A stretch of DNA of 64,000 bases from Burkholderia sp. BCC0506. Its GTDB lineage: Bacteria > Pseudomonadota > Gammaproteobacteria > Burkholderiales > Burkholderiaceae. Below the pieces are notes generated by a model that did not search any database, had not been told where the DNA came from, and saw only the letters and a program-made list of their open reading frames with translations. Of this stretch, positions 1 through 64,000 are shown one piece after another. The stretch covers positions 1-64,000 of the forward strand of contig NZ_CADFEN010000002.1 in NCBI RefSeq assembly GCF_902833145.1, given 5' to 3'. The position numbers and the translations under genes were made by a program. Position 1 is the stretch's first letter, and each line of letters starts with the position of its first letter.

Positions 1-770
1 CCGTGGCTGACGACCACCGACTGGCCGGTGAGCGCGGCGCTCGGGAATGCCGACAGGAACAGCACCGTCTGCGCGACATCCTGCACCGTCGTGAACACGC
101 CATCGACCGTGTTGCCCAACATCACCTTCTTGATCACGTCCTCTTCGCTGATGCCGAGCTCCTTCGCCTGCTCCGGAATCTGCTTGTCGACCAGCGGCGT
201 ACGCACGAAGCCCGGACACACGACGTGCGAGCGCACGTTGTGCTTCGCGCCTTCCTTCGCCAGCACGCGCGCGAGACCCAGCAGACCGTGCTTGGCCGTC
301 ACGTACGCCGACTTCAGCGGCGACGCTTCGTGCGAGTGCACCGAACCCATGTAGATCACGACGCCGCCGCGATCGTCCTTGTACATGTGCTTGAGCGCGG
401 CCTTGGTCGTCAGGAACGCGCCGTCGACGTGGATCGCCTGCATCTTCTTCCAGTCGGCGAACGAGTAGTTCTCGATCGGGTTGACGATCTGGATGCCCGC
501 GTTCGACACGAGGATGTCGACCGAGCCGAACGTTTCGGCCACCTTGTCGATGCCGCTGTTCACGGCCTCCTCGTTGGTCACGTCCATCGCGACGCCGATC
601 GCCTTGCCGCCCGCCTTGACGATCTCGTCGGCGACCGCGTTCGCGCCGTCCTGGTTCAGGTCGGCGATCGCGACGGCCGCGCCTGCCTTGGCCAGCTCCA
701 GTGCGATTTCCTTGCCGATGCCGCTCGCGGCGCCCGTGACGACTGCGGTCTTGCCATTCAGGTTGCTCAT
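1..770 (-). CDS. bdhA: 3-hydroxybutyrate dehydrogenase (3' end cut by window edge)
   Basis: SDR-family enzyme that interconverts (R)-3-hydroxybutyrate and acetoacetate with NAD(H) in the cytoplasm, as part of polyhydroxybutyrate and ketone-body use. From the ATG at 770 the cofactor motif TGAASGIG is at residues 12-19, the SNAG motif near residue 90, the catalytic Ser in MGSVHSHE near 143, and the Tyr/Lys pair in AYVTAK near 156-160. About 256 residues are visible. The family is about 260 long, so only the last few codons are missing. It lies 52 bp downstream of an acetoacetate decarboxylase gene on the same strand, and the two share acetoacetate as metabolite, so co-transcription is likely. 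The length and the conserved [16 protein letters not shown] region favour BdhA over a generic SDR. Confidence 0.93.
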
Positions 771-822
771 GTTCGTATTCCCGTGGTGAAAGGATTGACA
801 GGGAGAAAGGACTGCGGACGCG

Positions 823-1563
823 TTACTGGGCCAGGTAATCGTAGACGACTTCGCCGAGGCCCAGCGTCAAATCCGCAACGAGGTGGCGCGCCTCGACGAT
901 CTCGAGCACGGGCAGATCGGCCACCGGCGCGAGCGCGTGCGGCGCCAGCTCGAGCGATGCGGGGCCCGTCCACGCGCCCTTCATCTTGATGTCCTGCATG
1001 TAATAGCGCACCAGTTCGCAGACGCGCGCGGTGCCGTCGACGTGCGGGATGATCTTCAGCAGGAAATTGGGGCCGGCGAGCCGCTTCGTCTGCTCGTCGA
1101 TGTCGAGTTCCTGGTGCTTGTAGCCCATCGTGCCGGTCGCGACGCGCACCTTGCCGTAGTCGAGCGTGCCGAGAAGGTGATCGGTGTTCACGTGCAGCGT
1201 GGGCGACGCGAGCTTTTTCGGAAAGCCCCACAGCTCGCGGCCGCCGGCGATCGGCGGGTGATCGTCGAGATACATCGCGAGCGTATAGCCGCCGGCCTGG
1301 CCGTTGTATTCGACGGGGATCACCTGGCCACTTTCGGTGTAATCGCCGAAGCCGGTCGAATCGGCCATGCGGATGAATTCGTAATGCACGAGCGGCTCGG
1401 TGACCTGCAGCGGCTCGGGGACGATTTCGCGGAGGCGCTCCGGATCGGTGCGGTACGTGATGATCAGAAACTCACGATCGACGAAACGGTACGGGCCCAT
1501 CGGGAACGCAGGGCTGGTCAACGGCATCGCAAACGCTTTCGATCGGACATCGCTGGGTTTCAT
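823..1563 (-). CDS. adc: acetoacetate decarboxylase
   Basis: Decarboxylates acetoacetate to acetone and CO2 through a Schiff base. The 246-residue product matches the family length (about 245). It contains ELWGFPKKL, in which Lys116 corresponds to the Schiff-base lysine (Lys115 in Clostridium) and the neighbouring Lys117 to the residue that lowers its pKa. The ATG at 1563 is preceded by AAGGAGT at good spacing, which decides the start. The gene lies immediately upstream of bdhA, so the pair forms a short ketone-body module: BdhA makes acetoacetate and Adc removes it. Residues around the active lysine are intact, so I expect an active enzyme. ADC-fold relatives with other activities exist, but they usually lack the paired lysines. 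Confidence 0.94.
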
Positions 1564-1997
1564 GCGGACTCCTTGTTGTTGAGCGCTTCGTGGATGAGTG
1601 GTCGTAATCGTATGCCTGTGCGTTGCCGTTGTGCGATGCCGCAATCGGAATTAATTGTTGCCGATTTCGAATAATTTGCGGCGTAAATATTGAGATGAAT
1701 GATGCAAACGGCCTGAATGGCGCTCCGGCCGCGCAATGGTCGCGCGCGTCGATGACGCCATGATGTGAAAAAGGTGAGTCTTTACGGGAGCCATGGTGAG
1801 CCTTTCCGGGAGACGGTCTCGCGAGAATATGACAATTGTGTGAACTTGTGCTGCAGTGCAGGCTCTAAGTGCGTTCGCCGCGCGAGCCTCGTCCGCGCGG
1901 CGCGCGCATTAAGCACCGCTTAAGCGGGCAACCCCTAGCATCGTTCGTATCCGGCCGGACAACCGGCCGATCCTTTCCGCCCCACGCAACCGGATTC
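1564..1997. other. intergenic region between adc and the PAP2 gene
   Basis: I see no gene in this 434 bp stretch. It must carry the divergent promoters of adc (leftward) and of the PAP2 phosphatase (rightward). Its one clear structure is a pair of 18 bp direct repeats at 1773-1812, listed separately. The DNA around 1660-1700 is more AT-rich than its surroundings. Confidence 0.6.
1773..1812. promoter_or_regulatory. tandem 18 bp direct repeat, candidate regulator site
   Basis: GGTGAGTCTTTACGGGAG at 1773-1790 is repeated as GGTGAGCCTTTCCGGGAG at 1795-1812, with 16 of 18 bases identical. The repeats start 22 bp apart, about two helical turns, so a protein bound to both would lie on the same face of the DNA. 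The site is about 190 bp upstream of the PAP2 gene start and about 210 bp upstream of adc. The regulator is unknown. Confidence 0.45.
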
Positions 1998-2579
1998 ATG
2001 CAGAACCTCAATCTCGCCCTCTTTTCCGCCATCAACGCCGGCGGTGCGCCGCACCCGGGCGTGGCCCGCCTCGCGATCTTCGCCGCCGACTGGCTCGTCT
2101 ATGCGCTGCCCGCGATGCTGCTGCTGACCTGGATCTTCGGCGCGCGCCCCGCGCGGCGCCAGGCGATCGAAGCCGGTGTGGGCGTCTGCGCGGCGCTCGT
2201 GCTCGCGCAGGTGCTCGGGCACGTCTGGTTCTCGCCGCGCCCGTTCATGGCCGGCGTCGGCACGCAGCTGATTCCGCACGCACCGGACAGCTCGTTTCCG
2301 AGCGATCACATGACGTTCGCGTGGAGCATGGCGGTCGGCCTGCTGCTTGGCGGCACGACGCGGGTCACCGGATTCGTGATGGCCGCGATGGCCGTGACGA
2401 TCGCATGGGGGCGCATCTACGCGGGCGTGCACTGGCCGTTCGACATGGCAGGCGGCGTGCTGGTCGGCACGGTGGGCGCACTGGCCGCACACCTGTACGG
2501 GCAACGCGTGACCGCGCTGCTCGAACGGCTCGGCGATTCGGTGCATGCAATCGTGATGGGGCGCCGGCAGGCGCCGTAA
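1998..2579 (+). CDS. PAP2-family membrane phosphatase (undecaprenyl-diphosphatase type)
   Basis: A 193-residue integral membrane protein of the type 2 phosphatidic acid phosphatase superfamily, probably dephosphorylating undecaprenyl diphosphate (BcrC-like) at the periplasmic face of the inner membrane. The catalytic signatures are a first motif ending in SPRPF, a second reading SSFPSDHM, and a third reading GRIYAGVHWPFD with the nucleophile-assisting His and Asp. Several hydrophobic helices separate them. The start at 1998 gives the normal family length with an N-terminal MQNLNLALFSAINA. An upstream GTG in frame would add an arginine-rich stretch that does not look like protein. A lipid A or phosphatidylglycerol-phosphate phosphatase role cannot be excluded from sequence. 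Confidence 0.85.
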   Translation: MQNLNLALFSAINAGGAPHPGVARLAIFAADWLVYALPAMLLLTWIFGARPARRQAIEAGVGVCAALVLAQVLGHVWFSPRPFMAGVGTQLIPHAPDSSFPSDHMTFAWSMAVGLLLGGTTRVTGFVMAAMAVTIAWGRIYAGVHWPFDMAGGVLVGTVGALAAHLYGQRVTALLERLGDSVHAIVMGRRQAP

Positions 2580-2601
2580 CCGAAACGAAGCGGCTGGGCG
2601 G

Positions 2602-2835
2602 TCAGCCGGGCGAGCCGGCTGTGCGGCCCGGTTCGGCCGAGGCGGACGGGCCGCTGCCCACGTCGTGCAGTTCGGGCGTATCGGCCGGATGCCGCGCGGC
2701 ATCGCGATCGAGGGCGCTTTCCTTCAGGATCGCGCACATCGCGACGAACAGCGCGAGGACCACTGCGGCGAGACCGCAATAGCCGGCGATCTTCAAGTGG
2801 CGAAGGAACGGCGAAGCGTGGTTTTCTTTTGTCAT
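2602..2835 (-). CDS. small single-pass membrane protein, unknown function
   Basis: A 77-residue protein of unknown function. Residues about 14-37 form one strong hydrophobic helix (KIAGYCGLAAVVLALFVAMC) after a short basic N-terminus. The C-terminal half is polar, rich in Asp, Pro, Gly and Ser, with no recognised motif. The gene converges on the PAP2 gene, with 22 bp between the stops. Codon use looks like that of the neighbouring genes. I do not recognise a family and call it a gene on the basis of coding bias and the membrane segment. Confidence 0.6.
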   Translation of the reverse strand: MTKENHASPFLRHLKIAGYCGLAAVVLALFVAMCAILKESALDRDAARHPADTPELHDVGSGPSASAEPGRTAGSPG

Positions 2836-2982
2836 GACCGGGCGCTCCTGGCGGGCTGCGGCGGCTGTCGCCCGACAGCGGCGTCGCAGCCATACATATA
2901 TACCAGCCGCGATGCCGATGCCAAGCCCGCCGCTGCGCCGGCGCCACGATTGTTGCGCCCGCCGGTCGACCGGGCGCGCCGG

Positions 2983-3804
2983 TCAGTCTTCCAGCGTTTC
3001 GTGCACGGCCGCCGCGCCGCGCTTCCAGTAGGCCGCCGCGCGGATACGCGACTTGTCGACGCCGCGCTCGCCGGTCAGGTGCTGGCGCACGGCGCGCATC
3101 GACAGCGCTTCGCCGGCCGCCCACACGTAGCCGTCGCCGGACGACGGCAAAGGCAGATCGCGGACGGCATTGAGCAGCACGTCGCCGTCCGCCGCGTCGG
3201 CTTCGGCGCGGAAACGCCAGATTTCATGCACGTCGGCGCGCGTATCGAACGAGATCTGCGCGGTACGATCCGCGACTTCCAGCACGACCGCCGCGCGCGC
3301 ACCGGCCGGCAGTTCCTCGAGGCGCCGCGCGACGGCCGGCAGCGCCGTATCGTCGCCGATCAGCAGGTGCCAGTCGAAACCGGTCGGCACGACGAACGAA
3401 CCGCGTGGGCCGCCGATGCCGAGCCATTGGCCGACGCGTGCCTGCGCGGCCCACTGCGATGCCGGGCCCGGATGGTTCAGCACGAATTCCAGATCGAGCT
3501 CGCCGGCGGCGCGGTCGAAGCGACGCGGCGTGAAGTCGCGCGCGACGGGCTTCGGTTCGCCTTCCGGAAACTCGGGGCCGTTCGCGCCGAGCGTCGGCAG
3601 CGCGGGCCGTTCCGCGCCCGGCAGCGGGAAAAATACCTTCACGTGATCGTCGAACGACGCGGATTCGAAATCCACGAGATCGGGACCGCCGAGCGTGACG
3701 CGCAGCAGATGCGGCGTCACGGGCCGCACGCGCAGGACTTGCAGCAGGCGGAACTTGAGGGTGTGGCGCACGCGGGTCACGGTGCGTTCGGACGTGTTTT
3801 GCAT
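2983..3804 (-). CDS. siderophore-interacting protein (NADPH-dependent ferric-siderophore reductase)
   Basis: A 273-residue flavoprotein of the ViuB/YqjH family that reduces ferric siderophores in the cytoplasm to release iron. It has the expected order: an N-terminal FAD-binding beta-barrel with the flavin signature RDFTPRRFD near residue 100, then an NADPH-binding domain with LLIGDDTALPAVARRLEE. It ends in a C-terminal segment with YVWAAGEALSMRAVRQHL and AAYWKRG. The ATG at 3804 has a purine-rich Shine-Dalgarno a few bases upstream. The divergence-free pairing with the PadR-type regulator just upstream (39 bp) mirrors the enterobacterial yqjI-yqjH pair, which supports a ferric-reductase role under metal-responsive control. 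The specific siderophore cannot be inferred. Confidence 0.88.
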   Translation of the reverse strand: MQNTSERTVTRVRHTLKFRLLQVLRVRPVTPHLLRVTLGGPDLVDFESASFDDHVKVFFPLPGAERPALPTLGANGPEFPEGEPKPVARDFTPRRFDRAAGELDLEFVLNHPGPASQWAAQARVGQWLGIGGPRGSFVVPTGFDWHLLIGDDTALPAVARRLEELPAGARAAVVLEVADRTAQISFDTRADVHEIWRFRAEADAADGDVLLNAVRDLPLPSSGDGYVWAAGEALSMRAVRQHLTGERGVDKSRIRAAAYWKRGAAAVHETLED

Positions 3805-3842
3805 CGATCCGTTCTCCTTGGGTAGTGACGGGGCGGCGCGGA

Positions 3843-4553
3843 TCACGCGCCGGCGCCGCCTTCGATTTCGGCCGTCGCACGGCGCATGATGGCCGCGATG
3901 CGGCGCTGTTCGTCGGGATCGGCGGCGCTCTTGTGCAGCAGCGCGCGCTTGAGCGCGAGACGTGCCTCGACGAATTCCGGCAGCCAGCCGGCTTGCGACT
4001 CGTCCTGCGCTTCGCTGCCCGCCGCTTCCCCGGCGAACGCGCGGCGCATGAACTCCATCTTGCGGGCGAGGTGCGTGAGGCGCGCGAACAGCGTGTCGAC
4101 GCGTTCGCGCTGGGCGTCGAGATGGGCGCGGCCCGCGTCGGTCAGCGCATAGCGCTTGCGGTTGCCTTCCGCCTGCGACGCGACGAAGCCGACTTCCTCG
4201 AGATACGTGAGCGCCGGATACACCATGCCGGGGCTCGGGCTGTAAAAGCCGTTCGAGCGCGTGTCGAGTGCCTTGATCAGTTCGTAGCCGTGGCTGGGTT
4301 GTTCAGCCACCAGTGCGAGCAGCAGCAACTGGAGATCGTCGGAGCTGAACTGGCGGCCGCGCGGCATACCGTCGTCGCCGAAATCGCCGAAGCCGCGTCC
4401 GCCCCGGCCGCCGAACGGGCCGCCACCGCCAAACGGATCGTGGCCGCGGCGATGGCGGCCGATTGCGTGCAAGACGCCGGCAAACCAGTCAGGGCCGGCA
4501 TGCGCCCCATGACCGTCGCATCGGGCATGGCCGCGGGAGGGGTTGTGTCGCAT
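3843..4553 (-). CDS. PadR-family regulator with histidine-rich N-terminus (YqjI-like)
   Basis: A 236-residue PadR-type winged-helix repressor. The first 60 or so residues are unusually rich in His, Gly and Phe (GHARCDGHGAHAG, IGRHRRGHDPFGG), a probable metal-binding extension. The conserved PadR core follows: LLLLALVAEQPSHGYELIKAL, PSPGMVYPALTYLEE and RKRYALTDAGRAHL, with a C-terminal dimerisation helix. E. coli YqjI has the same plan. There the extension binds nickel or iron and the protein represses itself and the neighbouring ferric reductase gene. Here the reductase lies 39 bp downstream on the same strand. Two tandem operator-like palindromes sit just upstream of the start, fitting autoregulation. 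Nickel as effector is inferred from the homologue. Confidence 0.85.
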   Translation of the reverse strand: MRHNPSRGHARCDGHGAHAGPDWFAGVLHAIGRHRRGHDPFGGGGPFGGRGGRGFGDFGDDGMPRGRQFSSDDLQLLLLALVAEQPSHGYELIKALDTRSNGFYSPSPGMVYPALTYLEEVGFVASQAEGNRKRYALTDAGRAHLDAQRERVDTLFARLTHLARKMEFMRRAFAGEAAGSEAQDESQAGWLPEFVEARLALKRALLHKSAADPDEQRRIAAIMRRATAEIEGGAGA

Positions 4554-4576
4554 GATCGTGTCCTATATGTCGGAAA

Positions 4577-4605
4577 ATATATCTAAAGATATATATCGAA
4601 AGATA
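4577..4605. promoter_or_regulatory. tandem PadR/YqjI-type operators
   Basis: Two near-identical 15 bp units share one base: ATATATCTAAAGATA (4577-4591) and ATATATCGAAAGATA (4591-4605). The first belongs to the inverted repeat ATATATCT-AA-AGATATAT (4577-4594). They lie 24-52 bp upstream of the regulator start, in an AT-rich patch within GC-rich DNA. This is the expected place and form for binding of the adjacent PadR regulator. Confidence 0.7.
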
Positions 4606-4842
4606 GGGTGTCAAGGACCATTATTGGGGGCGGGATGGTGGATTGTGGTTGTGTAGGTTGGCAAAAAAGGTGACCCTTTTTGCAGTATTTGATCAAAGCT
4701 ATTGATCTTGGAATTTGATAAAGCTTGTTGTTCTTTTATTTGCGAGTAGCCACCATTTTCATGGATGCGCGTCTGGCACCTTGGGCCTAGTCGGGCTGTA
4801 ATCGCGGTGTACTGTTTGAGGCTACGCACGCAGCATCGACCG

Positions 4843-5178
4843 TTAAGCAGTGCTTGGCCGAACAGTCTGTAACCCGACATAGGCCGTGCGCGCGAACAGC
4901 CCGCCGCCGATAATCGAGCCGTTGCCGAGCGAATACTGGTTGACGAGCCGGAAGATCGCACGCGTGCCCGCGCCGAGGTCCTCCTTGCCTTCGAAGCCGA
5001 GCAGGTTCGGAAAGAAGATGTTGTCGTCGAGTTTCGCGGCGCCGTGGCCGCCCTGGTTGCTGACGTAGCTGATGCCGGCATCCATCAGCCCGAACATCGT
5101 CACGCTGCTCTGCGCGAACACTGCGGCGGGAAGCGTACAGGCCGCGAGCGCCAGAAAGGTCTTTTTTATCATCTCCAA
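4843..5178 (-). pseudogene. truncated Gram-negative porin (N-terminal quarter only)
   Basis: The first ~100 residues of an OmpC-type Burkholderia porin. A signal peptide ([20 protein letters not shown]) is followed by the first strand [20 protein letters not shown], the turn [20 protein letters not shown] and [13 protein letters not shown]. Intact family members are about 350-390 residues, but here the reading frame ends after AYVGLQTV and nothing downstream (4611-4842, AT-rich) continues the barrel. I therefore call it a 3'-truncated remnant. The ATG at 5172 and an in-frame TTG at 5178 are both possible starts, with GGAGGAG upstream. A truncated barrel could not form a pore. Confidence 0.8.
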
Positions 5179-5346
5179 AATGCTCCTCCAGGTCCGATCG
5201 AGCCGGGTGCTTTTTAATGGGACTACTGATTAATGTGAGGAAACAGAAACCGGGCGAACCCGGTTCAGCGTCAGTCGAAGAAAGATGCGCACCGCACCGC
5301 GCATCGGCAGATCGGGTCGATGCGCCGATGCGCCGCGTGCCGTGCG

Positions 5347-6069
5347 CTAGACCGTCGAATACCCGCCGTCCACCGGCACGACCGCGCCGGTCACGAACGA
5401 CGCGCCGGGCGAGCACAGGAACAGGATCACTTCCGCCACTTCGTCGGCCGTGCCCCAGCGTCCGAGCGGCGTGCGCTCGAGGATGCGGCGCGACGCCTGT
5501 GTGTCGGCCATCAGCCCGCTGCTGAGCGGCGTGTCGATCCAGCCCGGCGCGACCGCATTCACGCGGATGCCGCGATCGGCCCACGCTTGCGCGAGCGAAC
5601 GCGTGAGCTGCGCGATGCCGCCCTTGCTCGCGCTGTACGCGGGCCGGTCCTTGCTGCCGAAGTACGTGTACATCGACGCGATATTGACGATGCTGCCGCC
5701 GTTGGCCGCCAGCGCGGGCCGCGCGGCGTCGGAGGCCCGCATCACCGACGTCAGGTTCACGTTCAGCACGTGCTCGAACTGATCCATCCGGTATTCGTCC
5801 GCGTGGCGGCTGATGCCGACGCCGTTGACGAGCACGCCGAGCCGCGGCAGCGCGGCGATCGTGCGCGTCAGTGCATCGCCGTCGGCCACGTCGAGCTCCA
5901 CGCACCGGATGCCGGCATGCACGGGCGCATGCGGGCCGGCTGCATGGAGCCCGAGCGCGACGACCGATGCGCCCGCCTGCGCGAACCGCAGCGCGGTGCG
6001 CGCGCCGATGCCCGACGTGCCGCCCGTCACCACGACGGACTGCCCGTCAAACGTCCACTGACGATTCAT
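5347..6069 (-). CDS. SDR-family oxidoreductase
   Basis: A 240-residue classical short-chain dehydrogenase/reductase acting in the cytoplasm with NAD(P)H. The motifs are VTGGTSGIG near residues 14-22, VNGVG (an NNAG variant) near 90, the active-site Ser in [12 protein letters not shown], the YSASK catalytic pair, and [13 protein letters not shown] after it. It ends in [10 protein letters not shown] as is usual. It is the last gene of a four-gene leftward operon, and its start overlaps the preceding zinc dehydrogenase by 23 bp, implying translational coupling. The substrate is unknown. The neighbours suggest oxidation of a diol or hydroxyketone intermediate. An extended in-frame start exists further upstream, but it would lie inside the dehydrogenase gene. 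Confidence 0.85.
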
Positions 6070-7168
6070 GCTCGACACTCCCGTTGGTGGAGGTACGACG
6101 GGCCGGCCGCTGCGCGGGTGAAACGAGGATCTTGATCTGCGTGCGATCGGCGAGCAGCGCGTCGAAGCCGTCGGCGACCGCATCTTCGAGCGACACGGTG
6201 CGCGTGACGATCGACGTGAGGTCGAGCGCGCCCGACGCGACGAGGCGCAGCAGGTCTTCGTACGCATGCCGATAGCCGACGCTCGCGGTGAAGGTCAGCT
6301 CGTCGTTGACCGCGCGGAACGCGTCGAAACCCGCGTGCGGCATCAGGCCGACCATCACGACGCGGCCACCCTTGCGCAGCGCCTGCATCGCCGATTCGAA
6401 CGTGACCTGCAAGCCGGCCGCTTCGAAACTCGTATCGACGCCGAGCCCGCCCGTGACCGCGCGAATCGCGTGCTGCAACGCCGATGCATCGAGCCGGCGC
6501 GCATCGAACGCATGCGTCGCACCGAGGCGCGTGGCGGCGGCGAGCCGCTCGGGCGACACGTCGACGGCAATGATCGTCGTCGCGCCCTGCAGCTTCGCGA
6601 GCATGATCAGCAGCAGGCCGATCGGCCCGAGCCCGAACACCGCGCAGGTGTCGCCGAGCCGCAGTTCGCCGCGCCGCAGCGCATGCAGCGCCACGGCGGC
6701 CGGCTCCATCACCGCGGCCTGTTCGAGGCTCACGCCGTCGGGCAGCCGATGCAGCATGTAGGCCGGCACGACCGCGAAGTCGGCCATCCCGCCGTCGCCC
6801 ATCAGCCCGGCGAAGCCCATCGACACGCACAGGTTGTACGACCCCGAGCGGCAGTACGCGCACTGGCTGCAGCGATATTCGGGCTCGACCGCGACGCGAT
6901 CGCCCGCGCGCAGCGCCGTCACGCCTGCGCCGACTTCGACGACGGTGCCGCAGAACTCGTGGCCGAGCGTGAGCGGCGCGGTGCGGCGCGACAGCGGATG
7001 CGGCGCATCGACCGGAATCGCGTGCGGGCCGTCCGCATATTCGTGCAGATCGCTGCCGCAGATGCCGCAATACGCGACCGCGATGCGCACGTCGCCGGGG
7101 CCGACGCGCGGCGTGTCGATTTCCACGAGACGGACGTCGCGCGGGCCGTGCCATTGAAGTGCGCGCAT
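6047..7168 (-). CDS. zinc-dependent alcohol dehydrogenase (2,3-butanediol/threonine dehydrogenase type)
   Basis: A 373-residue medium-chain dehydrogenase. The catalytic zinc ligands are in [11 protein letters not shown] (Cys near 37) and LGHEFCGTV (His-Glu near 69-70). The structural-zinc cysteines follow in [17 protein letters not shown], and the nucleotide fold has [10 protein letters not shown] near residue 180. The insert [24 protein letters not shown] resembles that of (R,R)-butanediol dehydrogenases. The ATG at 7168 follows the MFS stop codon after a single base (TGA-c-ATG). The C-terminus is about 20 residues longer than usual, with a polar tail that overlaps the SDR start. Likely oxidises a vicinal diol or hydroxyketone supplied by the operon. 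The exact substrate is unknown. Confidence 0.85.
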
Positions 7169-7169
7169 G

Positions 7170-8474
7170 TCAGCGTCCTCCGAGGTTTGGCGTGTCGAGG
7201 CGGCCGGCCGCGGCGCCGGCGAGCGCGCGCTTGCGCAGCACGGCCGGCGCGGTTTCGACGAGGCCGAACGACAGCACGCACGCGAGGATCGCGCCGATGC
7301 TCGACGTCCACATCGCGAACTGCAGGCCGTACCTGTCGGCCGCGAAGCCGGCGACGGTCGGCGCGACGAAGCCGCCGATCAGCTCGCCGGCGCCCATGAT
7401 CAGCCCGAGCGCGCTCGCGATCGCGTGCGGCGGCACCGTTTCGGCCGGGATCGTCGCCATGAACAGCGTGAAGCAGCCGAGGCCCGTGTACGTGGCGAAC
7501 ACCAGCGCGCCGAGCGCCCACACCGAGCCGACGTGGATCAGCACGACCGGGCACACGGCCGCGATCAGCGCGAACGCGATCATGGTCGGCTTGCGGCCGA
7601 TCCGGTCGGAGATCGCCGGCACCGCGAAGCCCCAGAACACCCACGCGGCGCCGAGGCACGTCATCACGACGCCCATGTCGGACGGCGACAGGTGGCGGCT
7701 CTCCACGAGGAACACCGGCGCGAACGAGATGACCACGACGAACCACGTGAGGAAGAAGCAGCTGATCAGTACGCACAGCAGGATGTTGCGCTCCTTCAGC
7801 AGCGCCCAGCGGCTGACCGTCGCGCCGCCGGTGGCCACCGACGCGGTGGTTTCTGCCTGCGCGTGACGCACGCCGCCGGGCGGCACTTCGCGCACCCAGC
7901 GCCAGAGGCAGAACGCGATCAGGAAGCCCGGGATGCACGACACGTAGAACGCCTCGCGCCAGCCGTATGCGGTGGCGATGCCGATCACGACCGGCGGGCC
8001 GATCATCGCGCCGAGCAGGCCGGCGGCCGAGCCTTGCAGCAGGCCCATGTTCAGCCCGCGGCGGCTCGGCGTCGAACTCTCGACCATCAGCGATTGCGAC
8101 AGCGGCAGCACCGGGCCTTCGGCGATGCCCATCAGCGCGCGAAACGCGATCAGGCTCGCGAAGCCGCCGACGAGACCCGACAGCGCCGAGCACACGGAAA
8201 AGCCGAGCACGCTCGCGATCAGCAGCGGCTTGCGGGTGCCGCGCGCATCGGACCACGCACCGGTGGCGGCGCCCGACAGCGCCCACGTCAGCGCGAGCGC
8301 GGACGACACCATGCCGAGTTGCGTGTTCGTCAGGTGCAGCTCGGCCGACATGAACGGGAACAGGAACGACAGCGCGAGGCGGTCGAAGAACACGAAACCG
8401 AACGTCATGAACAGGATCAGCAGCAGCCTGTTCTCGTACGTCCAGACGGGTCTGGAAGAGGAAGGAGCAGACAT
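7170..8474 (-). CDS. MFS transporter, anion:cation symporter type
   Basis: A 434-residue major facilitator with 12 predicted membrane helices in the inner membrane. It resembles the ACS family, which imports organic acids. MFS signatures include GAWSDARGTRKPLL between helices 2 and 3 and FRALMGIAEGPVLPLS in helix 4, with the central cytoplasmic loop WRWVREVPPGGVRHAQAE. It lies 18 bp after the DAD-like gene and one base before the zinc dehydrogenase, so it is part of the same operon and probably takes up that pathway's substrate. Substrate specificity cannot be read from the sequence. Confidence 0.88.
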   Translation of the reverse strand: MSAPSSSRPVWTYENRLLLILFMTFGFVFFDRLALSFLFPFMSAELHLTNTQLGMVSSALALTWALSGAATGAWSDARGTRKPLLIASVLGFSVCSALSGLVGGFASLIAFRALMGIAEGPVLPLSQSLMVESSTPSRRGLNMGLLQGSAAGLLGAMIGPPVVIGIATAYGWREAFYVSCIPGFLIAFCLWRWVREVPPGGVRHAQAETTASVATGGATVSRWALLKERNILLCVLISCFFLTWFVVVISFAPVFLVESRHLSPSDMGVVMTCLGAAWVFWGFAVPAISDRIGRKPTMIAFALIAAVCPVVLIHVGSVWALGALVFATYTGLGCFTLFMATIPAETVPPHAIASALGLIMGAGELIGGFVAPTVAGFAADRYGLQFAMWTSSIGAILACVLSFGLVETAPAVLRKRALAGAAAGRLDTPNLGGR

Positions 8475-8492
8475 TGTGAGCCTCGCCGCGCG

Positions 8493-9026
8493 TCAGCGGA
8501 ACAGCTTCTCGATCGCTTGCGCGCCGAGGCCGACCTTCTCGTAGTGCGCCTTGCACATCGCGATATACGAATGCACGTCGAAGTAGCCGTCGGGATTGCC
8601 TGCGTCGTCGAGCCAGATCAGCGGACCCTTGACGATGAAGAACGCGCGCATCGGCTCGGGGTGATCGAACGCGACGAGCGTGTGGCCTTCACCCGGTGTC
8701 TCGTATACGAAATCGCCGCGCGTCGCGGTCCATTCGTGTTCCAGGTAACCCCATTTGCCCGACAGCGTGTACGCGAACACCTCGTGCGGGTGATAGTGCC
8801 GGTTCACGAGCCCGGCCTGCTTCGCCATCAGGATGTCGCACCATTTGTTCTGCGACGGCGAGATCCACAGCGGCCGCGACGAAACCGTTTCGGTGAACGG
8901 AACGTAATAGCGCTCGTCGTCGGTGGCCGCGTTCGGGATGTAGGCTTCGGGCAGCGCATCGGGCTTGAACGGATTGGCAATCGCCGGAATGTTTTGCCAG
9001 AATTCGGATACGGCTTTGTCGACCAC
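8493..9026 (-). CDS. cupin dioxygenase of the 2,4'-dihydroxyacetophenone dioxygenase family
   Basis: A 177-residue single-domain cupin. It has the family's length and metal-site pattern: RHYHPHEVFAYTLSGKWGYLEHEW (His-x-His, then Glu) and GEGHTLVAF with the last His. 2,4'-Dihydroxyacetophenone dioxygenase cleaves the side chain of its substrate to 4-hydroxybenzoate and formate with a single non-haem iron. The GTG at 9026 is chosen because AAGGAGA lies 8 bases upstream. Starts further upstream have no such site. It is first in a leftward operon with a transporter and two dehydrogenases, and it is divergent from an AraC regulator. Not every member of this cupin family has been tested on the acetophenone, so the substrate is an inference. 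Confidence 0.75.
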   Translation of the reverse strand: MVDKAVSEFWQNIPAIANPFKPDALPEAYIPNAATDDERYYVPFTETVSSRPLWISPSQNKWCDILMAKQAGLVNRHYHPHEVFAYTLSGKWGYLEHEWTATRGDFVYETPGEGHTLVAFDHPEPMRAFFIVKGPLIWLDDAGNPDGYFDVHSYIAMCKAHYEKVGLGAQAIEKLFR

Positions 9027-9205
9027 GGTGTGTCTCCTTGTATGTAGGGGGTGTCGTGGGCTCGACTTTAGCCAGCCGGTGCGCGCCGCTCTTGACTGGG
9101 CCGGACGCATTGCTTGACCGCGCCGGACATTGCATCGCATCAAAATCCAGACGAACCTTCCCCCAATCCGTGCCGCTCCGCACGCAGGCGCCAGCAGGAG
9201 GCGAC

Positions 9206-10186
9206 GTGACGAATTCGACCGTTTTTTCACGCACGCGAGGCTCGACGGCCGACGTGCCGGTGCGCGACCGGATGGCGTACTGGGATGCGTTCAACGCGGC
9301 GACGCTCGTCGGCCTGCGCTGCTCGTCGCTGTCGCCGGCCGGGCTCGAGGCGGAGAAAACCGACATCGCGTTGCCGGAGCTCGGCATCGCCGACATCAGC
9401 GGGCAGGACCACGTGATCGAGCGCAGCCCCGCGCTGGTGCGCCAGTTGCCGAAGGAGTCGCTGTTCGCGTGTCAGATCGTGAGCGGGCGCGCGTATTTCA
9501 TCCAGCGCGACCGGTGCCTGCTCGCGGAAGCCGGCGACGTCGTCGTCTACGACACGCGCGTACCGTATCTGTTCGGATTCCTGACGCCGATGCGGCAACT
9601 GCTGATCGATATCCCGATCACGACGCTCGACGATCGCCTCGATGCGGAACTGGCCGCGCTGCCGCTGCGGATCGCGCCGAAGCCGGGCGCCGGCGCGATG
9701 CTCGGCGCGACGTTGCGCGCGAGCGTCGAGCGGTTCATGAAGGCGCCCGTCGAGCGCGACGCCGCGCGGTTCACCGAGCACACGCGCACGCTGATCGCGG
9801 AGCTCATCGACACGGAAGTGAACGGCGCGGGCGCATCGCGCGCGTCGCTGTCGTACCTGCTGACCGCGAAGCAGTACATCGCGACGCATCTCGGCGAGCC
9901 GGAGCTCGCGCCGCAGGCCGTCGCCGATGCGGTCGGGCTGTCGCTGCGGCATCTGGGCCGCCTCTTCGCGGCCGAAGGCGAATCGATCACGCAGCACATC
10001 TGGTCGGAACGGCTGTCGCACGCGCACCGCGAACTGACCGACGCACGGCTGCGCAAGACGAGCATCGGCGAGATCGCGTTTCGCTGGGGATTTTCGAGCC
10101 AGGCGCACTTCAGCCGCGCGATTCGCGAGCGCTACGGCGCGTCGCCGATGGCGCTGCGCGACGCGGCGCGTGAGGCCGGGGGCTGA
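9206..10186 (+). CDS. AraC-family transcriptional regulator
   Basis: A 326-residue regulator with an N-terminal AraC-binding (FeaR-like) effector domain and a C-terminal double helix-turn-helix. The HTH region runs from LSYLLTAKQYIATHL through ADAVGLSLRHLGRLF to IGEIAFRWGFSSQAHFSRAI, the conserved second recognition unit. The GTG at 9206 has AGGAGG five bases upstream, so I prefer it to the longer frame. It is divergent from the DAD-like operon across 179 bp, and I infer that it activates that operon in response to an aromatic or aldehyde inducer. A strong stem-loop terminator follows the gene. Confidence 0.87.
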   Translation: MTNSTVFSRTRGSTADVPVRDRMAYWDAFNAATLVGLRCSSLSPAGLEAEKTDIALPELGIADISGQDHVIERSPALVRQLPKESLFACQIVSGRAYFIQRDRCLLAEAGDVVVYDTRVPYLFGFLTPMRQLLIDIPITTLDDRLDAELAALPLRIAPKPGAGAMLGATLRASVERFMKAPVERDAARFTEHTRTLIAELIDTEVNGAGASRASLSYLLTAKQYIATHLGEPELAPQAVADAVGLSLRHLGRLFAAEGESITQHIWSERLSHAHRELTDARLRKTSIGEIAFRWGFSSQAHFSRAIRERYGASPMALRDAAREAGG

Positions 10187-10213
10187 TACCGGTTTTTCGA
10201 TGATTCGACGGCG

Positions 10214-10245
10214 GCGGCGCGTGCATCACGCGCCGCTTTCGTTTT
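10214..10245 (+). terminator. intrinsic terminator after the AraC gene
   Basis: A perfect 10 bp stem, GCGGCGCGTG (10214-10223) and CACGCGCCGC (10227-10236) around the loop CAT, is followed by TTTCGTTTT. It lies 28 bp after the stop codon. Confidence 0.8.
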
Positions 10246-10410
10246 CGGCGCGCCGTCGCGAGATGGGGAGCAGGTGCGGCGCGAAACAGCCCGGTCGGGC
10301 CGCGCGGCCATCGGGCGGCCGCCGTTGTATTCATCCACCCTGCGCGCACCGCAGGCGGGCCGTGGAACCGTAACGCCGTTCACCCGGCCGCCCTGCCGCC
10401 GCCACGAGCC

Positions 10411-11358
10411 TCAGGGCGCGCTGGCTTCGTCGATCCGGCGGATGTCGTCCTGGTCGAGCGTGACGCGGATCGCTTCGCCGAGCAGCGCGAGCTGCGCGAG
10501 CGACGTGGCGCTCGCGATCGGCGCGGTGATCGTCGGCCGCGCGATCTGCCATGCGAGCGCGATCGCGGCCGGCTGCGTGCCGTGCTTCGCCGACACGGCG
10601 TCGAGCGCCGCGAGGATGCGCAGGCCGCGTTCGTTCAGATAGCCGGCGACGCGATCGCCGCGCACGCTCTTCTTCAGGTCGGCTTCGCTGCGGTACTTGC
10701 CCGACAGGAATCCGCTCGCGAGCGCGTAGTAGTTGACGACGCCGAGCTTCAGGTCGCGCACGACCGGCTCGAGATCGCGCTCATAGTCGGCGCGGTCGAG
10801 CAGGTTGTATTCGGGCTGGATGACCTGGTAGGCGGGCAGCCCGTCGCGCGCGCTGATCGCGGCGGCTTCGCGCAGGCGCGCGCCGCTGTAGTTCGACGCG
10901 CCGATGAGGCGCACCTTGCCCGCGTCGATCAGCGTTTGATAGGCGCCGAGCGTTTCTTCGAGCGGGGCCGTGTCGGCGAGATCGCGGTGCGAGAAATACA
11001 GGTCGATGTAGTCGGTCTGCAGACGGCGCAGCGAATCGTCGACGGCCTTCAGGATGTTGTCTTTCGACAGACCCGCGCGCGCGCCGAGCAGGCCGACCTT
11101 GGTCGCGATCACGACTTGCTCGCGCTTGCCGGAGCGCTTCAGCCACTTGCCGATGATCGTTTCCGATTCGCCGCCGTGGTTGCCGGGAACCCAGGCCGAA
11201 TAGACGTCGGCCGTGTCGATGAAGTTGATGCCGGTGTCGGCGAGCGCGTCGAGCAACGCGAACGATGCGTTTTCGTCGACGGTCCAGCCGAAGACGTTGC
11301 CGCCGAATGCGAGCGGCGAAACCTGAATGCTGGAGGTACCGAGGGTGCGATGTGCCAT
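10411..11358 (-). CDS. aldo/keto reductase
   Basis: A 315-residue NADPH-dependent aldo/keto reductase with the TIM-barrel family signatures. These are GGNVFGWTVDE near the start, NFIDTADVYSAW with the catalytic Asp and Tyr near residues 48-53, the lysine in VVIATKVG, and the catalytic His in DLYFSHRDLADT. LIGASNYSG and VIQPEYNLL follow. It starts at the ATG 11358 (MAHRTLG). Reduces aldehydes or ketones with broad specificity. The physiological substrate is unknown. It stands alone, separated from argO by about 350 bp, so no pathway is suggested. Confidence 0.88.
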   Translation of the reverse strand: MAHRTLGTSSIQVSPLAFGGNVFGWTVDENASFALLDALADTGINFIDTADVYSAWVPGNHGGESETIIGKWLKRSGKREQVVIATKVGLLGARAGLSKDNILKAVDDSLRRLQTDYIDLYFSHRDLADTAPLEETLGAYQTLIDAGKVRLIGASNYSGARLREAAAISARDGLPAYQVIQPEYNLLDRADYERDLEPVVRDLKLGVVNYYALASGFLSGKYRSEADLKKSVRGDRVAGYLNERGLRILAALDAVSAKHGTQPAAIALAWQIARPTITAPIASATSLAQLALLGEAIRVTLDQDDIRRIDEASAP

Positions 11359-11705
11359 GTTCTGCTCCGATAACTGCAGATAACGGGATTGAACTGCGGG
11401 ATGGGTCGAGGCGATCGCGGCGGGACGGCAGGACGCGCGGGGCGGTACCGCCGTTGTCGCGGGACACTGGACATTCTCGCCGATCGTTTCGATTCGTGCA
11501 GGCGCAGTCGCGTCGCGATGGTGGACGGTTTGCGGCAGATGGCGGAGACCGTGTCCGCTGCGTGAGGATTCCGTGCGGCGGCGTTCGATCGGGAGCGAAT
11601 TTTTGCGGCGACGTGCGCGTCGGGAATCAGGCAGATTGCGCCGGCGTGGCGCCCACGCGGAGGGAAAGCCGGGCGGCAGGCGGCCGCCCGTGCGAGACGG
11701 TTCGG
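11359..11705. other. intergenic region between the aldo/keto reductase and argO
   Basis: No gene is visible. The right end holds a GC-rich hairpin at about 11670-11690 (GGGCGGC and GCCGCCC arms). On the minus strand it is followed by GGCTTTCCC and may terminate argO. The reductase promoter should lie near the left end. Confidence 0.5.
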
Positions 11706-12326
11706 TCAGCGCAACTGCACGGCCGCGAGAAACAGCACCATGCTGCCGATCGCGCCATCCAGCACACGCCACGCGACCGCCTTGCGGAACCATGGCGCGA
11801 GCAATCGCGCGCCATAGCCGAGCCCGAGGAACCACACGACGCTCACCGTCATCGCGCCGATCGCGAACGCGAGCCGCGCGCCTTCCGGCTCGCGCGCGCC
11901 GGCCGTGCCGATCAGCAGGAACGTGTCGAGATACACGTGCGGGTTGAGCCACGTGAACGCGAGCGTCATCAGCACGATCGCAACCGCGCCCTGCGGCGGC
12001 GGCGCGACCGCGTCGCCGCGCACGTCGAGCGTGTCGTGGCCCGGCTTGAACGCACGGCGCAGCGCGTTGATGCCGAACCACGCGAGATACGCGAGGCCGA
12101 CGTACAGCACCGCATGGACGAAGGTCGGATAGCGCTCGACGAGCGCCGACGCGCCGCCGACCCCCGCACCGATCAGGATCATGTCGGACACCGCGCACAG
12201 CAGCACGATCTTGCCGACGTGCGAGCGCATGATGCCCTGGCGCAGCACGAACGCGTTCTGCGCGCCGATGGTGACGATGAGCGACGCGCACAGTGCGGCG
12301 CCGTGGGAAAAAGCGAGCCAGTTCAT
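11706..12326 (-). CDS. argO: LysE/ArgO-type basic amino acid exporter
   Basis: A 206-residue inner-membrane exporter of the LysE superfamily with about six helices. It has the N-terminal GAQNAFVLRQGI motif typical of LysE/ArgO, LLCAVSDMILIGAGVGG, and the conserved LAFTWLNPHVYLDT. It exports arginine or lysine, or toxic analogues such as canavanine. It is divergent from a LysR regulator of the ArgP/LysG type 109 bp away, the standard arrangement in which the regulator with a basic amino acid as co-effector activates the exporter gene. ArgO versus LysE cannot be separated by sequence alone. Confidence 0.87.
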   Translation of the reverse strand: MNWLAFSHGAALCASLIVTIGAQNAFVLRQGIMRSHVGKIVLLCAVSDMILIGAGVGGASALVERYPTFVHAVLYVGLAYLAWFGINALRRAFKPGHDTLDVRGDAVAPPPQGAVAIVLMTLAFTWLNPHVYLDTFLLIGTAGAREPEGARLAFAIGAMTVSVVWFLGLGYGARLLAPWFRKAVAWRVLDGAIGSMVLFLAAVQLR

Positions 12327-12435
12327 GAGGAGGACAGCCGTGGAAGCAATGGACGAATGAATCGGGTAGCGCTAGTCTGCGATCAGCGTGAAAATAAGAG
12401 AAGCTAAATCACCTAATGCAGATTAAGGAAATCTA
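12327..12435. promoter_or_regulatory. divergent argO/argP control region
   Basis: This 109 bp region holds both promoters. The AT-rich stretch around 12385-12433 (AATAAGAGAAGCTAAATCACC and following) contrasts with its flanks and is the likely binding region of the LysR regulator. No exact operator consensus is asserted. Confidence 0.5.
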
Positions 12436-13329
12436 ATGCTCGACTACGCGTTGCTCGATGCCCTCGCGGCCGTGATCCGGCACGGTTCGTTCGAGCGGGC
12501 GGCCAAGGAGCTGAATGTCACGCCGTCGGCGGTGTCGCAGCGCGTGAAGCTGCTGGAGGAGCGGGTCGGCAGCGTGCTGGTCAAGCGCGGGCAGCCGTGT
12601 GTCGCGACCACGTCGGGCGCGCTGCTGTGCCGGCATACCGAACGCGTGCAGTTGCTGGAAGCCGAACTGGGCGGCCGGATGCCTGCATTGCCGGGCCAGA
12701 TCGCGAGCGCGTGGCCGACGCTGCGCGTGGCCGTCAACGACGACAGCGTCGCGACGTGGTTCATCGACGCGGTCGGGCCGTTCTGCACGGCGCGCGAAAC
12801 CCTGCTCGACCTCGTGATCGACGACCAGGATTACACGGCGTCGCGCATCCGCGACGGCAGCGTGCAGGGCGCCGTGACCGCGCAGGCCGAGCCGATCCAG
12901 GGATGCCGGTCGGAGCGGCTCGGCCGGATCCGCTATCGCGCGGTGTGCTCGCCGGCGTTTTACGCACGGTATTTCGACGCGGGTATCACGCGCGATGCGC
13001 TGCGTCGCGCGCCGTGCGTGATGTTCAATCCGAAGGACGGGTTGCAGGCGCGTTTCATCCGGCGCGTGACGCGCGCGGATCTCGATCCGCCGCAGCACTG
13101 GATACCGCACGTCGCGGGCTATCTGCGCGCGTGCGAGACGGGATTGGGATGGGGGATGTGCCCGGACCGGATGGTCGACCGCCAATTGGCGGCGGGCGAG
13201 TTGATCGACATGTCGCGCGGGCGAACCATCGACATCGATCTGTACTGGCAGAGCTGGCGTCTGTCGATCGGCTGGCTGGACGATTTCAGCGCGGCGCTGA
13301 AGGCGCGTGCCGCGCTGTTTCTCGATTGA
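12436..13329 (+). CDS. argP: LysR-family regulator ArgP/LysG type
   Basis: A 297-residue LysR-type regulator. The N-terminal winged HTH reads LLDALAAVIRHGSFERAAKEL followed by NVTPSAVSQRVKLLEERVGSVL, which carries the ArgP-typical AVSQRVK rather than AVSRQI. The rest is a periplasmic-binding-protein-like effector domain (ATWFIDAVGPF, GAVTAQAEPIQGCRSERLG), including the GCR motif found in ArgP/IciA proteins. It is divergent from argO. By homology it activates argO with arginine or lysine as co-effector and may also repress itself. Confidence 0.88.
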   Translation: MLDYALLDALAAVIRHGSFERAAKELNVTPSAVSQRVKLLEERVGSVLVKRGQPCVATTSGALLCRHTERVQLLEAELGGRMPALPGQIASAWPTLRVAVNDDSVATWFIDAVGPFCTARETLLDLVIDDQDYTASRIRDGSVQGAVTAQAEPIQGCRSERLGRIRYRAVCSPAFYARYFDAGITRDALRRAPCVMFNPKDGLQARFIRRVTRADLDPPQHWIPHVAGYLRACETGLGWGMCPDRMVDRQLAAGELIDMSRGRTIDIDLYWQSWRLSIGWLDDFSAALKARAALFLD

Positions 13330-13385
13330 CCGGCGACGTCAGGACGCGAGGCAGGCGGCGCGCGACGGGTGCGCGCCGTGCGCCG

Positions 13386-14132
13386 TCAGAGGTGCTGCAA
13401 GCCGTCGAAGTCGACGATCTGCACGTGGCGGCCCTGCATCTCGATCAGGCCGCGCTTCTGGAATTTCGACAGCGTGCGGCTGACCGTTTCGAGCGTCATG
13501 CCGAGATAGCTGCCGATGTCCTCGCGCGTCATCCGCAGGTTGAACTCCGACGGCGAATAGCCGCGCTTCAGGTAACGCGACGAGACGTCGAGCAGGAACG
13601 CGGCGACGCGCTCCTCGGCATTCAGCGAACCGAGCAGCATCGTCTGCGACGTTTCGCGCACGATCTGTTCGCTCATCAGCTTGTGCATGCGCAACTGCAT
13701 CGAGCCGGCTTCCGAGCACAGCGCCTTGAGCGCGCTGTACGGAATCACGCAGACCGAGCTGTCTTCGAGCGCGACCGCGGTGCGCGGATGCGTATCGTCG
13801 CAGATGCCGTCGAGACCGAGCGCTTCGCCGGCGAGGTGCAGGCCCGTGACCTGTTCGCGGCCGTCATGGCGCGTCGCGACGGTTTTCAGCGAACCCGAGC
13901 GTACTGCGTACAGGTTGTCGAATGCGTCGCCTTCGCGGAACAGCGCCTCGCCGCGCTTGACGGGGCGTGCCGCGCAGATGACCGTCTCGAGGCGGCTGAG
14001 CGCTTCGGGCGCCAGGCCCTGCGGCATGCACAGGTGCCGCATCGCGCACGACGAGCAGTGCGCGGCCTGGCGGGGAGCCCAGCTACCGGCATGGGGCGTG
14101 GCGGCGGGGCGGGTGGCGACGGGCGTCAGCAT
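13386..14132 (-). CDS. fnr: FNR-type oxygen-sensing transcriptional regulator
   Basis: A 248-residue CRP/FNR-family regulator. Four cysteines match the 4Fe-4S ligands of FNR: Cys26, Cys29 and Cys35 in HCSSCAMRHLCM, and Cys128 in SSVCVIP. The cyclic-nucleotide-fold beta-roll (LFREGDAFDNLYAVRSGSLK) leads to a long dimer helix and a DNA-binding HTH, TREDIGSYLGMTLETVSRTL. The recognition residues E-x-x-S-R are those that read TTGAT-N4-ATCAA. It should control genes for low-oxygen growth. A universal stress protein gene lies 103 bp upstream on the same strand, a common pairing in Burkholderia, where both belong to the low-oxygen response. The cluster ligands are all present, so oxygen sensing is likely intact. 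Confidence 0.92.
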   Translation of the reverse strand: MLTPVATRPAATPHAGSWAPRQAAHCSSCAMRHLCMPQGLAPEALSRLETVICAARPVKRGEALFREGDAFDNLYAVRSGSLKTVATRHDGREQVTGLHLAGEALGLDGICDDTHPRTAVALEDSSVCVIPYSALKALCSEAGSMQLRMHKLMSEQIVRETSQTMLLGSLNAEERVAAFLLDVSSRYLKRGYSPSEFNLRMTREDIGSYLGMTLETVSRTLSKFQKRGLIEMQGRHVQIVDFDGLQHL

Positions 14133-14235
14133 GATCGTTTACTCCGGCGTTGAATCGACGAAATCATTGTCCCACCGCAAGTTGCCGCTGTCGGGTGACA
14201 AAACGTCGCGACCGGCCGCGCTCGCAGGATGCCGC

Positions 14236-14703
14236 TCAGGCGGCCGGCTCGTCCGCGTGGGCGGCGGCCGGGATCAGCAGCACGGGCAGCGTCGCGTGGC
14301 GCACGCATTGTTCGGCGATGCTGCCGAGCACGAGGCGGCGGAAGCCGCGGCGGCCGTGCGTGCCGAGCACGAGCAGATCGGCGCCGAACGCCTTCGCGCC
14401 GTCGAGGATCAGCGACGATACGTCGTTGAGCGATGTCGCTTCGTTCAGCCGCGTTTCGCCTTTCACGCCGGCGGCCTGCATCAGCTTCGCGAAATCCTGC
14501 GCGAGTGCGTTGCCTTGCGCGACGAGCTGATCGCGCAGCACGGACGGATCGTAACCGGGCACGTTGTAGTAGATCGCGGCGTTCTCGACGACGTAGAACG
14601 GCTGCAGCTCCGCGCCGTGCGCTTTCGCGAGCGCCAGCGCGGCATCGAACGCGTGGCGGGACGTGTCGCTGCCGTCGACGGCAACCAGAATACGCTTGTA
14701 CAT
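14236..14703 (-). CDS. universal stress protein (UspA family)
   Basis: A 155-residue cytoplasmic single-domain Usp. It begins MYKRILVAVDGSDTSRHAFDAAL and has the ATP-binding signature GTHGRRGFRRLVLGS followed by AEQCVRHATLPVLLI (G-2x-G-9x-G-S/T type), so it belongs to the ATP-binding subgroup. The start at 14703 gives the canonical N-terminus. It lies next to an FNR-type regulator, consistent with induction under low oxygen or growth arrest. I found no convincing FNR box upstream by eye. Confidence 0.9.
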   Translation of the reverse strand: MYKRILVAVDGSDTSRHAFDAALALAKAHGAELQPFYVVENAAIYYNVPGYDPSVLRDQLVAQGNALAQDFAKLMQAAGVKGETRLNEATSLNDVSSLILDGAKAFGADLLVLGTHGRRGFRRLVLGSIAEQCVRHATLPVLLIPAAAHADEPAA

Positions 14704-15190
14704 AGTGTCTCCGAGTGGCGGGTTGAAACGAAGTCGGCCGGACGGCCGATCGGGCCGGGCAATGCGCGATGCTGCGAGGCAGAGTAAACCAACGGGCACG
14801 ATCGTGCAGCGAGATGCCCCATGTCGCGCGGTCGCGCGGTGCCTGTCTGTCGCGGCCGTGCATGGTCATGCGCACGACGCATGTTGCACCGCCCGATGCG
14901 TGTCGCGTGGTGCGGCGTGCGTGGGTCGCACAGGTCGCGTAAACGCGTGCGCATGCATCGCCATTCAATCGCAATCGCGCCGTGGCGCCATGACTTCGGT
15001 CAATGCAAGTGCGTCGATGCGATGCGCGGCATGCATGATTTCGAATGCCGATGCCGATGCCGATGCGCGGAATCGTTCGCTTCGGCACCGTGCGAGCGAG
15101 TCCGGCACGCAGTCCGATCGCGCGCGCCGGTTCACCGCCATCGATCGATGGCGATTGCCCGACGAACGATCGATTCAAACGCCGCGCCGG
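14704..15190. other. intergenic region upstream of the universal stress gene
   Basis: No gene is supported in these 487 bp. The stretch has many short ATGC-rich repeats, including three ATGCCG units near 15045-15062. It must contain the promoter of the universal stress gene. No clear FNR-type palindrome was seen. Confidence 0.5.
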
Positions 15191-15598
15191 CTATCTCGGC
15201 ACGGCCGTCAGCTCGATGACGCGCTCCGGCCGGCGGCCATGGCCCGGCCAGTACGCGCTGCCGTACATCCGATGAACGGGACCGAACGGCGCGTCGCCCG
15301 CGGGCGGCGTGTCGAAGCCTTTCTCGATCACCATGTAGCCGGCGCGCAAGGCGAACGCAGGATGGTTGCCGTCGGGGCGGCTGTCGAAACCGGCGAAGCC
15401 GTCGCCGGCTTCGGGCATCGCATTGACGAGCGACGCGTTGCTGCGCGTGACCTGATCGGGCGAGATCGGCCCGACCCCGGCGAGGCGCGCGGCTTCGCGG
15501 TGCTTGCCGTCGGTATCGACCGTGCTGTCGTGCGTGTCGTCGTTGTCGAGTTCGATGCTGCGCGGATGCGCACGGCCTGTTCGAGCGGATGGTTCCAT
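15191..15598 (-). CDS. hypothetical protein
   Basis: A 135-residue protein of unknown function with no recognised domain. The ATG at 15598 is preceded by AGGAG at seven bases, which supports this start. The N-terminus is polar and charged (ELDNDDTHDSTVDTDGKH). The C-terminal part (HPAFALRAGYMVIEKGFDTPP, YGSAYWPGHGRRPERVIEL) looks like a small folded segment. There is no signal peptide or membrane helix. It is divergent from the small gene at 15877. Coding bias is good but I cannot name the family. Confidence 0.55.
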   Translation of the reverse strand: MEPSARTGRAHPRSIELDNDDTHDSTVDTDGKHREAARLAGVGPISPDQVTRSNASLVNAMPEAGDGFAGFDSRPDGNHPAFALRAGYMVIEKGFDTPPAGDAPFGPVHRMYGSAYWPGHGRRPERVIELTAVPR

Positions 15599-15876
15599 CG
15601 CGGCGCTCCTGGCGGCGATACGCTCCGGATCCAAGCAAATCCCGTTCCGGGCACGACGGGAAAAGGCGCGCGGGCGATCGCCGCGGTCGCGCGACGCGCA
15701 CTGATTTGTCATGATTTATTTCAGCTAGAAGACGCGTTTTCTACAGAGTATGATTCTTTTCCTGCGAAGCGGCGACAGGGGATGAAGTCTCGCCGCCTCT
15801 GCCCGCGCCGGGGCGCCGCAGCACCCTTAAAGACGGGTAGCGAACAACAAAGCAAGGGACTAGAGGTGGCGGACTC

Positions 15877-16110
15877 ATGCAAGCGACTACTGCCTTCACG
15901 CACCGCGGTTATCTGTTGAATTGCGCGCCCGCACGCGCCAGTGACGGTTCGTTCAAGCCCTACGTCGTGATCTCCCGATCGAGCGACGGGGAGCTCGTCG
16001 CGAACCGTTTTTTTCCGATCGAGCTCCAGTTCAACGACGAAGGCGACGCGATCGCGCACGCGCGCGACTGGGCCGTACGCTGGATCGACGCGAGCAGCAT
16101 GTCGATGTGA
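15877..16110 (+). CDS. small conserved-looking hypothetical protein
   Basis: A 77-residue cytoplasmic protein, unknown function. Its sequence (FTHRGYLLNCAPARASDGSF, PYVVISRSSDGELVANRFFP, EGDAIAHARDWAVRWIDA) has the look of a compact beta-rich domain ending in a helix, as in several short Burkholderia proteins of unknown role. No membrane segment, no metal motif. It lies 142 bp upstream of the serine acetyltransferase on the same strand, but there is no reason to link them functionally. Confidence 0.6.
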   Translation: MQATTAFTHRGYLLNCAPARASDGSFKPYVVISRSSDGELVANRFFPIELQFNDEGDAIAHARDWAVRWIDASSMSM

Positions 16111-16251
16111 CGCCGTCGCTCGCATGCGTGCGGCGTCGGCCGTCCGGCCGGTCGCCGGGGTGCCGCTTCCGGACAAAAAACGCGGTAATCTTGCGGAACC
16201 CGTCACTTTATTAGCGGCCGTGCAACCCAGCGCGGCTGCCCGCATTGGCAT

Positions 16252-17172
16252 ATGTCGACATCACCCGCCCGTCAGTGGGGCCTCGAAGAAATCGTCGCCG
16301 GCTTGCGCGAATCGCGCGAGGAACTCCATCGCACGCGCCATCCGCGCGGCATCCGCGAACTGCCGTCGCGCGATGCGATCTGCAAGATTGTGACCGGCCT
16401 GCGCGCGTCGATGTTTCCGACGCACTATGGCGCGCCCGACCTCACCGACGAAAGCGTCGACTACTACGTCGGCCACACGCTCGAAAGCACGCTGCGCATC
16501 CTGTCCGAGCAGATCCGCCGTGCGTTGCCGTTCCTGCCCGAGCATGCCGATACGCCGTTCGCCGAGCTCGACGAACGCGCATTCGAGATCGCGCGCGAGT
16601 TCGGCCGGCAGTTGCCGGCGATCCGCGCGCTGCTCGTCAGCGACATCCAGGCCGCGTACGCGGGCGATCCGGCCGCGCAGCACATCACCGAGATCCTGCT
16701 GTGCTACCCCGGCGTGCTGGCGATGATGCACCATCGGCTCGCGCATGCGCTGCACCGGCTCGGCGTGCCGCTGCTCGCGCGGTTCATCAATGAAATCGCC
16801 CACTCGGCGACCGGCATCGACATCCACCCCGGCGCGCAGATCGGCCCGAGCTTCTTCATCGACCACGGCACCGGTGTCGTGATCGGCGAAACCGCGATCA
16901 TCGGCGAGCGCGTGCGCGTGTACCAGGCCGTCACGCTCGGCGCGAAGAGTTTCCCGGCCGATGGCGACGGCGCGCTGGTGAAGGGCAATGCGCGGCACCC
17001 GATCGTCGAGGACGACGTGGTGATCTATGCGGGCGCGACGATTCTCGGCCGCGTGACGATCGGGCGCGGCTCGGTGATCGGCGGCAACGTGTGGCTCACG
17101 CACAGCGTGCCGCCCGGCACGAGCGTCGCGCAGGGCAAGGTCCGCGAAGGCGGGAGCGCCGAGAAGCCGTAA
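16252..17172 (+). CDS. serine O-acetyltransferase (EpsC/CysE type)
   Basis: A 306-residue enzyme that acetylates L-serine with acetyl-CoA to O-acetylserine, the precursor for cysteine. The N-terminal helical domain (about 1-170) precedes a left-handed beta-helix of hexapeptide repeats. The active-site region reads INEIAHSATGIDIHPGAQIG, then FIDHGTGVVIGETAIIG with the catalytic His and Asp, and HPIVEDDVVIYAGATILG. It ends in a short tail. The length fits the EpsC-like class rather than the 270-residue enteric CysE. The ATG at 16252 lacks a clear Shine-Dalgarno. It converges with the SDR/folE pair. Cysteine feedback is known for the family but not visible here. Confidence 0.9.
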   Translation: MSTSPARQWGLEEIVAGLRESREELHRTRHPRGIRELPSRDAICKIVTGLRASMFPTHYGAPDLTDESVDYYVGHTLESTLRILSEQIRRALPFLPEHADTPFAELDERAFEIAREFGRQLPAIRALLVSDIQAAYAGDPAAQHITEILLCYPGVLAMMHHRLAHALHRLGVPLLARFINEIAHSATGIDIHPGAQIGPSFFIDHGTGVVIGETAIIGERVRVYQAVTLGAKSFPADGDGALVKGNARHPIVEDDVVIYAGATILGRVTIGRGSVIGGNVWLTHSVPPGTSVAQGKVREGGSAEKP

Positions 17173-17221
17173 CGCGGCGGGTATCGGCGCGCCCGGTGCG
17201 CGCGGGTGTGCGCCGTGTGCG

Positions 17222-18025
17222 TCAGTGCTTGCCGGCGGGCGAGCGGTGCTTGTACAGCACGTCCTGGTCCACGCGGATCAGGTTCTGGCCCGCATCGACG
17301 ACGAAATCCACGCCGTTGTATGCGTTGCCCGTCAGCAGCAGGATCGCGCTGGCGACGTCGTCGGGGCCCGCGATGCGCGCGAGCGGCGTCGATGCGCGGC
17401 TCGCGTGTTCGAAGTCGGCCTGCGTCTGGTCGTCGCTCGGCAGCATCAGCCCCGGGAATACCGCATTCACGCGCAGCACCGGCGCGGACGACAGCGCGAG
17501 CATCTGCGTCAGGTTGCCGAGCGCGGCCTTCGCGACCGTGTAGCTGAAATGGTCGCGGTGAAAGTTTTCCTTGATCTTCTGGTCGACCACGTTCACGACG
17601 ACACCCTGCGTGCCGGCCGCGCGGGCCCGCTCGTAGAACGCGCGCGTGAGCAGGATCGGCGCGCGGCAGTTGACGGCCCACGCCTGGTCGAACGCCGCGA
17701 GATCGAAGCTCGGGAAATGGTCCTGCCAGAACACCGACGCGTTGTTGACCAGCACGTCGAGGCGCCCGAAGCGCGCATAGACCTGATCGATCAGCGCGGT
17801 GATCTGCGCGGCATCGGACAGGTCGGCCTGCAGCGCGACCGAATCGTGGCCGCATTCGGCCATCGCGCGGGCGGCGGCCTGCGCGGCATCGGCCGAACGG
17901 TCGTAGTGCACCGCGGTGCGATAGCCGTGCGCGGCGAAATACTCGGCGAACGCGCGCCCGGCCCGGCGCGCGGCACCGGTCACGAGCACGACGGGCGCGT
18001 GCGCCGTTTGCTTCGTCTGCTCCAT
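17222..18025 (-). CDS. SDR of the pteridine/dihydromonapterin reductase type (FolM-like)
   Basis: A 267-residue SDR. The cofactor loop TGAARRAG carries the Arg-containing TGxxxRxG form of pteridine and dihydromonapterin reductases, which marks an NADPH preference. LVNNASVFWQDHFP and YTVAK (catalytic Tyr and Lys) follow, with GVDFVVDAGQNLIRVD near the end. Its ATG overlaps the folE stop by one base (TGATG), so the two genes are translationally coupled. FolE supplies 7,8-dihydroneopterin triphosphate, and a FolM-like enzyme would reduce dihydropterins, for example to tetrahydromonapterin, a cofactor for phenylalanine hydroxylase. The gene order therefore supports a pterin role. The substrate itself is not proven. 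Confidence 0.8.
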   Translation of the reverse strand: MEQTKQTAHAPVVLVTGAARRAGRAFAEYFAAHGYRTAVHYDRSADAAQAAARAMAECGHDSVALQADLSDAAQITALIDQVYARFGRLDVLVNNASVFWQDHFPSFDLAAFDQAWAVNCRAPILLTRAFYERARAAGTQGVVVNVVDQKIKENFHRDHFSYTVAKAALGNLTQMLALSSAPVLRVNAVFPGLMLPSDDQTQADFEHASRASTPLARIAGPDDVASAILLLTGNAYNGVDFVVDAGQNLIRVDQDVLYKHRSPAGKH

Positions 18026-18660
18026 CAGGTATTCGTCAGGTTGACCGAGGAAGGATTCGCGACGATCGACAGGAATTCGCGACGCGTCGACGGATCGGTG
18101 CGGAACGTGCCGAGCATGCGCGACGTGACCATCTCGACGCCCGGCTTGTGCACGCCGCGCGTCGAGATGCACTGGTGCGCGGCTTCGAGAATCACGCCGA
18201 CGCCCTTCGGCTGCAGCACGTCGAACAGCGTGTCGGCGATCTGCACGGTCATCTTTTCCTGGATCTGCAGGCGCTTCGCGAACGCGTCGACGAGGCGCGC
18301 GAGCTTCGAGATGCCGACGACGCGATGGTTCGGCAGATATGCGACGTGCGCGCGGCCGATGATCGGCACCATGTGGTGCTCGCAGTAGCTTTCGAAGCGG
18401 ATGTCCTTCAGCACGATCATTTCGTCGTAGCCGTCGACTTCGCTGAACGTGCGCGCGAGGATGTCGCGCGGCTCCAGCGCATAGCCTGCGAAGAACTGCT
18501 CGTACGCGCGCACGACGCGCGCGGGCGTGTCGAGCAGGCCTTCGCGCGCGGGATCGTCGCCGGCCCAGCGCAACAGCACGCGCACGGCGTCTTCGGCTTC
18601 TTCACGGCTCGGCCGCGAGGCGAGCGGCTGGGGCTGCGCGGATTTCTTTCCCTTACCCAT
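18025..18660 (-). CDS. folE: GTP cyclohydrolase I
   Basis: A 211-residue enzyme converting GTP to 7,8-dihydroneopterin triphosphate, the first step of folate and tetrahydropterin synthesis. It acts as a cytoplasmic decamer. The zinc ligands are Cys and His in [21 protein letters not shown] and the later Cys in [12 protein letters not shown]. The substrate-binding signature [21 protein letters not shown] is intact. A basic tail precedes the core (MGKGKKSAQ). It forms a two-gene unit with the FolM-like reductase. Confidence 0.95.
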
Positions 18661-18756
18661 GTAGTGGCTCCATCGAAGGCCGCCTGCGGCGGCCGATATC
18701 CGGCCATTGTTTCATGCTTTCGCCGGTCGTGCGTGCGGGCCGTCGCGCGCCTTTCT

Positions 18757-19683
18757 TCACTTCGGCCATTCGTCCTGTTCGTCATTGAACAGCGACGCGA
18801 CGACGCCGCGCAGCCACGCGGTGCGCGGGTCGTTGTGGTACTTGCGATGCCAGTGCTGTTTCAGGTCGAAACGCGGCAGCGCGAGCGGCGGCTCGACGGG
18901 CACGATGAACGCGTGCTCGGCCGCATACGCATAGCCGATCGCGTGCGGCACCGTCGCGATCAGGTCGGTGCGGCTCAGGATGAACGGCAGGCTCATGAAG
19001 TGCGGCGTCTCGAGCACCGCGCGGCGCTGCATGCGCTGCTTCGCCAGGTATTTCTCGAGCACTTCCTGGCTGCGGCCTTCGGCACGCACCACCGCGTGCC
19101 CGCACGCGAGGAATTGCTCGACCGTGAACGGCGGCGTCTGCTCGAACGGATGGCCGCGCCGCATCAGGCAGACGAACCGGTGCGTGAACAGCCGCTGCTG
19201 GAAGAAGTTGTTGCCGTCGAGATCGGGAAAGTAGCCGACCGCGAGATCGATCGACCCGGCTTCGAGGCCGCGTCCGACTTCGTCGTGCGCGAGCGAGACC
19301 GAGCGCAGGTTCGCGTGCGGCGCATGCGTCGCGAACGCCTGCAGCAGCTTCGGCAGGAACACGATCTCGCCGACGTCCGACAGCGCGATCGAGAACGTAT
19401 GCGTGCTCGCGGCCGGATCGAAGTCGTGCGGCGCGACGAGGCCGCGCTCGATCTGCGCGAGCGCGTCGCGCGCGGCCGGCAGCAGCGTGAGCGCGCGCGG
19501 CGTCGGCTCCATTCCGCGCGACGTGCGCACGAACAGCGGATCGCCGAAGTACTCGCGCAGGCGGCCGAGCGCCGTGCTCACGCGCGGCTGGCTCACGCCG
19601 AGCAGGTCGCCCGCGCGGCTCACGTTGCGCGTGTCGTCGAGGGCGACGAGGTAGGGAATCAGGTTCAGATCGAGCGCTTCCAT
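18757..19683 (-). CDS. LysR-family regulator, probable activator of pobA
   Basis: A 308-residue LysR-type regulator of the NahR/DntR-like group. The HTH reads YLVALDDTRNVSRAGDLLGV then SQPRVSTALGRLREYFGDPLF, with VSTALGRLR typical of that group. The effector domain has IALSDVGEIVFLPKLL and DLAVGYFPDLDGNNFFQQRLF. It is divergent from pobA across 117 bp, which makes control of pobA with 4-hydroxybenzoate as inducer the simplest reading. Other bacteria use AraC- or IclR-type PobR proteins, so this is inference from position. Confidence 0.82.
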   Translation of the reverse strand: MEALDLNLIPYLVALDDTRNVSRAGDLLGVSQPRVSTALGRLREYFGDPLFVRTSRGMEPTPRALTLLPAARDALAQIERGLVAPHDFDPAASTHTFSIALSDVGEIVFLPKLLQAFATHAPHANLRSVSLAHDEVGRGLEAGSIDLAVGYFPDLDGNNFFQQRLFTHRFVCLMRRGHPFEQTPPFTVEQFLACGHAVVRAEGRSQEVLEKYLAKQRMQRRAVLETPHFMSLPFILSRTDLIATVPHAIGYAYAAEHAFIVPVEPPLALPRFDLKQHWHRKYHNDPRTAWLRGVVASLFNDEQDEWPK

Positions 19684-19800
19684 CGCCGGGGCCGGTATCT
19701 CCAGAACGTATACAACATATCTCCTGAATCGCGTTGCCGCATAGTCGGGAAAGCGCTCAAATGTGTTCCACGATTCGAATTAATGTTCTGGAGACGAACA

Positions 19801-21033
19801 ATGCGCACCCAAGTCGCGATCATCGGCGCCGGTCCGTCCGGCCTTCTGCTGTCCCACCTGCTGCGCCTGCAAGGCGTCGATTCCATCCTCGTCGAAGCGC
19901 GTTCGCGCGAATATTGCGAGAACCGCATCCGCGCCGGCGTGCTCGAGCAAGGCACGGTCGACACGCTGAACGAAGCGGGCCTGGGCGACCGGATGCGTCG
20001 CGAAGGGCTCGAACATCACGGCATCGAGCTGCTGTTCGATGGCCAGCGCCATCGCATCGACCTGTCCGGACTGACGGGCGGGCGCGCGATCACCGTCTAC
20101 AGCCAGCACGAAGTCGTGCGCGACCTGATCGCGGCCGGCGTCGAGCACGGTCATCAAATGCACTTCGAAGTCAGCGACGTCGCGCTGCACGACGTCGAAA
20201 GCGCGCACCCGTTCGTCACGTTCAAGCACGCGGACGGCCGCGCCGACCGCATCGACTGCGATTACATCGCCGGTTGCGACGGCTTCCACGGCATCGCGCG
20301 CCAGACGATTCCCGCCGAGCGGCTGAAGACGTTCGAGCGCGTCTACCCGTTCGCGTGGCTCGGCATCCTCGCCGACGCGGCGCCGTCGCTCGATGAGCTC
20401 GTGTACGCGCATCACGACAACGGTTTCGCGCTGTTCTCGATGCGCTCGCCGACGGTCACGCGTCTGTACCTGCAGTGCAAGCCGGATGAAGACCTCGCCG
20501 AATGGTCCGACGCGCGGATCTGGGACGAACTGCACACGCGCTTCTCGAACGACACCGGCTGGACGCCGACCGAGGGCCGGATCACGCAGAAGAGCGTGAC
20601 GCCGATGCGCAGCTTCGTGTCGGAGACGATGCAGCACGGGCGTCTGTTCCTCGCCGGCGACGCCGCGCACATCGTGCCGCCGACCGGCGCGAAGGGCATG
20701 AATCTCGCGGTGGCCGACGTCCGCGCGCTGTCCCGCGCGCTCGGCGCGCGCTACCGGACGGGCGACGCGACGCCGCTCGAGCGCTATTCGGCGACCTGTC
20801 TCGAACGCGTGTGGCGCGCCGAGCACTTCTCGTACTTCATGACGAACATGCTGCATGCGTCGCCGGACGATTCGCCGTTCGTCAATCGCCTGAAGTTTGC
20901 CGAGCTGAAATACGTGACGCGTTCGCGGGCCGCCGCGCAGTCGCTCGCCGAAAACTACGTCGGCTTGCCGTTCGACGACGCGACGGCCCCCGAGGGAACC
21001 CGCCTTGACAACGCGCTGTGCGCGACTCTATGA
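19801..21033 (+). CDS. pobA: 4-hydroxybenzoate 3-monooxygenase
   Basis: A 410-residue FAD monooxygenase converting 4-hydroxybenzoate to protocatechuate with NADPH and O2. The FAD-binding GAGPSGLLLSHLL is at residues 9-21. The NRIRAGVLEQGT region follows, then the substrate-site stretch FALFSMRSPTVTRLYLQC (the Ser212/Arg214 region of the Pseudomonas enzyme), and the second FAD motif FLAGDAAHIVPPTGAKGMN. Its C-terminus is about 15 residues longer than the 394-residue Pseudomonas enzyme. ATTCGAAT at 19773-19780, a T-N-A type palindrome close to the start, may bind the divergent LysR regulator. Promoter elements for the pca operon overlap its 3' end. Confidence 0.95.
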   Translation: MRTQVAIIGAGPSGLLLSHLLRLQGVDSILVEARSREYCENRIRAGVLEQGTVDTLNEAGLGDRMRREGLEHHGIELLFDGQRHRIDLSGLTGGRAITVYSQHEVVRDLIAAGVEHGHQMHFEVSDVALHDVESAHPFVTFKHADGRADRIDCDYIAGCDGFHGIARQTIPAERLKTFERVYPFAWLGILADAAPSLDELVYAHHDNGFALFSMRSPTVTRLYLQCKPDEDLAEWSDARIWDELHTRFSNDTGWTPTEGRITQKSVTPMRSFVSETMQHGRLFLAGDAAHIVPPTGAKGMNLAVADVRALSRALGARYRTGDATPLERYSATCLERVWRAEHFSYFMTNMLHASPDDSPFVNRLKFAELKYVTRSRAAAQSLAENYVGLPFDDATAPEGTRLDNALCATL

Positions 21034-21034
21034 T
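21005..21034 (+). promoter_or_regulatory. candidate sigma-70 promoter of pcaIJBDC
   Basis: TTGACA (21005-21010) and TATGAT (21029-21034) are separated by 18 bp, overlapping the last codons and stop of pobA. Transcription would begin near 21041, just before the palindromic operator at 21044. Confidence 0.6.
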
Positions 21035-21043
21035 CGGCCCATC

Positions 21044-21077
21044 GTTCGCTAATCGAATCTAGGTTCGATTGGCGAAC
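21044..21077. promoter_or_regulatory. PcaR-type operator upstream of pcaI
   Basis: An inverted repeat with 14 bp arms, GTTCGCTAATCGAA (21044-21057) and TTCGATTGGCGAAC (21064-21077), differs at one position and has a 6 bp spacer. The arm resembles the PcaR (IclR family) box of Pseudomonas pca promoters, GTTCGATAATCGCAC. It lies just downstream of the promoter -10 hexamer and about 100 bp before pcaI. The regulator gene is not in the window. Confidence 0.7.
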
Positions 21078-21175
21078 AAATGCCGGGTTCGACATCGGCC
21101 CCGGTGCGGCACGCGGCACGCGCGTGTCCCCTCGACAGGCCGCGCACGAGCCGCGGGTTCGCATCAGGAAGAGAC

Positions 21176-21892
21176 ATGGTCAACAAGATTTTCGAATCGC
21201 TTCAGTCGGCGGTTGCCGACATCCACGATGGCGCGACAATCATGATCGGCGGCTTCGGCACGGCCGGCATGCCGTCCGAGCTGATCGACGCGCTGATCGA
21301 GCAGGGCGCGCGCGACCTGACGATCGTCAACAACAACGCGGGCAACGGCGAGACGGGCCTCGCGGCGCTGCTGAAGGCGAAGAAGGTGCGCAAGATCATC
21401 TGCTCGTTCCCGCGCCAGAGCGACTCGCAGGTGTTCGACGCGCTGTACCGCGCGGGCGAGATCGAGCTGGAGCTCGTGCCGCAGGGCAACCTCGCGGAGC
21501 GGATCCGCGCGGCGGGCGCCGGCATCGGCGGTTTCTTCACGCCGACGGGCTATGGCACCAAGCTGGCGGAAGGCAAGGAAACGCGCGTGATCGACGGCAA
21601 GCCGTACGTGTTCGAGACGCCGATCCACGCCGATTTCGCGCTCGTGAAGGCGTACAAGGGCGATCGCTGGGGCAATCTCGTGTATCGCAAGACCGCGCGC
21701 AACTTCGGGCCGATCATGGCGAGCGCCGCGAAGGTCGCGATCGTCCAGGTGTCGGAAGTCGTGCCGCTCGGCGCGCTGAACCCGGAGCACATCGTGACGC
21801 CGGGCATTTTCGTGCAGCGGATCGTCGAAGTGCCGCAGGCCGCGCACGCGGCCGAGCTGGCCGCCGAACACGCTGCATCGCAAGCCGCCTGA
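21176..21892 (+). CDS. pcaI: 3-oxoadipate CoA-transferase subunit A
   Basis: A 238-residue alpha subunit of the class I CoA-transferase that moves CoA from succinyl-CoA to 3-oxoadipate. It contains the oxyanion-binding GGFGTAGMPSELIDAL near residues 24-38, NNNAGNGETGLAALL, and GAGIGGFFTPTGYGTKLAEGK, all typical of the A subunit. The ATG at 21176 with a purine-rich AGGAAGAGAC upstream is chosen over an in-frame extension that shows no protein character. It is first in the pcaI-J-B-D-C series and follows a promoter and operator at the end of pobA. Confidence 0.94.
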   Translation: MVNKIFESLQSAVADIHDGATIMIGGFGTAGMPSELIDALIEQGARDLTIVNNNAGNGETGLAALLKAKKVRKIICSFPRQSDSQVFDALYRAGEIELELVPQGNLAERIRAAGAGIGGFFTPTGYGTKLAEGKETRVIDGKPYVFETPIHADFALVKAYKGDRWGNLVYRKTARNFGPIMASAAKVAIVQVSEVVPLGALNPEHIVTPGIFVQRIVEVPQAAHAAELAAEHAASQAA

Positions 21893-21912
21893 CCCGCCTG
21901 GAACTTCATATG

Positions 21913-21956
21913 GGACCGGAGCAAGCGCTGAAGCGCCGACTCCGATCGACAGGAAA
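21913..21956 (+). promoter_or_regulatory. structured leader motif upstream of pcaJ (copy 1)
   Basis: GGACCGGAGCAAGCGCTGA at 21913-21931 continues through AGCGCCGACTCCGATCGACA to AGGAAA just before the pcaJ ATG. The GCGC-TGA-GCGC core and flanking arms can fold into a hairpin that sits next to the ribosome-binding site. A second copy precedes pcaK (25411-25453). See the finding for the comparison. Confidence 0.5.
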
Positions 21957-21961
21957 CCGAC

Positions 21962-22618
21962 ATGAAACGACTGACCCGCGATGAAATGGCCAAGCGCGTC
22001 GCCCAGGACATCCCCGAAGGCGCGTATGTGAACCTCGGCATCGGCGTGCCGACGCTGGTGGCGAACCACCTCGACCCGAGCAAGGAAATCTTCCTGCACA
22101 GCGAGAACGGCCTGCTCGGCATGGGCCCGGCGCCCGCGCCCGGCCAGGAAGACGACGAACTCATCAACGCCGGCAAGCAGCATGTGACGCTGCTCACCGG
22201 CGGCGCGTATTTCCACCACTCGGATTCGTTCGCGATGATGCGCGGCGGCCACCTCGACTACTGCGTGCTCGGCGCGTTCCAGGTGTCCGCGAACGGCGAC
22301 CTCGCGAACTGGCATACGGGCGCGCCCGACGCGATCCCGGCCGTCGGCGGCGCGATGGACCTCGCGATCGGCGCGAAGCAGGTGTTCGTGATGATGGAGC
22401 ACCTGACGAAGCAGGGCGAGAGCAAGATCGTTGCGCAGTGCTCGTATCCGGTCACCGGCGTGCAATGCGTGAGCCGTATCTATACGGATCTCGCCGTGCT
22501 CGACGTGACGGCCGACGGCCTCGCGGTGAGCGAAATCTTTACCGACCTGTCGTTCGACGAGCTGCAGACGCTGACCGGCGTGCCGCTGATCGACGCGACG
22601 CAGAAGGCCGCCGCCTGA
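21962..22618 (+). CDS. pcaJ: 3-oxoadipate CoA-transferase subunit B
   Basis: A 218-residue beta subunit of 3-oxoadipate:succinyl-CoA transferase. The catalytic glutamate lies in LHSENGLLGMGPAP near residue 50. AYVNLGIGVPTLVANHL precedes it, and GGHLDYCVLGAFQVSANGDLANW and SYPVTGVQCVSRIYTDLAVLDV complete the family pattern. It follows pcaI after 69 bp and the two subunits should form a heterotetramer. A structured sequence lies directly before its start. Confidence 0.95.
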   Translation: MKRLTRDEMAKRVAQDIPEGAYVNLGIGVPTLVANHLDPSKEIFLHSENGLLGMGPAPAPGQEDDELINAGKQHVTLLTGGAYFHHSDSFAMMRGGHLDYCVLGAFQVSANGDLANWHTGAPDAIPAVGGAMDLAIGAKQVFVMMEHLTKQGESKIVAQCSYPVTGVQCVSRIYTDLAVLDVTADGLAVSEIFTDLSFDELQTLTGVPLIDATQKAAA

Positions 22619-22706
22619 ACGGCAAGCATGCCGGTGCGCGCATTCGAGCGCACGCCGGCACGCTTGGGTAGACAATAGGCGCACGCCGTTTCCCCATTCC
22701 GATGCC

Positions 22707-24065
22707 ATGCTCGAAGACAGCGCCCGCCTGACCTCCCTGATCTGCGGCACCGAGCCGCTCAACCGGATCTGGTCGCCCCGCGCGACGATCCAGCGCATGC
22801 TCGACGTCGAGGCCGCGCTTGCGCGCGCGCTCGCCGCGCAGCAGGTGATCCCCTCCGCCGCGGTCGCGCCGATCGAGCGCGCGTGCGACGCCGGCCGGCT
22901 CGACGCCGATGCGCTCGCGCACGGCGCGGCGCTCGGCGGCAATCTCGCGATTCCGCTCGTCAAGCAGCTCACCGCGCAAGTGAAGGCCGACGACCCCGAG
23001 GCCGCGAAGTTCGTGCACTGGGGTGCGACGAGCCAGGACATCATCGATACCGCGACCGTGCTGCAGCTGCGCGACACGCTCGACGTACTCGAACCGATGC
23101 TCGACGAAGCCTGTGCGTCGCTCGCGGCGCTCGCGCGCACGCATCGCGCGACGCCGATGATCGGCCGCACGTGGCTGCAGCAGGCGCTGCCGATCACGCT
23201 CGGCCTCAAATTCGCGCAGTGGCTCGATGCACTGCTGCGTCATCGCGCGCGTTTCGCCGAGTTGCGCGAACGCGCGCTCGTGCTGCAGTTCGGCGGCGCG
23301 GCCGGCACGCTCGCGAGCCTGCGCGAACACGCGGCCGGCGTGAGCGCCGCGCTCGCGGCCGACCTGAAGCTCGCGTTGCCCGCGGTGCCGTGGCATACGC
23401 AGCGCGACCGCATCGCGGAGGCCGCGTCGTGCTTCGGGATGCTGACCGGCACGCTCGGCAAGATCGCACGCGACGTGTCGCTGCAGATGCAGACCGAAGT
23501 CGGCGAACTCGGCGAACCGGCGGCTGCCGGCAAGGGCGGCTCGTCGACGATGCCGCACAAGCGCAACCCGGTCGGCTGCGCGGCCGTGCTCACCGCCGCG
23601 GTGCGCGCGCCGAACCTCGTCGCGACCGTGTTCGCGGGGATGGTGCAGGAGCACGAGCGCGCGCTCGGCGGCTGGCAGGCCGAATGGGACGCGTTGCCCG
23701 ATCTCGCCCGCCTGACAGGCGGCGCGCTCGCGCAGATCGCGCAGATCGTCGCGGGCCTCGACGTGAATACCGATCGCCTCGCCGCGAACCTCGACCTGAC
23801 GCACGGGCTGATCCTCGGCGAAGCCGTGATGCTCGCGCTCGGCGACCGTATCGGCCGGCTCGACGCGCACCACGTCGTCGAGCACGCGTCGAAGGAAGCC
23901 GTGCGCACCGGCACGACGCTGTTCGACGTGCTCGCCGCCGACGCGACCGTGTCGGCGCACCTGTCGCGCGATGCGCTCGCGCGGCTGCTCGATCCCGCAC
24001 ATTACGTCGGCGAGGCGCAGGCCTATGTCGACGCCGTGCTCGCGCTGCACGCGGGCGCGCAATAA
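22707..24065 (+). CDS. pcaB: 3-carboxy-cis,cis-muconate cycloisomerase
   Basis: A 452-residue member of the fumarase/aspartase superfamily that closes 3-carboxy-cis,cis-muconate to 4-carboxymuconolactone. The superfamily signature loop with the catalytic serine is GKGGSSTMPHKRNPVG near residues 272-287. FVHWGATSQDIIDTATVLQL and RTWLQQALPITLGLKFA are the other conserved regions. The in-frame ATG at 22707 gives the usual N-terminus (LTSLICGTEPLNRIWSP). The next gene, pcaD, begins 16 bp later. Distinguished from adenylosuccinate lyase by its context and the N-terminal region. Confidence 0.94.
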   Translation: MLEDSARLTSLICGTEPLNRIWSPRATIQRMLDVEAALARALAAQQVIPSAAVAPIERACDAGRLDADALAHGAALGGNLAIPLVKQLTAQVKADDPEAAKFVHWGATSQDIIDTATVLQLRDTLDVLEPMLDEACASLAALARTHRATPMIGRTWLQQALPITLGLKFAQWLDALLRHRARFAELRERALVLQFGGAAGTLASLREHAAGVSAALAADLKLALPAVPWHTQRDRIAEAASCFGMLTGTLGKIARDVSLQMQTEVGELGEPAAAGKGGSSTMPHKRNPVGCAAVLTAAVRAPNLVATVFAGMVQEHERALGGWQAEWDALPDLARLTGGALAQIAQIVAGLDVNTDRLAANLDLTHGLILGEAVMLALGDRIGRLDAHHVVEHASKEAVRTGTTLFDVLAADATVSAHLSRDALARLLDPAHYVGEAQAYVDAVLALHAGAQ

Positions 24066-24081
24066 CCAGGAGAACCTTGAG

Positions 24082-24867
24082 ATGCCTTTCGCCACTGTCA
24101 ACGGCGTGAAACTGCATTACCGGATCGACCGTGCCGCACGCGACGACGCGCCGTGGCTCGTCTTCTCGAACTCGCTCGGCGCCGACCTGCAGATGTGGGC
24201 GCCGCAGATCCGCCCGCTCACGCAGCACTTCAACGTCCTGCGCTACGACACGCGCGGCCACGGCCATTCCGATGCGCCGGCCGGTTCGTACACGATCGAC
24301 CAACTGGCGGGCGACGTGATCGGCCTGCTCGATCACGTCGGCATCGAGCGTGCGCATTTCTGCGGCATCTCGATGGGCGGGCTGACGGGCGCCGCGCTCG
24401 CCGCACGCTACCCGTCGCGCATCGTGCGCGCGGTGCTGTCGAATACCGCCGCGAAGATCGGCTCGCCGGAAGTGTGGGCGCCGCGTGCGCAGAAGGCGCG
24501 CGCCGAAGGCATGGCCGCGCTCGCCGACGCCGTGCTGCCGCGCTGGTTCACCGACGCATTCGTCGAACGCGAGCCGCGCCTGTTCGATGCGATCCGCGAC
24601 ACCTTCGTGCATACCGACAAGGACGGCTATGCGGCGAACTGCGACGCACTGAACGCGGCCGACCTGCGCGAGGAAGTGAAGGGCATCGCGTTGCCGGTGC
24701 TCGTCGTGACCGGTGCGAAGGACATGTCGACGCCGCCCGATCAGGGCCGTGCGCTCGCTGCCGCGATTCCCGGTGCGCGTCACGTCGAATTCGACGCCGC
24801 GCATATTTCGAACATCGAGTGCACCGACGGTTTCAACCGTGCGCTGCTCGATTTCCTGACTGCGTGA
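24082..24867 (+). CDS. pcaD: 3-oxoadipate enol-lactonase
   Basis: A 261-residue alpha/beta hydrolase that opens 3-oxoadipate enol-lactone to 3-oxoadipate. The nucleophile elbow is GISMGG near residues 94-99, the acid is in VVTGAKDMSTPP near 212-222, and the catalytic His in DAAHISNIE near 240. The HG-type motif reads VFSNSLGADLQMW. In many Burkholderia and Pseudomonas clusters PcaD and PcaC are separate proteins, as here, rather than the fused PcaL. Confidence 0.94.
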   Translation: MPFATVNGVKLHYRIDRAARDDAPWLVFSNSLGADLQMWAPQIRPLTQHFNVLRYDTRGHGHSDAPAGSYTIDQLAGDVIGLLDHVGIERAHFCGISMGGLTGAALAARYPSRIVRAVLSNTAAKIGSPEVWAPRAQKARAEGMAALADAVLPRWFTDAFVEREPRLFDAIRDTFVHTDKDGYAANCDALNAADLREEVKGIALPVLVVTGAKDMSTPPDQGRALAAAIPGARHVEFDAAHISNIECTDGFNRALLDFLTA

Positions 24868-24877
24868 GGGACCGGCG

Positions 24878-25264
24878 ATGGACGACCAGCAACGTTATGA
24901 AGCAGGGATGAAGGTGCGTCGCGCGGTGCTCGGCGACGCGCACGTCGATCGTTCGATCGAGAACCGCACCGAGGTGACGGAGGAATTCCAGAACCTGATC
25001 ACGCGCTATGCATGGGGCGAGATCTGGACGCGCGACGGGCTGCCGCGCCATACGCGCAGCCTGCTGACCATCGCGATGATGGTCGCGCTGAACCGCGGCG
25101 AGGAACTGGCGCTGCACCTGCGCGCCGCGCGCAACAACGGCGTGACGCGCGACGAGATCAAGGAAGTGCTGCTGCAGACCGCGATCTACTGCGGCGTGCC
25201 GGCCGCGAATTCCGCGTTCCATCTCGCGGACAAGATCTTCAAGGAACAGGATGCGGCCGCCTGA
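24878..25264 (+). CDS. pcaC: 4-carboxymuconolactone decarboxylase
   Basis: A 128-residue single-domain CMD/AhpD-fold enzyme giving 3-oxoadipate enol-lactone. Conserved blocks are MKVRRAVLGDAHVDRS, RYAWGEIWTRDGLPRHTRSL, MMVALNRGEELALHLRAAR and EVLLQTAIYCGVPAANSAFH. It starts 10 bp after pcaD and ends the tightly packed part of the operon. A stem-loop lies in the gap after it. Confidence 0.95.
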   Translation: MDDQQRYEAGMKVRRAVLGDAHVDRSIENRTEVTEEFQNLITRYAWGEIWTRDGLPRHTRSLLTIAMMVALNRGEELALHLRAARNNGVTRDEIKEVLLQTAIYCGVPAANSAFHLADKIFKEQDAAA

Positions 25265-25364
25265 GTGCCGGCGGTAGTCCGCCAGCGCCGCATCGCCGAT
25301 GCTGGCGGGCGGTTGACGATGCACGAGCGCACCGGCAGCGAATCGGTGCGCGAACGAAGGAAGG

Positions 25365-25393
25365 GCGCGGCCACAGGGCCGCGCTTGTTGCAT
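25365..25393 (+). terminator. stem-loop between pcaC and pcaK
   Basis: A perfect 8 bp GC stem, GCGCGGCC (25365-25372) and GGCCGCGC (25377-25384) with loop ACAG, is followed by TTGTTGCAT. It could end most pcaIJBDC transcripts and lower pcaK expression. The U-tract is short, so it may be only partial. Confidence 0.6.
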
Positions 25394-25410
25394 ATATCAA
25401 TGTTGGATCG

Positions 25411-25453
25411 GGCCGGAGCACGCGCTGACGCGCCCAATTCGGCCGACAAGGAG
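25411..25453 (+). promoter_or_regulatory. structured leader motif upstream of pcaK (copy 2)
   Basis: GGCCGGAGCACGCGCTGA at 25411-25428, then CGCGCCCAATTCGGCCGACA and AGGAG just before the pcaK start. GGCCGGA can pair with TTCGGCC around an inner GCGC hairpin, leaving AGGAG at the 3' foot. It matches the sequence before pcaJ in layout and most positions. Confidence 0.5.
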
Positions 25454-25460
25454 ACTAGCG

Positions 25461-26819
25461 ATGAATCGCACCCCCGTGGTCGATGTCCAGACCTTCATCA
25501 ACGAGCAGCCGTTCGGCGGCTTTCAGTGGCTCGTGTTCCTCATGTGTTTCGTGATCGTGCTGCTCGATGGCTTCGATACGGCCGCGATCGGCTTCATCGC
25601 ACCGTCGTTGCTGGGAGAATGGAACCTCACCAAGCCCGATCTCGCCCCCGTGTTGAGCGCCGCGCTGTTCGGCCTTGCGTGCGGCGCACTCGTGTCGGGC
25701 CCGCTGTCCGACCGGCTCGGCCGCCGCTCGCTGTTGCTCGGCTCGGTGTTCCTGTTCGGCGTCGCGTGCCTGATGTCCGCGTTCTCGAACACGATCGGCC
25801 ACCTGACCATTCTGCGTTTCATCACCGGCGTCGGGCTCGGCGCGGCGATGCCGAACGCGGTCACGATGATGGGTGAATTCTGCCCGGACAAGCGCCGCGC
25901 GACCGTGATCAACCTGATGTTCTGCGGTTTTCCGCTCGGCGCCGCATGTGGTGGTTTCCTGGCCGCGTGGATGATTCCGCATTTCGGTTGGCGCAGCGTG
26001 CTGGTGCTCGGCGGCGTGACGCCGCAGCTGCTCGGCGTGTTGTTGCTGTTGAAGATGCCGGAATCGGTGCGCTTCATGGTCGCGACCGGCCAGTCCGTCG
26101 ACAAGATCCGCGCCACGCTCGCGCGCATCTCCCGCGACGCGCTGAACGCCGGCTCGTTCGCGCTGACCGAAGCCGCGCCGCAGACCGGCGGCAAGGGCCT
26201 CGGCGTCGTGCTGTCGCGCTCGTACATCGTCGGCTCGGTGATGCTGTGGCTCGCGTACTTCATGGGCCTCGTGATCTTCTACGCGTCGATCAACTGGATG
26301 CCGATCCTGCTGAAGGATGCGGGCCTGACGCCGAAGAGCGCGACGCTGATCTCCGCGCTGTTCCCGCTCGGCGGCGTGGGCGCCGTGCTGTGCGGCGTGC
26401 TGATGGACCGCTTCAACGCGAACCGCGTGATCGCCGTGTGCTACGCGCTGACGGCGGTGAGCGTGTATGCGATCGGGCAGGCGGCCGGCAACGTCGGGCT
26501 GCTGGTGCTGGTCGTGTTCGTGGCCGGCGTGCTGATGAACACCGCGCAATCGTCGATGCCGGCGCTGGCCGCCGCGTTCTATCCGACCGAAGGGCGCGGC
26601 ACGGGTGTCGCGTGGATGCTCGGCGTCGGCCGTTTCGGCGGGATTGCGGGGTCGTTCCTCGTCGCCGAATTGACGCGCCGGCACTTCTCGTTCGCGGGGG
26701 TGTTCGCGACGATCGCCGTCGCGGGCGTGCTCGCCTGTGTCGCGCTGCTGATCAAACAGATGGCGCGGCCGCATGGTGTGGCGCAGCCGGCAGGCAAGAT
26801 CGAGTCGCTCGGGCATTGA
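25461..26819 (+). CDS. pcaK: aromatic acid:H+ symporter, MFS (PcaK-like)
   Basis: A 452-residue inner-membrane transporter of the aromatic acid:H+ symporter group, probably importing 4-hydroxybenzoate or protocatechuate. The family signatures are LLDGFDTAAIGFIAPSL in helix 1, GPLSDRLGRRSLLL in the loop between helices 2 and 3, and RFITGVGLGAAMPNAVTMMG with PDKRRATVINLMFCGF around helices 4-5. The DGFD motif aspartate is essential in PcaK. It lies 196 bp downstream of pcaC with its own structured leader, and the context with pobA and pca genes fixes the aromatic-acid role. Confidence 0.92.
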   Translation: MNRTPVVDVQTFINEQPFGGFQWLVFLMCFVIVLLDGFDTAAIGFIAPSLLGEWNLTKPDLAPVLSAALFGLACGALVSGPLSDRLGRRSLLLGSVFLFGVACLMSAFSNTIGHLTILRFITGVGLGAAMPNAVTMMGEFCPDKRRATVINLMFCGFPLGAACGGFLAAWMIPHFGWRSVLVLGGVTPQLLGVLLLLKMPESVRFMVATGQSVDKIRATLARISRDALNAGSFALTEAAPQTGGKGLGVVLSRSYIVGSVMLWLAYFMGLVIFYASINWMPILLKDAGLTPKSATLISALFPLGGVGAVLCGVLMDRFNANRVIAVCYALTAVSVYAIGQAAGNVGLLVLVVFVAGVLMNTAQSSMPALAAAFYPTEGRGTGVAWMLGVGRFGGIAGSFLVAELTRRHFSFAGVFATIAVAGVLACVALLIKQMARPHGVAQPAGKIESLGH

Positions 26820-26951
26820 GCGGCGTGTGGGCCGGTGCGGTGCGCCGGCCCGGCGCATGACCGGGTCGGGCCGGTCGCAAGCAGGCCGACCGGCGCACGA
26901 CGACAGACCGGGCCGCCTTCGCGGCCCGTCGACATTCCGCCCGCCGCACGG

Positions 26952-27200
26952 CTACTCCTCCGCGTCGTGTTCCTTGACGAAGTTGCGCAGATACGCGCGC
27001 AGCGCGGCTTCCTGGCCGCGATGATCGTCGTGGTTCGCGGCGCCCATTCCTTCCTCGTCGCCGAACAGCGTCGGCGGCGCGCAGTAAGTGCCGACTTCGA
27101 CGTTCTCGCGCAGCACGCGGATATCGTGCGTGAGCGGGTGATATTCGGCGATCCAGTGCATGCCTTCGATGTGCTCGCCCGTTCTCAGCATTGGCTTCAT
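26952..27200 (-). CDS. small hypothetical protein
   Basis: An 82-residue cytoplasmic protein, unknown function. It has GEHIEGMHWIAEYHPLTHDIRVL and an acidic/His-rich C-terminal half (FGDEEGMGAANHDDHRGQEAALRAYLRNFVKEHDAEE). The ATG at 27200 has GGAGA six bases upstream, which is why I prefer it to a longer frame. It ends in a charged helix. It lies 108 bp downstream of a LysE-family exporter gene on the same strand. No family recognised. Confidence 0.6.
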   Translation of the reverse strand: MKPMLRTGEHIEGMHWIAEYHPLTHDIRVLRENVEVGTYCAPPTLFGDEEGMGAANHDDHRGQEAALRAYLRNFVKEHDAEE

Positions 27201-27308
27201 CGGCAATCTCCATGCAGCAGCGGCGCAACCGCCGAAGCGGTTGCACGCGCCCGTACCGAAAGGGTACGCCTGCATCACGTGAAGCTCAACGGGCGCGCTG
27301 GTGAGCGC

Positions 27309-27926
27309 TTACTGCGGCAGCAGGTGTGCAATGAGCGGGTACAGCGACAGGATCAGCAGCACGGCCATCGTCACGTTGAAGATGCGCAGCGCGCGCGGAT
27401 TCGACAGGAAGCGCCGCAGGCCGAGACCGAATGCCGCCCACAGGCTGATACATGGAAAGCCGATCAGGATGAACAAGATGGCCATCCACGTGGCATTCAT
27501 TCCATAGTCGGCGGACAGGCGGATCGTCGTCGCGGCGGTCAGCACCATCATCCACGCTTTCGGGTTGACCCACTGGAACGCGGCGGCTTCGATGAACGTC
27601 ATCGGCCGAGGCTTGGCGCCGTGCGCCTTCACTTCGCCCGACGTGCCGATGCGCCACGCGAGGTACAGCAGGTACGCGACGCTCGCGGCTTCGAGGATCG
27701 TGTACAGCAGCGGCAGGCGCTTGAACGCTTCGCCGAGGCCGAAGCCGACGCAGAGCATCAGGATCGCGACGCCGATGCTGATGCCGAACAGGTGCGGCAT
27801 CGTGCGGCGGAACCCGAAGTTGACGCCGGATGCGAGCAACATCGTGTTGTTCGGGCCGGGCGTGATCGTCGTGACGAGCGCGAACAGCATGCCGGCGGGC
27901 AGCGCGCTGAGGGTCAGGAATTCCAT
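27309..27926 (-). CDS. LysE/RhtB-family amino acid exporter
   Basis: A 205-residue inner-membrane exporter with about six helices. It begins with the RhtB-type TITPGPNNTMLLASGVNFGF motif (GPNN in helix 1), and has ISIGVAILMLCVGFGLGE and FQWVNPKAWMMVLTAATT. It probably exports an amino acid or derivative. In related genomes such exporters are often divergent from a MocR/PdxR-type regulator, and a palindromic repeat upstream (27983-28001) fits that. No regulator gene is found there, because the sequence changes into low-GC accessory DNA. Confidence 0.85.
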   Translation of the reverse strand: MEFLTLSALPAGMLFALVTTITPGPNNTMLLASGVNFGFRRTMPHLFGISIGVAILMLCVGFGLGEAFKRLPLLYTILEAASVAYLLYLAWRIGTSGEVKAHGAKPRPMTFIEAAAFQWVNPKAWMMVLTAATTIRLSADYGMNATWMAILFILIGFPCISLWAAFGLGLRRFLSNPRALRIFNVTMAVLLILSLYPLIAHLLPQ

Positions 27927-28351
27927 CGCGGAGTCTCCATTCGGTTCTAGGCTGGGATGGAGATCAGTGTAGCGGTGGTTTTCTGTACAGTACCGGTACA
28001 GTTGGATTGACGATTGCCGGTACGGGGACGGGGGAAAGGGGCGAGCGTTGTTGTTTGTGGGTTCTCAGAAAAGCTGTCTGCAGTCTTAATATGTTGTGTT
28101 TGAGGATTTGAGAAGTGAATCTGAGATAAGCGTCGTGGACGCCCAGCCGCAGGATGGCCTTCGTTTGCCTCTATCGGTATGATGGCCGACGAGATTTGAT
28201 CGACCTCGCGACTTCGCGTTGACGGGCGATTAGACGGAGGTAGGCGCCGATTTCGCAATGGAGAATACGTAAATTTATGCATCTACGACGCCTATGTCTT
28301 CTGCTTAGTAAAAAATCCTCATGCCTTATTTGGGCGCTTGGCCAACTTTGA
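27927..28351. other. exporter promoter region and junction to low-GC DNA
   Basis: No gene is supported in these 425 bp. The left part holds the exporter promoter and a palindromic site. From about 28.05 kb the sequence becomes AT-rich and its codon-like pattern changes, which marks the left boundary of an accessory segment. A small minus-strand frame here lacks coding character. Confidence 0.55.
27983..28001. promoter_or_regulatory. palindromic operator upstream of the exporter gene
   Basis: CTGTACAGTACCGGTACAG contains the arms CTGTAC and GTACAG. GTAC-rich repeats of this kind are common operators of GntR/MocR-type regulators. It lies about 57 bp upstream of the exporter start. The cognate regulator gene is absent from the window. 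Confidence 0.5.
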
Positions 28352-29386
28352 CTAAAGAGCGCATTTCCTTGGAAGTTCGAACTTCACTCCGGTGACTCCT
28401 TTTGCGGCCGTGACATAATTCTCATCACCTAAGGACGCCGTTCGATAATTGGATGGCATCTTGCACTCTACACCTGGGTACATATCAAGCTCGTATATCG
28501 AGTTACCAATGAGCCATTCTATTCTTGGATTGTTCTCGCCGAGAGCGTGCAGAAAAATTTTTGGTGTAACGGCTCCAATCACGGAATAGAAGATTGTTTG
28601 GAAAATAACCGTCGCAATCATGTAGCGGTATTTTTCGCTTTTAATTTCAATGCCTAAAATCCATTTCGTGATTCGTGGCGAGTCATTCATGAATTTTGAG
28701 ATGTATATCGCGGCTGGGGTGAGGATTATGGATAGTGGCACATAGATTGCCCCGGCGGCCACAAACAGGAAGGGAATGGTGAAGATCGCGAGAAATGACA
28801 GGGTGTGCGGGAATGTCGAAGCTGGAACGTGCGTCAATTCACCGATGACTTTTCCTGAGATGCTAAAGGCGAGATTGGAGCCAATGGCAAATGCAATCGC
28901 AATAAGGCCTTTTCCAATCAAGGTGCTGGAAAGTGAGACGTATATTCGACAAATATCATATGTTGCTACGCCGAGACAGTATGTGTAGAACAAAAATAGA
29001 AGTGGGACGAACAGCGTTTTGGGATCCAGCAAGTAGATATAGATCAGGAATGGAATGCACAGTACAACGTTAAGGTACAGTTGCTGATGGCGACTGAGCC
29101 CTTCATACCAACTTAGTGAGATGTTTATAATATTGGAAAATAAGAATCTCCCGGGATAATTGATCTGCAAGATTCTTATGCTGATGGTCGGAATTAGTAA
29201 TATTAGGCTTGTGGTGAGGTATACGGTTCGCCAACTGGCTGGAATTAAAGTCGTCAATACCGCCAGCATCACAATGCATACGGATACTCTCTTTAATAAG
29301 TCCCGAAAACTTTCACGTCGACTCGGAGATGGGCGTGGATTGTTGTCGACAGGTTTGGGATTTTTTGATTTTTCGCTATTCTGCAT
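28352..29386 (-). CDS. polytopic membrane protein of unknown function (low GC)
   Basis: A 344-residue protein I do not recognise. A polar, Pro/Lys/Ser-rich N-terminus of about 35 residues is followed by roughly eight hydrophobic helices, for example VCIVMLAVLTTLIPASW, LYLNVVLCIPFLIYIYLL and IFTIPFLFVAAGAIYVPLSI. A soluble C-terminal part of about 70 residues ends in TAAKGVTGVKFELPRKCAL. Ile, Phe and Lys codons are much more AT-rich than in neighbouring genes, a sign of recent transfer. The ATG at 29386 has no good Shine-Dalgarno. A TTG four codons upstream is an alternative. Possible roles include immunity to a toxin or a phage-related function, but nothing in the sequence decides this. Confidence 0.65.
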   Translation of the reverse strand: MQNSEKSKNPKPVDNNPRPSPSRRESFRDLLKRVSVCIVMLAVLTTLIPASWRTVYLTTSLILLIPTISIRILQINYPGRFLFSNIINISLSWYEGLSRHQQLYLNVVLCIPFLIYIYLLDPKTLFVPLLFLFYTYCLGVATYDICRIYVSLSSTLIGKGLIAIAFAIGSNLAFSISGKVIGELTHVPASTFPHTLSFLAIFTIPFLFVAAGAIYVPLSIILTPAAIYISKFMNDSPRITKWILGIEIKSEKYRYMIATVIFQTIFYSVIGAVTPKIFLHALGENNPRIEWLIGNSIYELDMYPGVECKMPSNYRTASLGDENYVTAAKGVTGVKFELPRKCAL

Positions 29387-30119
29387 CAATTGATTCAATT
29401 GTTGATGGGTTGTCGTGTTTTGGGGTGTGATGCCCGTTCCTGATATCGGCGGGAAGAAGAATAACTTTAGATTTGATGTGCCAATGGCAAATGTCGATAT
29501 GCAGCAGCCGATCTTTGTTGTGATATGAATATCAAGAAAAGTGATTTTTAGTCTGATATTGGTGAGTGATGCATATTGTGTTCATGTGGAGGTTTGATGT
29601 GGCTTGGGCTGCAGAGGAGCTGACATCAAGTAGTCACGATCCAAAATTCATGCTCAGGGAATCCTGGTTCCCACCTTGGTTGAGGCCATATCGTGCTCAC
29701 CATCACTTTGATTCCGGCATTTCGTCGATAGTTGCGAGCAGTTCACTATCCTAACGATGTCGCGCAAAAGATGCAGGACTCAAGCTAACGGCGATGAGCC
29801 TTGTCGTCAGGGGGCGAGATACCTGGGCCGGGGCGCGATGTTCGCAAAGACAATTTTTCTGAGAATTTACGGCCCAGGGACATCTTTTCTGAGATGGGCG
29901 CAATGCGATTTTCTCAGAAAATGTGTCCAAGTCCTTGATTTGTCTAGGGGGCCAAAGACACCTTTTCTGAGAGCCCACAGTTGTTATATGTTAGATCGAC
30001 ATCATCGTGTCGTTGTTGTCGCACTGAGGGCACTCAACCGCCACTTCACTTCGAACGCTTATCGGTAGAGGCAGGAGCGGGGAGCGCGAACGGCTGACGC
30101 TAAGCTATGAAGGGCGTAA
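29387..30119. other. low-GC region with mobile-element remnants
   Basis: No convincing gene in about 730 bp. A 62-codon frame at 29566-29754 lacks coding bias and any family resemblance. The right part holds the repeat cluster at 29849-29972, listed separately. The composition changes back to GC-rich at about 30.05 kb, where the truncated dioxygenase begins. Confidence 0.55.
29849..29972. repeat. cluster of GACAYNTTTTCTGAGAA repeats (insertion-sequence end remnant)
   Basis: Four copies of a 16-17 bp motif occur within 125 bp. Three are direct: GACAATTTTTCTGAGAA (29849), GACATCTTTTCTGAGA (29879) and GACACCTTTTCTGAGA (29957). One is inverted, the complement of TTCTCAGAAAATGTGTCC (29911-29928). 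IS21-family elements carry such multiple transposase-binding repeats at their ends. No transposase gene remains, so I read this as an orphan element end. The family assignment is tentative. Confidence 0.5.
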
Positions 30120-30548
30120 CTCGGCCAGGTCTCCTCCAACTGCGTTCGTCTTAAGTGGCATGCCTGCGATGACATGAGCCACATATTGGCCATCCTCGGG
30201 GAGCGGCTGGTTGCGGGGCGGGAGTACAAGATCGATGTCCATCTGTTCCGGATCATTGCGGAACAAGGTGAGGTCAGTCCGACCACATCGGGGATTCACC
30301 AGGACGGGTTGGAATGGGTCTTCATGCATTTCATCGACAGTCGCAATATCCGGCCGGTCGTATCGGAGATCCACGCGTCGAAAGTTTCCACCGTCCCCTT
30401 GTTCGCACGGCCGCTGACGGATTTCCTCGATACCGTGATCGTGAACGATGCCGTGCTGTACCACAGTGCCAATGCCGTTCAGCAAGCCAACCCGGACGAA
30501 CTCGCGTTCCGGGACATGTTGCTGATTTCCTTTTCCTCAGCGAGATGA
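30120..30548 (+). pseudogene. 2-oxoglutarate/Fe(II) dioxygenase, N-terminally truncated
   Basis: The open frame encodes the C-terminal half of a 2OG-Fe dioxygenase of the PF10014 type, the family that includes isoleucine hydroxylase (IDO). The visible iron motif is GIHQDGLEWVFMHFID (His-x-Asp), then LFARPLTDFLDTVIVNDAVLYHSANAV with the distal His. The candidate 2OG-binding Arg is in AFRDMLLISF. Full members are about 230-260 residues, but here the frame opens only after a TAA at 30117 and the first ATG is at 30174 (124 codons). About 100 N-terminal residues are missing, next to the repeat cluster. The MFS exporter starts 6 bp after its stop, so the original operon probably made and exported a hydroxylated amino acid. 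The short product might still be expressed. Confidence 0.7.
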
Positions 30549-30554
30549 GCTGCC

Positions 30555-31814
30555 ATGAAATCCGAGCTGGTTCTAGAAAAACGCGCTTCGTCTTCGTTGG
30601 CGCAGTTGTACGTCTGGTTGTCGTTCAAGACGATCTCGGACATCAGTTCGACGATGATCAGCATCGTTCTGGCGACCTATGCGCTCGAGGTCACGGGCTC
30701 CGCCGCGCTGCTCGGCCTGACGATGGCGTCGCGCCTGCTGGGTGCGGTGGCGGGCGGCGCCGCGGTGCCGCGGCTGAGCCGGTTCTCCCGCCGTACCCTG
30801 ATCTTCGCCGCGGAAGCGGGCAGTGCACTGGCGATTGGCGTGCTGGCGATTTCGTCGCGTGCCGCCGACGCGTCGCTCATCTATTTCGTGCCGTTCTTCA
30901 TCGGCCTTTTCCAGGGGATCTACCGGGTGTCCATCATGTCCGAGGTGCCGGAAATGGTCGGGCAGGAGGGCCGGCATCGTTTCAATGCGGTCCTCAGTGC
31001 GACCGATGGGGTGTCGGTGGTCGGGGGTAGCCTGCTCGCATCGGTGATCACGCAGTACCTGGCCTACAAGAGCGTATTCCTGATCGATTCGATCACGTTC
31101 GCGATCTCCGCCATCGCATTTCTGATGCTGGTGGGCAACATGCCGCGCCGCCATCGACCGGCCGAGGAGACGCACGCTGCGGCCGAGGCCGGCGCACTGC
31201 CACGGGCGGCGCGCTATCTGTCGGTCATCGTGATGCTCGTGATCGGCGCGCGCTTCGTCGAAGCGTTCGGCTCCGGTACGCACAATGTCGGCTTCCCGAT
31301 CAGGTCGCAACTGTTCGACCCGAATCAGCCCGCGTTTCTGTACGGCTGGCTGATGGCGGTGTGGGGTGTCGGACGGCTCGTTTCCGCGGCAGTGACACCG
31401 CGCTTGCTGGAGCGTCTCGAATCGCGCCACCAGCCGCTCGAGCCGTATTTCATCGCGTTGCTGATCCTGACCTTCGCCTGCTTCCTCGGCGTCTTCGAGG
31501 TGCGTGGCATGCCGGGCATGTTGGGCTTCGTCTTGCTGGCGGGCATTTTCGACGCCGCCACGGAGACGATCTACTATTCGCTCCTGCAGTCGACGCCGGC
31601 CGCGTCACGCGATCGCGTGATCGGTATCTCGTACGTTGCCGAGCGCACCGGCCTCGGATTGGGCATGCTGGCGGTCGGGTTCGTGTTCTCCCGGCTCGGA
31701 ACGGACGTGACGGCGCTGCTGTTCTATGGTGGCTCCGTCGCGCTGGCCGGCCTGGCGTTCGTGGGCGTCAAAAGACGGCTGGCGCAGGGGGCAGCGGTCG
31801 GGCAGGTCGACTGA
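30555..31814 (+). CDS. MFS transporter, probable exporter
   Basis: A 419-residue inner-membrane transporter with 12 predicted helices of the MFS (EntS/multidrug-like) type. MASRLLGAVAGGAAVPRLSR lies in the helix 2/3 region, with FFIGLFQGIYRVSIMSEVPEM after helix 4 and NAVLSATDGVSVVGGSLLAS in helix 5. A long cytoplasmic loop (PRRHRPAEETHAAAEAGALP) divides the halves. It begins 6 bp after the truncated dioxygenase, in the same direction, which suggests they were one operon exporting the dioxygenase product. GC content is back to that of the host chromosome. Confidence 0.82.
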   Translation: MKSELVLEKRASSSLAQLYVWLSFKTISDISSTMISIVLATYALEVTGSAALLGLTMASRLLGAVAGGAAVPRLSRFSRRTLIFAAEAGSALAIGVLAISSRAADASLIYFVPFFIGLFQGIYRVSIMSEVPEMVGQEGRHRFNAVLSATDGVSVVGGSLLASVITQYLAYKSVFLIDSITFAISAIAFLMLVGNMPRRHRPAEETHAAAEAGALPRAARYLSVIVMLVIGARFVEAFGSGTHNVGFPIRSQLFDPNQPAFLYGWLMAVWGVGRLVSAAVTPRLLERLESRHQPLEPYFIALLILTFACFLGVFEVRGMPGMLGFVLLAGIFDAATETIYYSLLQSTPAASRDRVIGISYVAERTGLGLGMLAVGFVFSRLGTDVTALLFYGGSVALAGLAFVGVKRRLAQGAAVGQVD

Positions 31815-32066
31815 TTCCGGATGTGTTCTCTGGTTCGTTAAGGCGACCCGAGACATCTTCTCCGAGCGCCCGCAACGGGCCGACGAGCGAGAACGTCGAA
31901 CAATGAGCGTCGAACAATCAAAGAGGCTTCCGCCGGTGCCCTGCCGTCGGTGAGGTCATGAGCCTGCATGCCACCGCGCTGCGCGGCCGGCATAGCGTGA
32001 CGACGGTCGTCAGCGTTACGCGGGTACCCGGCAGGGTTCTGCCTATCACAGGCGAACGATGGATCG

Positions 32067-32846
32067 TCAACGTTGCGGCGATTCGTTGAGCGCAGACGTT
32101 ACAGCGGGCGGCAACGGGCGATTCGCAATCTCGACCGCTTCAGCTCGCGGCACACCCAGCGTCTGCAAAAGGGATGAAGCTGCACGCTCGGCAAAGCCAT
32201 TCTGACTGTACCCGATCATGTTCAACATGTCGGTAACCGGCTTCTCGTCCGCATCGAATCGCAGTTCGATCGCAATGGCCGTCAGTACCGCCCCTCCGAC
32301 CGTGATTACGCTCATCAGCGGGTCGCTGGCAGAGAATCTCCCGGCCAGGATCCCTTTCTGAATATCCCTCAACAACCGGGGCCCGAGACCACGGCTGAGC
32401 GCTCGCATGGACAACCCTTCGCGCAGGAGAAATTGTCCCCAGACCGGCTCGCTTCTGGCTCGCAGCAACGTATGGCGCAGCGACACCGAAATGATCTCGG
32501 CCGGGTCGGTCAGGTCGCCTGCGATGCGGTCCAGGGTATCCGCGAACTCTTCGAAGACGATTTCCAGAACCGCAGCATGAATCGCTTCTTTCGATTCGAA
32601 GTGGTTATAGAACGAGCCGAAACCCACGTCCGCGGCTTCCGTAATTTCATTGATCGCGACGCCTTCCATCCCCTTTTGCGCCATGAGTACAAAGGCGGCA
32701 TCCAGCAATCGCGCGCGCGTCTCGCGCTTGCGGCGCGCGCCCCGCGGCTCGCGAACCTCGGGGCTCGACGGCGCTTGCCCGTTCGAGACGGCCGGCGACG
32801 GTGTTCTGGTGCGACGGGAAGAAGTGTTGGGCATCGGCGTGCGCAT
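32067..32846 (-). CDS. TetR-family transcriptional regulator
   Basis: A 259-residue regulator, larger than usual for TetR because of a Pro/Ser/Arg-rich N-terminal extension of about 40 residues. The HTH is RETRARLLDAAFVLMAQKGM then INEITEAADVGFGSFYNHFESKEAIHAAVLE, the classic TetR pattern. The C-terminal ligand domain (about 90-240) is helical. It is divergent from the aromatic catabolic operon 115 bp away, and the intergenic DNA contains the promoter/operator element that recurs at 39.66 kb. I infer a repressor released by a pathway intermediate. Two Met starts (32846 and 12 bases later) both lack a strong Shine-Dalgarno. Confidence 0.85.
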   Translation of the reverse strand: MRTPMPNTSSRRTRTPSPAVSNGQAPSSPEVREPRGARRKRETRARLLDAAFVLMAQKGMEGVAINEITEAADVGFGSFYNHFESKEAIHAAVLEIVFEEFADTLDRIAGDLTDPAEIISVSLRHTLLRARSEPVWGQFLLREGLSMRALSRGLGPRLLRDIQKGILAGRFSASDPLMSVITVGGAVLTAIAIELRFDADEKPVTDMLNMIGYSQNGFAERAASSLLQTLGVPRAEAVEIANRPLPPAVTSALNESPQR

Positions 32847-32867
32847 GGTTTCGGTGTTCGAGTATAC

Positions 32868-32916
32868 GTTCGAACGTCAAAATTGACAAAATTATCAGTT
32901 ATGACTTTAATGTCAT
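32868..32916 (+). promoter_or_regulatory. promoter/operator of the aromatic operon (copy 1 of duplicated element)
   Basis: GTTCGA at 32868 is followed, from 32881, by AATTGACAAAATTATCAG and then by TTATGACTTTAATGTCAT to 32916. It reads as a sigma-70 promoter: TTGACA (32883-32888), 17 bp, TTTAAT (32906-32911). The inverted TGACA...TGTCA arms overlap both hexamers, as expected for a TetR operator. It lies between the TetR gene and the hydroxylase gene. A second copy is at 39662-39710. Confidence 0.65.
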
Positions 32917-32961
32917 CAAGACGGCCGGCAGTGGCCAGTCTGAAGAATTGGAGGCAGAACG

Positions 32962-34659
32962 GTGGTGGAGACAAAACTGACGCGCGAGTCGGGCGTCCGT
33001 GAAGGCAACGACGACGCGAGCGCTTCCGGCGGCCGCGACTTGCCGTCGGATGTCGACGTGCTTGTGGTGGGCTGCGGCCCCGTCGGCGCGGCGATCGGCG
33101 CGCTTCTTGGCCGGGACGGCGTGCGTGTGCTTGTCGTCGACCGGGCGGCGGAGATCTTCATGGCGCCGCGTGCGATCGCGCTCGACAACGACGCGCTTCG
33201 CATCCTGCAGTACATCGGGGTGAACGAAGCCGACCTCGATACGGTGGCGATTCCGTACGTCCGGATGCGCTCGCCGTGGTTCGGCGAATTCGGGCGTATC
33301 AATACGCTCGGGAGCGTCGATGGCCATCCGAAGCTCGTGACGTTCTATCAACCGGACCTCGAGCGATGCTTGCGTGCCCGACTGACCGCGCAGCGCACCG
33401 CCGGAATGGCGCTCGGCGTAACGCTCGTCTCGCTCGACGAGCACGCCGATCACGTCGTCGCCACGCTCGACAGCGGGCAGGGTGCGCCGCACGTCGTGCG
33501 CGCTCGCTACGTCGTCGGTGCCGACGGTGCCAGCTCGATGGTGCGCCAGTTGATCGGACAGGATTTCAAGGGCAAGACGTTCGCGGAAGACTGGTTGATC
33601 GTCGATGCGCGAAACGTGCGCCGACCCATCGACCATGTCGAGTTCCTCTGCGACCACCGGCGGCCGACGCCTCATATGACTGCTCCCGGTGGGCGCGAGC
33701 GTTGGGAGTTCATGCTCCATCCCGACGAGACGCGAGAGGAGATGGAATCCGACGAACGCATCCGCGAACTGCTCGCGCCGTGGGGCGGCATCGAGGACAT
33801 GGTGATCGAACGCAAGGCCGTGTACCGTTTTCATGCCCGAACCGTCACGACGTTCAGCAAAGGGCGCGTTTTTCTCGCGGGCGACGCCGCCCATATCACG
33901 CCGCCGTTCGTCGGCCAAGGGCTCGTCGCCGGCCTGCGCGATGCCGCGAATCTCGGCTGGAAACTGGCGTGGGTCGTCAAAGGCCACGCCGCCCCGAAAA
34001 TTCTGGACTCCTACGATCAGGAGCGCCGACCGCACGCCAAGGCGATGATCGGTGTCGCGAAATTCATGGGCAAGCTCGTGATGCCGCGAAACGCCGGGAT
34101 CGCGTTGTTCACGCATGGTCTGATGCGACTGACGCGGCTCGTTCCGCCGCTACGGAATCACTTCGACGAACTCGGGATCAAGCCGAAGAATGCGTTTCGG
34201 AGGGGCTTGTTCGTCCCCGGCTCTTCGTCCACGCGGCTCGTGCGCGGCGCAGCGCTTCCGCAGGGGTGGCTGCGCAAGCACGATGGGTCGATTCGCCTGA
34301 GCGACGACGTATTCGGTAGCGGTCTCGCGCTGATCGGGTTCGGACGGGATCCAGGCGTTGCGCTCGACGCCGGCGCGCGCGCCGCGCTGATCGCGGCGGG
34401 CGGCGTCGTGGTGCAGGTCGTGCACCGCGGGCAGCGCCTTCATCGCATGGAGAACGATGGATGGGAGGACCTGGACGGCACGTTCATGCCGGGTGTCGTG
34501 CGGTTTGGCTGGGCGGCCGTGATTCGGCCGGACAAGACGGTCCTGCACGAAGGCCCGGTGGCCGACTCGACGCGCCTCGTTCTCGAATCCCTGCGATTGC
34601 TTGGCGCGCGTACCTCGTTGTCGTCGCTATCCGGTCACGTTGCCCAGCCGATTTCCTGA
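32962..34659 (+). CDS. FAD-dependent aromatic hydroxylase (MhpA-like)
   Basis: A 565-residue class A flavin monooxygenase similar to 3-(3-hydroxyphenyl)propionate hydroxylase. The Rossmann motif VLVVGCGPVGAAIGALLGRD is near residues 34-53, the mid-domain DG motif is YVVGADGASSMVRQLIG, and the second FAD motif is GRVFLAGDAAHITPPFVGQG. A C-terminal thioredoxin-like domain (about 430-565) follows, as in MhpA. It should hydroxylate a phenolic ring, with NAD(P)H, to a catechol. The GTG at 32962 has GGAGG six bases upstream. It is the first gene of the operon. The substrate is unknown. The downstream acyl-CoA synthetase suggests a side chain. Confidence 0.87.
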   Translation: MVETKLTRESGVREGNDDASASGGRDLPSDVDVLVVGCGPVGAAIGALLGRDGVRVLVVDRAAEIFMAPRAIALDNDALRILQYIGVNEADLDTVAIPYVRMRSPWFGEFGRINTLGSVDGHPKLVTFYQPDLERCLRARLTAQRTAGMALGVTLVSLDEHADHVVATLDSGQGAPHVVRARYVVGADGASSMVRQLIGQDFKGKTFAEDWLIVDARNVRRPIDHVEFLCDHRRPTPHMTAPGGRERWEFMLHPDETREEMESDERIRELLAPWGGIEDMVIERKAVYRFHARTVTTFSKGRVFLAGDAAHITPPFVGQGLVAGLRDAANLGWKLAWVVKGHAAPKILDSYDQERRPHAKAMIGVAKFMGKLVMPRNAGIALFTHGLMRLTRLVPPLRNHFDELGIKPKNAFRRGLFVPGSSSTRLVRGAALPQGWLRKHDGSIRLSDDVFGSGLALIGFGRDPGVALDAGARAALIAAGGVVVQVVHRGQRLHRMENDGWEDLDGTFMPGVVRFGWAAVIRPDKTVLHEGPVADSTRLVLESLRLLGARTSLSSLSGHVAQPIS

Positions 34660-34666
34660 GGCCCCC

Positions 34667-35737
34667 ATGAAGCTCACTACTGCACAACCCGCACGGAGTC
34701 CCCGGCCGACGACGAAGGCTCGGGCGCTTTCCTATTTGATGTTCGAGCGCCCCGATCCAGAACGGGCCGAACGATTTCTCAACGACTTCGGCCTGCGGAC
34801 GGTATGCCGTGACGCCGAATATCTGTTCCTCCGGGGCACGGCCGCCACACCGTTCTGCTACGTCGTCCGCCGGGCTGAAAAAAGCCGCTTCGTCGGCTTC
34901 GGGCTGGAAGTTGACGGCATCGACGCACTGCGAAAGCTTGCCGACGTGCCGGGCGCGTCGGACGTGGAGCCGTCACCGTGGCCCGGCGGCGGGTATCGCG
35001 TCACGCTCGTCGATCCATCGGGTTTTCGTGTGGACGCAGTCGCGGGCCAAGCGCCGGCCGGCGCCCTGCCGCACCGGTCGGCGTTACCGTTCAACTCGCC
35101 CGATTCCATCGTTCGCGTGAACGATACCCAGCGTCCGCCGCTGGAGGCGCCGGAAGTGATTCGCCTCGGTCATGTCGTGCTCGAACTCGCCGATTTCCAG
35201 GCGACCTGCGCGTGGTACACGTCTCACTTCGGCTTCATCCCGAGCGACGTGCAGGTATTGCCGGATGGATCGCCCGCCGTCGCGTTCTTGCGACTCGATC
35301 GCGGCGCGACGCCCGCGGATCACCATACGCTGGCGTTGGCTCAGGGATTCGCGGCGCTCTACAGCCACTCGGCATTCGAGGTGGTCGACGCGGACGCCGT
35401 GGGGGTCGGGCAACGCGTGCTGACCGAAAAAGGATGGACGCACGCATGGGGGATGGGCCGCCACATTCTCGGCAGCCAGGTCTTCGACTATTGGCAGGAC
35501 CCCTGGGGCGACAAGCACGAACACTATTGCGATGGGGACATGTTCACGGCAGACGTGGCGACGGGCATCCACGAAGTCAGCCGTGAAGCGATGTCGCAGT
35601 GGGGCCCCCCGATGCCGCGCAGCTTCACCAAACCGAAGATCACCGCGGCAAGCATCGCATCGCTCATCCGAAACCTCCGGACCAGTCCGGATGTCACGTT
35701 CGCGAAGCTGCGCACGCTCGCGAAACTGTTTGCGTGA
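34667..35737 (+). CDS. two-domain VOC-fold extradiol-type dioxygenase
   Basis: A 356-residue protein with two vicinal-oxygen-chelate domains. The first (about 20-130, ALSYLMFERPDPERAERFLNDF) appears degenerate. The second (about 160-300) has the metal residues: His in IRLGHVVLELADF, His in PADHHTLAL, and an acidic region FDYWQDPWGDKHEHYCDGD. This matches type I extradiol ring-cleavage dioxygenases. It follows the hydroxylase after 7 bp and probably cleaves the catechol that the hydroxylase makes. It is longer than common 290-residue enzymes owing to a C-terminal extension. The exact substrate is unknown. Confidence 0.82.
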   Translation: MKLTTAQPARSPRPTTKARALSYLMFERPDPERAERFLNDFGLRTVCRDAEYLFLRGTAATPFCYVVRRAEKSRFVGFGLEVDGIDALRKLADVPGASDVEPSPWPGGGYRVTLVDPSGFRVDAVAGQAPAGALPHRSALPFNSPDSIVRVNDTQRPPLEAPEVIRLGHVVLELADFQATCAWYTSHFGFIPSDVQVLPDGSPAVAFLRLDRGATPADHHTLALAQGFAALYSHSAFEVVDADAVGVGQRVLTEKGWTHAWGMGRHILGSQVFDYWQDPWGDKHEHYCDGDMFTADVATGIHEVSREAMSQWGPPMPRSFTKPKITAASIASLIRNLRTSPDVTFAKLRTLAKLFA

Positions 35738-35773
35738 GCTTCATCTCCACTCAGACCTGTTCGAGGCATCTTC

Positions 35774-36730
35774 ATGGCATTGCACGTCTTGCACTACCGG
35801 CATCAGGGGCGCACCCAATGGGGCGTGGTGAGGCATCACCGGATCACACCGATACCGGGCGACTACCCGACGACGGGCGAGTTCGTGCGCGCGCATCGGA
35901 TCGATGAACTCGCCGCGCTCGGCGGAGACACGATTCCCGAGTCGGACGTCGAGTGGCTGTCGCCGGTCACGCGCAATCAACGGTTCGTTTGCCAGGGCGC
36001 CAATTATCGCCAGCACATGATCGAGTCCGGCATGAATCCGGACGCGAAGTCATTCAACATGATCTTCACGAAGGCGACCAGCTGCATCGTCGCCGCCGAT
36101 TCCGACGTCATCCGGCCGCGACATGTGCAGTTTCTGGACTACGAGATCGAACTGGGGCTCGTGCTTCGCCGCGATATCACGTCCCGGCAAGCGATCACGG
36201 ACAAGAACCTGCACGAGTACGTGGCCGGCCTCGTGATCGTCAACGACTATTCCGCGCGCGATATCCAGATTCCCCAGATGCAGTTTTACAAGGGGAAAAG
36301 CTATCGGACGTTCGGGCCGGTGGGACCGTATCTGTGCCTGCTGGAGGCAGGCGATATCGCGCGGCTGCGCGCGCTGACACTGACACTGACCGTGAACGGG
36401 GAAGTGCGGCAGAGCGATTCGACCGGGAACCTCGTGTACGGTCCGGCCGAGACGCTCACCGAGCTGTCGGGTGTTCAGGATCTGAACGCCGGTGACTTGC
36501 TTGCAACGGGTACGCCGTCCGGATGCGCGCTCAGCATTCCGTCGCCGGCGAAGCAGCGGATTGCCGCATTGCTGCCCGAGCACATGAAGTGGCGGATCTT
36601 CACGAAGGTTCAGGCCGCGCGCCCGCAGTACCTGAAGGCCGGGGATCTGGTCGAATCACGGATCCGGAGCCGCGACGGGGCGATCGACCTCGGTGTGCAA
36701 CGCAACCGAATCGTGGACGAGCTCGCATGA
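35774..36730 (+). CDS. fumarylacetoacetase-family hydrolase/isomerase
   Basis: A 318-residue FAH-superfamily enzyme. The metal-binding acids are in LDYEIELGLVLRRDI (two Glu, near residues 117-121) and GLVIVNDYSARDIQI (Asp). Downstream are GKSYRTFGPVGPYL and ATGTPSGCALS, close to the usual GTPAG motif. In meta-cleavage pathways such enzymes act as hydratases, isomerases or decarboxylases on the ring-cleavage product, and in gentisate-like pathways as C-C hydrolases. It is third in the operon, 36 bp after the dioxygenase. Its stop overlaps the ATG of the synthetase (ATGA). Confidence 0.86.
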   Translation: MALHVLHYRHQGRTQWGVVRHHRITPIPGDYPTTGEFVRAHRIDELAALGGDTIPESDVEWLSPVTRNQRFVCQGANYRQHMIESGMNPDAKSFNMIFTKATSCIVAADSDVIRPRHVQFLDYEIELGLVLRRDITSRQAITDKNLHEYVAGLVIVNDYSARDIQIPQMQFYKGKSYRTFGPVGPYLCLLEAGDIARLRALTLTLTVNGEVRQSDSTGNLVYGPAETLTELSGVQDLNAGDLLATGTPSGCALSIPSPAKQRIAALLPEHMKWRIFTKVQAARPQYLKAGDLVESRIRSRDGAIDLGVQRNRIVDELA

Positions 36731-38688
36731 ACGCCATCGCAACCGAAGCGGACGTGCTTCGGATCGAGAACCAGGGGCCGCCCGCCGACCTCCCGGCCAG
36801 CACCTACGAGATGATCGGCCGTGGCGCGGCGATCGATCCGACCGCGCCGGCCTTGTCGTTTTTCCTGCGCGCCGACGATCATCGCAAGCCATTGCGCTGG
36901 ACCTATGCCGAGCTTCTGCGGGACATCACCCGGGCCGCCAACATGTTTTCGCGCCTCGGCATCGATCGCCGCTCGGTGGTCGCCTACGTGCTGCCGAACT
37001 TGCCGGAGACGCATTTCGTCATCTGGGGAGGCGAAGCGGCCGGGATCGTATGCGCGATCAATCCGTTGCTGGAAGCGCCGGCAATCGCATCGTTGCTCAA
37101 GGCCGCGAACGCAAAAGTGCTGGTGACGCTGGCGCCCTTTCCGGGAACCGATATCTGGTCGAAGATCCAACCCATCCTGGGCCAGGTACCGTCGCTGCAA
37201 AGCCTCGTCCTGATCGACCTGGCAGAGCGCGTGCAAGGGTGGCGCCGAATGGCGGCGCGCGTGATGCAGCGTCGCGAATGCAAACGGTTGCACGGGCGCG
37301 CGGGCGTACGCGGCGCCGTTCCGCGCCACATCGAGATCCATGATTTCGACCGTGCGATGTCGCGTGAATCCGGCGATTCGCTGCTGAGCCCGCGGCGTTT
37401 CGAAGCCGACGACGTATCGTCCTACTTCTGCACGGGCGGCACGACGGGATTGCCGAAAATCGCGGTTCGCCGGCACGGCAACGAGGTGGCCAACGCCTGG
37501 AGCGTCGGCCAGGTCGTCGGTGCCGGGATGGGGCCGGGGAAGACCGTTTTCTGCGGGCTGCCGCTGTTCCATGTCAATGCCGTGCTGGCAACCGGCCTGG
37601 TGCCGTTCTCGCGCGGCGCGCATGTGGTGCTGGGCACGCCCCAGGGCTATCGCGGCGACGGCGTCGTCAAACGATTCTGGGAAATCGTCGAGCACCACCG
37701 GATCAATTTCTTCAGCGCGGTGCCGACCTTGTATTCGGCATTGCTCGACGTGCCCGTCGACGGCCGGAACATCGACTCGCTCGAGTATGGGCTCTGCGGT
37801 GCTGCGCCGATGCCCGTGGAAGTATTCCGCACGTTCCAGGATCGCACCGGAGTCCGGATCCTCGAAGGATACGGGCTCACCGAGGGCGCATGCGTCAGCA
37901 GCGTCAATCCGCCAGGCGGCGAACGGCGTCTCGGTTCGATCGGCTTGCGCATTCCCGGCCAGATGATGAAGACGGTGATACTCGACGACGCGGGCCGCTA
38001 CGTGCGCGATTGCGTCGAGAACGAAGTCGGTGTGCTGACGATTTCCGGGCCGAACGTGTTCGCGGGCTATCTTCAGGAAGATCAGAACAAGGGCTTATGG
38101 CTCGAGCTCGGCGACGGCCGGCAGTGGCTCAACACCGGGGATCTCGCGCGACGCGATGCACAGGGCTACTTCTGGCTCACGGGCCGCCGCAAGGAGCTCA
38201 TCATCCGGGGCGGTCACAACATCGATCCGGCGACGATCGAAGAACCGCTGCACCGTCACCCGGCAGTGCAGATCGCCGCGGCAATCGGACGTCCCGACGT
38301 GCATGCCGGCGAGCTGCCGGTCGCCTACGTGCAGTTGAAAGCCGGCGCAACGGCAACCGAGACGGAGCTCGACACGTTCATACGCGGCTCGATCGGCGAG
38401 CGTGCGGCGATACCGAAGCGGATTCATATCGTCGAGGCGATGCCGCTCACGGCGGTCGGCAAGATCTTCAAGCCCGAACTCAAACGACGGGAGACGCTCG
38501 ATGCGCTGATCTCCGCGCTGAAGGATGCCGGCGTCGAGGGTGCTCGAGTGAGCATGGTGGACGACTCGTCGTGTGGGCTCGCCTTGCACGTGGCGCTGAG
38601 CGATCGCGCGCAGATGGCCAAGACCAATACGGTGATGGGCCGCTTCCCGTTTGCCTTTTCAACTTCGGTCGAGCCCGGACCTCAGTGA
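36727..38688 (+). CDS. AMP-forming acyl-CoA synthetase
   Basis: A 653-residue adenylate-forming enzyme. The ATP-binding motif is SYFCTGGTTGLPKIAVRRHG. LEYGLCGAAPMP and VRILEGYGLTEGACVSSVNPP carry the A4/A5 motifs, and QWLNTGDLARRDAQGYFWLTG with RRKELIIRGGHNIDPATIE the A7-A8 hinge. The A10 lysine is in LTAVGKIFKPELK. The N-terminal domain is longer than in FadD. It activates a carboxylic acid with CoA, presumably an aromatic side-chain acid or the ring-cleavage acid of this pathway. It starts within the stop of the preceding gene, so it is co-translated. The Cys in CTGGTTG replaces the more usual Thr/Ser. Confidence 0.88.
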   Translation: MNAIATEADVLRIENQGPPADLPASTYEMIGRGAAIDPTAPALSFFLRADDHRKPLRWTYAELLRDITRAANMFSRLGIDRRSVVAYVLPNLPETHFVIWGGEAAGIVCAINPLLEAPAIASLLKAANAKVLVTLAPFPGTDIWSKIQPILGQVPSLQSLVLIDLAERVQGWRRMAARVMQRRECKRLHGRAGVRGAVPRHIEIHDFDRAMSRESGDSLLSPRRFEADDVSSYFCTGGTTGLPKIAVRRHGNEVANAWSVGQVVGAGMGPGKTVFCGLPLFHVNAVLATGLVPFSRGAHVVLGTPQGYRGDGVVKRFWEIVEHHRINFFSAVPTLYSALLDVPVDGRNIDSLEYGLCGAAPMPVEVFRTFQDRTGVRILEGYGLTEGACVSSVNPPGGERRLGSIGLRIPGQMMKTVILDDAGRYVRDCVENEVGVLTISGPNVFAGYLQEDQNKGLWLELGDGRQWLNTGDLARRDAQGYFWLTGRRKELIIRGGHNIDPATIEEPLHRHPAVQIAAAIGRPDVHAGELPVAYVQLKAGATATETELDTFIRGSIGERAAIPKRIHIVEAMPLTAVGKIFKPELKRRETLDALISALKDAGVEGARVSMVDDSSCGLALHVALSDRAQMAKTNTVMGRFPFAFSTSVEPGPQ

Positions 38689-38901
38689 TCGTCGATTCCC
38701 GGAACGTTCGAGGTTGAAGTATGAAAATAATTTGGGAATCCGAAGTTATTAAAAGAAGGACTCGATTAACGAAGCAGCACCCGACGCTTCTGGCGTCGCG
38801 CTTCATAAGCGCAGGAACAGCCCGCGAGTCACGTCTGGCGCACGGGGATGAAGGCAGGTTTCACGATGCTTGAACACCAACACCAAAATCTGGAGACAAT
38901 C

Positions 38902-39627
38902 ATGAAACGAATGAGTGCAGCAACCGTCGTACTGTTCGCGGCCATCTCCGGCGCGCATGCGCAATCAGCCGGGCAGTGGGTAATCAACGCCGGCTGGTCT
39001 CACTTTGCCCCGCAGGGGGCGGCGGATCCGCTCACCGTCAATGCGCTCGGCCAGTCGCAAGTGATGACCGGCAGTGGTGCGGACATCGCAAGCGGCGATA
39101 CGTTCGGACTGACCGCAACCTACTTCGTGACCGATCACATCGCGGCGACGACGATCATGGGGTTTCCGCCGACATGGCACTTGAACGGCACAGGTACGCT
39201 CAGCGGCTTCGGCGAGCTGGGGACCGCGCGGGCCTGGAGTCCGGCGCTCATCTTCAACTACTACTTCGGCCAGCCGAATGCACGGTTCAGGCCGTATCTG
39301 GGCGCCGGTGTCACCTATACGTGGTTCAGCAACGTCAAGCTCAGCAACCCCGTTTCCACTGGCCAGATCTATTTCTCGCCGACCGTCGGGACAGCGCTCG
39401 AGGGGCCGACATCGGTGTCGCTCAGCAAATCCTTTGCGCCCGTCGTGAATGGCGGCCTGACCTACAACATCGATTCTCACTGGTCGATCAACGCATCGGT
39501 GGCGTATTCGTGGGTATCGACACGCGCCACGCTGACGACCCGGTCATCCGTCGGCACGGTTACGAGCACCAGCAAATTCCGGGTCAATCCGATCGTGACG
39601 TTCCTTTCGGTCGGATACCGATTCTGA
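38902..39627 (+). CDS. OmpW-family outer-membrane protein
   Basis: A 241-residue outer-membrane beta-barrel. Residues 1-20 form a signal peptide ending HAQSA (KRMSAATVVLFAAISGAHA). The rest resembles OmpW/AlkL, with GQWVINAGWSHFAPQ, ATYFVTDHIAATTIMGFPP, FRPYLGAGVTYTWFSNV and a C-terminal aromatic YRF. These proteins form a narrow hydrophobic lateral channel and, as AlkL, aid uptake of hydrophobic substrates. It follows the catabolic genes after 213 bp. This suggests the cassette's substrate is poorly water-soluble, and the placement is unusual enough to be informative. Confidence 0.87.
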   Translation: MKRMSAATVVLFAAISGAHAQSAGQWVINAGWSHFAPQGAADPLTVNALGQSQVMTGSGADIASGDTFGLTATYFVTDHIAATTIMGFPPTWHLNGTGTLSGFGELGTARAWSPALIFNYYFGQPNARFRPYLGAGVTYTWFSNVKLSNPVSTGQIYFSPTVGTALEGPTSVSLSKSFAPVVNGGLTYNIDSHWSINASVAYSWVSTRATLTTRSSVGTVTSTSKFRVNPIVTFLSVGYRF

Positions 39628-39661
39628 ACCGCAGCCGTGATTGAACCCGTTCCGAGGATAT

Positions 39662-39710
39662 GTTCGACCACATGAATTGACAAATTTATCATTCATGATT
39701 CAAATGTCAT
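39662..39710 (+). promoter_or_regulatory. copy 2 of the duplicated promoter/operator element
   Basis: GTTCGA at 39662 is followed, from 39675, by AATTGACAAATTTATCAT and then TCATGATTCAAATGTCAT to 39710. The last 36 bp match copy 1 at 30 of 36 positions with no gap, and the GTTCGA-to-AATTGACA spacing of 13 bp is identical. The palindrome TGACTC-GAT-GAGTCA follows at 39711-39725. It points right, towards the response-regulator gene at 39934. The intervening DNA has no gene. Confidence 0.6.
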
Positions 39711-39933
39711 TGACTCGATGAGTCATGGTGGTACCGAGTGTTTTTTTGCCGATGGCGCGCACGTATCACGCAGCCCTTCGACGGGCAGGGACCCGTTGCA
39801 GGGCTGCGCGGCGGCGCGAACTTGCGGCGTGAGCCCGGCAACGGCGAGAGACGGCTCAAGACGGGTGATCTGAGGAGCAGTCAGTTTGTACAGAGTCGGC
39901 GCTCGATCCAATCTTCCCGGACCGTTCTCGATC

Positions 39934-40746
39934 ATGCCTACGCGCTTGCCAGGACCGACAGCGCCTCATTCAGTGCCCGATCTCGACGGGGCGCACATTC
40001 TCGTCGCGGACGATCGGCCGGATGAACTTCGGCTACTCCTGGAGATCCTGCGTACCGCCGGTTGCCGGATCAGCATCGCGTTCGATGGATTGCAGGTCTA
40101 TCACCGCGCACAAGCGATTGCGCCGGATCTTATCCTGATGGACATCCGCATGCCACGCATGGACGGATTTGCCGCCTGCCGGCTTCTGGCCGCGACCCCA
40201 TCCACACGAACCATTCCGATCGTCATCCTGACCGCCGCCTACGATGTCGAATATCGCATCGAGGGGCTCACGACAGGCGCGATCGACTACATTGCGAAGC
40301 CGTTCGAACCGATCGAAGTGATCATGCGTATCCGCAATCACTTGAGGTACGCCCGCAGCGTTCACACTGAACGGACCGTGCCCGATCTTCCCGACACGCC
40401 CGATGCGGCGCTGGTGCGCGCCGCGAGCGAAATCTTGTTGCGCGATTTCCGCAATCCGCCGGCGCTCGAGGATCTCGCCGCGCTTGTCGGTACGCACGAA
40501 AAGCGACTATCCCGCGCCTTCCGTCGACATCTCGGCCGGTCCGTATTCGGATATCTGCGTGAGTCACGACTGCACGCGGCGATGCAGTTTCTCGCGACGA
40601 CCTCGATGAGCATCGAGTCCATCGCGCAAGAGATCGGGTTTTCAACGGCTGGCAATTTCGCGACAGCATTTCGAGAACGATTCGGCACCACACCGTCGGA
40701 ATGGCGGAGGAAGCAGGGTACGAAGGGGATGGACGCTCCGGACTAG
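39934..40746 (+). CDS. response regulator with AraC-type DNA-binding domain (no partner kinase)
   Basis: A 270-residue two-domain regulator. The receiver domain (about 15-135) has the acidic pair in ILVADDRPDE, the phospho-acceptor Asp in LILMDIRMPRMDG, the Thr in IVILTAAYD and the Lys in IDYIAKPFEP. A short linker leads to an AraC/XylS double HTH: LAALVGTHEKRLSRAFRRHL and IESIAQEIGFSTAGNFATAFRERFG. No histidine kinase is nearby. It sits next to the aromatic cassette behind the second copy of the cassette's promoter element and may control it. The start is uncertain: the ATG at 39934 has no clear ribosome site, and an upstream TTG at 39886 is in frame. Confidence 0.8.
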   Translation: MPTRLPGPTAPHSVPDLDGAHILVADDRPDELRLLLEILRTAGCRISIAFDGLQVYHRAQAIAPDLILMDIRMPRMDGFAACRLLAATPSTRTIPIVILTAAYDVEYRIEGLTTGAIDYIAKPFEPIEVIMRIRNHLRYARSVHTERTVPDLPDTPDAALVRAASEILLRDFRNPPALEDLAALVGTHEKRLSRAFRRHLGRSVFGYLRESRLHAAMQFLATTSMSIESIAQEIGFSTAGNFATAFRERFGTTPSEWRRKQGTKGMDAPD

Positions 40747-40879
40747 ACGATACGCGCAGGTAGAAATCGCCTCGGGTCGAGTAACCGCGTGGTGGATGTG
40801 AGGTTGTCCAGATGGACCAGCATGGCGCGGTCGAAATAAGCAGGATCACTAACGTTAATGTCGAATATGACCAAACCAG

Positions 40880-41500
40880 GTGCGGATGATGAATATGACA
40901 TCGACGTTACGGAGTATTCGAATAGGCATTCGACGGGTCCCGCTATCGCAACAGATCGGCAATCCTGTCGGCCGGTTTGCCGCAGACAACAACGGCGTGA
41001 TCGTACAAATGCCGCAGATTTCGGAAGACGGCCGGGAAAGCGCGACGGGCTCGTTGATTTTTGGCATCGGCACGCGAAGCAACAATGCGTTCGGTGCCAC
41101 CACGAAGCTGATGTCGACGGCGACAGGCGATGTGCCGGGGGCGTTTCTCTCCAGAACGGTCGCCGCGTTCTTCGATACTGGATCAAACGCGAATTTTTTC
41201 GACGACTCGTCGCAGATTACCTGTACGAAGAACCCGCAATTCTATTGCCCGTCGACGACGACCACGTATGCCGCGACGCTGGTCGGGCTCGACGGCACGG
41301 CGAGCATGATTTCCCTATCCGTTGCAAACGCCGATACGCTGTTCTCAAGAACTTCAACCTATGCATTCAATGACGTCGCAGGGCACTTCGGATCGTCCTC
41401 TTGGCTCGATCTCGGGTTGCCCTACTTTTACGGTCGGACCATCTATTTTGGCCTGGATCGTTCGGCGGACGGCGGCTCTGCGCCTTACATCGCATACTGA
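40880..41500 (+). pseudogene. DUF3443 protein, N-terminally truncated
   Basis: The frame encodes the C-terminal half of a DUF3443 protein, a secreted or envelope family common in Burkholderia with members of about 400 residues. The recognisable part begins at IGNPVGRFAADNNGVIVQMP and includes SLIFGIGTRSNNAFGATTKL, AFFDTGSNANFFDD, TKNPQFYCP and WLDLGLPYFYGRTIYFGLD. The family's N-terminal signal and its Cys/Gly-rich first half are absent, and the upstream residues (MNMTSTLRSIRIGIRRVPL) do not resemble them. I read it as a 5'-deleted remnant. Its own start is not supported by a ribosome site. Confidence 0.7.
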
Positions 41501-41542
41501 GGCATCGAGAAGAAGCCCACAGCCCGCGGCAGATCGTGGATT

Positions 41543-42664
41543 TCACTCAAAAAGCCCGACAAGCAACCTGTCATACGCTTCGATCTGCTTCGGATTGGTC
41601 GACAAAAACCGCCCGATCCTTTCTCGTTGCTGATTTCGATAGTCTTGCCAGCTCGCGTCATGAACTTCGACGGCTCGCTCGAGCTGCCGACAACCTTCCT
41701 CGACATCGTTTTCAGTGTAAAAGTAGCCCAGCTCGCGGCAGAGGTCGGCGTTGTGGACGAGTGCGTAACCGTTCCAGCACACGTCGAAATAGAAATAATT
41801 CAATGCCAGCCCCGATTGATGGGAGACGACGATGTCGGTGAATTCCGAAAGGAACTGAGGCGTATTGTGGTAGCCGACGAAGCTTATTTTCGAATCCCGC
41901 ACAAGATCGAGGTGATGCGCGATACCGATGAATTCGGGGCTGCCTTTCGCAAGATGCTCGGTGTTCGTCGCGTGCACGTAGGCAATTTTTGCGCCGAGCT
42001 TCCGGTAACCCAATTCCGCGATCAGGATCGGGTAGAGGCAGAACTTGGTGACGTCGATATTCGGCTCCATGACGGACAACCGCTTCGGTTGCCCGGTCGG
42101 ACGATATTCGCCGCGATGCGGGAGCGCGGCCGATCGTTCTTCCACGCAGATCGGATCCCAGACGAACGGTACCTCGCGAACCGGCTGGCGCCGCAGTACG
42201 CTGAAGAAACCGGCGCTGGTCTCGGCGACTTGCGGGATGATCCACACCTGGTCGTAACGTTGGTTGATGAACACCGTTTCAGCATGCCGTCTGCCGAAAA
42301 TCATCGCCTGCATCATGTGCACGTATTCCGGACCGCAACAGTAGCTCACGACTTTCGTGCCGCGTGCCTGCAGATACGCGGTTTGTTGTCGATCGATTTG
42401 CCCGCCGAGCTCGATCAGCACATCGAGCGAATCTTTCGCGTCGTCGAAGGAGCACGCCGGAAACTGCCCGAGATCCCACGGAAGGTCGGACGAGACCTTG
42501 ACGCTCGTCGTGTTGACGAGCGTGACCCGATGTCCGAGCGGCGAATGCTGAAAGAGCTTCATCAGGTACAGGGCGTTCTGCTTGATGCCGTTGACCCAAA
42601 GGCTCTCCGTGGCATGGTGCAGGCCGATTGTGATGCCGATTCTGAGTGATCGTGCGGAACGCAT
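41543..42664 (-). CDS. DUF2827 protein, glycosyltransferase-like
   Basis: A 373-residue protein of the DUF2827 family found mainly in Burkholderia and thought to have a GT-B glycosyltransferase fold. Features are LRIGITIGLHHATESLWVNG with QNALYLMKLF at the N-terminus, LDVLIELGGQIDRQQ, and VVSYCCGPEYVHMMQ. In the C-terminal domain YFYFDVCWNGYALVHNADLC and ELGYFYTENDVEEG are the family hallmark. The ATG at 42664 follows GGAG at good spacing. The donor and acceptor are unknown. Its neighbours do not form a sugar cluster on this side, though envelope polysaccharide genes lie 2 kb to the right. Confidence 0.78.
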   Translation of the reverse strand: MRSARSLRIGITIGLHHATESLWVNGIKQNALYLMKLFQHSPLGHRVTLVNTTSVKVSSDLPWDLGQFPACSFDDAKDSLDVLIELGGQIDRQQTAYLQARGTKVVSYCCGPEYVHMMQAMIFGRRHAETVFINQRYDQVWIIPQVAETSAGFFSVLRRQPVREVPFVWDPICVEERSAALPHRGEYRPTGQPKRLSVMEPNIDVTKFCLYPILIAELGYRKLGAKIAYVHATNTEHLAKGSPEFIGIAHHLDLVRDSKISFVGYHNTPQFLSEFTDIVVSHQSGLALNYFYFDVCWNGYALVHNADLCRELGYFYTENDVEEGCRQLERAVEVHDASWQDYRNQQRERIGRFLSTNPKQIEAYDRLLVGLFE

Positions 42665-42870
42665 GGGGTCTCCGGTATGCGCGTCAAGGTGCGAACGAGA
42701 TCATAGCGCCGCCTCTTTTTCGGGCGGTTAAAAACTGTCAAAAACTGGTCCCCGCCACCTCGCACGCGGTTCAGTGTCGAGCGCCAGCAGTGTGACGAGG
42801 CGGGCCGACGCATCGGCGAAGCACGCTCCGCACCAAGGTATTCGCGTCGGTCACGATTGCGCGCGCCCGA

Positions 42871-42899
42871 TTGACAGGCGGCGCGAGGCCGACTAGATT
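42871..42899 (+). promoter_or_regulatory. sigma-70 promoter of the threonine leader
   Basis: TTGACA (42871-42876) and TAGATT (42894-42899) are separated by the ideal 17 bp. Transcription is expected at about 42905-42907, on the leader ATG itself (42906). The leader peptide would thus be made from a leaderless or near-leaderless message. Confidence 0.75.
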
Positions 42900-42905
42900 C
42901 GACCC

Positions 42906-42986
42906 ATGAACGCACGTTTCGTCACGACCACCACGACCACCACCAAGACCGCCAACGGCGGGCCGGGGGGAGGTTGCACGTCGTAG
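42906..42986 (+). CDS. threonine-rich leader peptide (attenuator peptide)
   Basis: A 26-codon ORF that begins MNARFV, followed by seven consecutive threonine codons (ACG/ACC), Lys and another Thr. It then reads ANGGPGGG and Cys-Thr-Ser-stop. Nine of 26 residues are threonine. It lies right after a strong promoter with no Shine-Dalgarno, 19 bp before the stem region and about 100 bp before a threonyl-tRNA synthetase-like gene. The layout matches amino-acid biosynthetic leaders (thrL type). Ribosome stalling at the Thr run (42924-42950) would leave the downstream GGCGGGCCGGGGGG (42957-42970) free to pair with the terminator's 5' arm. The peptide itself has no assumed function. Confidence 0.85.
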   Translation: MNARFVTTTTTTTKTANGGPGGGCTS

Positions 42987-43011
42987 ATCCATGCGTCACA
43001 TCATCCCCAGG

Positions 43012-43041
43012 AGCCCCGCCGGAAACGGACGGGGCTTTTTT
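43012..43041 (+). terminator. attenuator terminator before the ThrRS-like gene
   Basis: AGCCCCGCC (43012-43020), loop GGAAAC, GG-A-CGGGGCT (43027-43036) with one bulged A, then a run of T to 43041. The 5' arm, in particular CCCGCC (43015-43020), can instead pair with GGCGGG (42957-42962) in the leader, a competing antiterminator. This gives the mutually exclusive folds of classical attenuation. Confidence 0.8.
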
Positions 43042-43083
43042 CATGCTCCGTTCGACCGGCACACCACGTCAATGGAGAACATG

Positions 43084-44304
43084 ATGGACGATTTCGATCA
43101 TCGAGTGCTGGGTAACAGGCTCGATCTGTTTCACCAGCAGGATGAAAGTCCGGGCGCCATTTTCTGGCATCCGCGCGGCATGGTTCTTTATCGGGTCGTC
43201 GAGGAATACATTCGGGTCCGGATGCGCCAAGCCGGCTTTGCCGAAATCCGGACACCGCAGATCGTGTCGCGCAGCCTGTGGGAGCAGAGCGGGCATTGGG
43301 AGAAGTTCGGGCGAAACATGTTTTCCCTCGAAAGCGACAGCAACCCGTACTGCCTGAAGCCGATGAGCTGCCCGTGCCATGTGCAGGTCTTCAGGAAAGG
43401 CTCGCGTTCGTATCGCGATCTGCCGATCCGGTACGCGGAGTTCGGCGCGGTTCACCGGGCGGAGCCGTCCGGCGCATTGCATGGCCTGATGCGTGCGCGC
43501 GCATTCACGCAGGACGATGCCCATGTGCTGTGCACGCCCGATCAGGTCGAGGCCGAGGTGGCGCGCTTCTGCGTGCTGCTGAAGACGATCTATGCAGACT
43601 TCGGTTTCGACGGATTCGACGTGGCGCTGTCGACGAGGCCGGCGCTTCGGGCCGGCGACGATTCGGTGTGGGCGCGTGCGGAAGCGATGCTGGCGTCCGC
43701 TGCGCGCGCGGCGGGCGTCGATTTCGCGATCCAGGCGGGAGAAGGGGCATTCTACGGCCCGAAGCTCGAGTTTCATTTGCTCGACCGTCAACGGCGAAAG
43801 TGGCAGTGCGGAACGATCCAGCTCGACTTCGTGTTGCCGGAGCGCCTCGGTGCAACCTATGTCGCGGAGGACGGTGCGAAAGCGACGCCCGTGATGTTGC
43901 ATCACGCGGTGCTCGGCAGCCTCGAACGGTTCATCGGCATTCTGCTCGAGCACTACGAGGGATGGTTGCCGACGTGGCTGGCGCCGGATCAGGTCGTCAT
44001 CGCGAATATCGGAGAAGGCGATCGCGCGTTCGCCGACGACACGGCATGCGCGTTCGAAGCAATCGGCTGCCGGGTGCTGCGGGATTTCCGTCCCGAGCGT
44101 TTGCCGCGCAAGATCGTCGACGCGAGGGAACTGGCTGCGCCGATCGTCGCGGTGACGGGGCGGAAGGAAGCGCTGGCCGGCGAGGTGTCGTTGCGGATGC
44201 GGGGCGGCGAGCAGCACGTGCTGAAGATCGACGATGCGCTTGCGTACCTGACGCAGCATGTGCGTGCACCGTCCGCGTCGCGGGTGTTCCGCCCTTCGGT
44301 CTGA
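43084..44304 (+). CDS. threonyl-tRNA synthetase paralogue lacking N-terminal editing domains
   Basis: A 406-residue class II synthetase aligning with E. coli ThrRS from about residue 242 onward: catalytic core plus anticodon-binding domain, without the TGS and editing domains. The zinc ligands are kept: Cys96 in KPMSCPCHVQVF, His147 in QDDAHVLC and His273 in PVMLHHAVLGS. Motif 2 Arg125 (GAVHRAEPSG) and motif 3 Arg282 (GSLERFIGIL) are kept. Differences from bacterial ThrRS include NCPGH to SCPCH and HRNE to HRAE. The ATG at 43084 has GGAG six bases upstream. ATGs at 43081 and 43072 are in frame. It is controlled by the Thr leader. Could charge tRNA-Thr without proofreading, back up the main enzyme, or give drug resistance. 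Confidence 0.88.
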   Translation: MDDFDHRVLGNRLDLFHQQDESPGAIFWHPRGMVLYRVVEEYIRVRMRQAGFAEIRTPQIVSRSLWEQSGHWEKFGRNMFSLESDSNPYCLKPMSCPCHVQVFRKGSRSYRDLPIRYAEFGAVHRAEPSGALHGLMRARAFTQDDAHVLCTPDQVEAEVARFCVLLKTIYADFGFDGFDVALSTRPALRAGDDSVWARAEAMLASAARAAGVDFAIQAGEGAFYGPKLEFHLLDRQRRKWQCGTIQLDFVLPERLGATYVAEDGAKATPVMLHHAVLGSLERFIGILLEHYEGWLPTWLAPDQVVIANIGEGDRAFADDTACAFEAIGCRVLRDFRPERLPRKIVDARELAAPIVAVTGRKEALAGEVSLRMRGGEQHVLKIDDALAYLTQHVRAPSASRVFRPSV

Positions 44305-44405
44305 CCTGACGGCGGGATCCGTCCATGTGGGACCGTGGCAGGGTCGGGTATCGGGGAACGGGCGGCTGGGCGACGTGCGGGCGCAGCCACCGGCGGCGAT
44401 GCTTG

Positions 44406-45140
44406 CTACCCGCGCCCGCCGATCGGCCCCTTCACGCACTTGAACCACAGCCTCACGGCGCCGACCCCGCCCGCCACCGGAATCCGCGGCAGCAGAAACG
44501 GATCGTCGGCCGCACCCGCGCACCCGCGGCGGGTCGTCGTCGCATTGCCGTAACCGGCAGCGACGACCTGGTCGCGCACGCGTGCGTCGAGATCGCCGTA
44601 CGGATAGCAGAACGATTCGACGCGCTGGCCGCTCAGCATTTCGAGTTGCCGCTTCGATTCGGTCAGCTGAAAGCTCGCGACAGGCGCCGGCACATATGAC
44701 AGCGCGACGTGATCGAGCGTATGCGAGCCGATTTCATGGCCGTGATCGCGCCACGCGAGCATGTCCTCGCAGGTCATCAGCGGTGAGCGCGTCGTCGGCG
44801 CACCGGCATCCCAGTCGTTCGCGCCGCCGAAGCGGCCGGCGACGAAGTAGCAGGTCGCGGTGAATCCGAGCGCGTCCAGCACGGGCATCGCATGCGTGAG
44901 CACGTTGAGAAAACCGTCGTCGAACGAAATGCCGAAGACCTTGTCCGCCCGCTCCCCGCGCAGGTACGGCTGCAGTTCGCGCACGCTCAGGCCGCGGTAG
45001 CCGAGCCGCCTGAACAGCGTCATCTGGCGGCGGAACGCGTCGGGTGCGACGCTGAGGCTGCGCAGCCGGTCGGTCGGCGGCGGCAGCGGGCGGATCTGGT
45101 GATACATCAGGATCGGATAGCGTGGAGTGCGCGCAAGCAT
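44406..45140 (-). CDS. polysaccharide deacetylase (CE4 family)
   Basis: A 244-residue NodB-homology enzyme that removes acetyl groups from N-acetylated polysaccharides. The CE4 motifs are visible: the catalytic acid pair and metal Asp in GISFDDGFLN near residues 69-78, the metal histidines in GHEIGSHTLDH near 140-150, and the FCYPYGDLD motif replacing RPPYG. The N-terminus MLARTPRYPILMYHQI is typical of the family. No signal peptide is seen, so the location is unclear. It lies 23 bp after a small unknown gene and is last of a three-gene leftward operon with a glycosyltransferase. Confidence 0.85.
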   Translation of the reverse strand: MLARTPRYPILMYHQIRPLPPPTDRLRSLSVAPDAFRRQMTLFRRLGYRGLSVRELQPYLRGERADKVFGISFDDGFLNVLTHAMPVLDALGFTATCYFVAGRFGGANDWDAGAPTTRSPLMTCEDMLAWRDHGHEIGSHTLDHVALSYVPAPVASFQLTESKRQLEMLSGQRVESFCYPYGDLDARVRDQVVAAGYGNATTTRRGCAGAADDPFLLPRIPVAGGVGAVRLWFKCVKGPIGGRG

Positions 45141-45163
45141 CGGTGGATCGCGGGAAAGCGGGA

Positions 45164-45466
45164 TTACGCGGCCTTGCGGAAAATCCGCAGGGGTTTGAAG
45201 TCGCCGATTTCGGCGAAAGCGGCATGCGCGGCCCATGGCGGGATGATCGGGGCGGCCTTGCGGTCGGCCGACGAGCCCTTGTAGAACAACGGGCGGCCAT
45301 CGGCCGCGGTATGGCGCGCGAACAGGTCGAGTGCTTTCTCGTCGGTCTTCGCGCCGTAGCGGCTGTTCGCTTCATCACGGAACCCGTACTGATGAAACAA
45401 CCTGACGGCGTCGAAGGTCGGCAGCAGGCGTGAATTGCTCGCGCAGCACGGCTTCCAGATATTCAT
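45164..45466 (-). CDS. small hypothetical protein in a polysaccharide operon
   Basis: A 100-residue protein, no recognised family: MNIWKPCCASNSRLLP, then FDAVRLFHQYGFRDEANSRYG, and a C-terminal part with APIIPPWAAHAAFAEIGDFKP. No membrane helix or signal peptide. Its ATG overlaps the stop of the glycosyltransferase (TAATG), so the two are translationally coupled, and the deacetylase follows 23 bp later. The coupling argues for a real gene functioning with those enzymes, perhaps as a partner or a divergent piece of a larger enzyme. Confidence 0.6.
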   Translation of the reverse strand: MNIWKPCCASNSRLLPTFDAVRLFHQYGFRDEANSRYGAKTDEKALDLFARHTAADGRPLFYKGSSADRKAAPIIPPWAAHAAFAEIGDFKPLRIFRKAA

Positions 45467-46617
45467 TACCATTTCGTGGATCTCAACGCGGTCACCCAGT
45501 GATACGGGTTGTGTCGAATCGACTTCTGATAGACGGACAAGGTCGCCGCGACGAACGCATCGAACGAGAATTCGCGCTTGCCTTTCAGCCGCGCGCTGCG
45601 TCCCATCGCGCGGACGCGGCCGGGTTCCTGCACGATCGCGCGCAGGATCGCTGCGATCGCCGCGGGCGCGTGCGGCGGGACGACCCAGCCGTCCACGCCC
45701 GGTTCGACGTTTTCGGGCAGGCCGCCCACGCGCGTCACGATCGCGGGGCAGCCGAGCGACATCGCTTCGCGGCATGCATACGACAGGCTCTCGTGGTACG
45801 ACAGCACGAACGACACGTCGACGATCGAAAGCGGCGCCTGCCCGTCGTCGAGCCGTCCGGTGAACGCGGTGCGTGATGCCATGCCGTGCCGCGCAAGCTG
45901 CTCGCGCTGCGCGCCGGACGGTTCCGCGCCGACCAGCAGTACGCGAAACCGCTCGCGCTCGGCCTCGGACAGGCGGCCGAGCGCCGCGATCAGGTCCATC
46001 CAGCCTTTTTCGGGCGCGGTGCCGGCGCTGCTGCCCAGCACGATCGCATCCGCGCCGGACGCGCCGAACAGCGCGATCTTGCGGCGGCGGATCTCGTCGC
46101 TCGCGAGTCGTTCGGCAGCCGGCCGGCGCACGCCGTGCTTGACCACCGTGACGTTGCCGTATGGCGAGCGCAGCGCGAGCATGCTCGCGACGTAGTCGCT
46201 GACCGCGATCGTGTGGTCGGTGGCCAGCCGGGCGCGCAGCAGGTTGCCGACGCTGTCGGCGCGATAGGTGTTGTGCTTGGTCAGCACGACCGCGGGCCGA
46301 TACCGGCACCCGAGCAGCGCCAGCATCACCTGCCGGTGATCGGCGGACCCGTTCACGTGGATCACGTCGAAGCGCTCGGCGGCGATCCGCTGTCGCAGCC
46401 GCAGGATCTCCCGGCACAGCCGGTTCCAGCGCGGCTTGAATTCCATGTCGAAGATGGCCACGTCGGGACTGTCCTTCAGTAGTCGCGACAGGCGGCTGCC
46501 TTCCGGCGACGCCACGGTCACGCGGTGATGGCGGCTCATCGCGACGGCGAGATCGCGAACGTAGGTGTCCTGGCCGCCGCCGTAATCGCCGTGGAAGTTG
46601 GTGTACAGAATGTTCAT
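45466..46617 (-). CDS. glycosyltransferase family 4
   Basis: A 383-residue GT-B glycosyltransferase. It begins MNILYTNFHGDYGGGQDTYVRDLA (GGG loop of GT4 enzymes), with FDVIHVNGSADHRQVMLALL in the acceptor domain. The C-terminal donor domain has LGSSAGTAPEKGWMDLIAAL and RVLLVGAEPSG. The conserved E-x7-E region is SYHESLSYACREAMSLGCPAIVTRVGG. It is the first gene of an operon with a small protein and a deacetylase, probably building or modifying a cell-surface polysaccharide. The sugar is unknown. Confidence 0.88.
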   Translation of the reverse strand: MNILYTNFHGDYGGGQDTYVRDLAVAMSRHHRVTVASPEGSRLSRLLKDSPDVAIFDMEFKPRWNRLCREILRLRQRIAAERFDVIHVNGSADHRQVMLALLGCRYRPAVVLTKHNTYRADSVGNLLRARLATDHTIAVSDYVASMLALRSPYGNVTVVKHGVRRPAAERLASDEIRRRKIALFGASGADAIVLGSSAGTAPEKGWMDLIAALGRLSEAERERFRVLLVGAEPSGAQREQLARHGMASRTAFTGRLDDGQAPLSIVDVSFVLSYHESLSYACREAMSLGCPAIVTRVGGLPENVEPGVDGWVVPPHAPAAIAAILRAIVQEPGRVRAMGRSARLKGKREFSFDAFVAATLSVYQKSIRHNPYHWVTALRSTKW

Positions 46618-47120
46618 CACGATGCCGCTTTTGCTCGATCCTCGGTTTAAAAGGAATACTGATGAAATGGCGGGCCCGGCCTGATGGAAGCAATCACGCG
46701 AACGCGGTGCCGCATGTCCGGTTCGGGATTGCGCGTCGACGTCGGCGCACCGCATCGACACGAATCATTTCCAAATATTACAGATCGTTTACGTGACTTA
46801 GTGTCGAGGTCTGCGCATCTTTGTGAGGATGTGTCGCGTTCGCTGGCGCGTGTCGCGCCGTGCGTGACGATCGCCCGCGGCCGTGGCGGAAACGGCCGCG
46901 CCGGGCTGGATCATGACCGAGACAGGACGCAAATCAACCCGCGCCGCTTTCAGATTTGAAAGCCGTCGCACCATTTGCGTTAGAATGCCCCCCCTTGTCC
47001 GCCCCGGCGACTGCCCGAGGCGGACGGGTCGCCCGCATGGAGACACAGGTTTCGATTCGCAGCCGGACGCGAACGATTGGCCAGCCGTTAGCAACATACG
47101 CTTTGTAATTTGGATCACTA
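46618..47120. other. intergenic region between the glycosyltransferase and dctA
   Basis: About 500 bp with no supported gene. It holds the divergent glycosyltransferase and dctA promoters. A plausible dctA promoter is TTGAAA (46956-46961) and TAGAAT (46981-46986) with a long 19 bp spacer, about 135 bp before the gene. Confidence 0.5.
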
Positions 47121-48419
47121 ATGAAGAAGAAACACAACATTACCAAGTACATCGTTGTCGCGATGATTCTTGGTATCGCCGTGGGTTACGCCTGCCATAG
47201 CGCGTTTCCCGACCCGAAGATGGCGAAGGAGGTCGCCGGATACGTGTCGTTGCTGTCCGATGTGTTCCTGCGCCTGATCAAGATGATCATCGCGCCGCTG
47301 GTATTCGCGACGCTGACCGTCGGCATCGCGCAGATGGGCGACGGCAGCGCGGTGGGCCGCGTGGGGGTCAAGGCGTTCGGCTGGTTCTTCATCGCGTCGT
47401 TCACGTCGTTGCTGCTCGGTCTGCTGACCGCGACGATCCTGCAGCCGGGCAGCCACCTGAGCCTGCCGCTGCCGCCGTCCGATGCGGCGCTCAACCTGAA
47501 GACGGGCGCGTTCACGCTGAAGGATTTCGTGGTGCACCTGGTGCCGAAGTCGATCGCCGAGGCGATGGCGAACAACGAAATCCTGCAGATCGTCGTGTTC
47601 TCGATCTTCTTCGGCACCGCGCTGTCGGCGCTCGGCGAATCGGGCAAGCGCCTGACCGGCGTGATCGAAGATCTCGCGCAGGTGATGCTGAAGGTGACGG
47701 GGGCGGTGATGTGGTTCGCGCCGGTCGCGGTGTTTGCCGCGCTCGCGTCGACGATCACGACCGAAGGGCTCGGCATCCTGCTCACGTTCGCGAAATTCAT
47801 GGCGAGCTTCTATCTCGCGCTCGCGCTGCTGTGGGCCGTGCTGACGCTCGCCGGCGTGACGTTCCTCGGCAAGCGCGCGTTCACGCTGATCCGGCTGATC
47901 CGCGAGCCGTTCCTGCTGTCGTTCGCGACGGCCAGTTCCGAGGCCGCGTATCCGAAGCTGCTCGACGCGCTCGACCGCTTCGGCGTGAACCGCAGGATCT
48001 CGAGCTTCGTGCTGCCGATCGGCTATTCGTTCAACCTCGACGGCTCGATGATGTACTGCACGTTCGCTGTGCTGTTCATCGCGCAGGTGTATGGCATCCA
48101 TCTGCCGCTCGGCACGCAGATCACGATGCTGCTGATGCTGATGGTGACGTCGAAGGGGATGGCCGGCGTGCCGCGCGCGTCGCTCGTCGTGATCGCGGCG
48201 ACCCTCAACCAGTTCAATCTGCCGGAAGCCGGGTTGCTGCTGATCATGGGCGTCGACATGTTCCTCGACATGGGGCGCTCGGCCACCAACGCGGTCGGCA
48301 ACTCGATCGCGGCGGCCGTGGTCGCGAAGTGGGAAGGGCAGCTCGACGCGCCGCGCGGCGACGACGATTCGGACGGCGGGCGCGTGGCGGAGATCAAGGT
48401 GCGCGAAACGTCGGCATGA
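47121..48419 (+). CDS. dctA: C4-dicarboxylate:cation symporter
   Basis: A 432-residue inner-membrane transporter of the DAACS/GltP family that takes up succinate, fumarate and malate. Family signatures are LRLIKMIIAPLVFATLTVGIA near residues 51-71, SFATASSEAAYPKLLDALDRFG with the serine-rich hairpin, and SFVLPIGYSFNLDGSMMYCTF with the NLDG motif. The last is GMAGVPRASLVVIAATL with MGVDMFLDMGRSATNAVGNS, carrying the Na+/H+ and substrate-binding Asp. The acceptor residues are conserved. It stands alone with its own promoter and a terminator-like stem afterwards. Confidence 0.92.
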   Translation: MKKKHNITKYIVVAMILGIAVGYACHSAFPDPKMAKEVAGYVSLLSDVFLRLIKMIIAPLVFATLTVGIAQMGDGSAVGRVGVKAFGWFFIASFTSLLLGLLTATILQPGSHLSLPLPPSDAALNLKTGAFTLKDFVVHLVPKSIAEAMANNEILQIVVFSIFFGTALSALGESGKRLTGVIEDLAQVMLKVTGAVMWFAPVAVFAALASTITTEGLGILLTFAKFMASFYLALALLWAVLTLAGVTFLGKRAFTLIRLIREPFLLSFATASSEAAYPKLLDALDRFGVNRRISSFVLPIGYSFNLDGSMMYCTFAVLFIAQVYGIHLPLGTQITMLLMLMVTSKGMAGVPRASLVVIAATLNQFNLPEAGLLLIMGVDMFLDMGRSATNAVGNSIAAAVVAKWEGQLDAPRGDDDSDGGRVAEIKVRETSA

Positions 48420-48872
48420 CGCGTGGCGATGCGGCGGTGCAACGCCGCATTGCCCGATCCGCAATGAACGACATTCGCCGGCCTGGATTCGACACGGATT
48501 CTGGCCGGCGATTTGTTTGTGTGCGGTGGCTTTTCTCGATGATTCTGAAATGGCATGCGCCGTTTCAATCTATCGCCGTTGAATTCGCGGCGATATTCGT
48601 GCAGGCAAGTGCCTGATTTTCCCCTTTCCCGATCGGGCGCGTGAGTGACCATTCACTGACGCGGGGTCGCGCTCGCCGAAAGCGCCGGCGATTCGCAATT
48701 TTTTTCGATTTATATAACGCTATTCTCGCCCTGCGCATTATCGAATGCATGCCGTACGTCATACCGACTGCGCCGGATGATTCAGGGAAGAATTTACATC
48801 TCGCGGGCTTCAAGCCATCTGGCCGGCCGATCCCTCATGTGAATGTTTGCCTCATTCAGGAGAGCATCCGTC
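48420..48872. other. intergenic region after dctA
   Basis: No gene is supported in about 450 bp. It begins with a GC-rich stem (CGCCGGCC at 48476-48483, GGCCGGCG at 48503-48510) followed by a T-rich run, a probable dctA terminator. An AT-rich stretch near 48690-48730 may hold the promoter of the next gene. Confidence 0.5.
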
Positions 48873-50807
48873 ATGTTCGCCAGAAAACACCTCCACGCCG
48901 CGCTCGTTGCCGCGGCGATCGCCGCGCTTGCGCCGGCCGCTCACGCAGCCAACACCACCGACTGGCTGGCGAACACGTACGGCACGCTCGCCGCGCACGT
49001 CGGCAACGTCGCGCGCGCGATGTGGGTCGCGCCCGAAGGCGTGGTCTACACGGCGTCGATGTGGGACGAGGATGAAGGCGGCGTCGCGATCTACCAGAAC
49101 GGCAAGAGTATCGGCTCGATCGGTGCACATTCGGAATTCCAGGGCAGCGCGATCACCGGCAACGCGACGTCGCTGTTCGTCGCGCTGCAGCCCGGCAAGA
49201 CCTACGGCAGCGGCGCGGTGGGGCGCTACAACCGCGCGACGAAGGTTCGCGATCGCGTCATCCAGATCACCGCGGCGACCAACCAGCCGCGCATCGACGT
49301 CGTCACCGGGCTCGCGACGGCCGGCTCGCTGTTGTATGCCAGCGACTTCTACGGCAATCGCGTGCGCGTGTTCACCACCGAGGGCGTGTGGCAGCGGGAC
49401 ATCGACGTGTCGGCGCCGGGCGCGCTCGCGGTGGACGGCGCGGGCAACGTGTGGGTCGCGCAGAAGAGCGCCGGCTCGATCGTCGGCTTCAGCCCGTCCG
49501 GCGCGCTGCTGAACACGATCCGGATGCCGGCCGGCTCGCATCCGTCGGCGCTGTATGTCGATGCGGCGGCCGGGCAACTGCTGGTGGGCGACGAGGGCCC
49601 CGACCAGAACATCAAGCGCTATTCGATCTCGGGCCGGCCCGCGCTGGCGGGCACGTTCGGCGTGCGCGGCGGCTATCTCGACACGACGACGGGCATCAAG
49701 GGGCAGGTCGGCCCGCAACGCTTCACGCGCATCGCCGGGATCGGCAAGGACACCGGCGGCAACCTCTATGTGCTCAACAACCCGTGGGGCGGCAGCTGGG
49801 ATCTCGGCCGCAACGGCGCGACCGACATTCATGCGTACGGCAGCAGCGGCAACCTGCGCTGGACGCTGCAATCGCTGAACTTCGAAGGCATCGCCGCGCC
49901 GGACCCGGTCACCGACGGCGCGTTGTTCTACGGCGGCACGCATATCTATAGCGGCAGCGCGGGCGGCAAGTTCGTAGCGAACACCGTCGATCCGTTCACG
50001 TATCCGTCCGACCCGCGCATCGACATGAGCGACACGCAGCGCGACGAGCACTTCGGGCTGCTCACGTCGGTCGGCGCGAACCGGATCCTCGTCGCGGCCG
50101 GCCAGAACCCGCCGGTCTTCTATTTCTATCATTTCAACGCGGCGAACGGCTACATCGCGATTCCGGACGGCTCGCTTCCGGGCCCCGCGTTCAACGCGAC
50201 GCAGCGCGTGACGGGCGGCTTCAGCCTCGACAGCCAGGGCGGCGTGTGGGCCGGCCTCGACAAGACCGGCGCGATCACGCATTACCCGCTGACGGGCTTC
50301 GACGCGAACGGCAAGCCGTCGTGGGGGCCCGGCGTCGCGACCCGCATTCCGGCCAGCATCCAGCCGCTCACGCGCATCGTCTATCTCGCGGACAGCGACA
50401 CGATGGTGCTCGCGCAGGGCGCGCTCGGCAGCAACGACTGGACGTCGATCGGCACGCGCATCGAGGTGTATCACGGCTGGCGCGCGGGCAATACGACGAA
50501 GCCCGACCCGGTGATCACGCTGCCGCACAGCGGCGCGAAATCGATCGACGCGGCGGGCAATCACCTGTTCGTCGGCTACTGGTTCAGCAGCAGCGGGCCG
50601 CTGTGGCCGAACGTCGACGCGTTCAACCTCACCACCGGCAAGCTCGACACGACGCTGGTCAACACGAGCCCGGCAACCGTCGATACGAGCAGCGCGATCG
50701 ACGCGATGTACAGCATTCGCGCGTACCGTCGCTCGAACGGCGAGTACGTGGTGATGAAGAACAACGTGAAGGGGAACAGCATCACCGTGTACCGATGGAC
50801 GCCCTGA
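48873..50807 (+). CDS. secreted protein with NHL/beta-propeller-like repeats
   Basis: A 644-residue exported protein. A signal peptide (about 1-25, ARKHLHAALVAAAIAALAPA ending AHAA) is followed by recurrent Gly/Asp-rich blades, such as GVVYTASMWDEDEGGVAIYQ, TAGSLLYASDFYGNRVRVF, ALAVDGAGNVWVAQKSAGSI and DAAAGQLLVGDEGPDQNIKR. This pattern resembles NHL or SMP-30-like beta-propellers. No catalytic motif identified. The ATG at 48873 follows AGGAG at ten bases. It may be a periplasmic or extracellular binding protein. The neighbouring isomerase is not evidently linked. Confidence 0.75.
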   Translation: MFARKHLHAALVAAAIAALAPAAHAANTTDWLANTYGTLAAHVGNVARAMWVAPEGVVYTASMWDEDEGGVAIYQNGKSIGSIGAHSEFQGSAITGNATSLFVALQPGKTYGSGAVGRYNRATKVRDRVIQITAATNQPRIDVVTGLATAGSLLYASDFYGNRVRVFTTEGVWQRDIDVSAPGALAVDGAGNVWVAQKSAGSIVGFSPSGALLNTIRMPAGSHPSALYVDAAAGQLLVGDEGPDQNIKRYSISGRPALAGTFGVRGGYLDTTTGIKGQVGPQRFTRIAGIGKDTGGNLYVLNNPWGGSWDLGRNGATDIHAYGSSGNLRWTLQSLNFEGIAAPDPVTDGALFYGGTHIYSGSAGGKFVANTVDPFTYPSDPRIDMSDTQRDEHFGLLTSVGANRILVAAGQNPPVFYFYHFNAANGYIAIPDGSLPGPAFNATQRVTGGFSLDSQGGVWAGLDKTGAITHYPLTGFDANGKPSWGPGVATRIPASIQPLTRIVYLADSDTMVLAQGALGSNDWTSIGTRIEVYHGWRAGNTTKPDPVITLPHSGAKSIDAAGNHLFVGYWFSSSGPLWPNVDAFNLTTGKLDTTLVNTSPATVDTSSAIDAMYSIRAYRRSNGEYVVMKNNVKGNSITVYRWTP

Positions 50808-51080
50808 CGCGCCGAACGTGCGGCCGCTTCGGGCGGCGGCCGTTCGCGGAAAGTCGCGAAGGCAATCGATGCCTTTCGCGGAATGGTTGCGCAACGCGCA
50901 TGCAATGAACGGCGGGCACAATGCGCGCCGCGCCGCGTCGGACCGGCTTCCTGAACCTCCCGACACGCGAACGCGGTTCCGTGCACAATGGCAGCGGCTC
51001 CCGCAGACGCTGCGCGGGCATGCACGATGAACGGGCGCGGCTGCCCCTGCCGCGTTTCTTATGCGCGAAGCGACCCAACC

Positions 51081-51911
51081 ATGAAGATGAAGACGACACC
51101 GAACCGCCTGATGCTGATTGCCGCGCTGGCCGGCGCACTGAGCGGCCCCGTCCACGCACAGACGGCGGCGACCGTCGCGACCGTCAACGGCACGCCGATC
51201 ACGCAGGCCGACGTCGATACGCTGCTGCGCGCGTCCGGGCAGCCCGATTCGCCGCAGATCCGCCAGGCGATCAAGAATCAGCTGATCACGCGCGTGCTGG
51301 TTCAGCAGGCGGCCGAGAAGGCGAACTACGCGGACAAGCCCGAGGTCAAGGCCGCGATGCAGCAGGCGAAGGTGACGGCCGAGGTGCAACTGTACCTGCG
51401 CGACAACGTGAAGCCGGAGCCGGTGACCGACGAGCAGGTCAAGGCGCGCTACGACGAACTCGTGGCCGCGCTCGGCAAGAACGAGTACAAGCCGCGCGTG
51501 ATCGTCGTCAGGGACCCGGTCGCGGCGGCGACCGTGCTGAGCGAGCTGAAAGCGGGCAAGTCGTTCGACGGGCTGGCGCGCCAGTACAGCCTGGCGCCGA
51601 GCCGCGATGCCGGCGGCGAGCTGCCGTGGGTGAGCTTCAACACGCCGGCCGCGGAAGGCAAGACGGCCGGGTTGCCGCTGCCGGTTGCCCAGGCGCTCGA
51701 GAAGCTGACGGTCGGCGCGACGACGAAGGATTCGATTCCGGTCGATGGCGTGCGCGCGATCGTGAAGCTGGACGCGAAGCGACCGACGCAGGTGCCGAGT
51801 TTCGAAACCGCGAAGCCGACGCTTCAGCAGCAGTTGCAGGCGATCGCGGTCGAGAAGGCGAGCGCGCAGATGATCGGCAATCTGCTGAAGGACGCGAAGA
51901 TCACGCAGTAA
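51081..51911 (+). CDS. periplasmic peptidyl-prolyl isomerase (parvulin type)
   Basis: A 276-residue SurA/PrsA-like foldase. The first 25 residues form a signal peptide (LMLIAALAGALSGPVHA). A helical chaperone region (TVNGTPITQADVDTLLRASG onward, about 30-125) precedes a rotamase domain (about 130-235) with DPVAAATVLSELKAGKSFDGLARQY and PSRDAGGELPWVSFN. The C-terminus is helical. It lies alone, 273 bp after the beta-propeller gene, which is another exported protein and might be a client. The parvulin loop residues are partly degenerate, so isomerase activity is uncertain while a chaperone role remains likely. Confidence 0.85.
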   Translation: MKMKTTPNRLMLIAALAGALSGPVHAQTAATVATVNGTPITQADVDTLLRASGQPDSPQIRQAIKNQLITRVLVQQAAEKANYADKPEVKAAMQQAKVTAEVQLYLRDNVKPEPVTDEQVKARYDELVAALGKNEYKPRVIVVRDPVAAATVLSELKAGKSFDGLARQYSLAPSRDAGGELPWVSFNTPAAEGKTAGLPLPVAQALEKLTVGATTKDSIPVDGVRAIVKLDAKRPTQVPSFETAKPTLQQQLQAIAVEKASAQMIGNLLKDAKITQ

Positions 51912-51942
51912 TGGCCACGCGGCGGCGTCGGGACGACGCACG

Positions 51943-52380
51943 TCACGCGCGCCGGATCATGTTCGCGCTCGTGTCCGTTTCCGACACGACGCGAAAGCCG
52001 AGCCGTTCATAGAGCCGCCGCGCCGGGTTGCCGTGCAGCACGCTGAGCGACACGGGCACGTGCTCGCGTGCCGCGTCGGTCAGCAATGCGTGCAGCACGG
52101 CCTCGCCGATTCCCTGGCCCTGGCGCGCGGGCAGGATCTGGATCTGATGGACGTGCCATTCGCCGGCGGCGCGCGTCACCTTCAGCAGGCCGATCGCGTC
52201 GGCGCCGTCGCAAACGATCATCGCGTCGTCGAAGTGCGCGCGGATGCGCCGGTCGTGCGCGTCGTCGTCGGTCGGCGCGCCGACGCGCTGCAGGTGCTCG
52301 GTCATCGTGAGTCGACGGAGCGTCAACAGGAACGGGAGGTCCTCCTGAGACGCAGCACGCAGATGGATCGCCGGTTTCAT
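51943..52380 (-). CDS. GNAT-family N-acetyltransferase
   Basis: A 145-residue acetyl-CoA-dependent acetyltransferase. The acetyl-CoA motif A reads IQILPARQGQGIGEAVLHALL (R/Q-x-x-G-x-G/A), preceded by a beta strand (GLLKVTRAAGEWHVHQI). The C-terminal motif B region NPARRLYERLGFRVV completes the fold. Its substrate is unknown. It starts at the ATG 52380 and converges on the parvulin gene. Confidence 0.85.
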   Translation of the reverse strand: MKPAIHLRAASQEDLPFLLTLRRLTMTEHLQRVGAPTDDDAHDRRIRAHFDDAMIVCDGADAIGLLKVTRAAGEWHVHQIQILPARQGQGIGEAVLHALLTDAAREHVPVSLSVLHGNPARRLYERLGFRVVSETDTSANMIRRA

Positions 52381-52499
52381 GAGGGGTGAGCGGTCGAGTC
52401 GGGTGCTACGCTGCGACGTGGATCACAGGCCCGACAACGGAATCTGCAGGCCGGCCGATCTGAACGCCTATTTCGACTTGCCGTTTGCCGCGAGTCCGA

Positions 52500-52787
52500 T
52501 CAATCGTACTCGACACGGGATCCGTAGGCCGGAGATTGCCGGGCCATGTCCTGCAGGCAGTCGCGCATCAGCTTCGCGTCGCGGGGAAAGCGGCGCTCGA
52601 ATTCCGGCCAGCCTTTCAGCCGGAGAATGAGCGGCATATCGACCAGCGCGGTAATGGCGTCCCGGAACGCATCCCGGTTTCTTCCATACCAATCCGGGAA
52701 ACGCAACTTCTTCATCAGCCGCACGTGCAACTGTTCGGTCGATTCGATATCGTCCAGTTCGATTTCTACCCGCTTGTCGCGTGCCAT
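52500..52787 (-). CDS. barstar-family ribonuclease inhibitor
   Basis: A 95-residue protein with the barstar fold signatures: VEIELDDIESTEQLHVRLM, the conserved FPDWYGRNRDAFRDAITALV helix region that faces barnase, and LILRLKGWPEFERRFPRDAKL. Barstar proteins block barnase-type RNases in the cytoplasm. The ATG at 52787 has GGAG six bases upstream. One codon earlier is an alternative. No RNase gene is visible beside it, so it is an orphan inhibitor, perhaps an immunity protein for a toxin delivered by neighbours or a homologue with another role. Confidence 0.85.
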   Translation of the reverse strand: MARDKRVEIELDDIESTEQLHVRLMKKLRFPDWYGRNRDAFRDAITALVDMPLILRLKGWPEFERRFPRDAKLMRDCLQDMARQSPAYGSRVEYD

Positions 52788-52818
52788 CATGTTCTCCGAC
52801 GGATCGATCGCGCATATT

Positions 52819-53037
52819 TCATTTTCCGCTCCGTGCCGGGCATGATAGCGCGCGCTTCCGGCCGCCGCGCAATCCGCTCGCGGACTTCCGGCGCCGCCAG
52901 GCACGTGGCCACGGCTTCATACCCGGGCGCGCCGGCGTGACGAGGCCGTGCCGCTCGTACAGCCGCAGCGCCTTGATCGAGACGCCGAGCCGCGCGGCGG
53001 CGGCCGATGCGGTCAAACGGGGCGTGGCTGCACCCAT
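52819..53037 (-). pseudogene. MerR-family regulator remnant
   Basis: The first ~40 residues are the N-terminal MerR winged-helix: LTASAAAARLGVSIKALRLYERHGLVTPARPG, i.e. helix-turn-helix followed by the start of the wing. After that the frame changes to low-complexity Arg-rich sequence (KPWPRAWRRRKSASG) with no continuation of the domain. The next frame carries EAVATCLAAPEVRERIARRPEAR, which might be a frameshifted continuation. It starts at 53037. A regulator would need a dimerisation helix and effector domain, absent here, so I call it a remnant. Confidence 0.6.
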
Positions 53038-53119
53038 CCGTCACCTCTTTGCTGTCGATTCGTTGCGCTCAGCATAAAGGCGATCCCAAGGGCCGGATCA
53101 AGCGCGACCGCGTGGCCGC

Positions 53120-54586
53120 TCAGTTGGCCGCCGCGAACTCGTCCCGCAACACGCGATACAGCCGCCGATAGCGCGCGAGCCGCCCTGCCAGCAGGTCGAC
53201 CGACGCGGCGTCGGGCGCGACCGTCTCCGCGACGGGCGGCGCGACACAGACAGCCTCCAGCGTGTCGCCCGTCGCGGCGAGGCGCGCGAGCCGCGCGGCG
53301 CCGAGTGCCGCGCCGACCGCGCCGTCCGCATGGCGCTGCATCGCGAGCCCGGTCGCATTCGCGCACAGCCGCGCCCAGAACGCGCTCTTCGAGCCGCCGC
53401 CGATGAACGACACCGCGTCGAGCGTGGTACCGGCCGCGCGCAGCGCGTCGTAGCCGTCGGCCATCGCGAACGCGACGCCTTCCATCACCGCGTAAGCGAA
53501 ATCGTCGGCATCGTGTTCGTTGGTCAGCCCGAAGAACACGCCGCGCGCATGCGCGTCGTTGTGCGGCGTGCGTTCGCCGCCGAGATACGGCAGGAACAGC
53601 GGCGCGCGGGCCGGATCGGCGCGTTCGGCGCGCGCGGCCAGCGCGCCGGGCGTCGTGCCGTGCGCGCGTGCGAGCCAGTCGAGGCTCGCGGCCGCCGACA
53701 GGATCACGCTCATCTGGTGCCAGCGCCCTTCGACGCAGTGGCAGAACGCGTGCACGGCCGCGTCCGGGTTCGGCGCGAAGCGGTCGTTGCCGGCGAACAG
53801 CACCCCCGACGTGCCGAGCGACAGGAAGCCGCTGCCCGCGCCCGTGACGCCCATGCCGATCGCGGACGCCGCGTTGTCGCCGGCGCCGCCGGCAATCGTC
53901 ACGGGCCCGGCGATCCCCCATTCGCGTCGCAGCGCGTCGCGCAGTTGTGCGGCGGCCGCATTGCCTTCGACGAGGCGCGGCATCTGCGCGCGCGACAGCC
54001 CGGTCGCGGCGAGCATCCGGTCGGACCAGTCGCGGCGTGCGCAGTCGAGCCACAGCGTGCCCGACGCGTCCGACATATCGGACACGAATTCGCCGGACAG
54101 GCGCCAGATCAGGTAGTCCTTCGGCAGCAGCACCTTGTGCACCGCGCGAAACACGGCCGGCTCGTATTTCGCGAGCCACAGCAGCTTCGGTGCGGTGAAG
54201 CCGGGCATCGCCATGTTGCCGGTGATCGCGCGCGATTCCGGCACCAGCGCCTCGAGCTCGACGCATTCGGTGCCGGCGCGCGTGTCGTTCCACAGGATCG
54301 CCGGGCGCAGCACCTGGTCCGCGCGGTCGATCAGCGTCGCGCCGTGCATCTGGCCGGACAGCGCGATGCCGCGCAGCGCGGCGAAGCCGGCCGGGTGCGC
54401 GGTGCGCACCGACGCGATCGCGTCGAGCATCGCGTGCCACCACGCCTGCGGGCTTTGTTCGGACCAGTGCGGATGCGGCCGGCTGATCGACAGCGTGGCC
54501 GAGCCGGTCGCGAGGGGGACCCATCCGGAATCGGTGAGCAGAACCTTGACCTCGGACGTGCCGAGATCGATGCCGAGATATGTCAC
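53120..54586 (-). CDS. xylB: xylulokinase
   Basis: A 488-residue FGGY-family kinase that phosphorylates D-xylulose with ATP to xylulose 5-phosphate. The N-terminal FGGY domain has YLGIDLGTSEVKVLLTDSG and RGIALSGQMHGATLID near residue 70-85, with the sugar-binding Met-His. The C-terminal domain has FLPYLGGERTPHNDAHARGV, AVMEGVAFAMADG and VSFIGGGSKSAFWARLCANA. The GTG at 54586 overlaps the preceding AraC stop (GTGA). It is the last gene of the sugar-alcohol operon, converting the ketose from the upstream dehydrogenase. Confidence 0.93.
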   Translation of the reverse strand: MTYLGIDLGTSEVKVLLTDSGWVPLATGSATLSISRPHPHWSEQSPQAWWHAMLDAIASVRTAHPAGFAALRGIALSGQMHGATLIDRADQVLRPAILWNDTRAGTECVELEALVPESRAITGNMAMPGFTAPKLLWLAKYEPAVFRAVHKVLLPKDYLIWRLSGEFVSDMSDASGTLWLDCARRDWSDRMLAATGLSRAQMPRLVEGNAAAAQLRDALRREWGIAGPVTIAGGAGDNAASAIGMGVTGAGSGFLSLGTSGVLFAGNDRFAPNPDAAVHAFCHCVEGRWHQMSVILSAAASLDWLARAHGTTPGALAARAERADPARAPLFLPYLGGERTPHNDAHARGVFFGLTNEHDADDFAYAVMEGVAFAMADGYDALRAAGTTLDAVSFIGGGSKSAFWARLCANATGLAMQRHADGAVGAALGAARLARLAATGDTLEAVCVAPPVAETVAPDAASVDLLAGRLARYRRLYRVLRDEFAAAN

Positions 54587-55518
54587 GTATGAAGCGTCCT
54601 GTCTGGGGCGCGCGGCGGCGCGCGTCGCAAGGGCGGCGCGTCGTCGCGGCCGTGCGGTTCGTTGAGCCGGTGCAGCGCGCGGAACTTCGACGGCGGCACC
54701 TGCTTCATCGCGAGAAACTGACGGTTGAAGTTCGACAGGTTGTTGAAGCCAACCCGGTAGCAGATGTCGGTCACCGTCAGGTCGGAAAACATCAGCAGCT
54801 CGCACGCCTCGTTGATGCGCAGCCGGTTCAGGTAGCGCACGAACGACGAGCCGGTATGGCGCCGGAAAAACCGCGTGAAGGTGCTGACGCTCATGCCGGC
54901 GAATGCGGCGACGTCGGCTTCGCGCAGCATGCCGGGCAGGTTCTGCTGCAGGTACGACAGCACCTGGTTGATGGTCGACGACATGTAGTGCTGCGCGTCG
55001 CTGCGGTAGCCGGGCCCCGCGAGCACGCGGCGCTCGCGGCACGACGACAGCCGGTCGAACAGCGACATCAGGATCTCGACGCGCCGGCAGCCGTGCGCGT
55101 TCGCGAGCTCGAGCATCAGCGGCGCGACCTCGAGGCCGACGCGGTCGGGAAACTGCACGCCGCGCGCGGCGTCGTCGATCAGCTCGATCACCGGCTGCAG
55201 CTCGCTGAACGCGTCGACCATCTTCTCGATCGCGTCGCGCGAGAACTGCAGCACGACGTCGCGCGACGGCACGCGTTCGCCGTCGGCAAGCTCGCTGACC
55301 CAGTTGTGCGGCAGGTTCGGCCCGGTGACGATCAGGTTGCCGGGGCCGAAATCGCCGATGTGGTCGCCGACGAACACCTTGCCGCGCGACGCCTGGATCA
55401 GGTGAATCTCGTACTCGGGATGGAAGTGCCACTTCGCGACCGAATGCGGATAGTCGTGGACCCACGCGCGGAACGACTCGTCGCGATGGGTGGGAACGAT
55501 CTCGAGATCCGGGTTCAT
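54583..55518 (-). CDS. AraC-family regulator of the sugar-alcohol operon
   Basis: A 311-residue AraC/XylS-type regulator with an N-terminal cupin-like arm (AKWHFHPEYEIHLIQASRGK, GDFGPGNLIVTGPNLPHNW) typical of sugar-responsive members. A C-terminal double HTH follows: VAAFAGMSVSTFTRFFRRHTGSSF and VTDICYRVGFNNLSNFNRQF. It starts 29 bp after the ABC ATPase and its stop overlaps xylB, so it is embedded in the operon it probably controls. The inducer is likely the polyol or sugar transported. Confidence 0.87.
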   Translation of the reverse strand: MNPDLEIVPTHRDESFRAWVHDYPHSVAKWHFHPEYEIHLIQASRGKVFVGDHIGDFGPGNLIVTGPNLPHNWVSELADGERVPSRDVVLQFSRDAIEKMVDAFSELQPVIELIDDAARGVQFPDRVGLEVAPLMLELANAHGCRRVEILMSLFDRLSSCRERRVLAGPGYRSDAQHYMSSTINQVLSYLQQNLPGMLREADVAAFAGMSVSTFTRFFRRHTGSSFVRYLNRLRINEACELLMFSDLTVTDICYRVGFNNLSNFNRQFLAMKQVPPSKFRALHRLNEPHGRDDAPPLRRAPPRAPDRTLHT

Positions 55519-55547
55519 CGTGTGCTCCGTCGGAACGTGCCGGCGTG

Positions 55548-56741
55548 CTACGGACGGGACATCGACCAGCCCGTCGCGGCAGGCGGCGTGGCGCGCGTCG
55601 CGGCCGCCGGCGCCGCCGCGTGCGCGATCGGGTTCGCGTCCGGCAGCGTGACGTTGCGCTCGGTGCCGGCGTCGAACAGATGCAGGGCTTCTTCGTCGAA
55701 GCGCAACGCTACCACGGCGCCCGGCGCCGGGGCCATCGGGGCCGGCACGAGGGCCGCGCACGGCTGGCCGCGCCAGTCCAGCGTGACGAGGGCCTCGGCG
55801 CCGAGCAGCTCGACGAGCTCGACCGTGCCGGTCAGCGCGAGCGTGCCGGGGGTCGGATCGCCTTCGGCGACGAGCCGCAGGTGGTTCGGCCGGATCGCGG
55901 CCTTCACCGGCTGGCCGTCCTGCAGGCGCGCGAAGCGCGGCGACGCGAGCGGCCAGCGCGTGCCGTTGCAGTCGAGCAGCACGTTCGCGCCGACGCGCGC
56001 GATCGTGCCGTCCGCGAAGTTCATCGCCGGCGTGCCGACGAACCCGGCCGCGAAGACCGTGTGCGGCTGGCCGTACAGCTCGGCCGGCGTGCCGATCTGC
56101 TCGATGCGGCCGCCGCGCATCAGCACGACGCGGTCGGCGAGCGTCATCGCCTCGAGCTGGTCGTGCGTCACGTACAGCGTCGTCGTCTTCAGCCGCCGGT
56201 GCAGCCGCTTGATGTCGCCGCGCAGCTGCGTGCGCAGCTTCGCGTCGAGGTTCGACAGCGGCTCGTCGAACAGGAACACGGCGGGCGTCTTGATCATCGC
56301 GCGCGCGATCGCCGCGCGCTGCTGCTGGCCGCCGGACATCGCACGCGGGCGACGGTCGAGCAGCGCGTCGAGGCTCAGGATGCGCGCCACGTCGCGCACG
56401 CGGCGGTCGATCTCGTCGGCCGGCACCTTCAGCCGCCGCAGGCCGAACGCGATGTTGTCGTACACCGTCATGTGCGGGTACAGCGCATAGTTCTGGAACA
56501 CCATCGCGACGTTGCGCTCGCGCGACGGCAGATCGTTGACGACCGCATCGCCGATCACGAGCTCGCCGCCGGTGATCGCCTCGAGACCGGCGATCATCCG
56601 CAGCATCGTCGACTTGCCGCAGCCGGACGGGCCGAGCAGCACGATGAATTCGCCGTCGGCGATCTCGAGGTCGAGCGGATGCAGCACGGCGGGGCCGCCG
56701 TCGTAGTGCTTCGACAATGCGTGGCAGAGGATTCGGGCCAT
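55548..56741 (-). CDS. sugar ABC transporter ATP-binding protein (MalK/UgpC type)
   Basis: A 397-residue ATPase that energises the importer encoded upstream. Walker A is GPSGCGKST near residues 38-46, the Q-loop is in VFQNYALYPHMTVYDN, and the ABC signature is MSGGQQQRAAIARAM. Walker B is VFLFDEPLSNLD, and the H-loop is in LYVTHDQLEAMTLADR. The C-terminal OB-fold regulatory domain (about 240-370) marks the MalK/UgpC subfamily, shared by polyol importers. Its start lies just left of a 287 bp mobile element that separates it from the dehydrogenase gene. Confidence 0.92.
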   Translation of the reverse strand: MARILCHALSKHYDGGPAVLHPLDLEIADGEFIVLLGPSGCGKSTMLRMIAGLEAITGGELVIGDAVVNDLPSRERNVAMVFQNYALYPHMTVYDNIAFGLRRLKVPADEIDRRVRDVARILSLDALLDRRPRAMSGGQQQRAAIARAMIKTPAVFLFDEPLSNLDAKLRTQLRGDIKRLHRRLKTTTLYVTHDQLEAMTLADRVVLMRGGRIEQIGTPAELYGQPHTVFAAGFVGTPAMNFADGTIARVGANVLLDCNGTRWPLASPRFARLQDGQPVKAAIRPNHLRLVAEGDPTPGTLALTGTVELVELLGAEALVTLDWRGQPCAALVPAPMAPAPGAVVALRFDEEALHLFDAGTERNVTLPDANPIAHAAAPAAATRATPPAATGWSMSRP

Positions 56742-56747
56742 GGTTTA

Positions 56748-57034
56748 GGGCGTGTTCACGCTAATAACGGGTTTGCGCTGGCCCCCAGAAGGGCCGAGTG
56801 CGAGGATTGCGACGAAGCGAATACTCGACGTATTCGCGAGGAGCATGACGCGGCGATCGGCCCTTCTGGGGGCCAGCCCCGCGAATGAATTTTTCCAAAC
56901 AGGGGAACGTGCCTTTCCGCCCACATTGCGGCGTCGTGCGTCGCTTGTTTGGCACGGCCAAACGGCGCTCCTTACTCCTTGCACTGCGGGCGGAAAGGCA
57001 CGTTCGCAAACCCGTTATTAGCGTGAACACGCCC
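56748..57034. mobile_element. 287 bp MITE-like non-autonomous element with 30 bp perfect inverted termini
   Basis: Terminal inverted repeats of 30 bp match perfectly: 56748-56777 (GGGCGTGTTCACGCTAATAA...) and 57005-57034. They are flanked by TA on both sides, a possible target duplication. Inside are more perfect inverted repeats: 20 bp CTGGCCCCCAGAAGGGCCGA (56778-56797) and its complement (56857-56876), an 8 bp hairpin at 56817-56837, and 18 bp GAACGTGCCTTTCCGCCC (56905-56922) with its complement at 56988-57005. No gene of its own. It lies between the dehydrogenase and the ATPase. Removing it and one TA restores a TAA-acc-ATG junction. Confidence 0.85.
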
Positions 57035-58068
57035 TAATCCATTTCGATCTGAATCTTGACGTCGCGCGGCTGCCCGCTCGCCGCTTCCTCGAACGCGCGC
57101 ACGCCTTCGGAAAACGGGAACGTGCGCGAGATGAACGGCTTCACGTCGATCGCGCCGGACGCGATCAGCGCGAGCGCGCGCGGGAAGATGTTCGCGTAGC
57201 GGAATACCGATTCGATGCGGCCTTCCTTCGCCTGCAGCGCGACCACGTCGAGCGGCACCGGCGCGACCGGCATCCCGATCAGCACCGCGCAGCCGCCGGG
57301 GCACATCAGGTCGACGAGGCCCGCATATGCGTTCGCACTGCCGCTCGCCTCGAACACGACGTCCGCGCCCCAGCCGCCGGACGCTTCGGCCACCGCGTCG
57401 GCCAGCGGCCGGCTGCGCACGTCGACGGTCGTGACGGCCGGGTTGCCTGCGAACAGCGCGAGCTTCTCCGGCACGACGTCGGCGAGGATCACGCGCGCGG
57501 CGCCGCCGGCCAGCGCGGCGAGCGCCGTCATCGCGCCGATCGTGCCGGCGCCGATCACGACCGCGAGGTCGCCCGGCTTCATCGCCGCCTTCTTCGCGGC
57601 CTGCAGGCCGATCGACAGCGGCTCGACGATCGCGCCTTCGGCGAATGACACGTTGTCGGGCAGCCGGTACGTGAACGCCGCCGGATGCACGACGAACGGC
57701 GTCAGGCAGCCGTGGATGGGCGGCGTCGCCCAGAAGCGCACGTCGGGATCCAGGTTGTAGAGCCCGCGCAGCGTCGCGGCCGAATCGAGGCGCGGCACGC
57801 CGGGCTCCATGCAGACGCGGTCGCCGACGCGCAGGTGCGTGACGCCGCTGCCGATCTCGACGACCGTGCCGGACGCCTCGTGGCCGAGCACCATCGGCGC
57901 GTCGACGCGGAACGGGCCGATGCCGCCGTGAACGTAGTAATGCACGTCGCTGCCGCAGATGCCGACCGTATGCACCTTGATCCGGACGTCGCCGGGGCCG
58001 ACCTCTTGCGGCAGATCGATGTCGCGCAGCGCGAGCTCGCGCGTGCGTTCGAGTACGAGTGCTTTCAA
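57034..58068 (-). CDS. zinc-dependent xylitol/sorbitol-type dehydrogenase
   Basis: A 344-residue medium-chain dehydrogenase. The catalytic zinc site is in [19 protein letters not shown] (Cys near 38) and [15 protein letters not shown] (His-Glu near 64-65). The nucleotide fold has [17 protein letters not shown]. The structural-zinc cysteine cluster of most relatives is lacking ([20 protein letters not shown]), as in xylitol and sorbitol dehydrogenases. It oxidises a polyol to a ketose such as D-xylulose, used by xylB. Its stop codon now overlaps the right edge of the MITE-like element. Confidence 0.88.
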
Positions 58069-58078
58069 CGTGTTCTCC

Positions 58079-58897
58079 TCATGTTCCCTTGACGATCGAA
58101 TTGAGCAGCCGGCTCAGCATGCCGACGAAGACGAGCGGCGGCAGCGCGAGCAGCACCGTCGACGCGTTGATCACGCCCCACGGCACTTCCTGGCCGAGCG
58201 ACGTGAACGCGGAGGCGACCACCGGCAGCGTCGCGCTGCGCGACGACGTGAGCGCGAGCGCGATCATCAGCTCGTTCCACACCAGCACGAAGCTGAACAC
58301 GATGCCGCCGAGCAGCGTGCTCGCGCACACCGGCAGCGCGATGTGCCAGAACACCGCGTACGGGCCGTAGCCGTCGAGCGCGGCGGCTTCCTCGATCTCG
58401 CGCGGCAGCCGGCGGAACACGGGAATCGACAGCCACGTGATGGTCGACAGCGTGACGAGCAGGTAGGTGACGATCATCGACAGCTTCGTGTCGTACAGCC
58501 CGAGATCGACCCAGATCGCGATCAGCGGCAGCGCGACCGCGACGGGCGGCAGGAAGCGCAGCGACAGCAGGAAGAACTGGATGTCGCGCTTGCCGCGCAC
58601 CGGGTAGCGCGCGATCGCATACGCGGCCGGCACGCCGAGCACCGCGCCGATCAGCACGGCCGCGCCGACGATCGCGATGCTGTTGCCGAGCCCGATCAGC
58701 ACCTCGGGGCTCGACAGCACCTGTTCGTAGTTCGCGAGCGTCGGCGTGAAGAAGAAGCGCGGCGTCGGCGTGACGATGTCGAGCAGGTGCTTGAGCGAAT
58801 TGAGCACGGCCCAGAACAGCGGGAATGCGGCGACGAGCAGGATCGCGCCGGCGATCGCGACGGTGGAAACGGCGGCGGCGGGGCCGCGGCGGGCCAT
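58079..58897 (-). CDS. sugar ABC transporter permease (MalG type)
   Basis: A 272-residue inner-membrane permease with six predicted helices. The EAA loop that binds the ATPase is [21 protein letters not shown]. The N-terminal helix is [20 protein letters not shown] and the C-terminus ends [10 protein letters not shown]. It pairs with the MalF-type permease just upstream. Its ATG at 58897 overlaps that gene's stop (TGATG). An in-frame ATG at 58909 with a better GAGGGT site is an equally possible start. Confidence 0.9.
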
Positions 58898-59856
58898 CAG
58901 TCGTCCCATTTGTCGACCCTCTTCCAGATGAGCGTGAAGACGAGCGTGGTCGCGACCATCATCAGCACGGCCATGCCCGACGCATACGACACCTTGCCGG
59001 CGAGGCCGATGCCCTGCTGGTACGCGTAGAGATCGAGCGTCTCGGTCGCGATGCCGGGGCCGCCCTTGGTCATCACGTAGATCAGGTCGAACGAGCGCAG
59101 CGACTCGACCATCTTGATGAACACGAGGCTCACGAGCGGCGCCTTCAGCATCGGCAGCGCGATGTATGCATGCACCTGCCACGTCGTCGCGTAGTCGAGC
59201 CGCGCGGCTTCGAGCGGCTCCGGCGGCAGCGTCTCCAGCAGCTTCAGGATCACGACCGCGAAGAACAGCCCCCACTGCCACACGTCGACGAGCGCGACCG
59301 CGTAAAGCGCGAGATGCGGATCGGCGAGGAACGCGGTGTGCTCGACGCCGAGCGTGCCGAGCAGCCAGCTCAGGATTCCGGTGAGCGGCGCGTACATGAA
59401 CTTCCAGATGAACGCGGCCGACACGCGCGGCAGCAGCACCGGCATGATCAGCACCAGCGACGCGACGCGGCGCCAGCGGCCGTGCACGCGCTCGAACAGG
59501 AACACCGCGAGCGCGATCCCGACGAGCACCGCGCCCGCGACCGTGACGACTTCCCACAGCACCGATACCTCGATCGCGTTCAGGAAGCGCCGGTCCGACG
59601 CGAGCCGCACGAAGTTGCGCAGGCCGACGTATTCGCTGTCGGGGTAGCGCAGCACGCGGTTGCGCAGCGCGAGGTTGATCGCGGCGATCGTCGGGACGAG
59701 GCTCAGGACCGCGAGCAGCGCGAGCGTCGGCGCGAGGAACACCCACGGCAGGCTCGTGCGGTCGCGGCGCGCGCGAGTGCGCCGGGCCGACGTTGCGGAA
59801 GGGGCCGGGCGGACGCCGAGCGCGCGTCCGCCCGCGCCGTCATTTGCGAGCGCCAT
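58897..59856 (-). CDS. sugar ABC transporter permease (MalF type)
   Basis: A 319-residue inner-membrane permease with six helices after a 35-residue charged N-terminus (RRTRARRDRTSLPWVFLAPT). The EAA loop is EPLEAARLDYATTWQVHAYIALP. DLIYVMTKGGPGIATETLDLYAYQQG is the conserved region of polyol and sugar permeases (CUT1 family). It overlaps the binding-protein stop by 17 bp and the second permease start by three bases, consistent with one transcript. Confidence 0.92.
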   Translation of the reverse strand: MALANDGAGGRALGVRPAPSATSARRTRARRDRTSLPWVFLAPTLALLAVLSLVPTIAAINLALRNRVLRYPDSEYVGLRNFVRLASDRRFLNAIEVSVLWEVVTVAGAVLVGIALAVFLFERVHGRWRRVASLVLIMPVLLPRVSAAFIWKFMYAPLTGILSWLLGTLGVEHTAFLADPHLALYAVALVDVWQWGLFFAVVILKLLETLPPEPLEAARLDYATTWQVHAYIALPMLKAPLVSLVFIKMVESLRSFDLIYVMTKGGPGIATETLDLYAYQQGIGLAGKVSYASGMAVLMMVATTLVFTLIWKRVDKWDD

Positions 59857-61114
59857 GTTCGAGCGCGTCCTTCGCGTACTGGTCCGCGTCGTCGAGCGTG
59901 CCGCGGATATCCGTCTGCGTGCCGGTGAACACCTGTTCGAGCGCGATGCCGAGGTTGTCGCCGATATCGGGCCACTGCGGCGTGCGCCAGATCGTCACCT
60001 GCGTGACGGGGTTGGTGTCGTTCAGCCCGGCCTGGATCTGCGGCGCGACGTGCTGCTTGAAGTACGGGCTGCCGATCGTGCTCGAGCGGTTGTAGTCGCT
60101 GAACACGCCGTTGCGCAGCCGCGCCTGCTCTTGATCCTTGCTGGTCGCCCACGCGATGAAGCGGCCGGCGGCCATCCGCGTGCAGTCGTCCTTCGCGCCG
60201 ACCGCGGAGATCGCGAAGCCGTGGCCGTACGCGGCCGACGGCAGCGGCGCGGGCGGCCGCGTGTAGCCGACCTTGCCGGCCACGCTGGACTTGCTCGCGT
60301 CTTCCATCCAGTCCGCGAACGGCGTCGATTCGATCATGAACGCGACCTTGCCCGAGCGGAACGCTTCTAGCGCGTTGCTCCAGTCGTAGGTCGGCGAGCC
60401 GGGCGGCGCGTACTTGAACAGGTCGCTGTAGAGCTGCGTGGCCTTCGCGGCGGCCGGCGAGTTGAACGCGGGCTGGCCGCCCTTGTCGGTCCACGTGCCG
60501 CCCATGCCGAGCATGAAGGGCGACCAGCGCCACACGTTCATCCCCGAGCCGCGCTGGCCGCGCGCGACCCAGCCGTACAGCTTCGGCGGCGCGTTGAGTT
60601 GCTTGATCGCGGCGACGAGCTGGTCGAGGGTCTTCGGCACCGGGATGTGCGCGGCGTCGAGCAGGTCGCGGCGGTAGAACAGGAAGTCGCCGCCGCCGAT
60701 CAGCGGCGCGAAGTACGCGACGCCGTTGTAGCTCGCGACCGCGCGGCGGCCGGGCAGGAAGTCGTCGTAGTCGTATTCCTTCGGGTAGTACTTGAGGAGC
60801 GGCACGATCCAGTTGGCCGACGCGAATTCGGCGACGTTCGCCTCGTCGACGTAGTAGATCTGGTAGGAACCCGCGCCGGTCGACGCGTCGAGCCGCGATT
60901 TCGCGCGGCGGTCGTTCTCGCCGAAATAGCTGATCTCGACCTTCGTGCCGCTCTTCTTCTCGTAGTCGGCCAGCGACTTCTCCATCACCGACAGGCCGAG
61001 GCTCTTCTGCGCGAGCACGCGCAGGGTCGGCACCTTGCAGGTTTGCGCGGCCGCGACGCCCGGCAGACAGGCGCCGAGCAGCAGGCCGGCTGCGACGATT
61101 CGCATCTTGTTCAC
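59840..61114 (-). CDS. sugar ABC transporter substrate-binding protein
   Basis: A 424-residue periplasmic binding protein of the CUT1 type. A signal peptide of about 23 residues (KMRIVAAGLLLGACLPGVA) precedes the mature start AQTCKVPTL. Lobe features include YQIYYVDEANVAEFASANWI, AYFAPLIGGGDFLFYRRDLL and AFRSGKVAFMIESTPFADWM. The GTG at 61114 is selected because AAGGAG lies six bases upstream. An ATG nine bases inside lacks one. It heads the operon and determines substrate specificity, presumably a polyol such as xylitol, arabitol or sorbitol. Confidence 0.9.
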   Translation of the reverse strand: MNKMRIVAAGLLLGACLPGVAAAQTCKVPTLRVLAQKSLGLSVMEKSLADYEKKSGTKVEISYFGENDRRAKSRLDASTGAGSYQIYYVDEANVAEFASANWIVPLLKYYPKEYDYDDFLPGRRAVASYNGVAYFAPLIGGGDFLFYRRDLLDAAHIPVPKTLDQLVAAIKQLNAPPKLYGWVARGQRGSGMNVWRWSPFMLGMGGTWTDKGGQPAFNSPAAAKATQLYSDLFKYAPPGSPTYDWSNALEAFRSGKVAFMIESTPFADWMEDASKSSVAGKVGYTRPPAPLPSAAYGHGFAISAVGAKDDCTRMAAGRFIAWATSKDQEQARLRNGVFSDYNRSSTIGSPYFKQHVAPQIQAGLNDTNPVTQVTIWRTPQWPDIGDNLGIALEQVFTGTQTDIRGTLDDADQYAKDALEHGARK

Positions 61115-61395
61115 CCGTGTCTCCTTGATTCTGCTTGTTCGAATGCCGCCGATGACGGCAGGAACAATGGTGTGACGCGGGCGACGCGATCACCACATCA
61201 AAAGGATTCCTTAGCCGATACTTTTTGCTCACGGTGGGTCGTGCGATGCACAAAATGTGGTGGTCGATCCGTCGGGCGGCAGCGCCTCCCTGTCTTGCCG
61301 CGCCGCGCATCTGGGAGAATGCGGCTGCGGCCGTGCGATTCACGGCCGGCGTGCCGGCCGTCGCCGACACGACGCGCGATCCGACAGGTGGGAAA

Positions 61396-62082
61396 TTGAC
61401 CGACGACGACGAACTTTCACTTCGCCCGGAGAGCCGCTTCTGGCAGCTCGCACCGGTGAAATGGTGGATCCGCGGGCATGGCCGCGACGGCTATTCGTTC
61501 CGCCTGCTGCTGTGCCCGCTCGCGATCGTGTGCGTGCTCGAATTCGTCTGCATGATGGCCGACGCGCTGTACACGAGCATCGCGGTCAGCGCGGTCGCGA
61601 CGCTGTTCCTCGGCATTGCCGGGTTCCACGGCGCGCAGCGCGAATGGCTGATGACGGCGGCGCCCGCCCGCGCGCTCGTGAAGGCCCGCATGAAGAAGGC
61701 GGCCGAGCGGCTCGCGTCGCTCGGCGTCGGCGCGACCGTGCTCGCGATCTTCGTCGCCGCGACGTCGCTGTCGCTCGTGATGGCGGGGCGGCCGGTGCTG
61801 GACAGCGTGTCGAAGGACGCTGTGTCGATCTTCATCGCGCTGGTGTTCCTGCCCGTGTACGTGTCCGGCGCGGTACGCAAGCTGGCGATCGCGCGGATCG
61901 AGGAGCTGGAGGCGTTGCGTCAGGCGACCGTCGGCACGCGGCTGACATTCGACCGCGCCGGCGCGGTGCGCGCGGTGGTCGTGCAGGGCGCGGCGGGGAC
62001 GGGGACGGTGTCCGTGATGGAGTACACGGTGCTCGGGTTCAGCCCGCCGCTCGAACAGGTCGGGCGCGAACCGCGCGCATGA
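61396..62082 (+). CDS. membrane protein of unknown function
   Basis: A 228-residue protein with two clear pairs of hydrophobic helices. The first is LLLCPLAIVCVLEFVCMMAD with AVSAVATLFLGIAGFHG, and the second is GVGATVLAIFVAATSLSLVM with SIFIALVFLPVYVSGAV. A charged loop (MKKAAERLASL) lies between them. The N-terminus is polar (DDDELSLRPESRFWQLAP). The TTG at 61396 with GGTGGG upstream is my choice, because in-frame codons further upstream read as Arg/Ala-rich DNA without protein character. Unknown function, divergent from the sugar operon and convergent with the BaeS-like gene. Confidence 0.65.
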   Translation: MTDDDELSLRPESRFWQLAPVKWWIRGHGRDGYSFRLLLCPLAIVCVLEFVCMMADALYTSIAVSAVATLFLGIAGFHGAQREWLMTAAPARALVKARMKKAAERLASLGVGATVLAIFVAATSLSLVMAGRPVLDSVSKDAVSIFIALVFLPVYVSGAVRKLAIARIEELEALRQATVGTRLTFDRAGAVRAVVVQGAAGTGTVSVMEYTVLGFSPPLEQVGREPRA

Positions 62083-62100
62083 GGGCGTAACGGCGGCGCG

Positions 62101-63186
62101 TTACGCCGGGAAGCGTTCGCTGTCGGCGGCCGGCGCGAGATCGTCGGGCCACTGCACCTCGAACCGCGTGCCGCCCGCGCCGGTCGGCACGCACAGCGCT
62201 TCGCCGCGATGCGCATGCGCGATCGCCGCGACGACCGCGAGCCCGAGGCCGGTGCCGCCGGGTTGCGACTCGTCGACGCGCCGGAACGCCTGGAACACGT
62301 GCGGCGCGAACTCGGCCGGGATGCCGGGGCCGTCGTCCTCGACGCGCAGCCGGCACATGCCGTCTTCGATGCACGTCTGGATCCGGATCGTGCCGGGCAC
62401 CGCGTGGCGGCGTGCGTTCTCCAGCAGCGCGAGCAACGCCTGACGGATACGGACCGGATCGCAACGCATGCGTCGCGGGTCGAGATCGAGCACGGGATGC
62501 TGGCCGGCGGCCTGCAGCGCGTGCGCGAACACGTCGACCACCGCGCGCACCTCGGCGGCGAGGTCGGTGTCGCGGATCTCGATGCTCAGGTGCCCGCTGT
62601 CGGCGAGGCTGACCACGCGCAGATCCTCGATCAGCCGCGTCAGCCCTTCGACCTGCGCGAGCAGGCTGCGGTACAGCGCCTCGCTCGGCGTGAACACGCC
62701 TTCGGCGAGCCCCTGCAGCCGGCCGCGCAGCACGGTCACGGGGGTGCGCAGCTCGTGCGCGATCGCCGCGTTCCAGAACGTCTGCTCGTCGGTCACGCGC
62801 TGCAGTTCGCTCGCGAGCGCGTTGAAATTGTCGGCGAGCAGCGCCGCTTCCTTCAACGAACGGTCGCCGGCGACCGCGCGTGCGCCGAGATCGCCGCGCG
62901 CGACGCGGCGGATGCTGTCCGTCACCGAATTGAGCGGCACGAGGATGCGGCGCGACAGGTTGATCGCGACGACGACCGCGATCAACAGGCCGACCAGCGT
63001 GGTCGAGGTGATCCAAACCCACTCCGGCCCGCTCGGGACCCAGCTCACCGCCTGGAAGGATTGCGGCGAGTACTGGTACAGCAGGTAGTAGAACACATAG
63101 GCCGTCACGACGATCAGCACCGTGATACCGAAGGCGATCGCGCCCATCGTCAGCGCGATCTGGCGGCTCAGGCCATCGAGTCTCAC
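62101..63186 (-). CDS. sensor histidine kinase (BaeS-like)
   Basis: A 361-residue membrane kinase. Two helices (LTMGAIAFGITVLIVVTAYV and WITSTTLVGLLIAVVVAINL) flank a short periplasmic loop. A HAMP domain (RRILVPLNSVTDSIRRVARGDLG), a HisKA with the phospho-His in AIAHELRTPVTVLRG, and an ATPase domain (ALLENARRH, RVEDDGPGIPAEF, GTGLGLAVVAAIAHAHRG) follow. The GTG at 63186 overlaps the regulator's stop (GTGA) and has GGAG upstream, so the pair is translationally coupled. It probably senses envelope stress, as BaeS does, but the signal is unknown. Confidence 0.9.
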   Translation of the reverse strand: MRLDGLSRQIALTMGAIAFGITVLIVVTAYVFYYLLYQYSPQSFQAVSWVPSGPEWVWITSTTLVGLLIAVVVAINLSRRILVPLNSVTDSIRRVARGDLGARAVAGDRSLKEAALLADNFNALASELQRVTDEQTFWNAAIAHELRTPVTVLRGRLQGLAEGVFTPSEALYRSLLAQVEGLTRLIEDLRVVSLADSGHLSIEIRDTDLAAEVRAVVDVFAHALQAAGQHPVLDLDPRRMRCDPVRIRQALLALLENARRHAVPGTIRIQTCIEDGMCRLRVEDDGPGIPAEFAPHVFQAFRRVDESQPGGTGLGLAVVAAIAHAHRGEALCVPTGAGGTRFEVQWPDDLAPAADSERFPA

Positions 63187-63920
63187 TCGCCGCTCCACAG
63201 TTTGTAGCCGACGCCGCGCACGCTTGCCGGCATGCCGGTGACGCCGAGGTCGTCGAGTTTCTTGCGCAGCTTGCTCACGTGGCTGTCGACCGTGCGCTCC
63301 AGCGCATCGCCTTCCGGCAGGCAGGTGGCCATCAGCTCGGCGCGGCTGAACACGCGGCGCGGCGCGCGGGCGAGCTGCGCGAGCAGCTTGAATTCGGTGA
63401 GCGTCAACGCGAGCGTGTGGCGCGCGCCGTCGACTTCGACCGTCGCTTCGTGATGCTCGAGATCGATCTCGAACGGCGCGGCGCGCAGCACGCGCTGCTC
63501 TTCGTGGCGCGAGCCGGCCATCGACCGGCGCAGCACGGCCTGGGCCCGCGCGACGACTTCGGCGGGGTTGAACGGCTTGACCACGTAGTCGTCGGCGCCG
63601 ATGCGCAGCCCGGTCAGCTTGTCGATGTCCTGGTCGAGCGCGGTCAGCATGATGACCGGCGTGTCGCCGCGATGGCGAATCTCGGCGAGCACCTTCCAGC
63701 CGTCGACGTGCGGCATCTGCACGTCGAGCAGCACGAGGTCGGGCTTCAGCGACAGGTGGAGTTCGAGCGCGCGGCGGCCGTCGGCGGCGTGCACGGTGCG
63801 CAGGCCGTTGCGCGCGAAATAGGCGATCAGGATCTCGGCGATCTCGGGTTCGTCCTCGGCGATGAGGACGAGCGCTTGCGCGCCTTGGCCGGCGCCGGGC
63901 GATGAAGAAAATTCGGGCAT
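63183..63920 (-). CDS. OmpR-family response regulator (BaeR-like)
   Basis: A 245-residue response regulator. The receiver domain has acidic residues in ALVLIAEDEPEIAEIL, the phospho-Asp in LVLLDVQMPHVDGW, Thr in VIMLTALDQD and Lys in YVVKPFNP. The C-terminal winged helix (about 135-240) has LTLTEFKLLAQLARAPRRVF and the recognition region LERTVDSHVSKLRKKLDDLG. It is the first gene of the pair, followed by the BaeS-like kinase. The ATG at 63920 has a weak ribosome site. GTG two codons earlier and an ATG at 63962 are alternatives. Confidence 0.9.
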   Translation of the reverse strand: MPEFSSSPGAGQGAQALVLIAEDEPEIAEILIAYFARNGLRTVHAADGRRALELHLSLKPDLVLLDVQMPHVDGWKVLAEIRHRGDTPVIMLTALDQDIDKLTGLRIGADDYVVKPFNPAEVVARAQAVLRRSMAGSRHEEQRVLRAAPFEIDLEHHEATVEVDGARHTLALTLTEFKLLAQLARAPRRVFSRAELMATCLPEGDALERTVDSHVSKLRKKLDDLGVTGMPASVRGVGYKLWSGE

Positions 63921-64000
63921 GGCCACTCGTTCAGATCCATCGGGGTTCCATCGAATCGCCATACTACCGTAGTGCCCGCGCGACCGAACGGAGGCGGGCG

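What the first reader, a model, noticed from the sequence alone, without database searches (positions are those of the whole stretch)
42871..44304. Threonine leader-peptide attenuator controlling a catalytic-only threonyl-tRNA synthetase
Seen directly: an ideal TTGACA-17-TAGATT promoter whose start point falls on the ATG of a 26-codon ORF with seven consecutive Thr codons. A perfect GC stem with a T run follows, then an ATG with GGAG that opens a ThrRS-like gene. GGCGGG in the leader (42957-42962) can pair with CCCGCC (43015-43020) in the terminator 5' arm, giving mutually exclusive folds. Known: Thr-rich leaders govern thr biosynthetic operons in enterobacteria, while E. coli thrS is controlled translationally and Gram-positive thrS by T-boxes. 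A leaderless Thr leader on a ThrRS paralogue would be an unusual combination. Low charged tRNA-Thr would stall the ribosome on the run, free the antiterminator and raise synthetase expression.
Basis: partly seen in the sequence, partly recalled or inferred. Interest (0 to 1): 0.92.

Follow-up and report, generated by a model that had tools for sequence, protein, structure and literature searches.

The report
Threonine attenuator on spare threonyl-tRNA synthetase
A short leader peptide rich in threonine codons, followed by a switchable RNA terminator, sits in front of a second, shortened threonyl-tRNA synthetase in Burkholderia and distant relatives, and probably turns on a spare enzyme or a pump when threonine charging fails.

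Summary
Window 42871-43083 holds a consensus promoter, an ATG 6 nt behind the -10 box, a 26-codon leader with seven consecutive Thr codons, an antiterminator segment and an intrinsic terminator. They precede a 406-aa ThrRS paralogue (thrS2) with catalytic and anticodon-binding domains but no TGS or editing domain. All 52 distinct thrS2 loci read (two proteobacterial classes, one Myxococcota MAG) have a Thr-containing leader; 0 of 25 full-length thrS loci had a Thr-run leader. Two additions. (1) The terminator's loop and 3' half can pair with the next segment, which otherwise can mask the thrS2 Shine-Dalgarno: a possible helix chain coupling antitermination to translation. (2) The attenuator is portable: at the same locus in two other Burkholderia it drives an MFS transporter, and in one genome a full-length second ThrRS with the two substitutions reported for obafluorin-resistant ObaO. 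This favours a sensor of ThrRS poisoning over threonine shortage, although ThrRS2 itself lacks the known resistance residue. New variant of a known kind (ribosome-mediated attenuation of auxiliary synthetases). No experiment was done.

The parts
42871..42899 (+). sigma-70-type promoter TTGACA-17-TAGATT
   Evidence: TTGAC at this place in 52 of 52 distinct thrS2 loci (51 by script, L152 read by eye)
42906..42986 (+). leader peptide ORF (26 aa), ATG 6 nt after the -10 box, no SD: inferred leaderless
42924..42950 (+). seven consecutive Thr codons (42924-42944), AAG, ACC: proposed stall site (segment 1)
   Evidence: >=3 consecutive Thr in 50 of 52 loci, >=6 in 32 of 52 (L152 corrected)
42957..42975 (+). 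segment 2 (GGCGGG...GGAGG), antiterminator 5' strand, inside the leader ORF
   Evidence: P(2:3)>0.5 in nascent RNA in 38 of 38
43003..43020 (+). segment 3, antiterminator 3' strand and terminator 5' arm
43012..43041 (+). intrinsic terminator (3:4) with T run
   Evidence: fold; covariation score reached in 0 of 500 shuffles
43018..43035 (+). segment 4, terminator loop and 3' arm, can pair with segment 5
   Evidence: -27.8 kcal/mol duplex; 37 of 38 loci p<=0.05 against shuffles
43045..43060 (+). segment 5, can pair with 4 (proposed ON) or, by 43046-43052, with the thrS2 SD (proposed OFF)
43071..43077 (+). segment 6, thrS2 Shine-Dalgarno region
43084..44304 (+). thrS2: 406-aa ThrRS paralogue, catalytic core + anticodon-binding domain, no TGS/editing domain

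Best explanation
A ribosome-mediated transcription attenuator senses charged tRNA-Thr and controls an auxiliary, editing-less threonyl-tRNA synthetase. The transcript probably starts at or next to the leader ATG, so ribosomes load directly on the 5' end (inferred). When Thr-tRNA is plentiful the ribosome runs to the leader stop and covers part of segment 2; the terminator (3:4) forms and transcription ends. When Thr-tRNA is scarce the ribosome stalls in the Thr run; segment 2 pairs with 3 before 4 is made, the terminator cannot form, and RNA polymerase enters thrS2. The freed segment 4 can then pair with segment 5, which would keep 5 from masking the thrS2 SD (5:6), so antitermination and translation would be switched together (proposed). 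ThrRS2 then supplies Thr-tRNA; Ser-tRNA-Thr it makes could be edited by the housekeeping enzyme (inferred from Anabaena). The most likely trigger is inhibition of the housekeeping ThrRS by a natural antibiotic, because the same attenuator elsewhere drives an ObaO-like ThrRS and an efflux-type transporter. Shown here: sequence, conservation, RNA complementarity, portability. Inferred: stalling, termination, response, purpose.
For: Thr-containing leader at 52 of 52 distinct thrS2 loci; no Thr-run leader at 25 full-length thrS loci, searched from 400 nt before to 120 nt after the start of the open frame. RNA-model hit upstream of 43 of 43 thrS2 genes in 398 family genomes (about 26 of these are independent of the model's training rows). 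Antiterminator 2:3 dominates nascent RNA in 38 of 38. Terminator covaries. 4:5 pairing beats shuffles in 37 of 38 and 13 of 14 further loci, random pieces of the same locus in 35 of 38, and the mean of swapped partners in 45 of 47. ThrRS2 keeps Zn ligands and Tyr462 in 38 of 38 and parts from 25 full-length ThrRS on one branch, 100/100, in an unrooted tree with 24 ThrRS2. Same attenuator with an MFS gene at the syntenic locus and with a full-length ThrRS bearing Ser463/Met489.
Against: At equilibrium the terminator wins in every sequence whether or not the ribosome is stalled, and predicted SD accessibility barely changes (median 0.02 stalled, 0.01 released; clear rise only in a few such as L090, L091). 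So the switch must be kinetic, and SD release is not predicted by equilibrium folding. The T tract is poor in Paraburkholderia/Caballeronia-type loci. Column-wise covariation of 4:5 and 5:6 within clades is not significant (62 marginal). 5:6 exceeds shuffles in only 25 of 38 loci, 2 of 14 further loci and 2 of 6 attenuators before other genes. Two of 52 leaders lost the consecutive Thr run. ThrRS2 lacks the G463S change that gives obafluorin/borrelidin resistance, so inhibitor resistance is not shown for it. No expression data.
Confidence: 0.85

Rival explanations
1. The attenuator is real, but its trigger is ordinary threonine starvation; thrS2 is a back-up enzyme like B. subtilis thrZ, with no link to antibiotics.
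For: The sensed quantity, charged tRNA-Thr, is the same; ThrRS2 keeps Gly463 (38 of 38) and Leu489 (37 of 38), so no known resistance change is present.
Against: Patchy distribution (19 of 65 Burkholderia genomes at E<=1e-145; 43 of 398 in the family) and mostly different neighbours are odd for a general stress response; an extra synthetase helps little when the amino acid itself is missing (reasoning); the same attenuator drives an efflux-type MFS and an ObaO-like ThrRS, which fit inhibition better than starvation.
Confidence: 0.3
2. The control is mainly translational: leader stalling opens the SD through the 4:5/5:6 exchange, and the hairpin at 43012-43036 terminates little.
For: SD-masking pairing above shuffles in 25 of 38 loci and by different letters in L021, L146 and L152; poor T tract in Paraburkholderia-type loci.
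Against: In the Burkholderia alignment the hairpin is followed by 6-7 T in 16 of 16 loci and it covaries as a hairpin; SD masking is weak in 12 of 14 loci outside the family and equilibrium folding predicts little change of SD access.
Confidence: 0.2
3. ThrRS2 is a low-zinc paralogue, as in cyanobacteria and some full-length plasmid-borne copies.
For: Second ThrRS genes next to Fur-family/folE/DUF1826 or DksA/folE2/hemB genes exist; N333S and R512H in ThrRS2 flank two zinc ligands.
Against: Those copies are full-length and fall outside ThrRS2; the window's annotated neighbours include no Fur-family or zinc gene (flanks of other loci were not annotated); a Thr leader does not sense zinc; all zinc ligands are kept.
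Confidence: 0.04
4. The Thr run is a chance low-complexity stretch.
For: The genome is GC-rich and ACC/ACG repeats are easy to make; codon-position variability of the leader in the window's clade is only mildly third-position biased (variable columns 7, 5 and 10 of 17 at positions 1, 2, 3).
Against: 0 in 8 shuffled windows; conserved in frame across two proteobacterial classes and a Myxococcota MAG, with ACC, ACG, ACA and ACT all used.
Confidence: 0.01

Closest known systems
trpRS1 of Streptomyces (Vecchione & Sello 2010: title seen only in the reference list of PMC4787780; species and details recalled) and the trpS2/leuS attenuators predicted in Streptomyces (PMC1262725, passages read)
   Same: auxiliary or duplicated synthetase gene behind a leader peptide rich in the cognate codons, with antiterminator and terminator; the trpRS1 enzyme is antibiotic-resistant by its title
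   Different: Thr not Trp/Leu; Proteobacteria and a Myxococcota MAG; truncated editing-less enzyme; extra 4:5/5:6 pairings; module also found before a transporter
His leader peptides before two hisS paralogues (hisZ, hisS*) in bacilli (PMC2965389, passages read)
   Same: leader-peptide attenuator on synthetase-like paralogues
   Different: His, Firmicutes, no truncated synthetase described in the passages seen
B. subtilis thrS/thrZ (Putzer 1992; title seen in a reference list)
   Same: two ThrRS genes controlled by transcriptional antitermination
   Different: T-box RNA reading tRNA directly (recalled); here a translated leader, no T-box match
E. coli thrL and pheM-pheST (annotated; attenuation recalled)
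   Same: Thr-rich leader plus terminator; pheST is a synthetase operon with a leader peptide
   Different: thrL governs biosynthesis; Rfam Thr_leader scores only 15.4 bits here against a cut-off of 55
Sinorhizobium meliloti trpL (PMC7298713, passages read)
   Same: attenuator RNA whose 5' end is the leader ATG
   Different: Trp biosynthesis; no synthetase
ObaO, obafluorin-resistant second ThrRS (PMC11252418, passages read)
   Same: second ThrRS; the attenuated L186 enzyme has its Ser463/Met489
   Different: ObaO is full-length; ThrRS2 is truncated and keeps Gly463/Leu489 (one row Met489)
Anabaena ThrRS T2 (PMC4787780, abstract and passages read)
   Same: inducible second ThrRS with impaired editing, helped by heterodimers with the first
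   Different: zinc/Zur control; T2 keeps a degenerate editing domain

Membership tests
ribosome-mediated transcription attenuator | short leader ORF with a run of codons for one amino acid | tested here: met
   52 of 52 distinct loci have a Thr-containing leader; >=3 consecutive Thr in 50 of 52
ribosome-mediated transcription attenuator | intrinsic terminator between leader and gene | tested here: met
   window: hairpin plus T run; helix covaries; T tract poor in Paraburkholderia-type loci; termination itself not measured
ribosome-mediated transcription attenuator | mutually exclusive antiterminator that forms first | tested here: met
   P(2:3)>0.5 in nascent RNA in 38 of 38; not favoured at equilibrium; inner 2:3 helix pairs in 71% of cells only
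ribosome-mediated transcription attenuator | expression responds to charging of the cognate tRNA | not testable with these tools
   needs experiment
Rfam Thr_leader RF00506 | covariance score above gathering cut-off | tested here: not met
   15.4 bits against 55
T-box | match to the Rfam T-box model | tested here: not met
   no such match at gathering cut-off in the window or at E<=5 in 42850-43120
leaderless mRNA | 5' end at the start codon | tested here: inconclusive
   ATG 4-10 nt after the best -10 box in 51 loci scored, no SD-like motif; start not measured
threonyl-tRNA synthetase (TIGR00418) | score above curated cut-off; Zn ligands and catalytic residues | tested here: met
   440.3 bits against 383.65; C334, H385, H511, Y462 kept in 38 of 38
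full bacterial ThrRS architecture | TGS and editing (SAD) domains | tested here: not met
   only core and anticodon-binding domains; starts at about E. coli residue 239
ObaO-type resistant ThrRS | Ser463 (with Met489) in place of Gly/Leu | tested here: not met
   ThrRS2: Gly463 38 of 38, Leu489 37 of 38; both substitutions present in L186, absent in two further full-length Burkholderia copies; Met489 alone also in 3 of 25 full-length rows

The most novel reading that the evidence does not exclude
A portable 'poisoned ThrRS' sensor: a leaderless Thr attenuator with a six-segment helix chain that couples antitermination to SD release. It recombines as a cassette with alternative countermeasures (an editing-less ThrRS, an ObaO-like ThrRS, an MFS pump, possibly small oxygenases and hydrolases), so that bacteria mount whichever defence they own only when Thr-tRNA charging is blocked by a rival's antibiotic.
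Probability: 0.5. Interest if true: 0.82.

Novelty: new variant of a known kind. Interest (0 to 1): 0.68.

Why it matters
It extends ribosome-mediated attenuation of auxiliary synthetases from Trp/Leu in actinobacteria and His in bacilli to Thr in Proteobacteria and probably Myxococcota. It gives a defined reporter for natural ThrRS inhibitors and points to a family of naturally editing-less, inducible ThrRS whose fidelity can be tested. The gene swap under one conserved attenuator (synthetase in some species, transporter in others, at the same locus) makes the question 'what does this attenuator sense, starvation or poisoning?' directly testable. The proposed extra segment, which would free the Shine-Dalgarno when the terminator is disarmed, would explain how leaky read-through could stay silent.

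Tried and rejected
Equilibrium folding of stalled and released leaders did not separate the two states; nascent-RNA folding was used instead. Classical column covariation for 4:5 and 5:6 within clades was not significant (62 marginal). An AlphaFold model from nine sequences was poor (mean pLDDT 67.5) and was not used. Plasmid hits looked like possible further members: of 728 records with a match six were opened; H4, H7, H11, H17 and H27 are full-length, H2 (Caballeronia) is thrS2; H1 (B. arboris) and H3 (Caballeronia) were not opened. Zinc control was considered and rejected (see rivals). A first attempt to read two further full-length Burkholderia paralogues took antisense frames and was redone. 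In one search the script chose the wrong ATG for L152; corrected. In one search six loci were read on the wrong strand; redone. In one search the longest-ORF rule missed the MFS frame of L183 and the gene of L187; reread. Further own-genome model hits are weak (32-35 bits); L203 looks like a plain terminator. The order sample (399 genomes, capped list) and the family of G977 (121 genomes) gave no new thrS2. Literature: ten searches listed no paper on a Thr leader before a ThrRS paralogue; not all listed papers were opened, and the library holds open-licence PMC papers only.

Limits of counts: 52 loci = 38 (setting aside L005-L009 as repeats of species in L085-L102) + 14 (L171 is a partial gene). 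Of 43 thrS2 places, loci were returned for 30 (G001 and G018 came); the other 11 were judged only by the RNA-model hit. Of the 18 training rows of the model, 15 come from these 43 genomes and two more (L043, L134) seem to be, or be very near, sample genomes. The 25-row control includes four full-length plasmid paralogues and a Salmonella thrS. The 52 are related sequences, not independent events. L010 and L021 are MAG contigs.
Full report
WHAT IS THERE. It is the only short ATG ORF with five or more consecutive Thr in the window, against 0 in eight shuffled windows. The gene is a ThrRS (TIGR00418 440 bits, cut-off 384) made of class II core and anticodon-binding domain only. It matches the ThrRS catalytic-fragment chains of the PDB over residues 5-399. 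The genome has a separate full-length thrS (53% identical over this part).

CONSERVATION. Orthologues came from one genome-contig scan (best 80 of 405 kept) and searches of genus, family, order, phylum and two further groups. In the genus (Burkholderia, judged from named records with the same sequence) 19 of 65 genomes have thrS2 at E<=1e-145; in the family sample 43 of 398. Outside the family it appears in MAG contigs titled Acidocella (L010, Alphaproteobacteria) and Polyangiaceae (L021, Myxococcota), and in five genomes of the phylum sample of 398 (L146-L149, L152). These five are unnamed and lie in another class of the phylum, probably Alphaproteobacteria. One of their genera has it in 10 of 60 genomes, one of them a partial copy. 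I read 52 distinct loci upstream: 38 and 14. All have a Thr-containing leader; >=3 consecutive Thr in 50, >=6 in 32; L163 and L169 have lost the run (with L152 corrected). TTGAC stands in place in all 52; the ATG lies 4-10 nt behind the best -10 box in the 51 scored, and no SD-like motif precedes it, so the leader is probably translated from the very 5' end. No Thr-run leader was found at 25 full-length thrS loci, searched from 400 nt before to 120 nt after the start of the open frame. B. seminalis (L006/L087) has one extra G behind the run that shifts the leader's end.

RNA SWITCH. Segment 2 (GGCGGG...GGAGG, inside the leader) pairs with segment 3 in nascent RNA in 38 of 38 sequences (median probability 0.92). 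At equilibrium the terminator wins in all 38 and SD access hardly changes (median 0.02 against 0.01), so the switch must be kinetic; the fold of the E. coli thr leader likewise contains its terminator. The terminator helix covaries: five pairs changed on both sides, covariation score reached in 0 of 500 shuffles. The inner part of 2:3 is less regular (71% of cells). The T tract is good in Burkholderia (6-7 T, 16 of 16 aligned) and poor in Paraburkholderia-type loci.

THIRD LEVEL. In the window the terminator's loop and 3' arm (43018-43035) pair with 43045-43060 at -27.8 kcal/mol. Such 4:5 pairing exceeds dinucleotide shuffles in 37 of 38 loci and 13 of 14 further ones, and random pieces of the same locus in 35 of 38; native partners beat the mean of swapped ones in 45 of 47. 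It persists with different letters in L021, L146 and L152, and in attenuators before other genes (5 of 6 tested at p<=0.01). Segment 5 can alternatively mask the thrS2 SD (5:6): above shuffles in 25 of 38, native better in 37 of 47 swaps, but in only 2 of the 14 further loci (the 12 failures belong to one family) and 2 of 6 attenuators before other genes. Column-wise tests within clades are not significant, in part because many letters hardly vary (62 marginal). I therefore propose, not claim, the chain OFF = 3:4 + 5:6, ON = 2:3 + 4:5, which would make leaky read-through silent and antiterminated mRNA translatable. 4:5 is the better supported half.

THE ENZYME. On 38 ThrRS2 and 25 full-length rows, Zn ligands C334/H385/H511, Y462 and G463 are invariant. 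Among the class differences are N333S (38 of 38) and R512H (37 of 38), next to two zinc ligands, and Y290F (37 of 38). In a tree of 24 ThrRS2 and 25 full-length catalytic parts the two groups are parted by one branch, 100/100; the tree is midpoint-rooted, L021, L146 and L152 are long branches, and no archaeal or organellar ThrRS was included. Acidocella L010 groups with the Paraburkholderia-type rows, which suggests transfer. Among nine loci compared, the window, L005 and L006 share downstream genes; the others share no flanking gene beyond one weak hit.

PORTABILITY. An RNA model of the attenuator hits upstream of 43 of 43 thrS2 genes of the family sample (15 of the 43 gave training rows and two more may have near-copies among them). 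Of the 51 hits with E<=1.5e-11, 42 precede these genes, 2 precede broken or partial thrS2 (G212, at a contig end; G027:C35), 5 precede an MFS gene or what I read as its remnant (G031, G019, G050; remnants G001:C15, G008), 1 a full-length ThrRS (G078) and 1 a gene resembling the ABM-domain gene of L195 (G027:C62). Weaker hits are many (184 of 398 genomes at E<=0.01) and mostly unread. Two of the three MFS proteins were scanned: Pfam MFS_1, with weak similarity to the multidrug transporter MdtH. Their first codons are thrS2-derived, and in G031 and G050 the locus is syntenic with the window from 44.4 kb on. G031, G019 and G050 have no ThrRS2, only one ThrRS each at E<=1e-40. The G078 enzyme is a second full-length ThrRS with TGS and editing domains, not followed by infC, with Ser463 and Met489, the pair of substitutions reported for ObaO; there Ser463 is the resistance determinant and L489M alone is not (PMC11252418, passages read). 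Met489 alone also occurs in 3 of 25 full-length rows here, Ser463 in none. None of ten neighbouring proteins scanned looks like antibiotic synthesis.

MECHANISM AND PURPOSE. The attenuator reading is well supported by comparison (0.85). For the trigger, an ObaO-like enzyme and an efflux-type transporter under the same attenuator favour inhibition of ThrRS over amino-acid shortage (about 0.6 to 0.3). Against this, ThrRS2 itself lacks the one known resistance residue, and its N333S/R512H are untested. An editing-less enzyme would be expected to make Ser-tRNA-Thr; the Anabaena pair shows that a first ThrRS can edit for a second in heterodimers (PMC4787780, abstract and passages).

COMPARISON. Leader-peptide control of auxiliary or duplicated synthetases is known or predicted for trpRS1, trpS2 and leuS in Streptomyces and hisS paralogues in bacilli, leaderless attenuator leaders for S. 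meliloti trpL, Thr leaders for E. coli thr. The combination here, its spread, the SD-coupled chain and the gene swap were not found in the ten searches made; hence 'new variant of a known kind'.

Noticed in passing
L209 4844-6277 (G031), L210 5947-7409 (G050), L181 (G019): MFS transporter with thrS2-derived first codons under the same Thr attenuator, in L209 and L210 at the window's syntenic locus; remnants, read by eye, in L182 and L184.
   Followed up: partly
L186 508-2448 (G078): Full-length second ThrRS behind a Thr-leader attenuator, with Ser463/Met489 as in ObaO; no antibiotic-synthesis family among ten neighbours scanned.
   Followed up: partly
L195 2031-2360, L196, L187: ABM-domain gene (Pfam checked for L195 only) behind related leaders with Thr runs (ITTTTIGNGG, VTTTTTIGTGG, ITTTTTIANGG).
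   Followed up: partly
L197 1889-2428, L198, own genome G000:C4:189255-189338 (L201): Isochorismatase-family hydrolase gene (L197; L198 looks like a remnant) behind a leader with TTTRTTAFGG; the own-genome hit has a similar leader.
   Followed up: partly
L188-L194, own genome G000:C7:197379-197461 (L202): Attenuator-like hits before DUF2917-like genes (Pfam checked for L188 only) with leaders not rich in Thr but in Ile/Ala/Asn; what they sense is unknown.
   Followed up: partly
L087/L006 (B. seminalis) leader: One extra G in the G tract behind the Thr run shifts the leader frame, so its stop moves far downstream; run and terminator intact.
   Followed up: no
L172 (G051), L173 (G014): Two Burkholderia genomes have a further full-length ThrRS paralogue with His at position 316 and normal Gly463; no Thr-run leader found near the open-frame start.
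   Followed up: partly
L129, L131, L133: Plasmid-borne second ThrRS genes beside Fur-family, folE or DksA/hemB genes, probably the low-zinc kind.
   Followed up: partly
window 41543-42664: DUF2827 gene upstream on the opposite strand; not matched in the eight other thrS2 loci compared.
   Followed up: no
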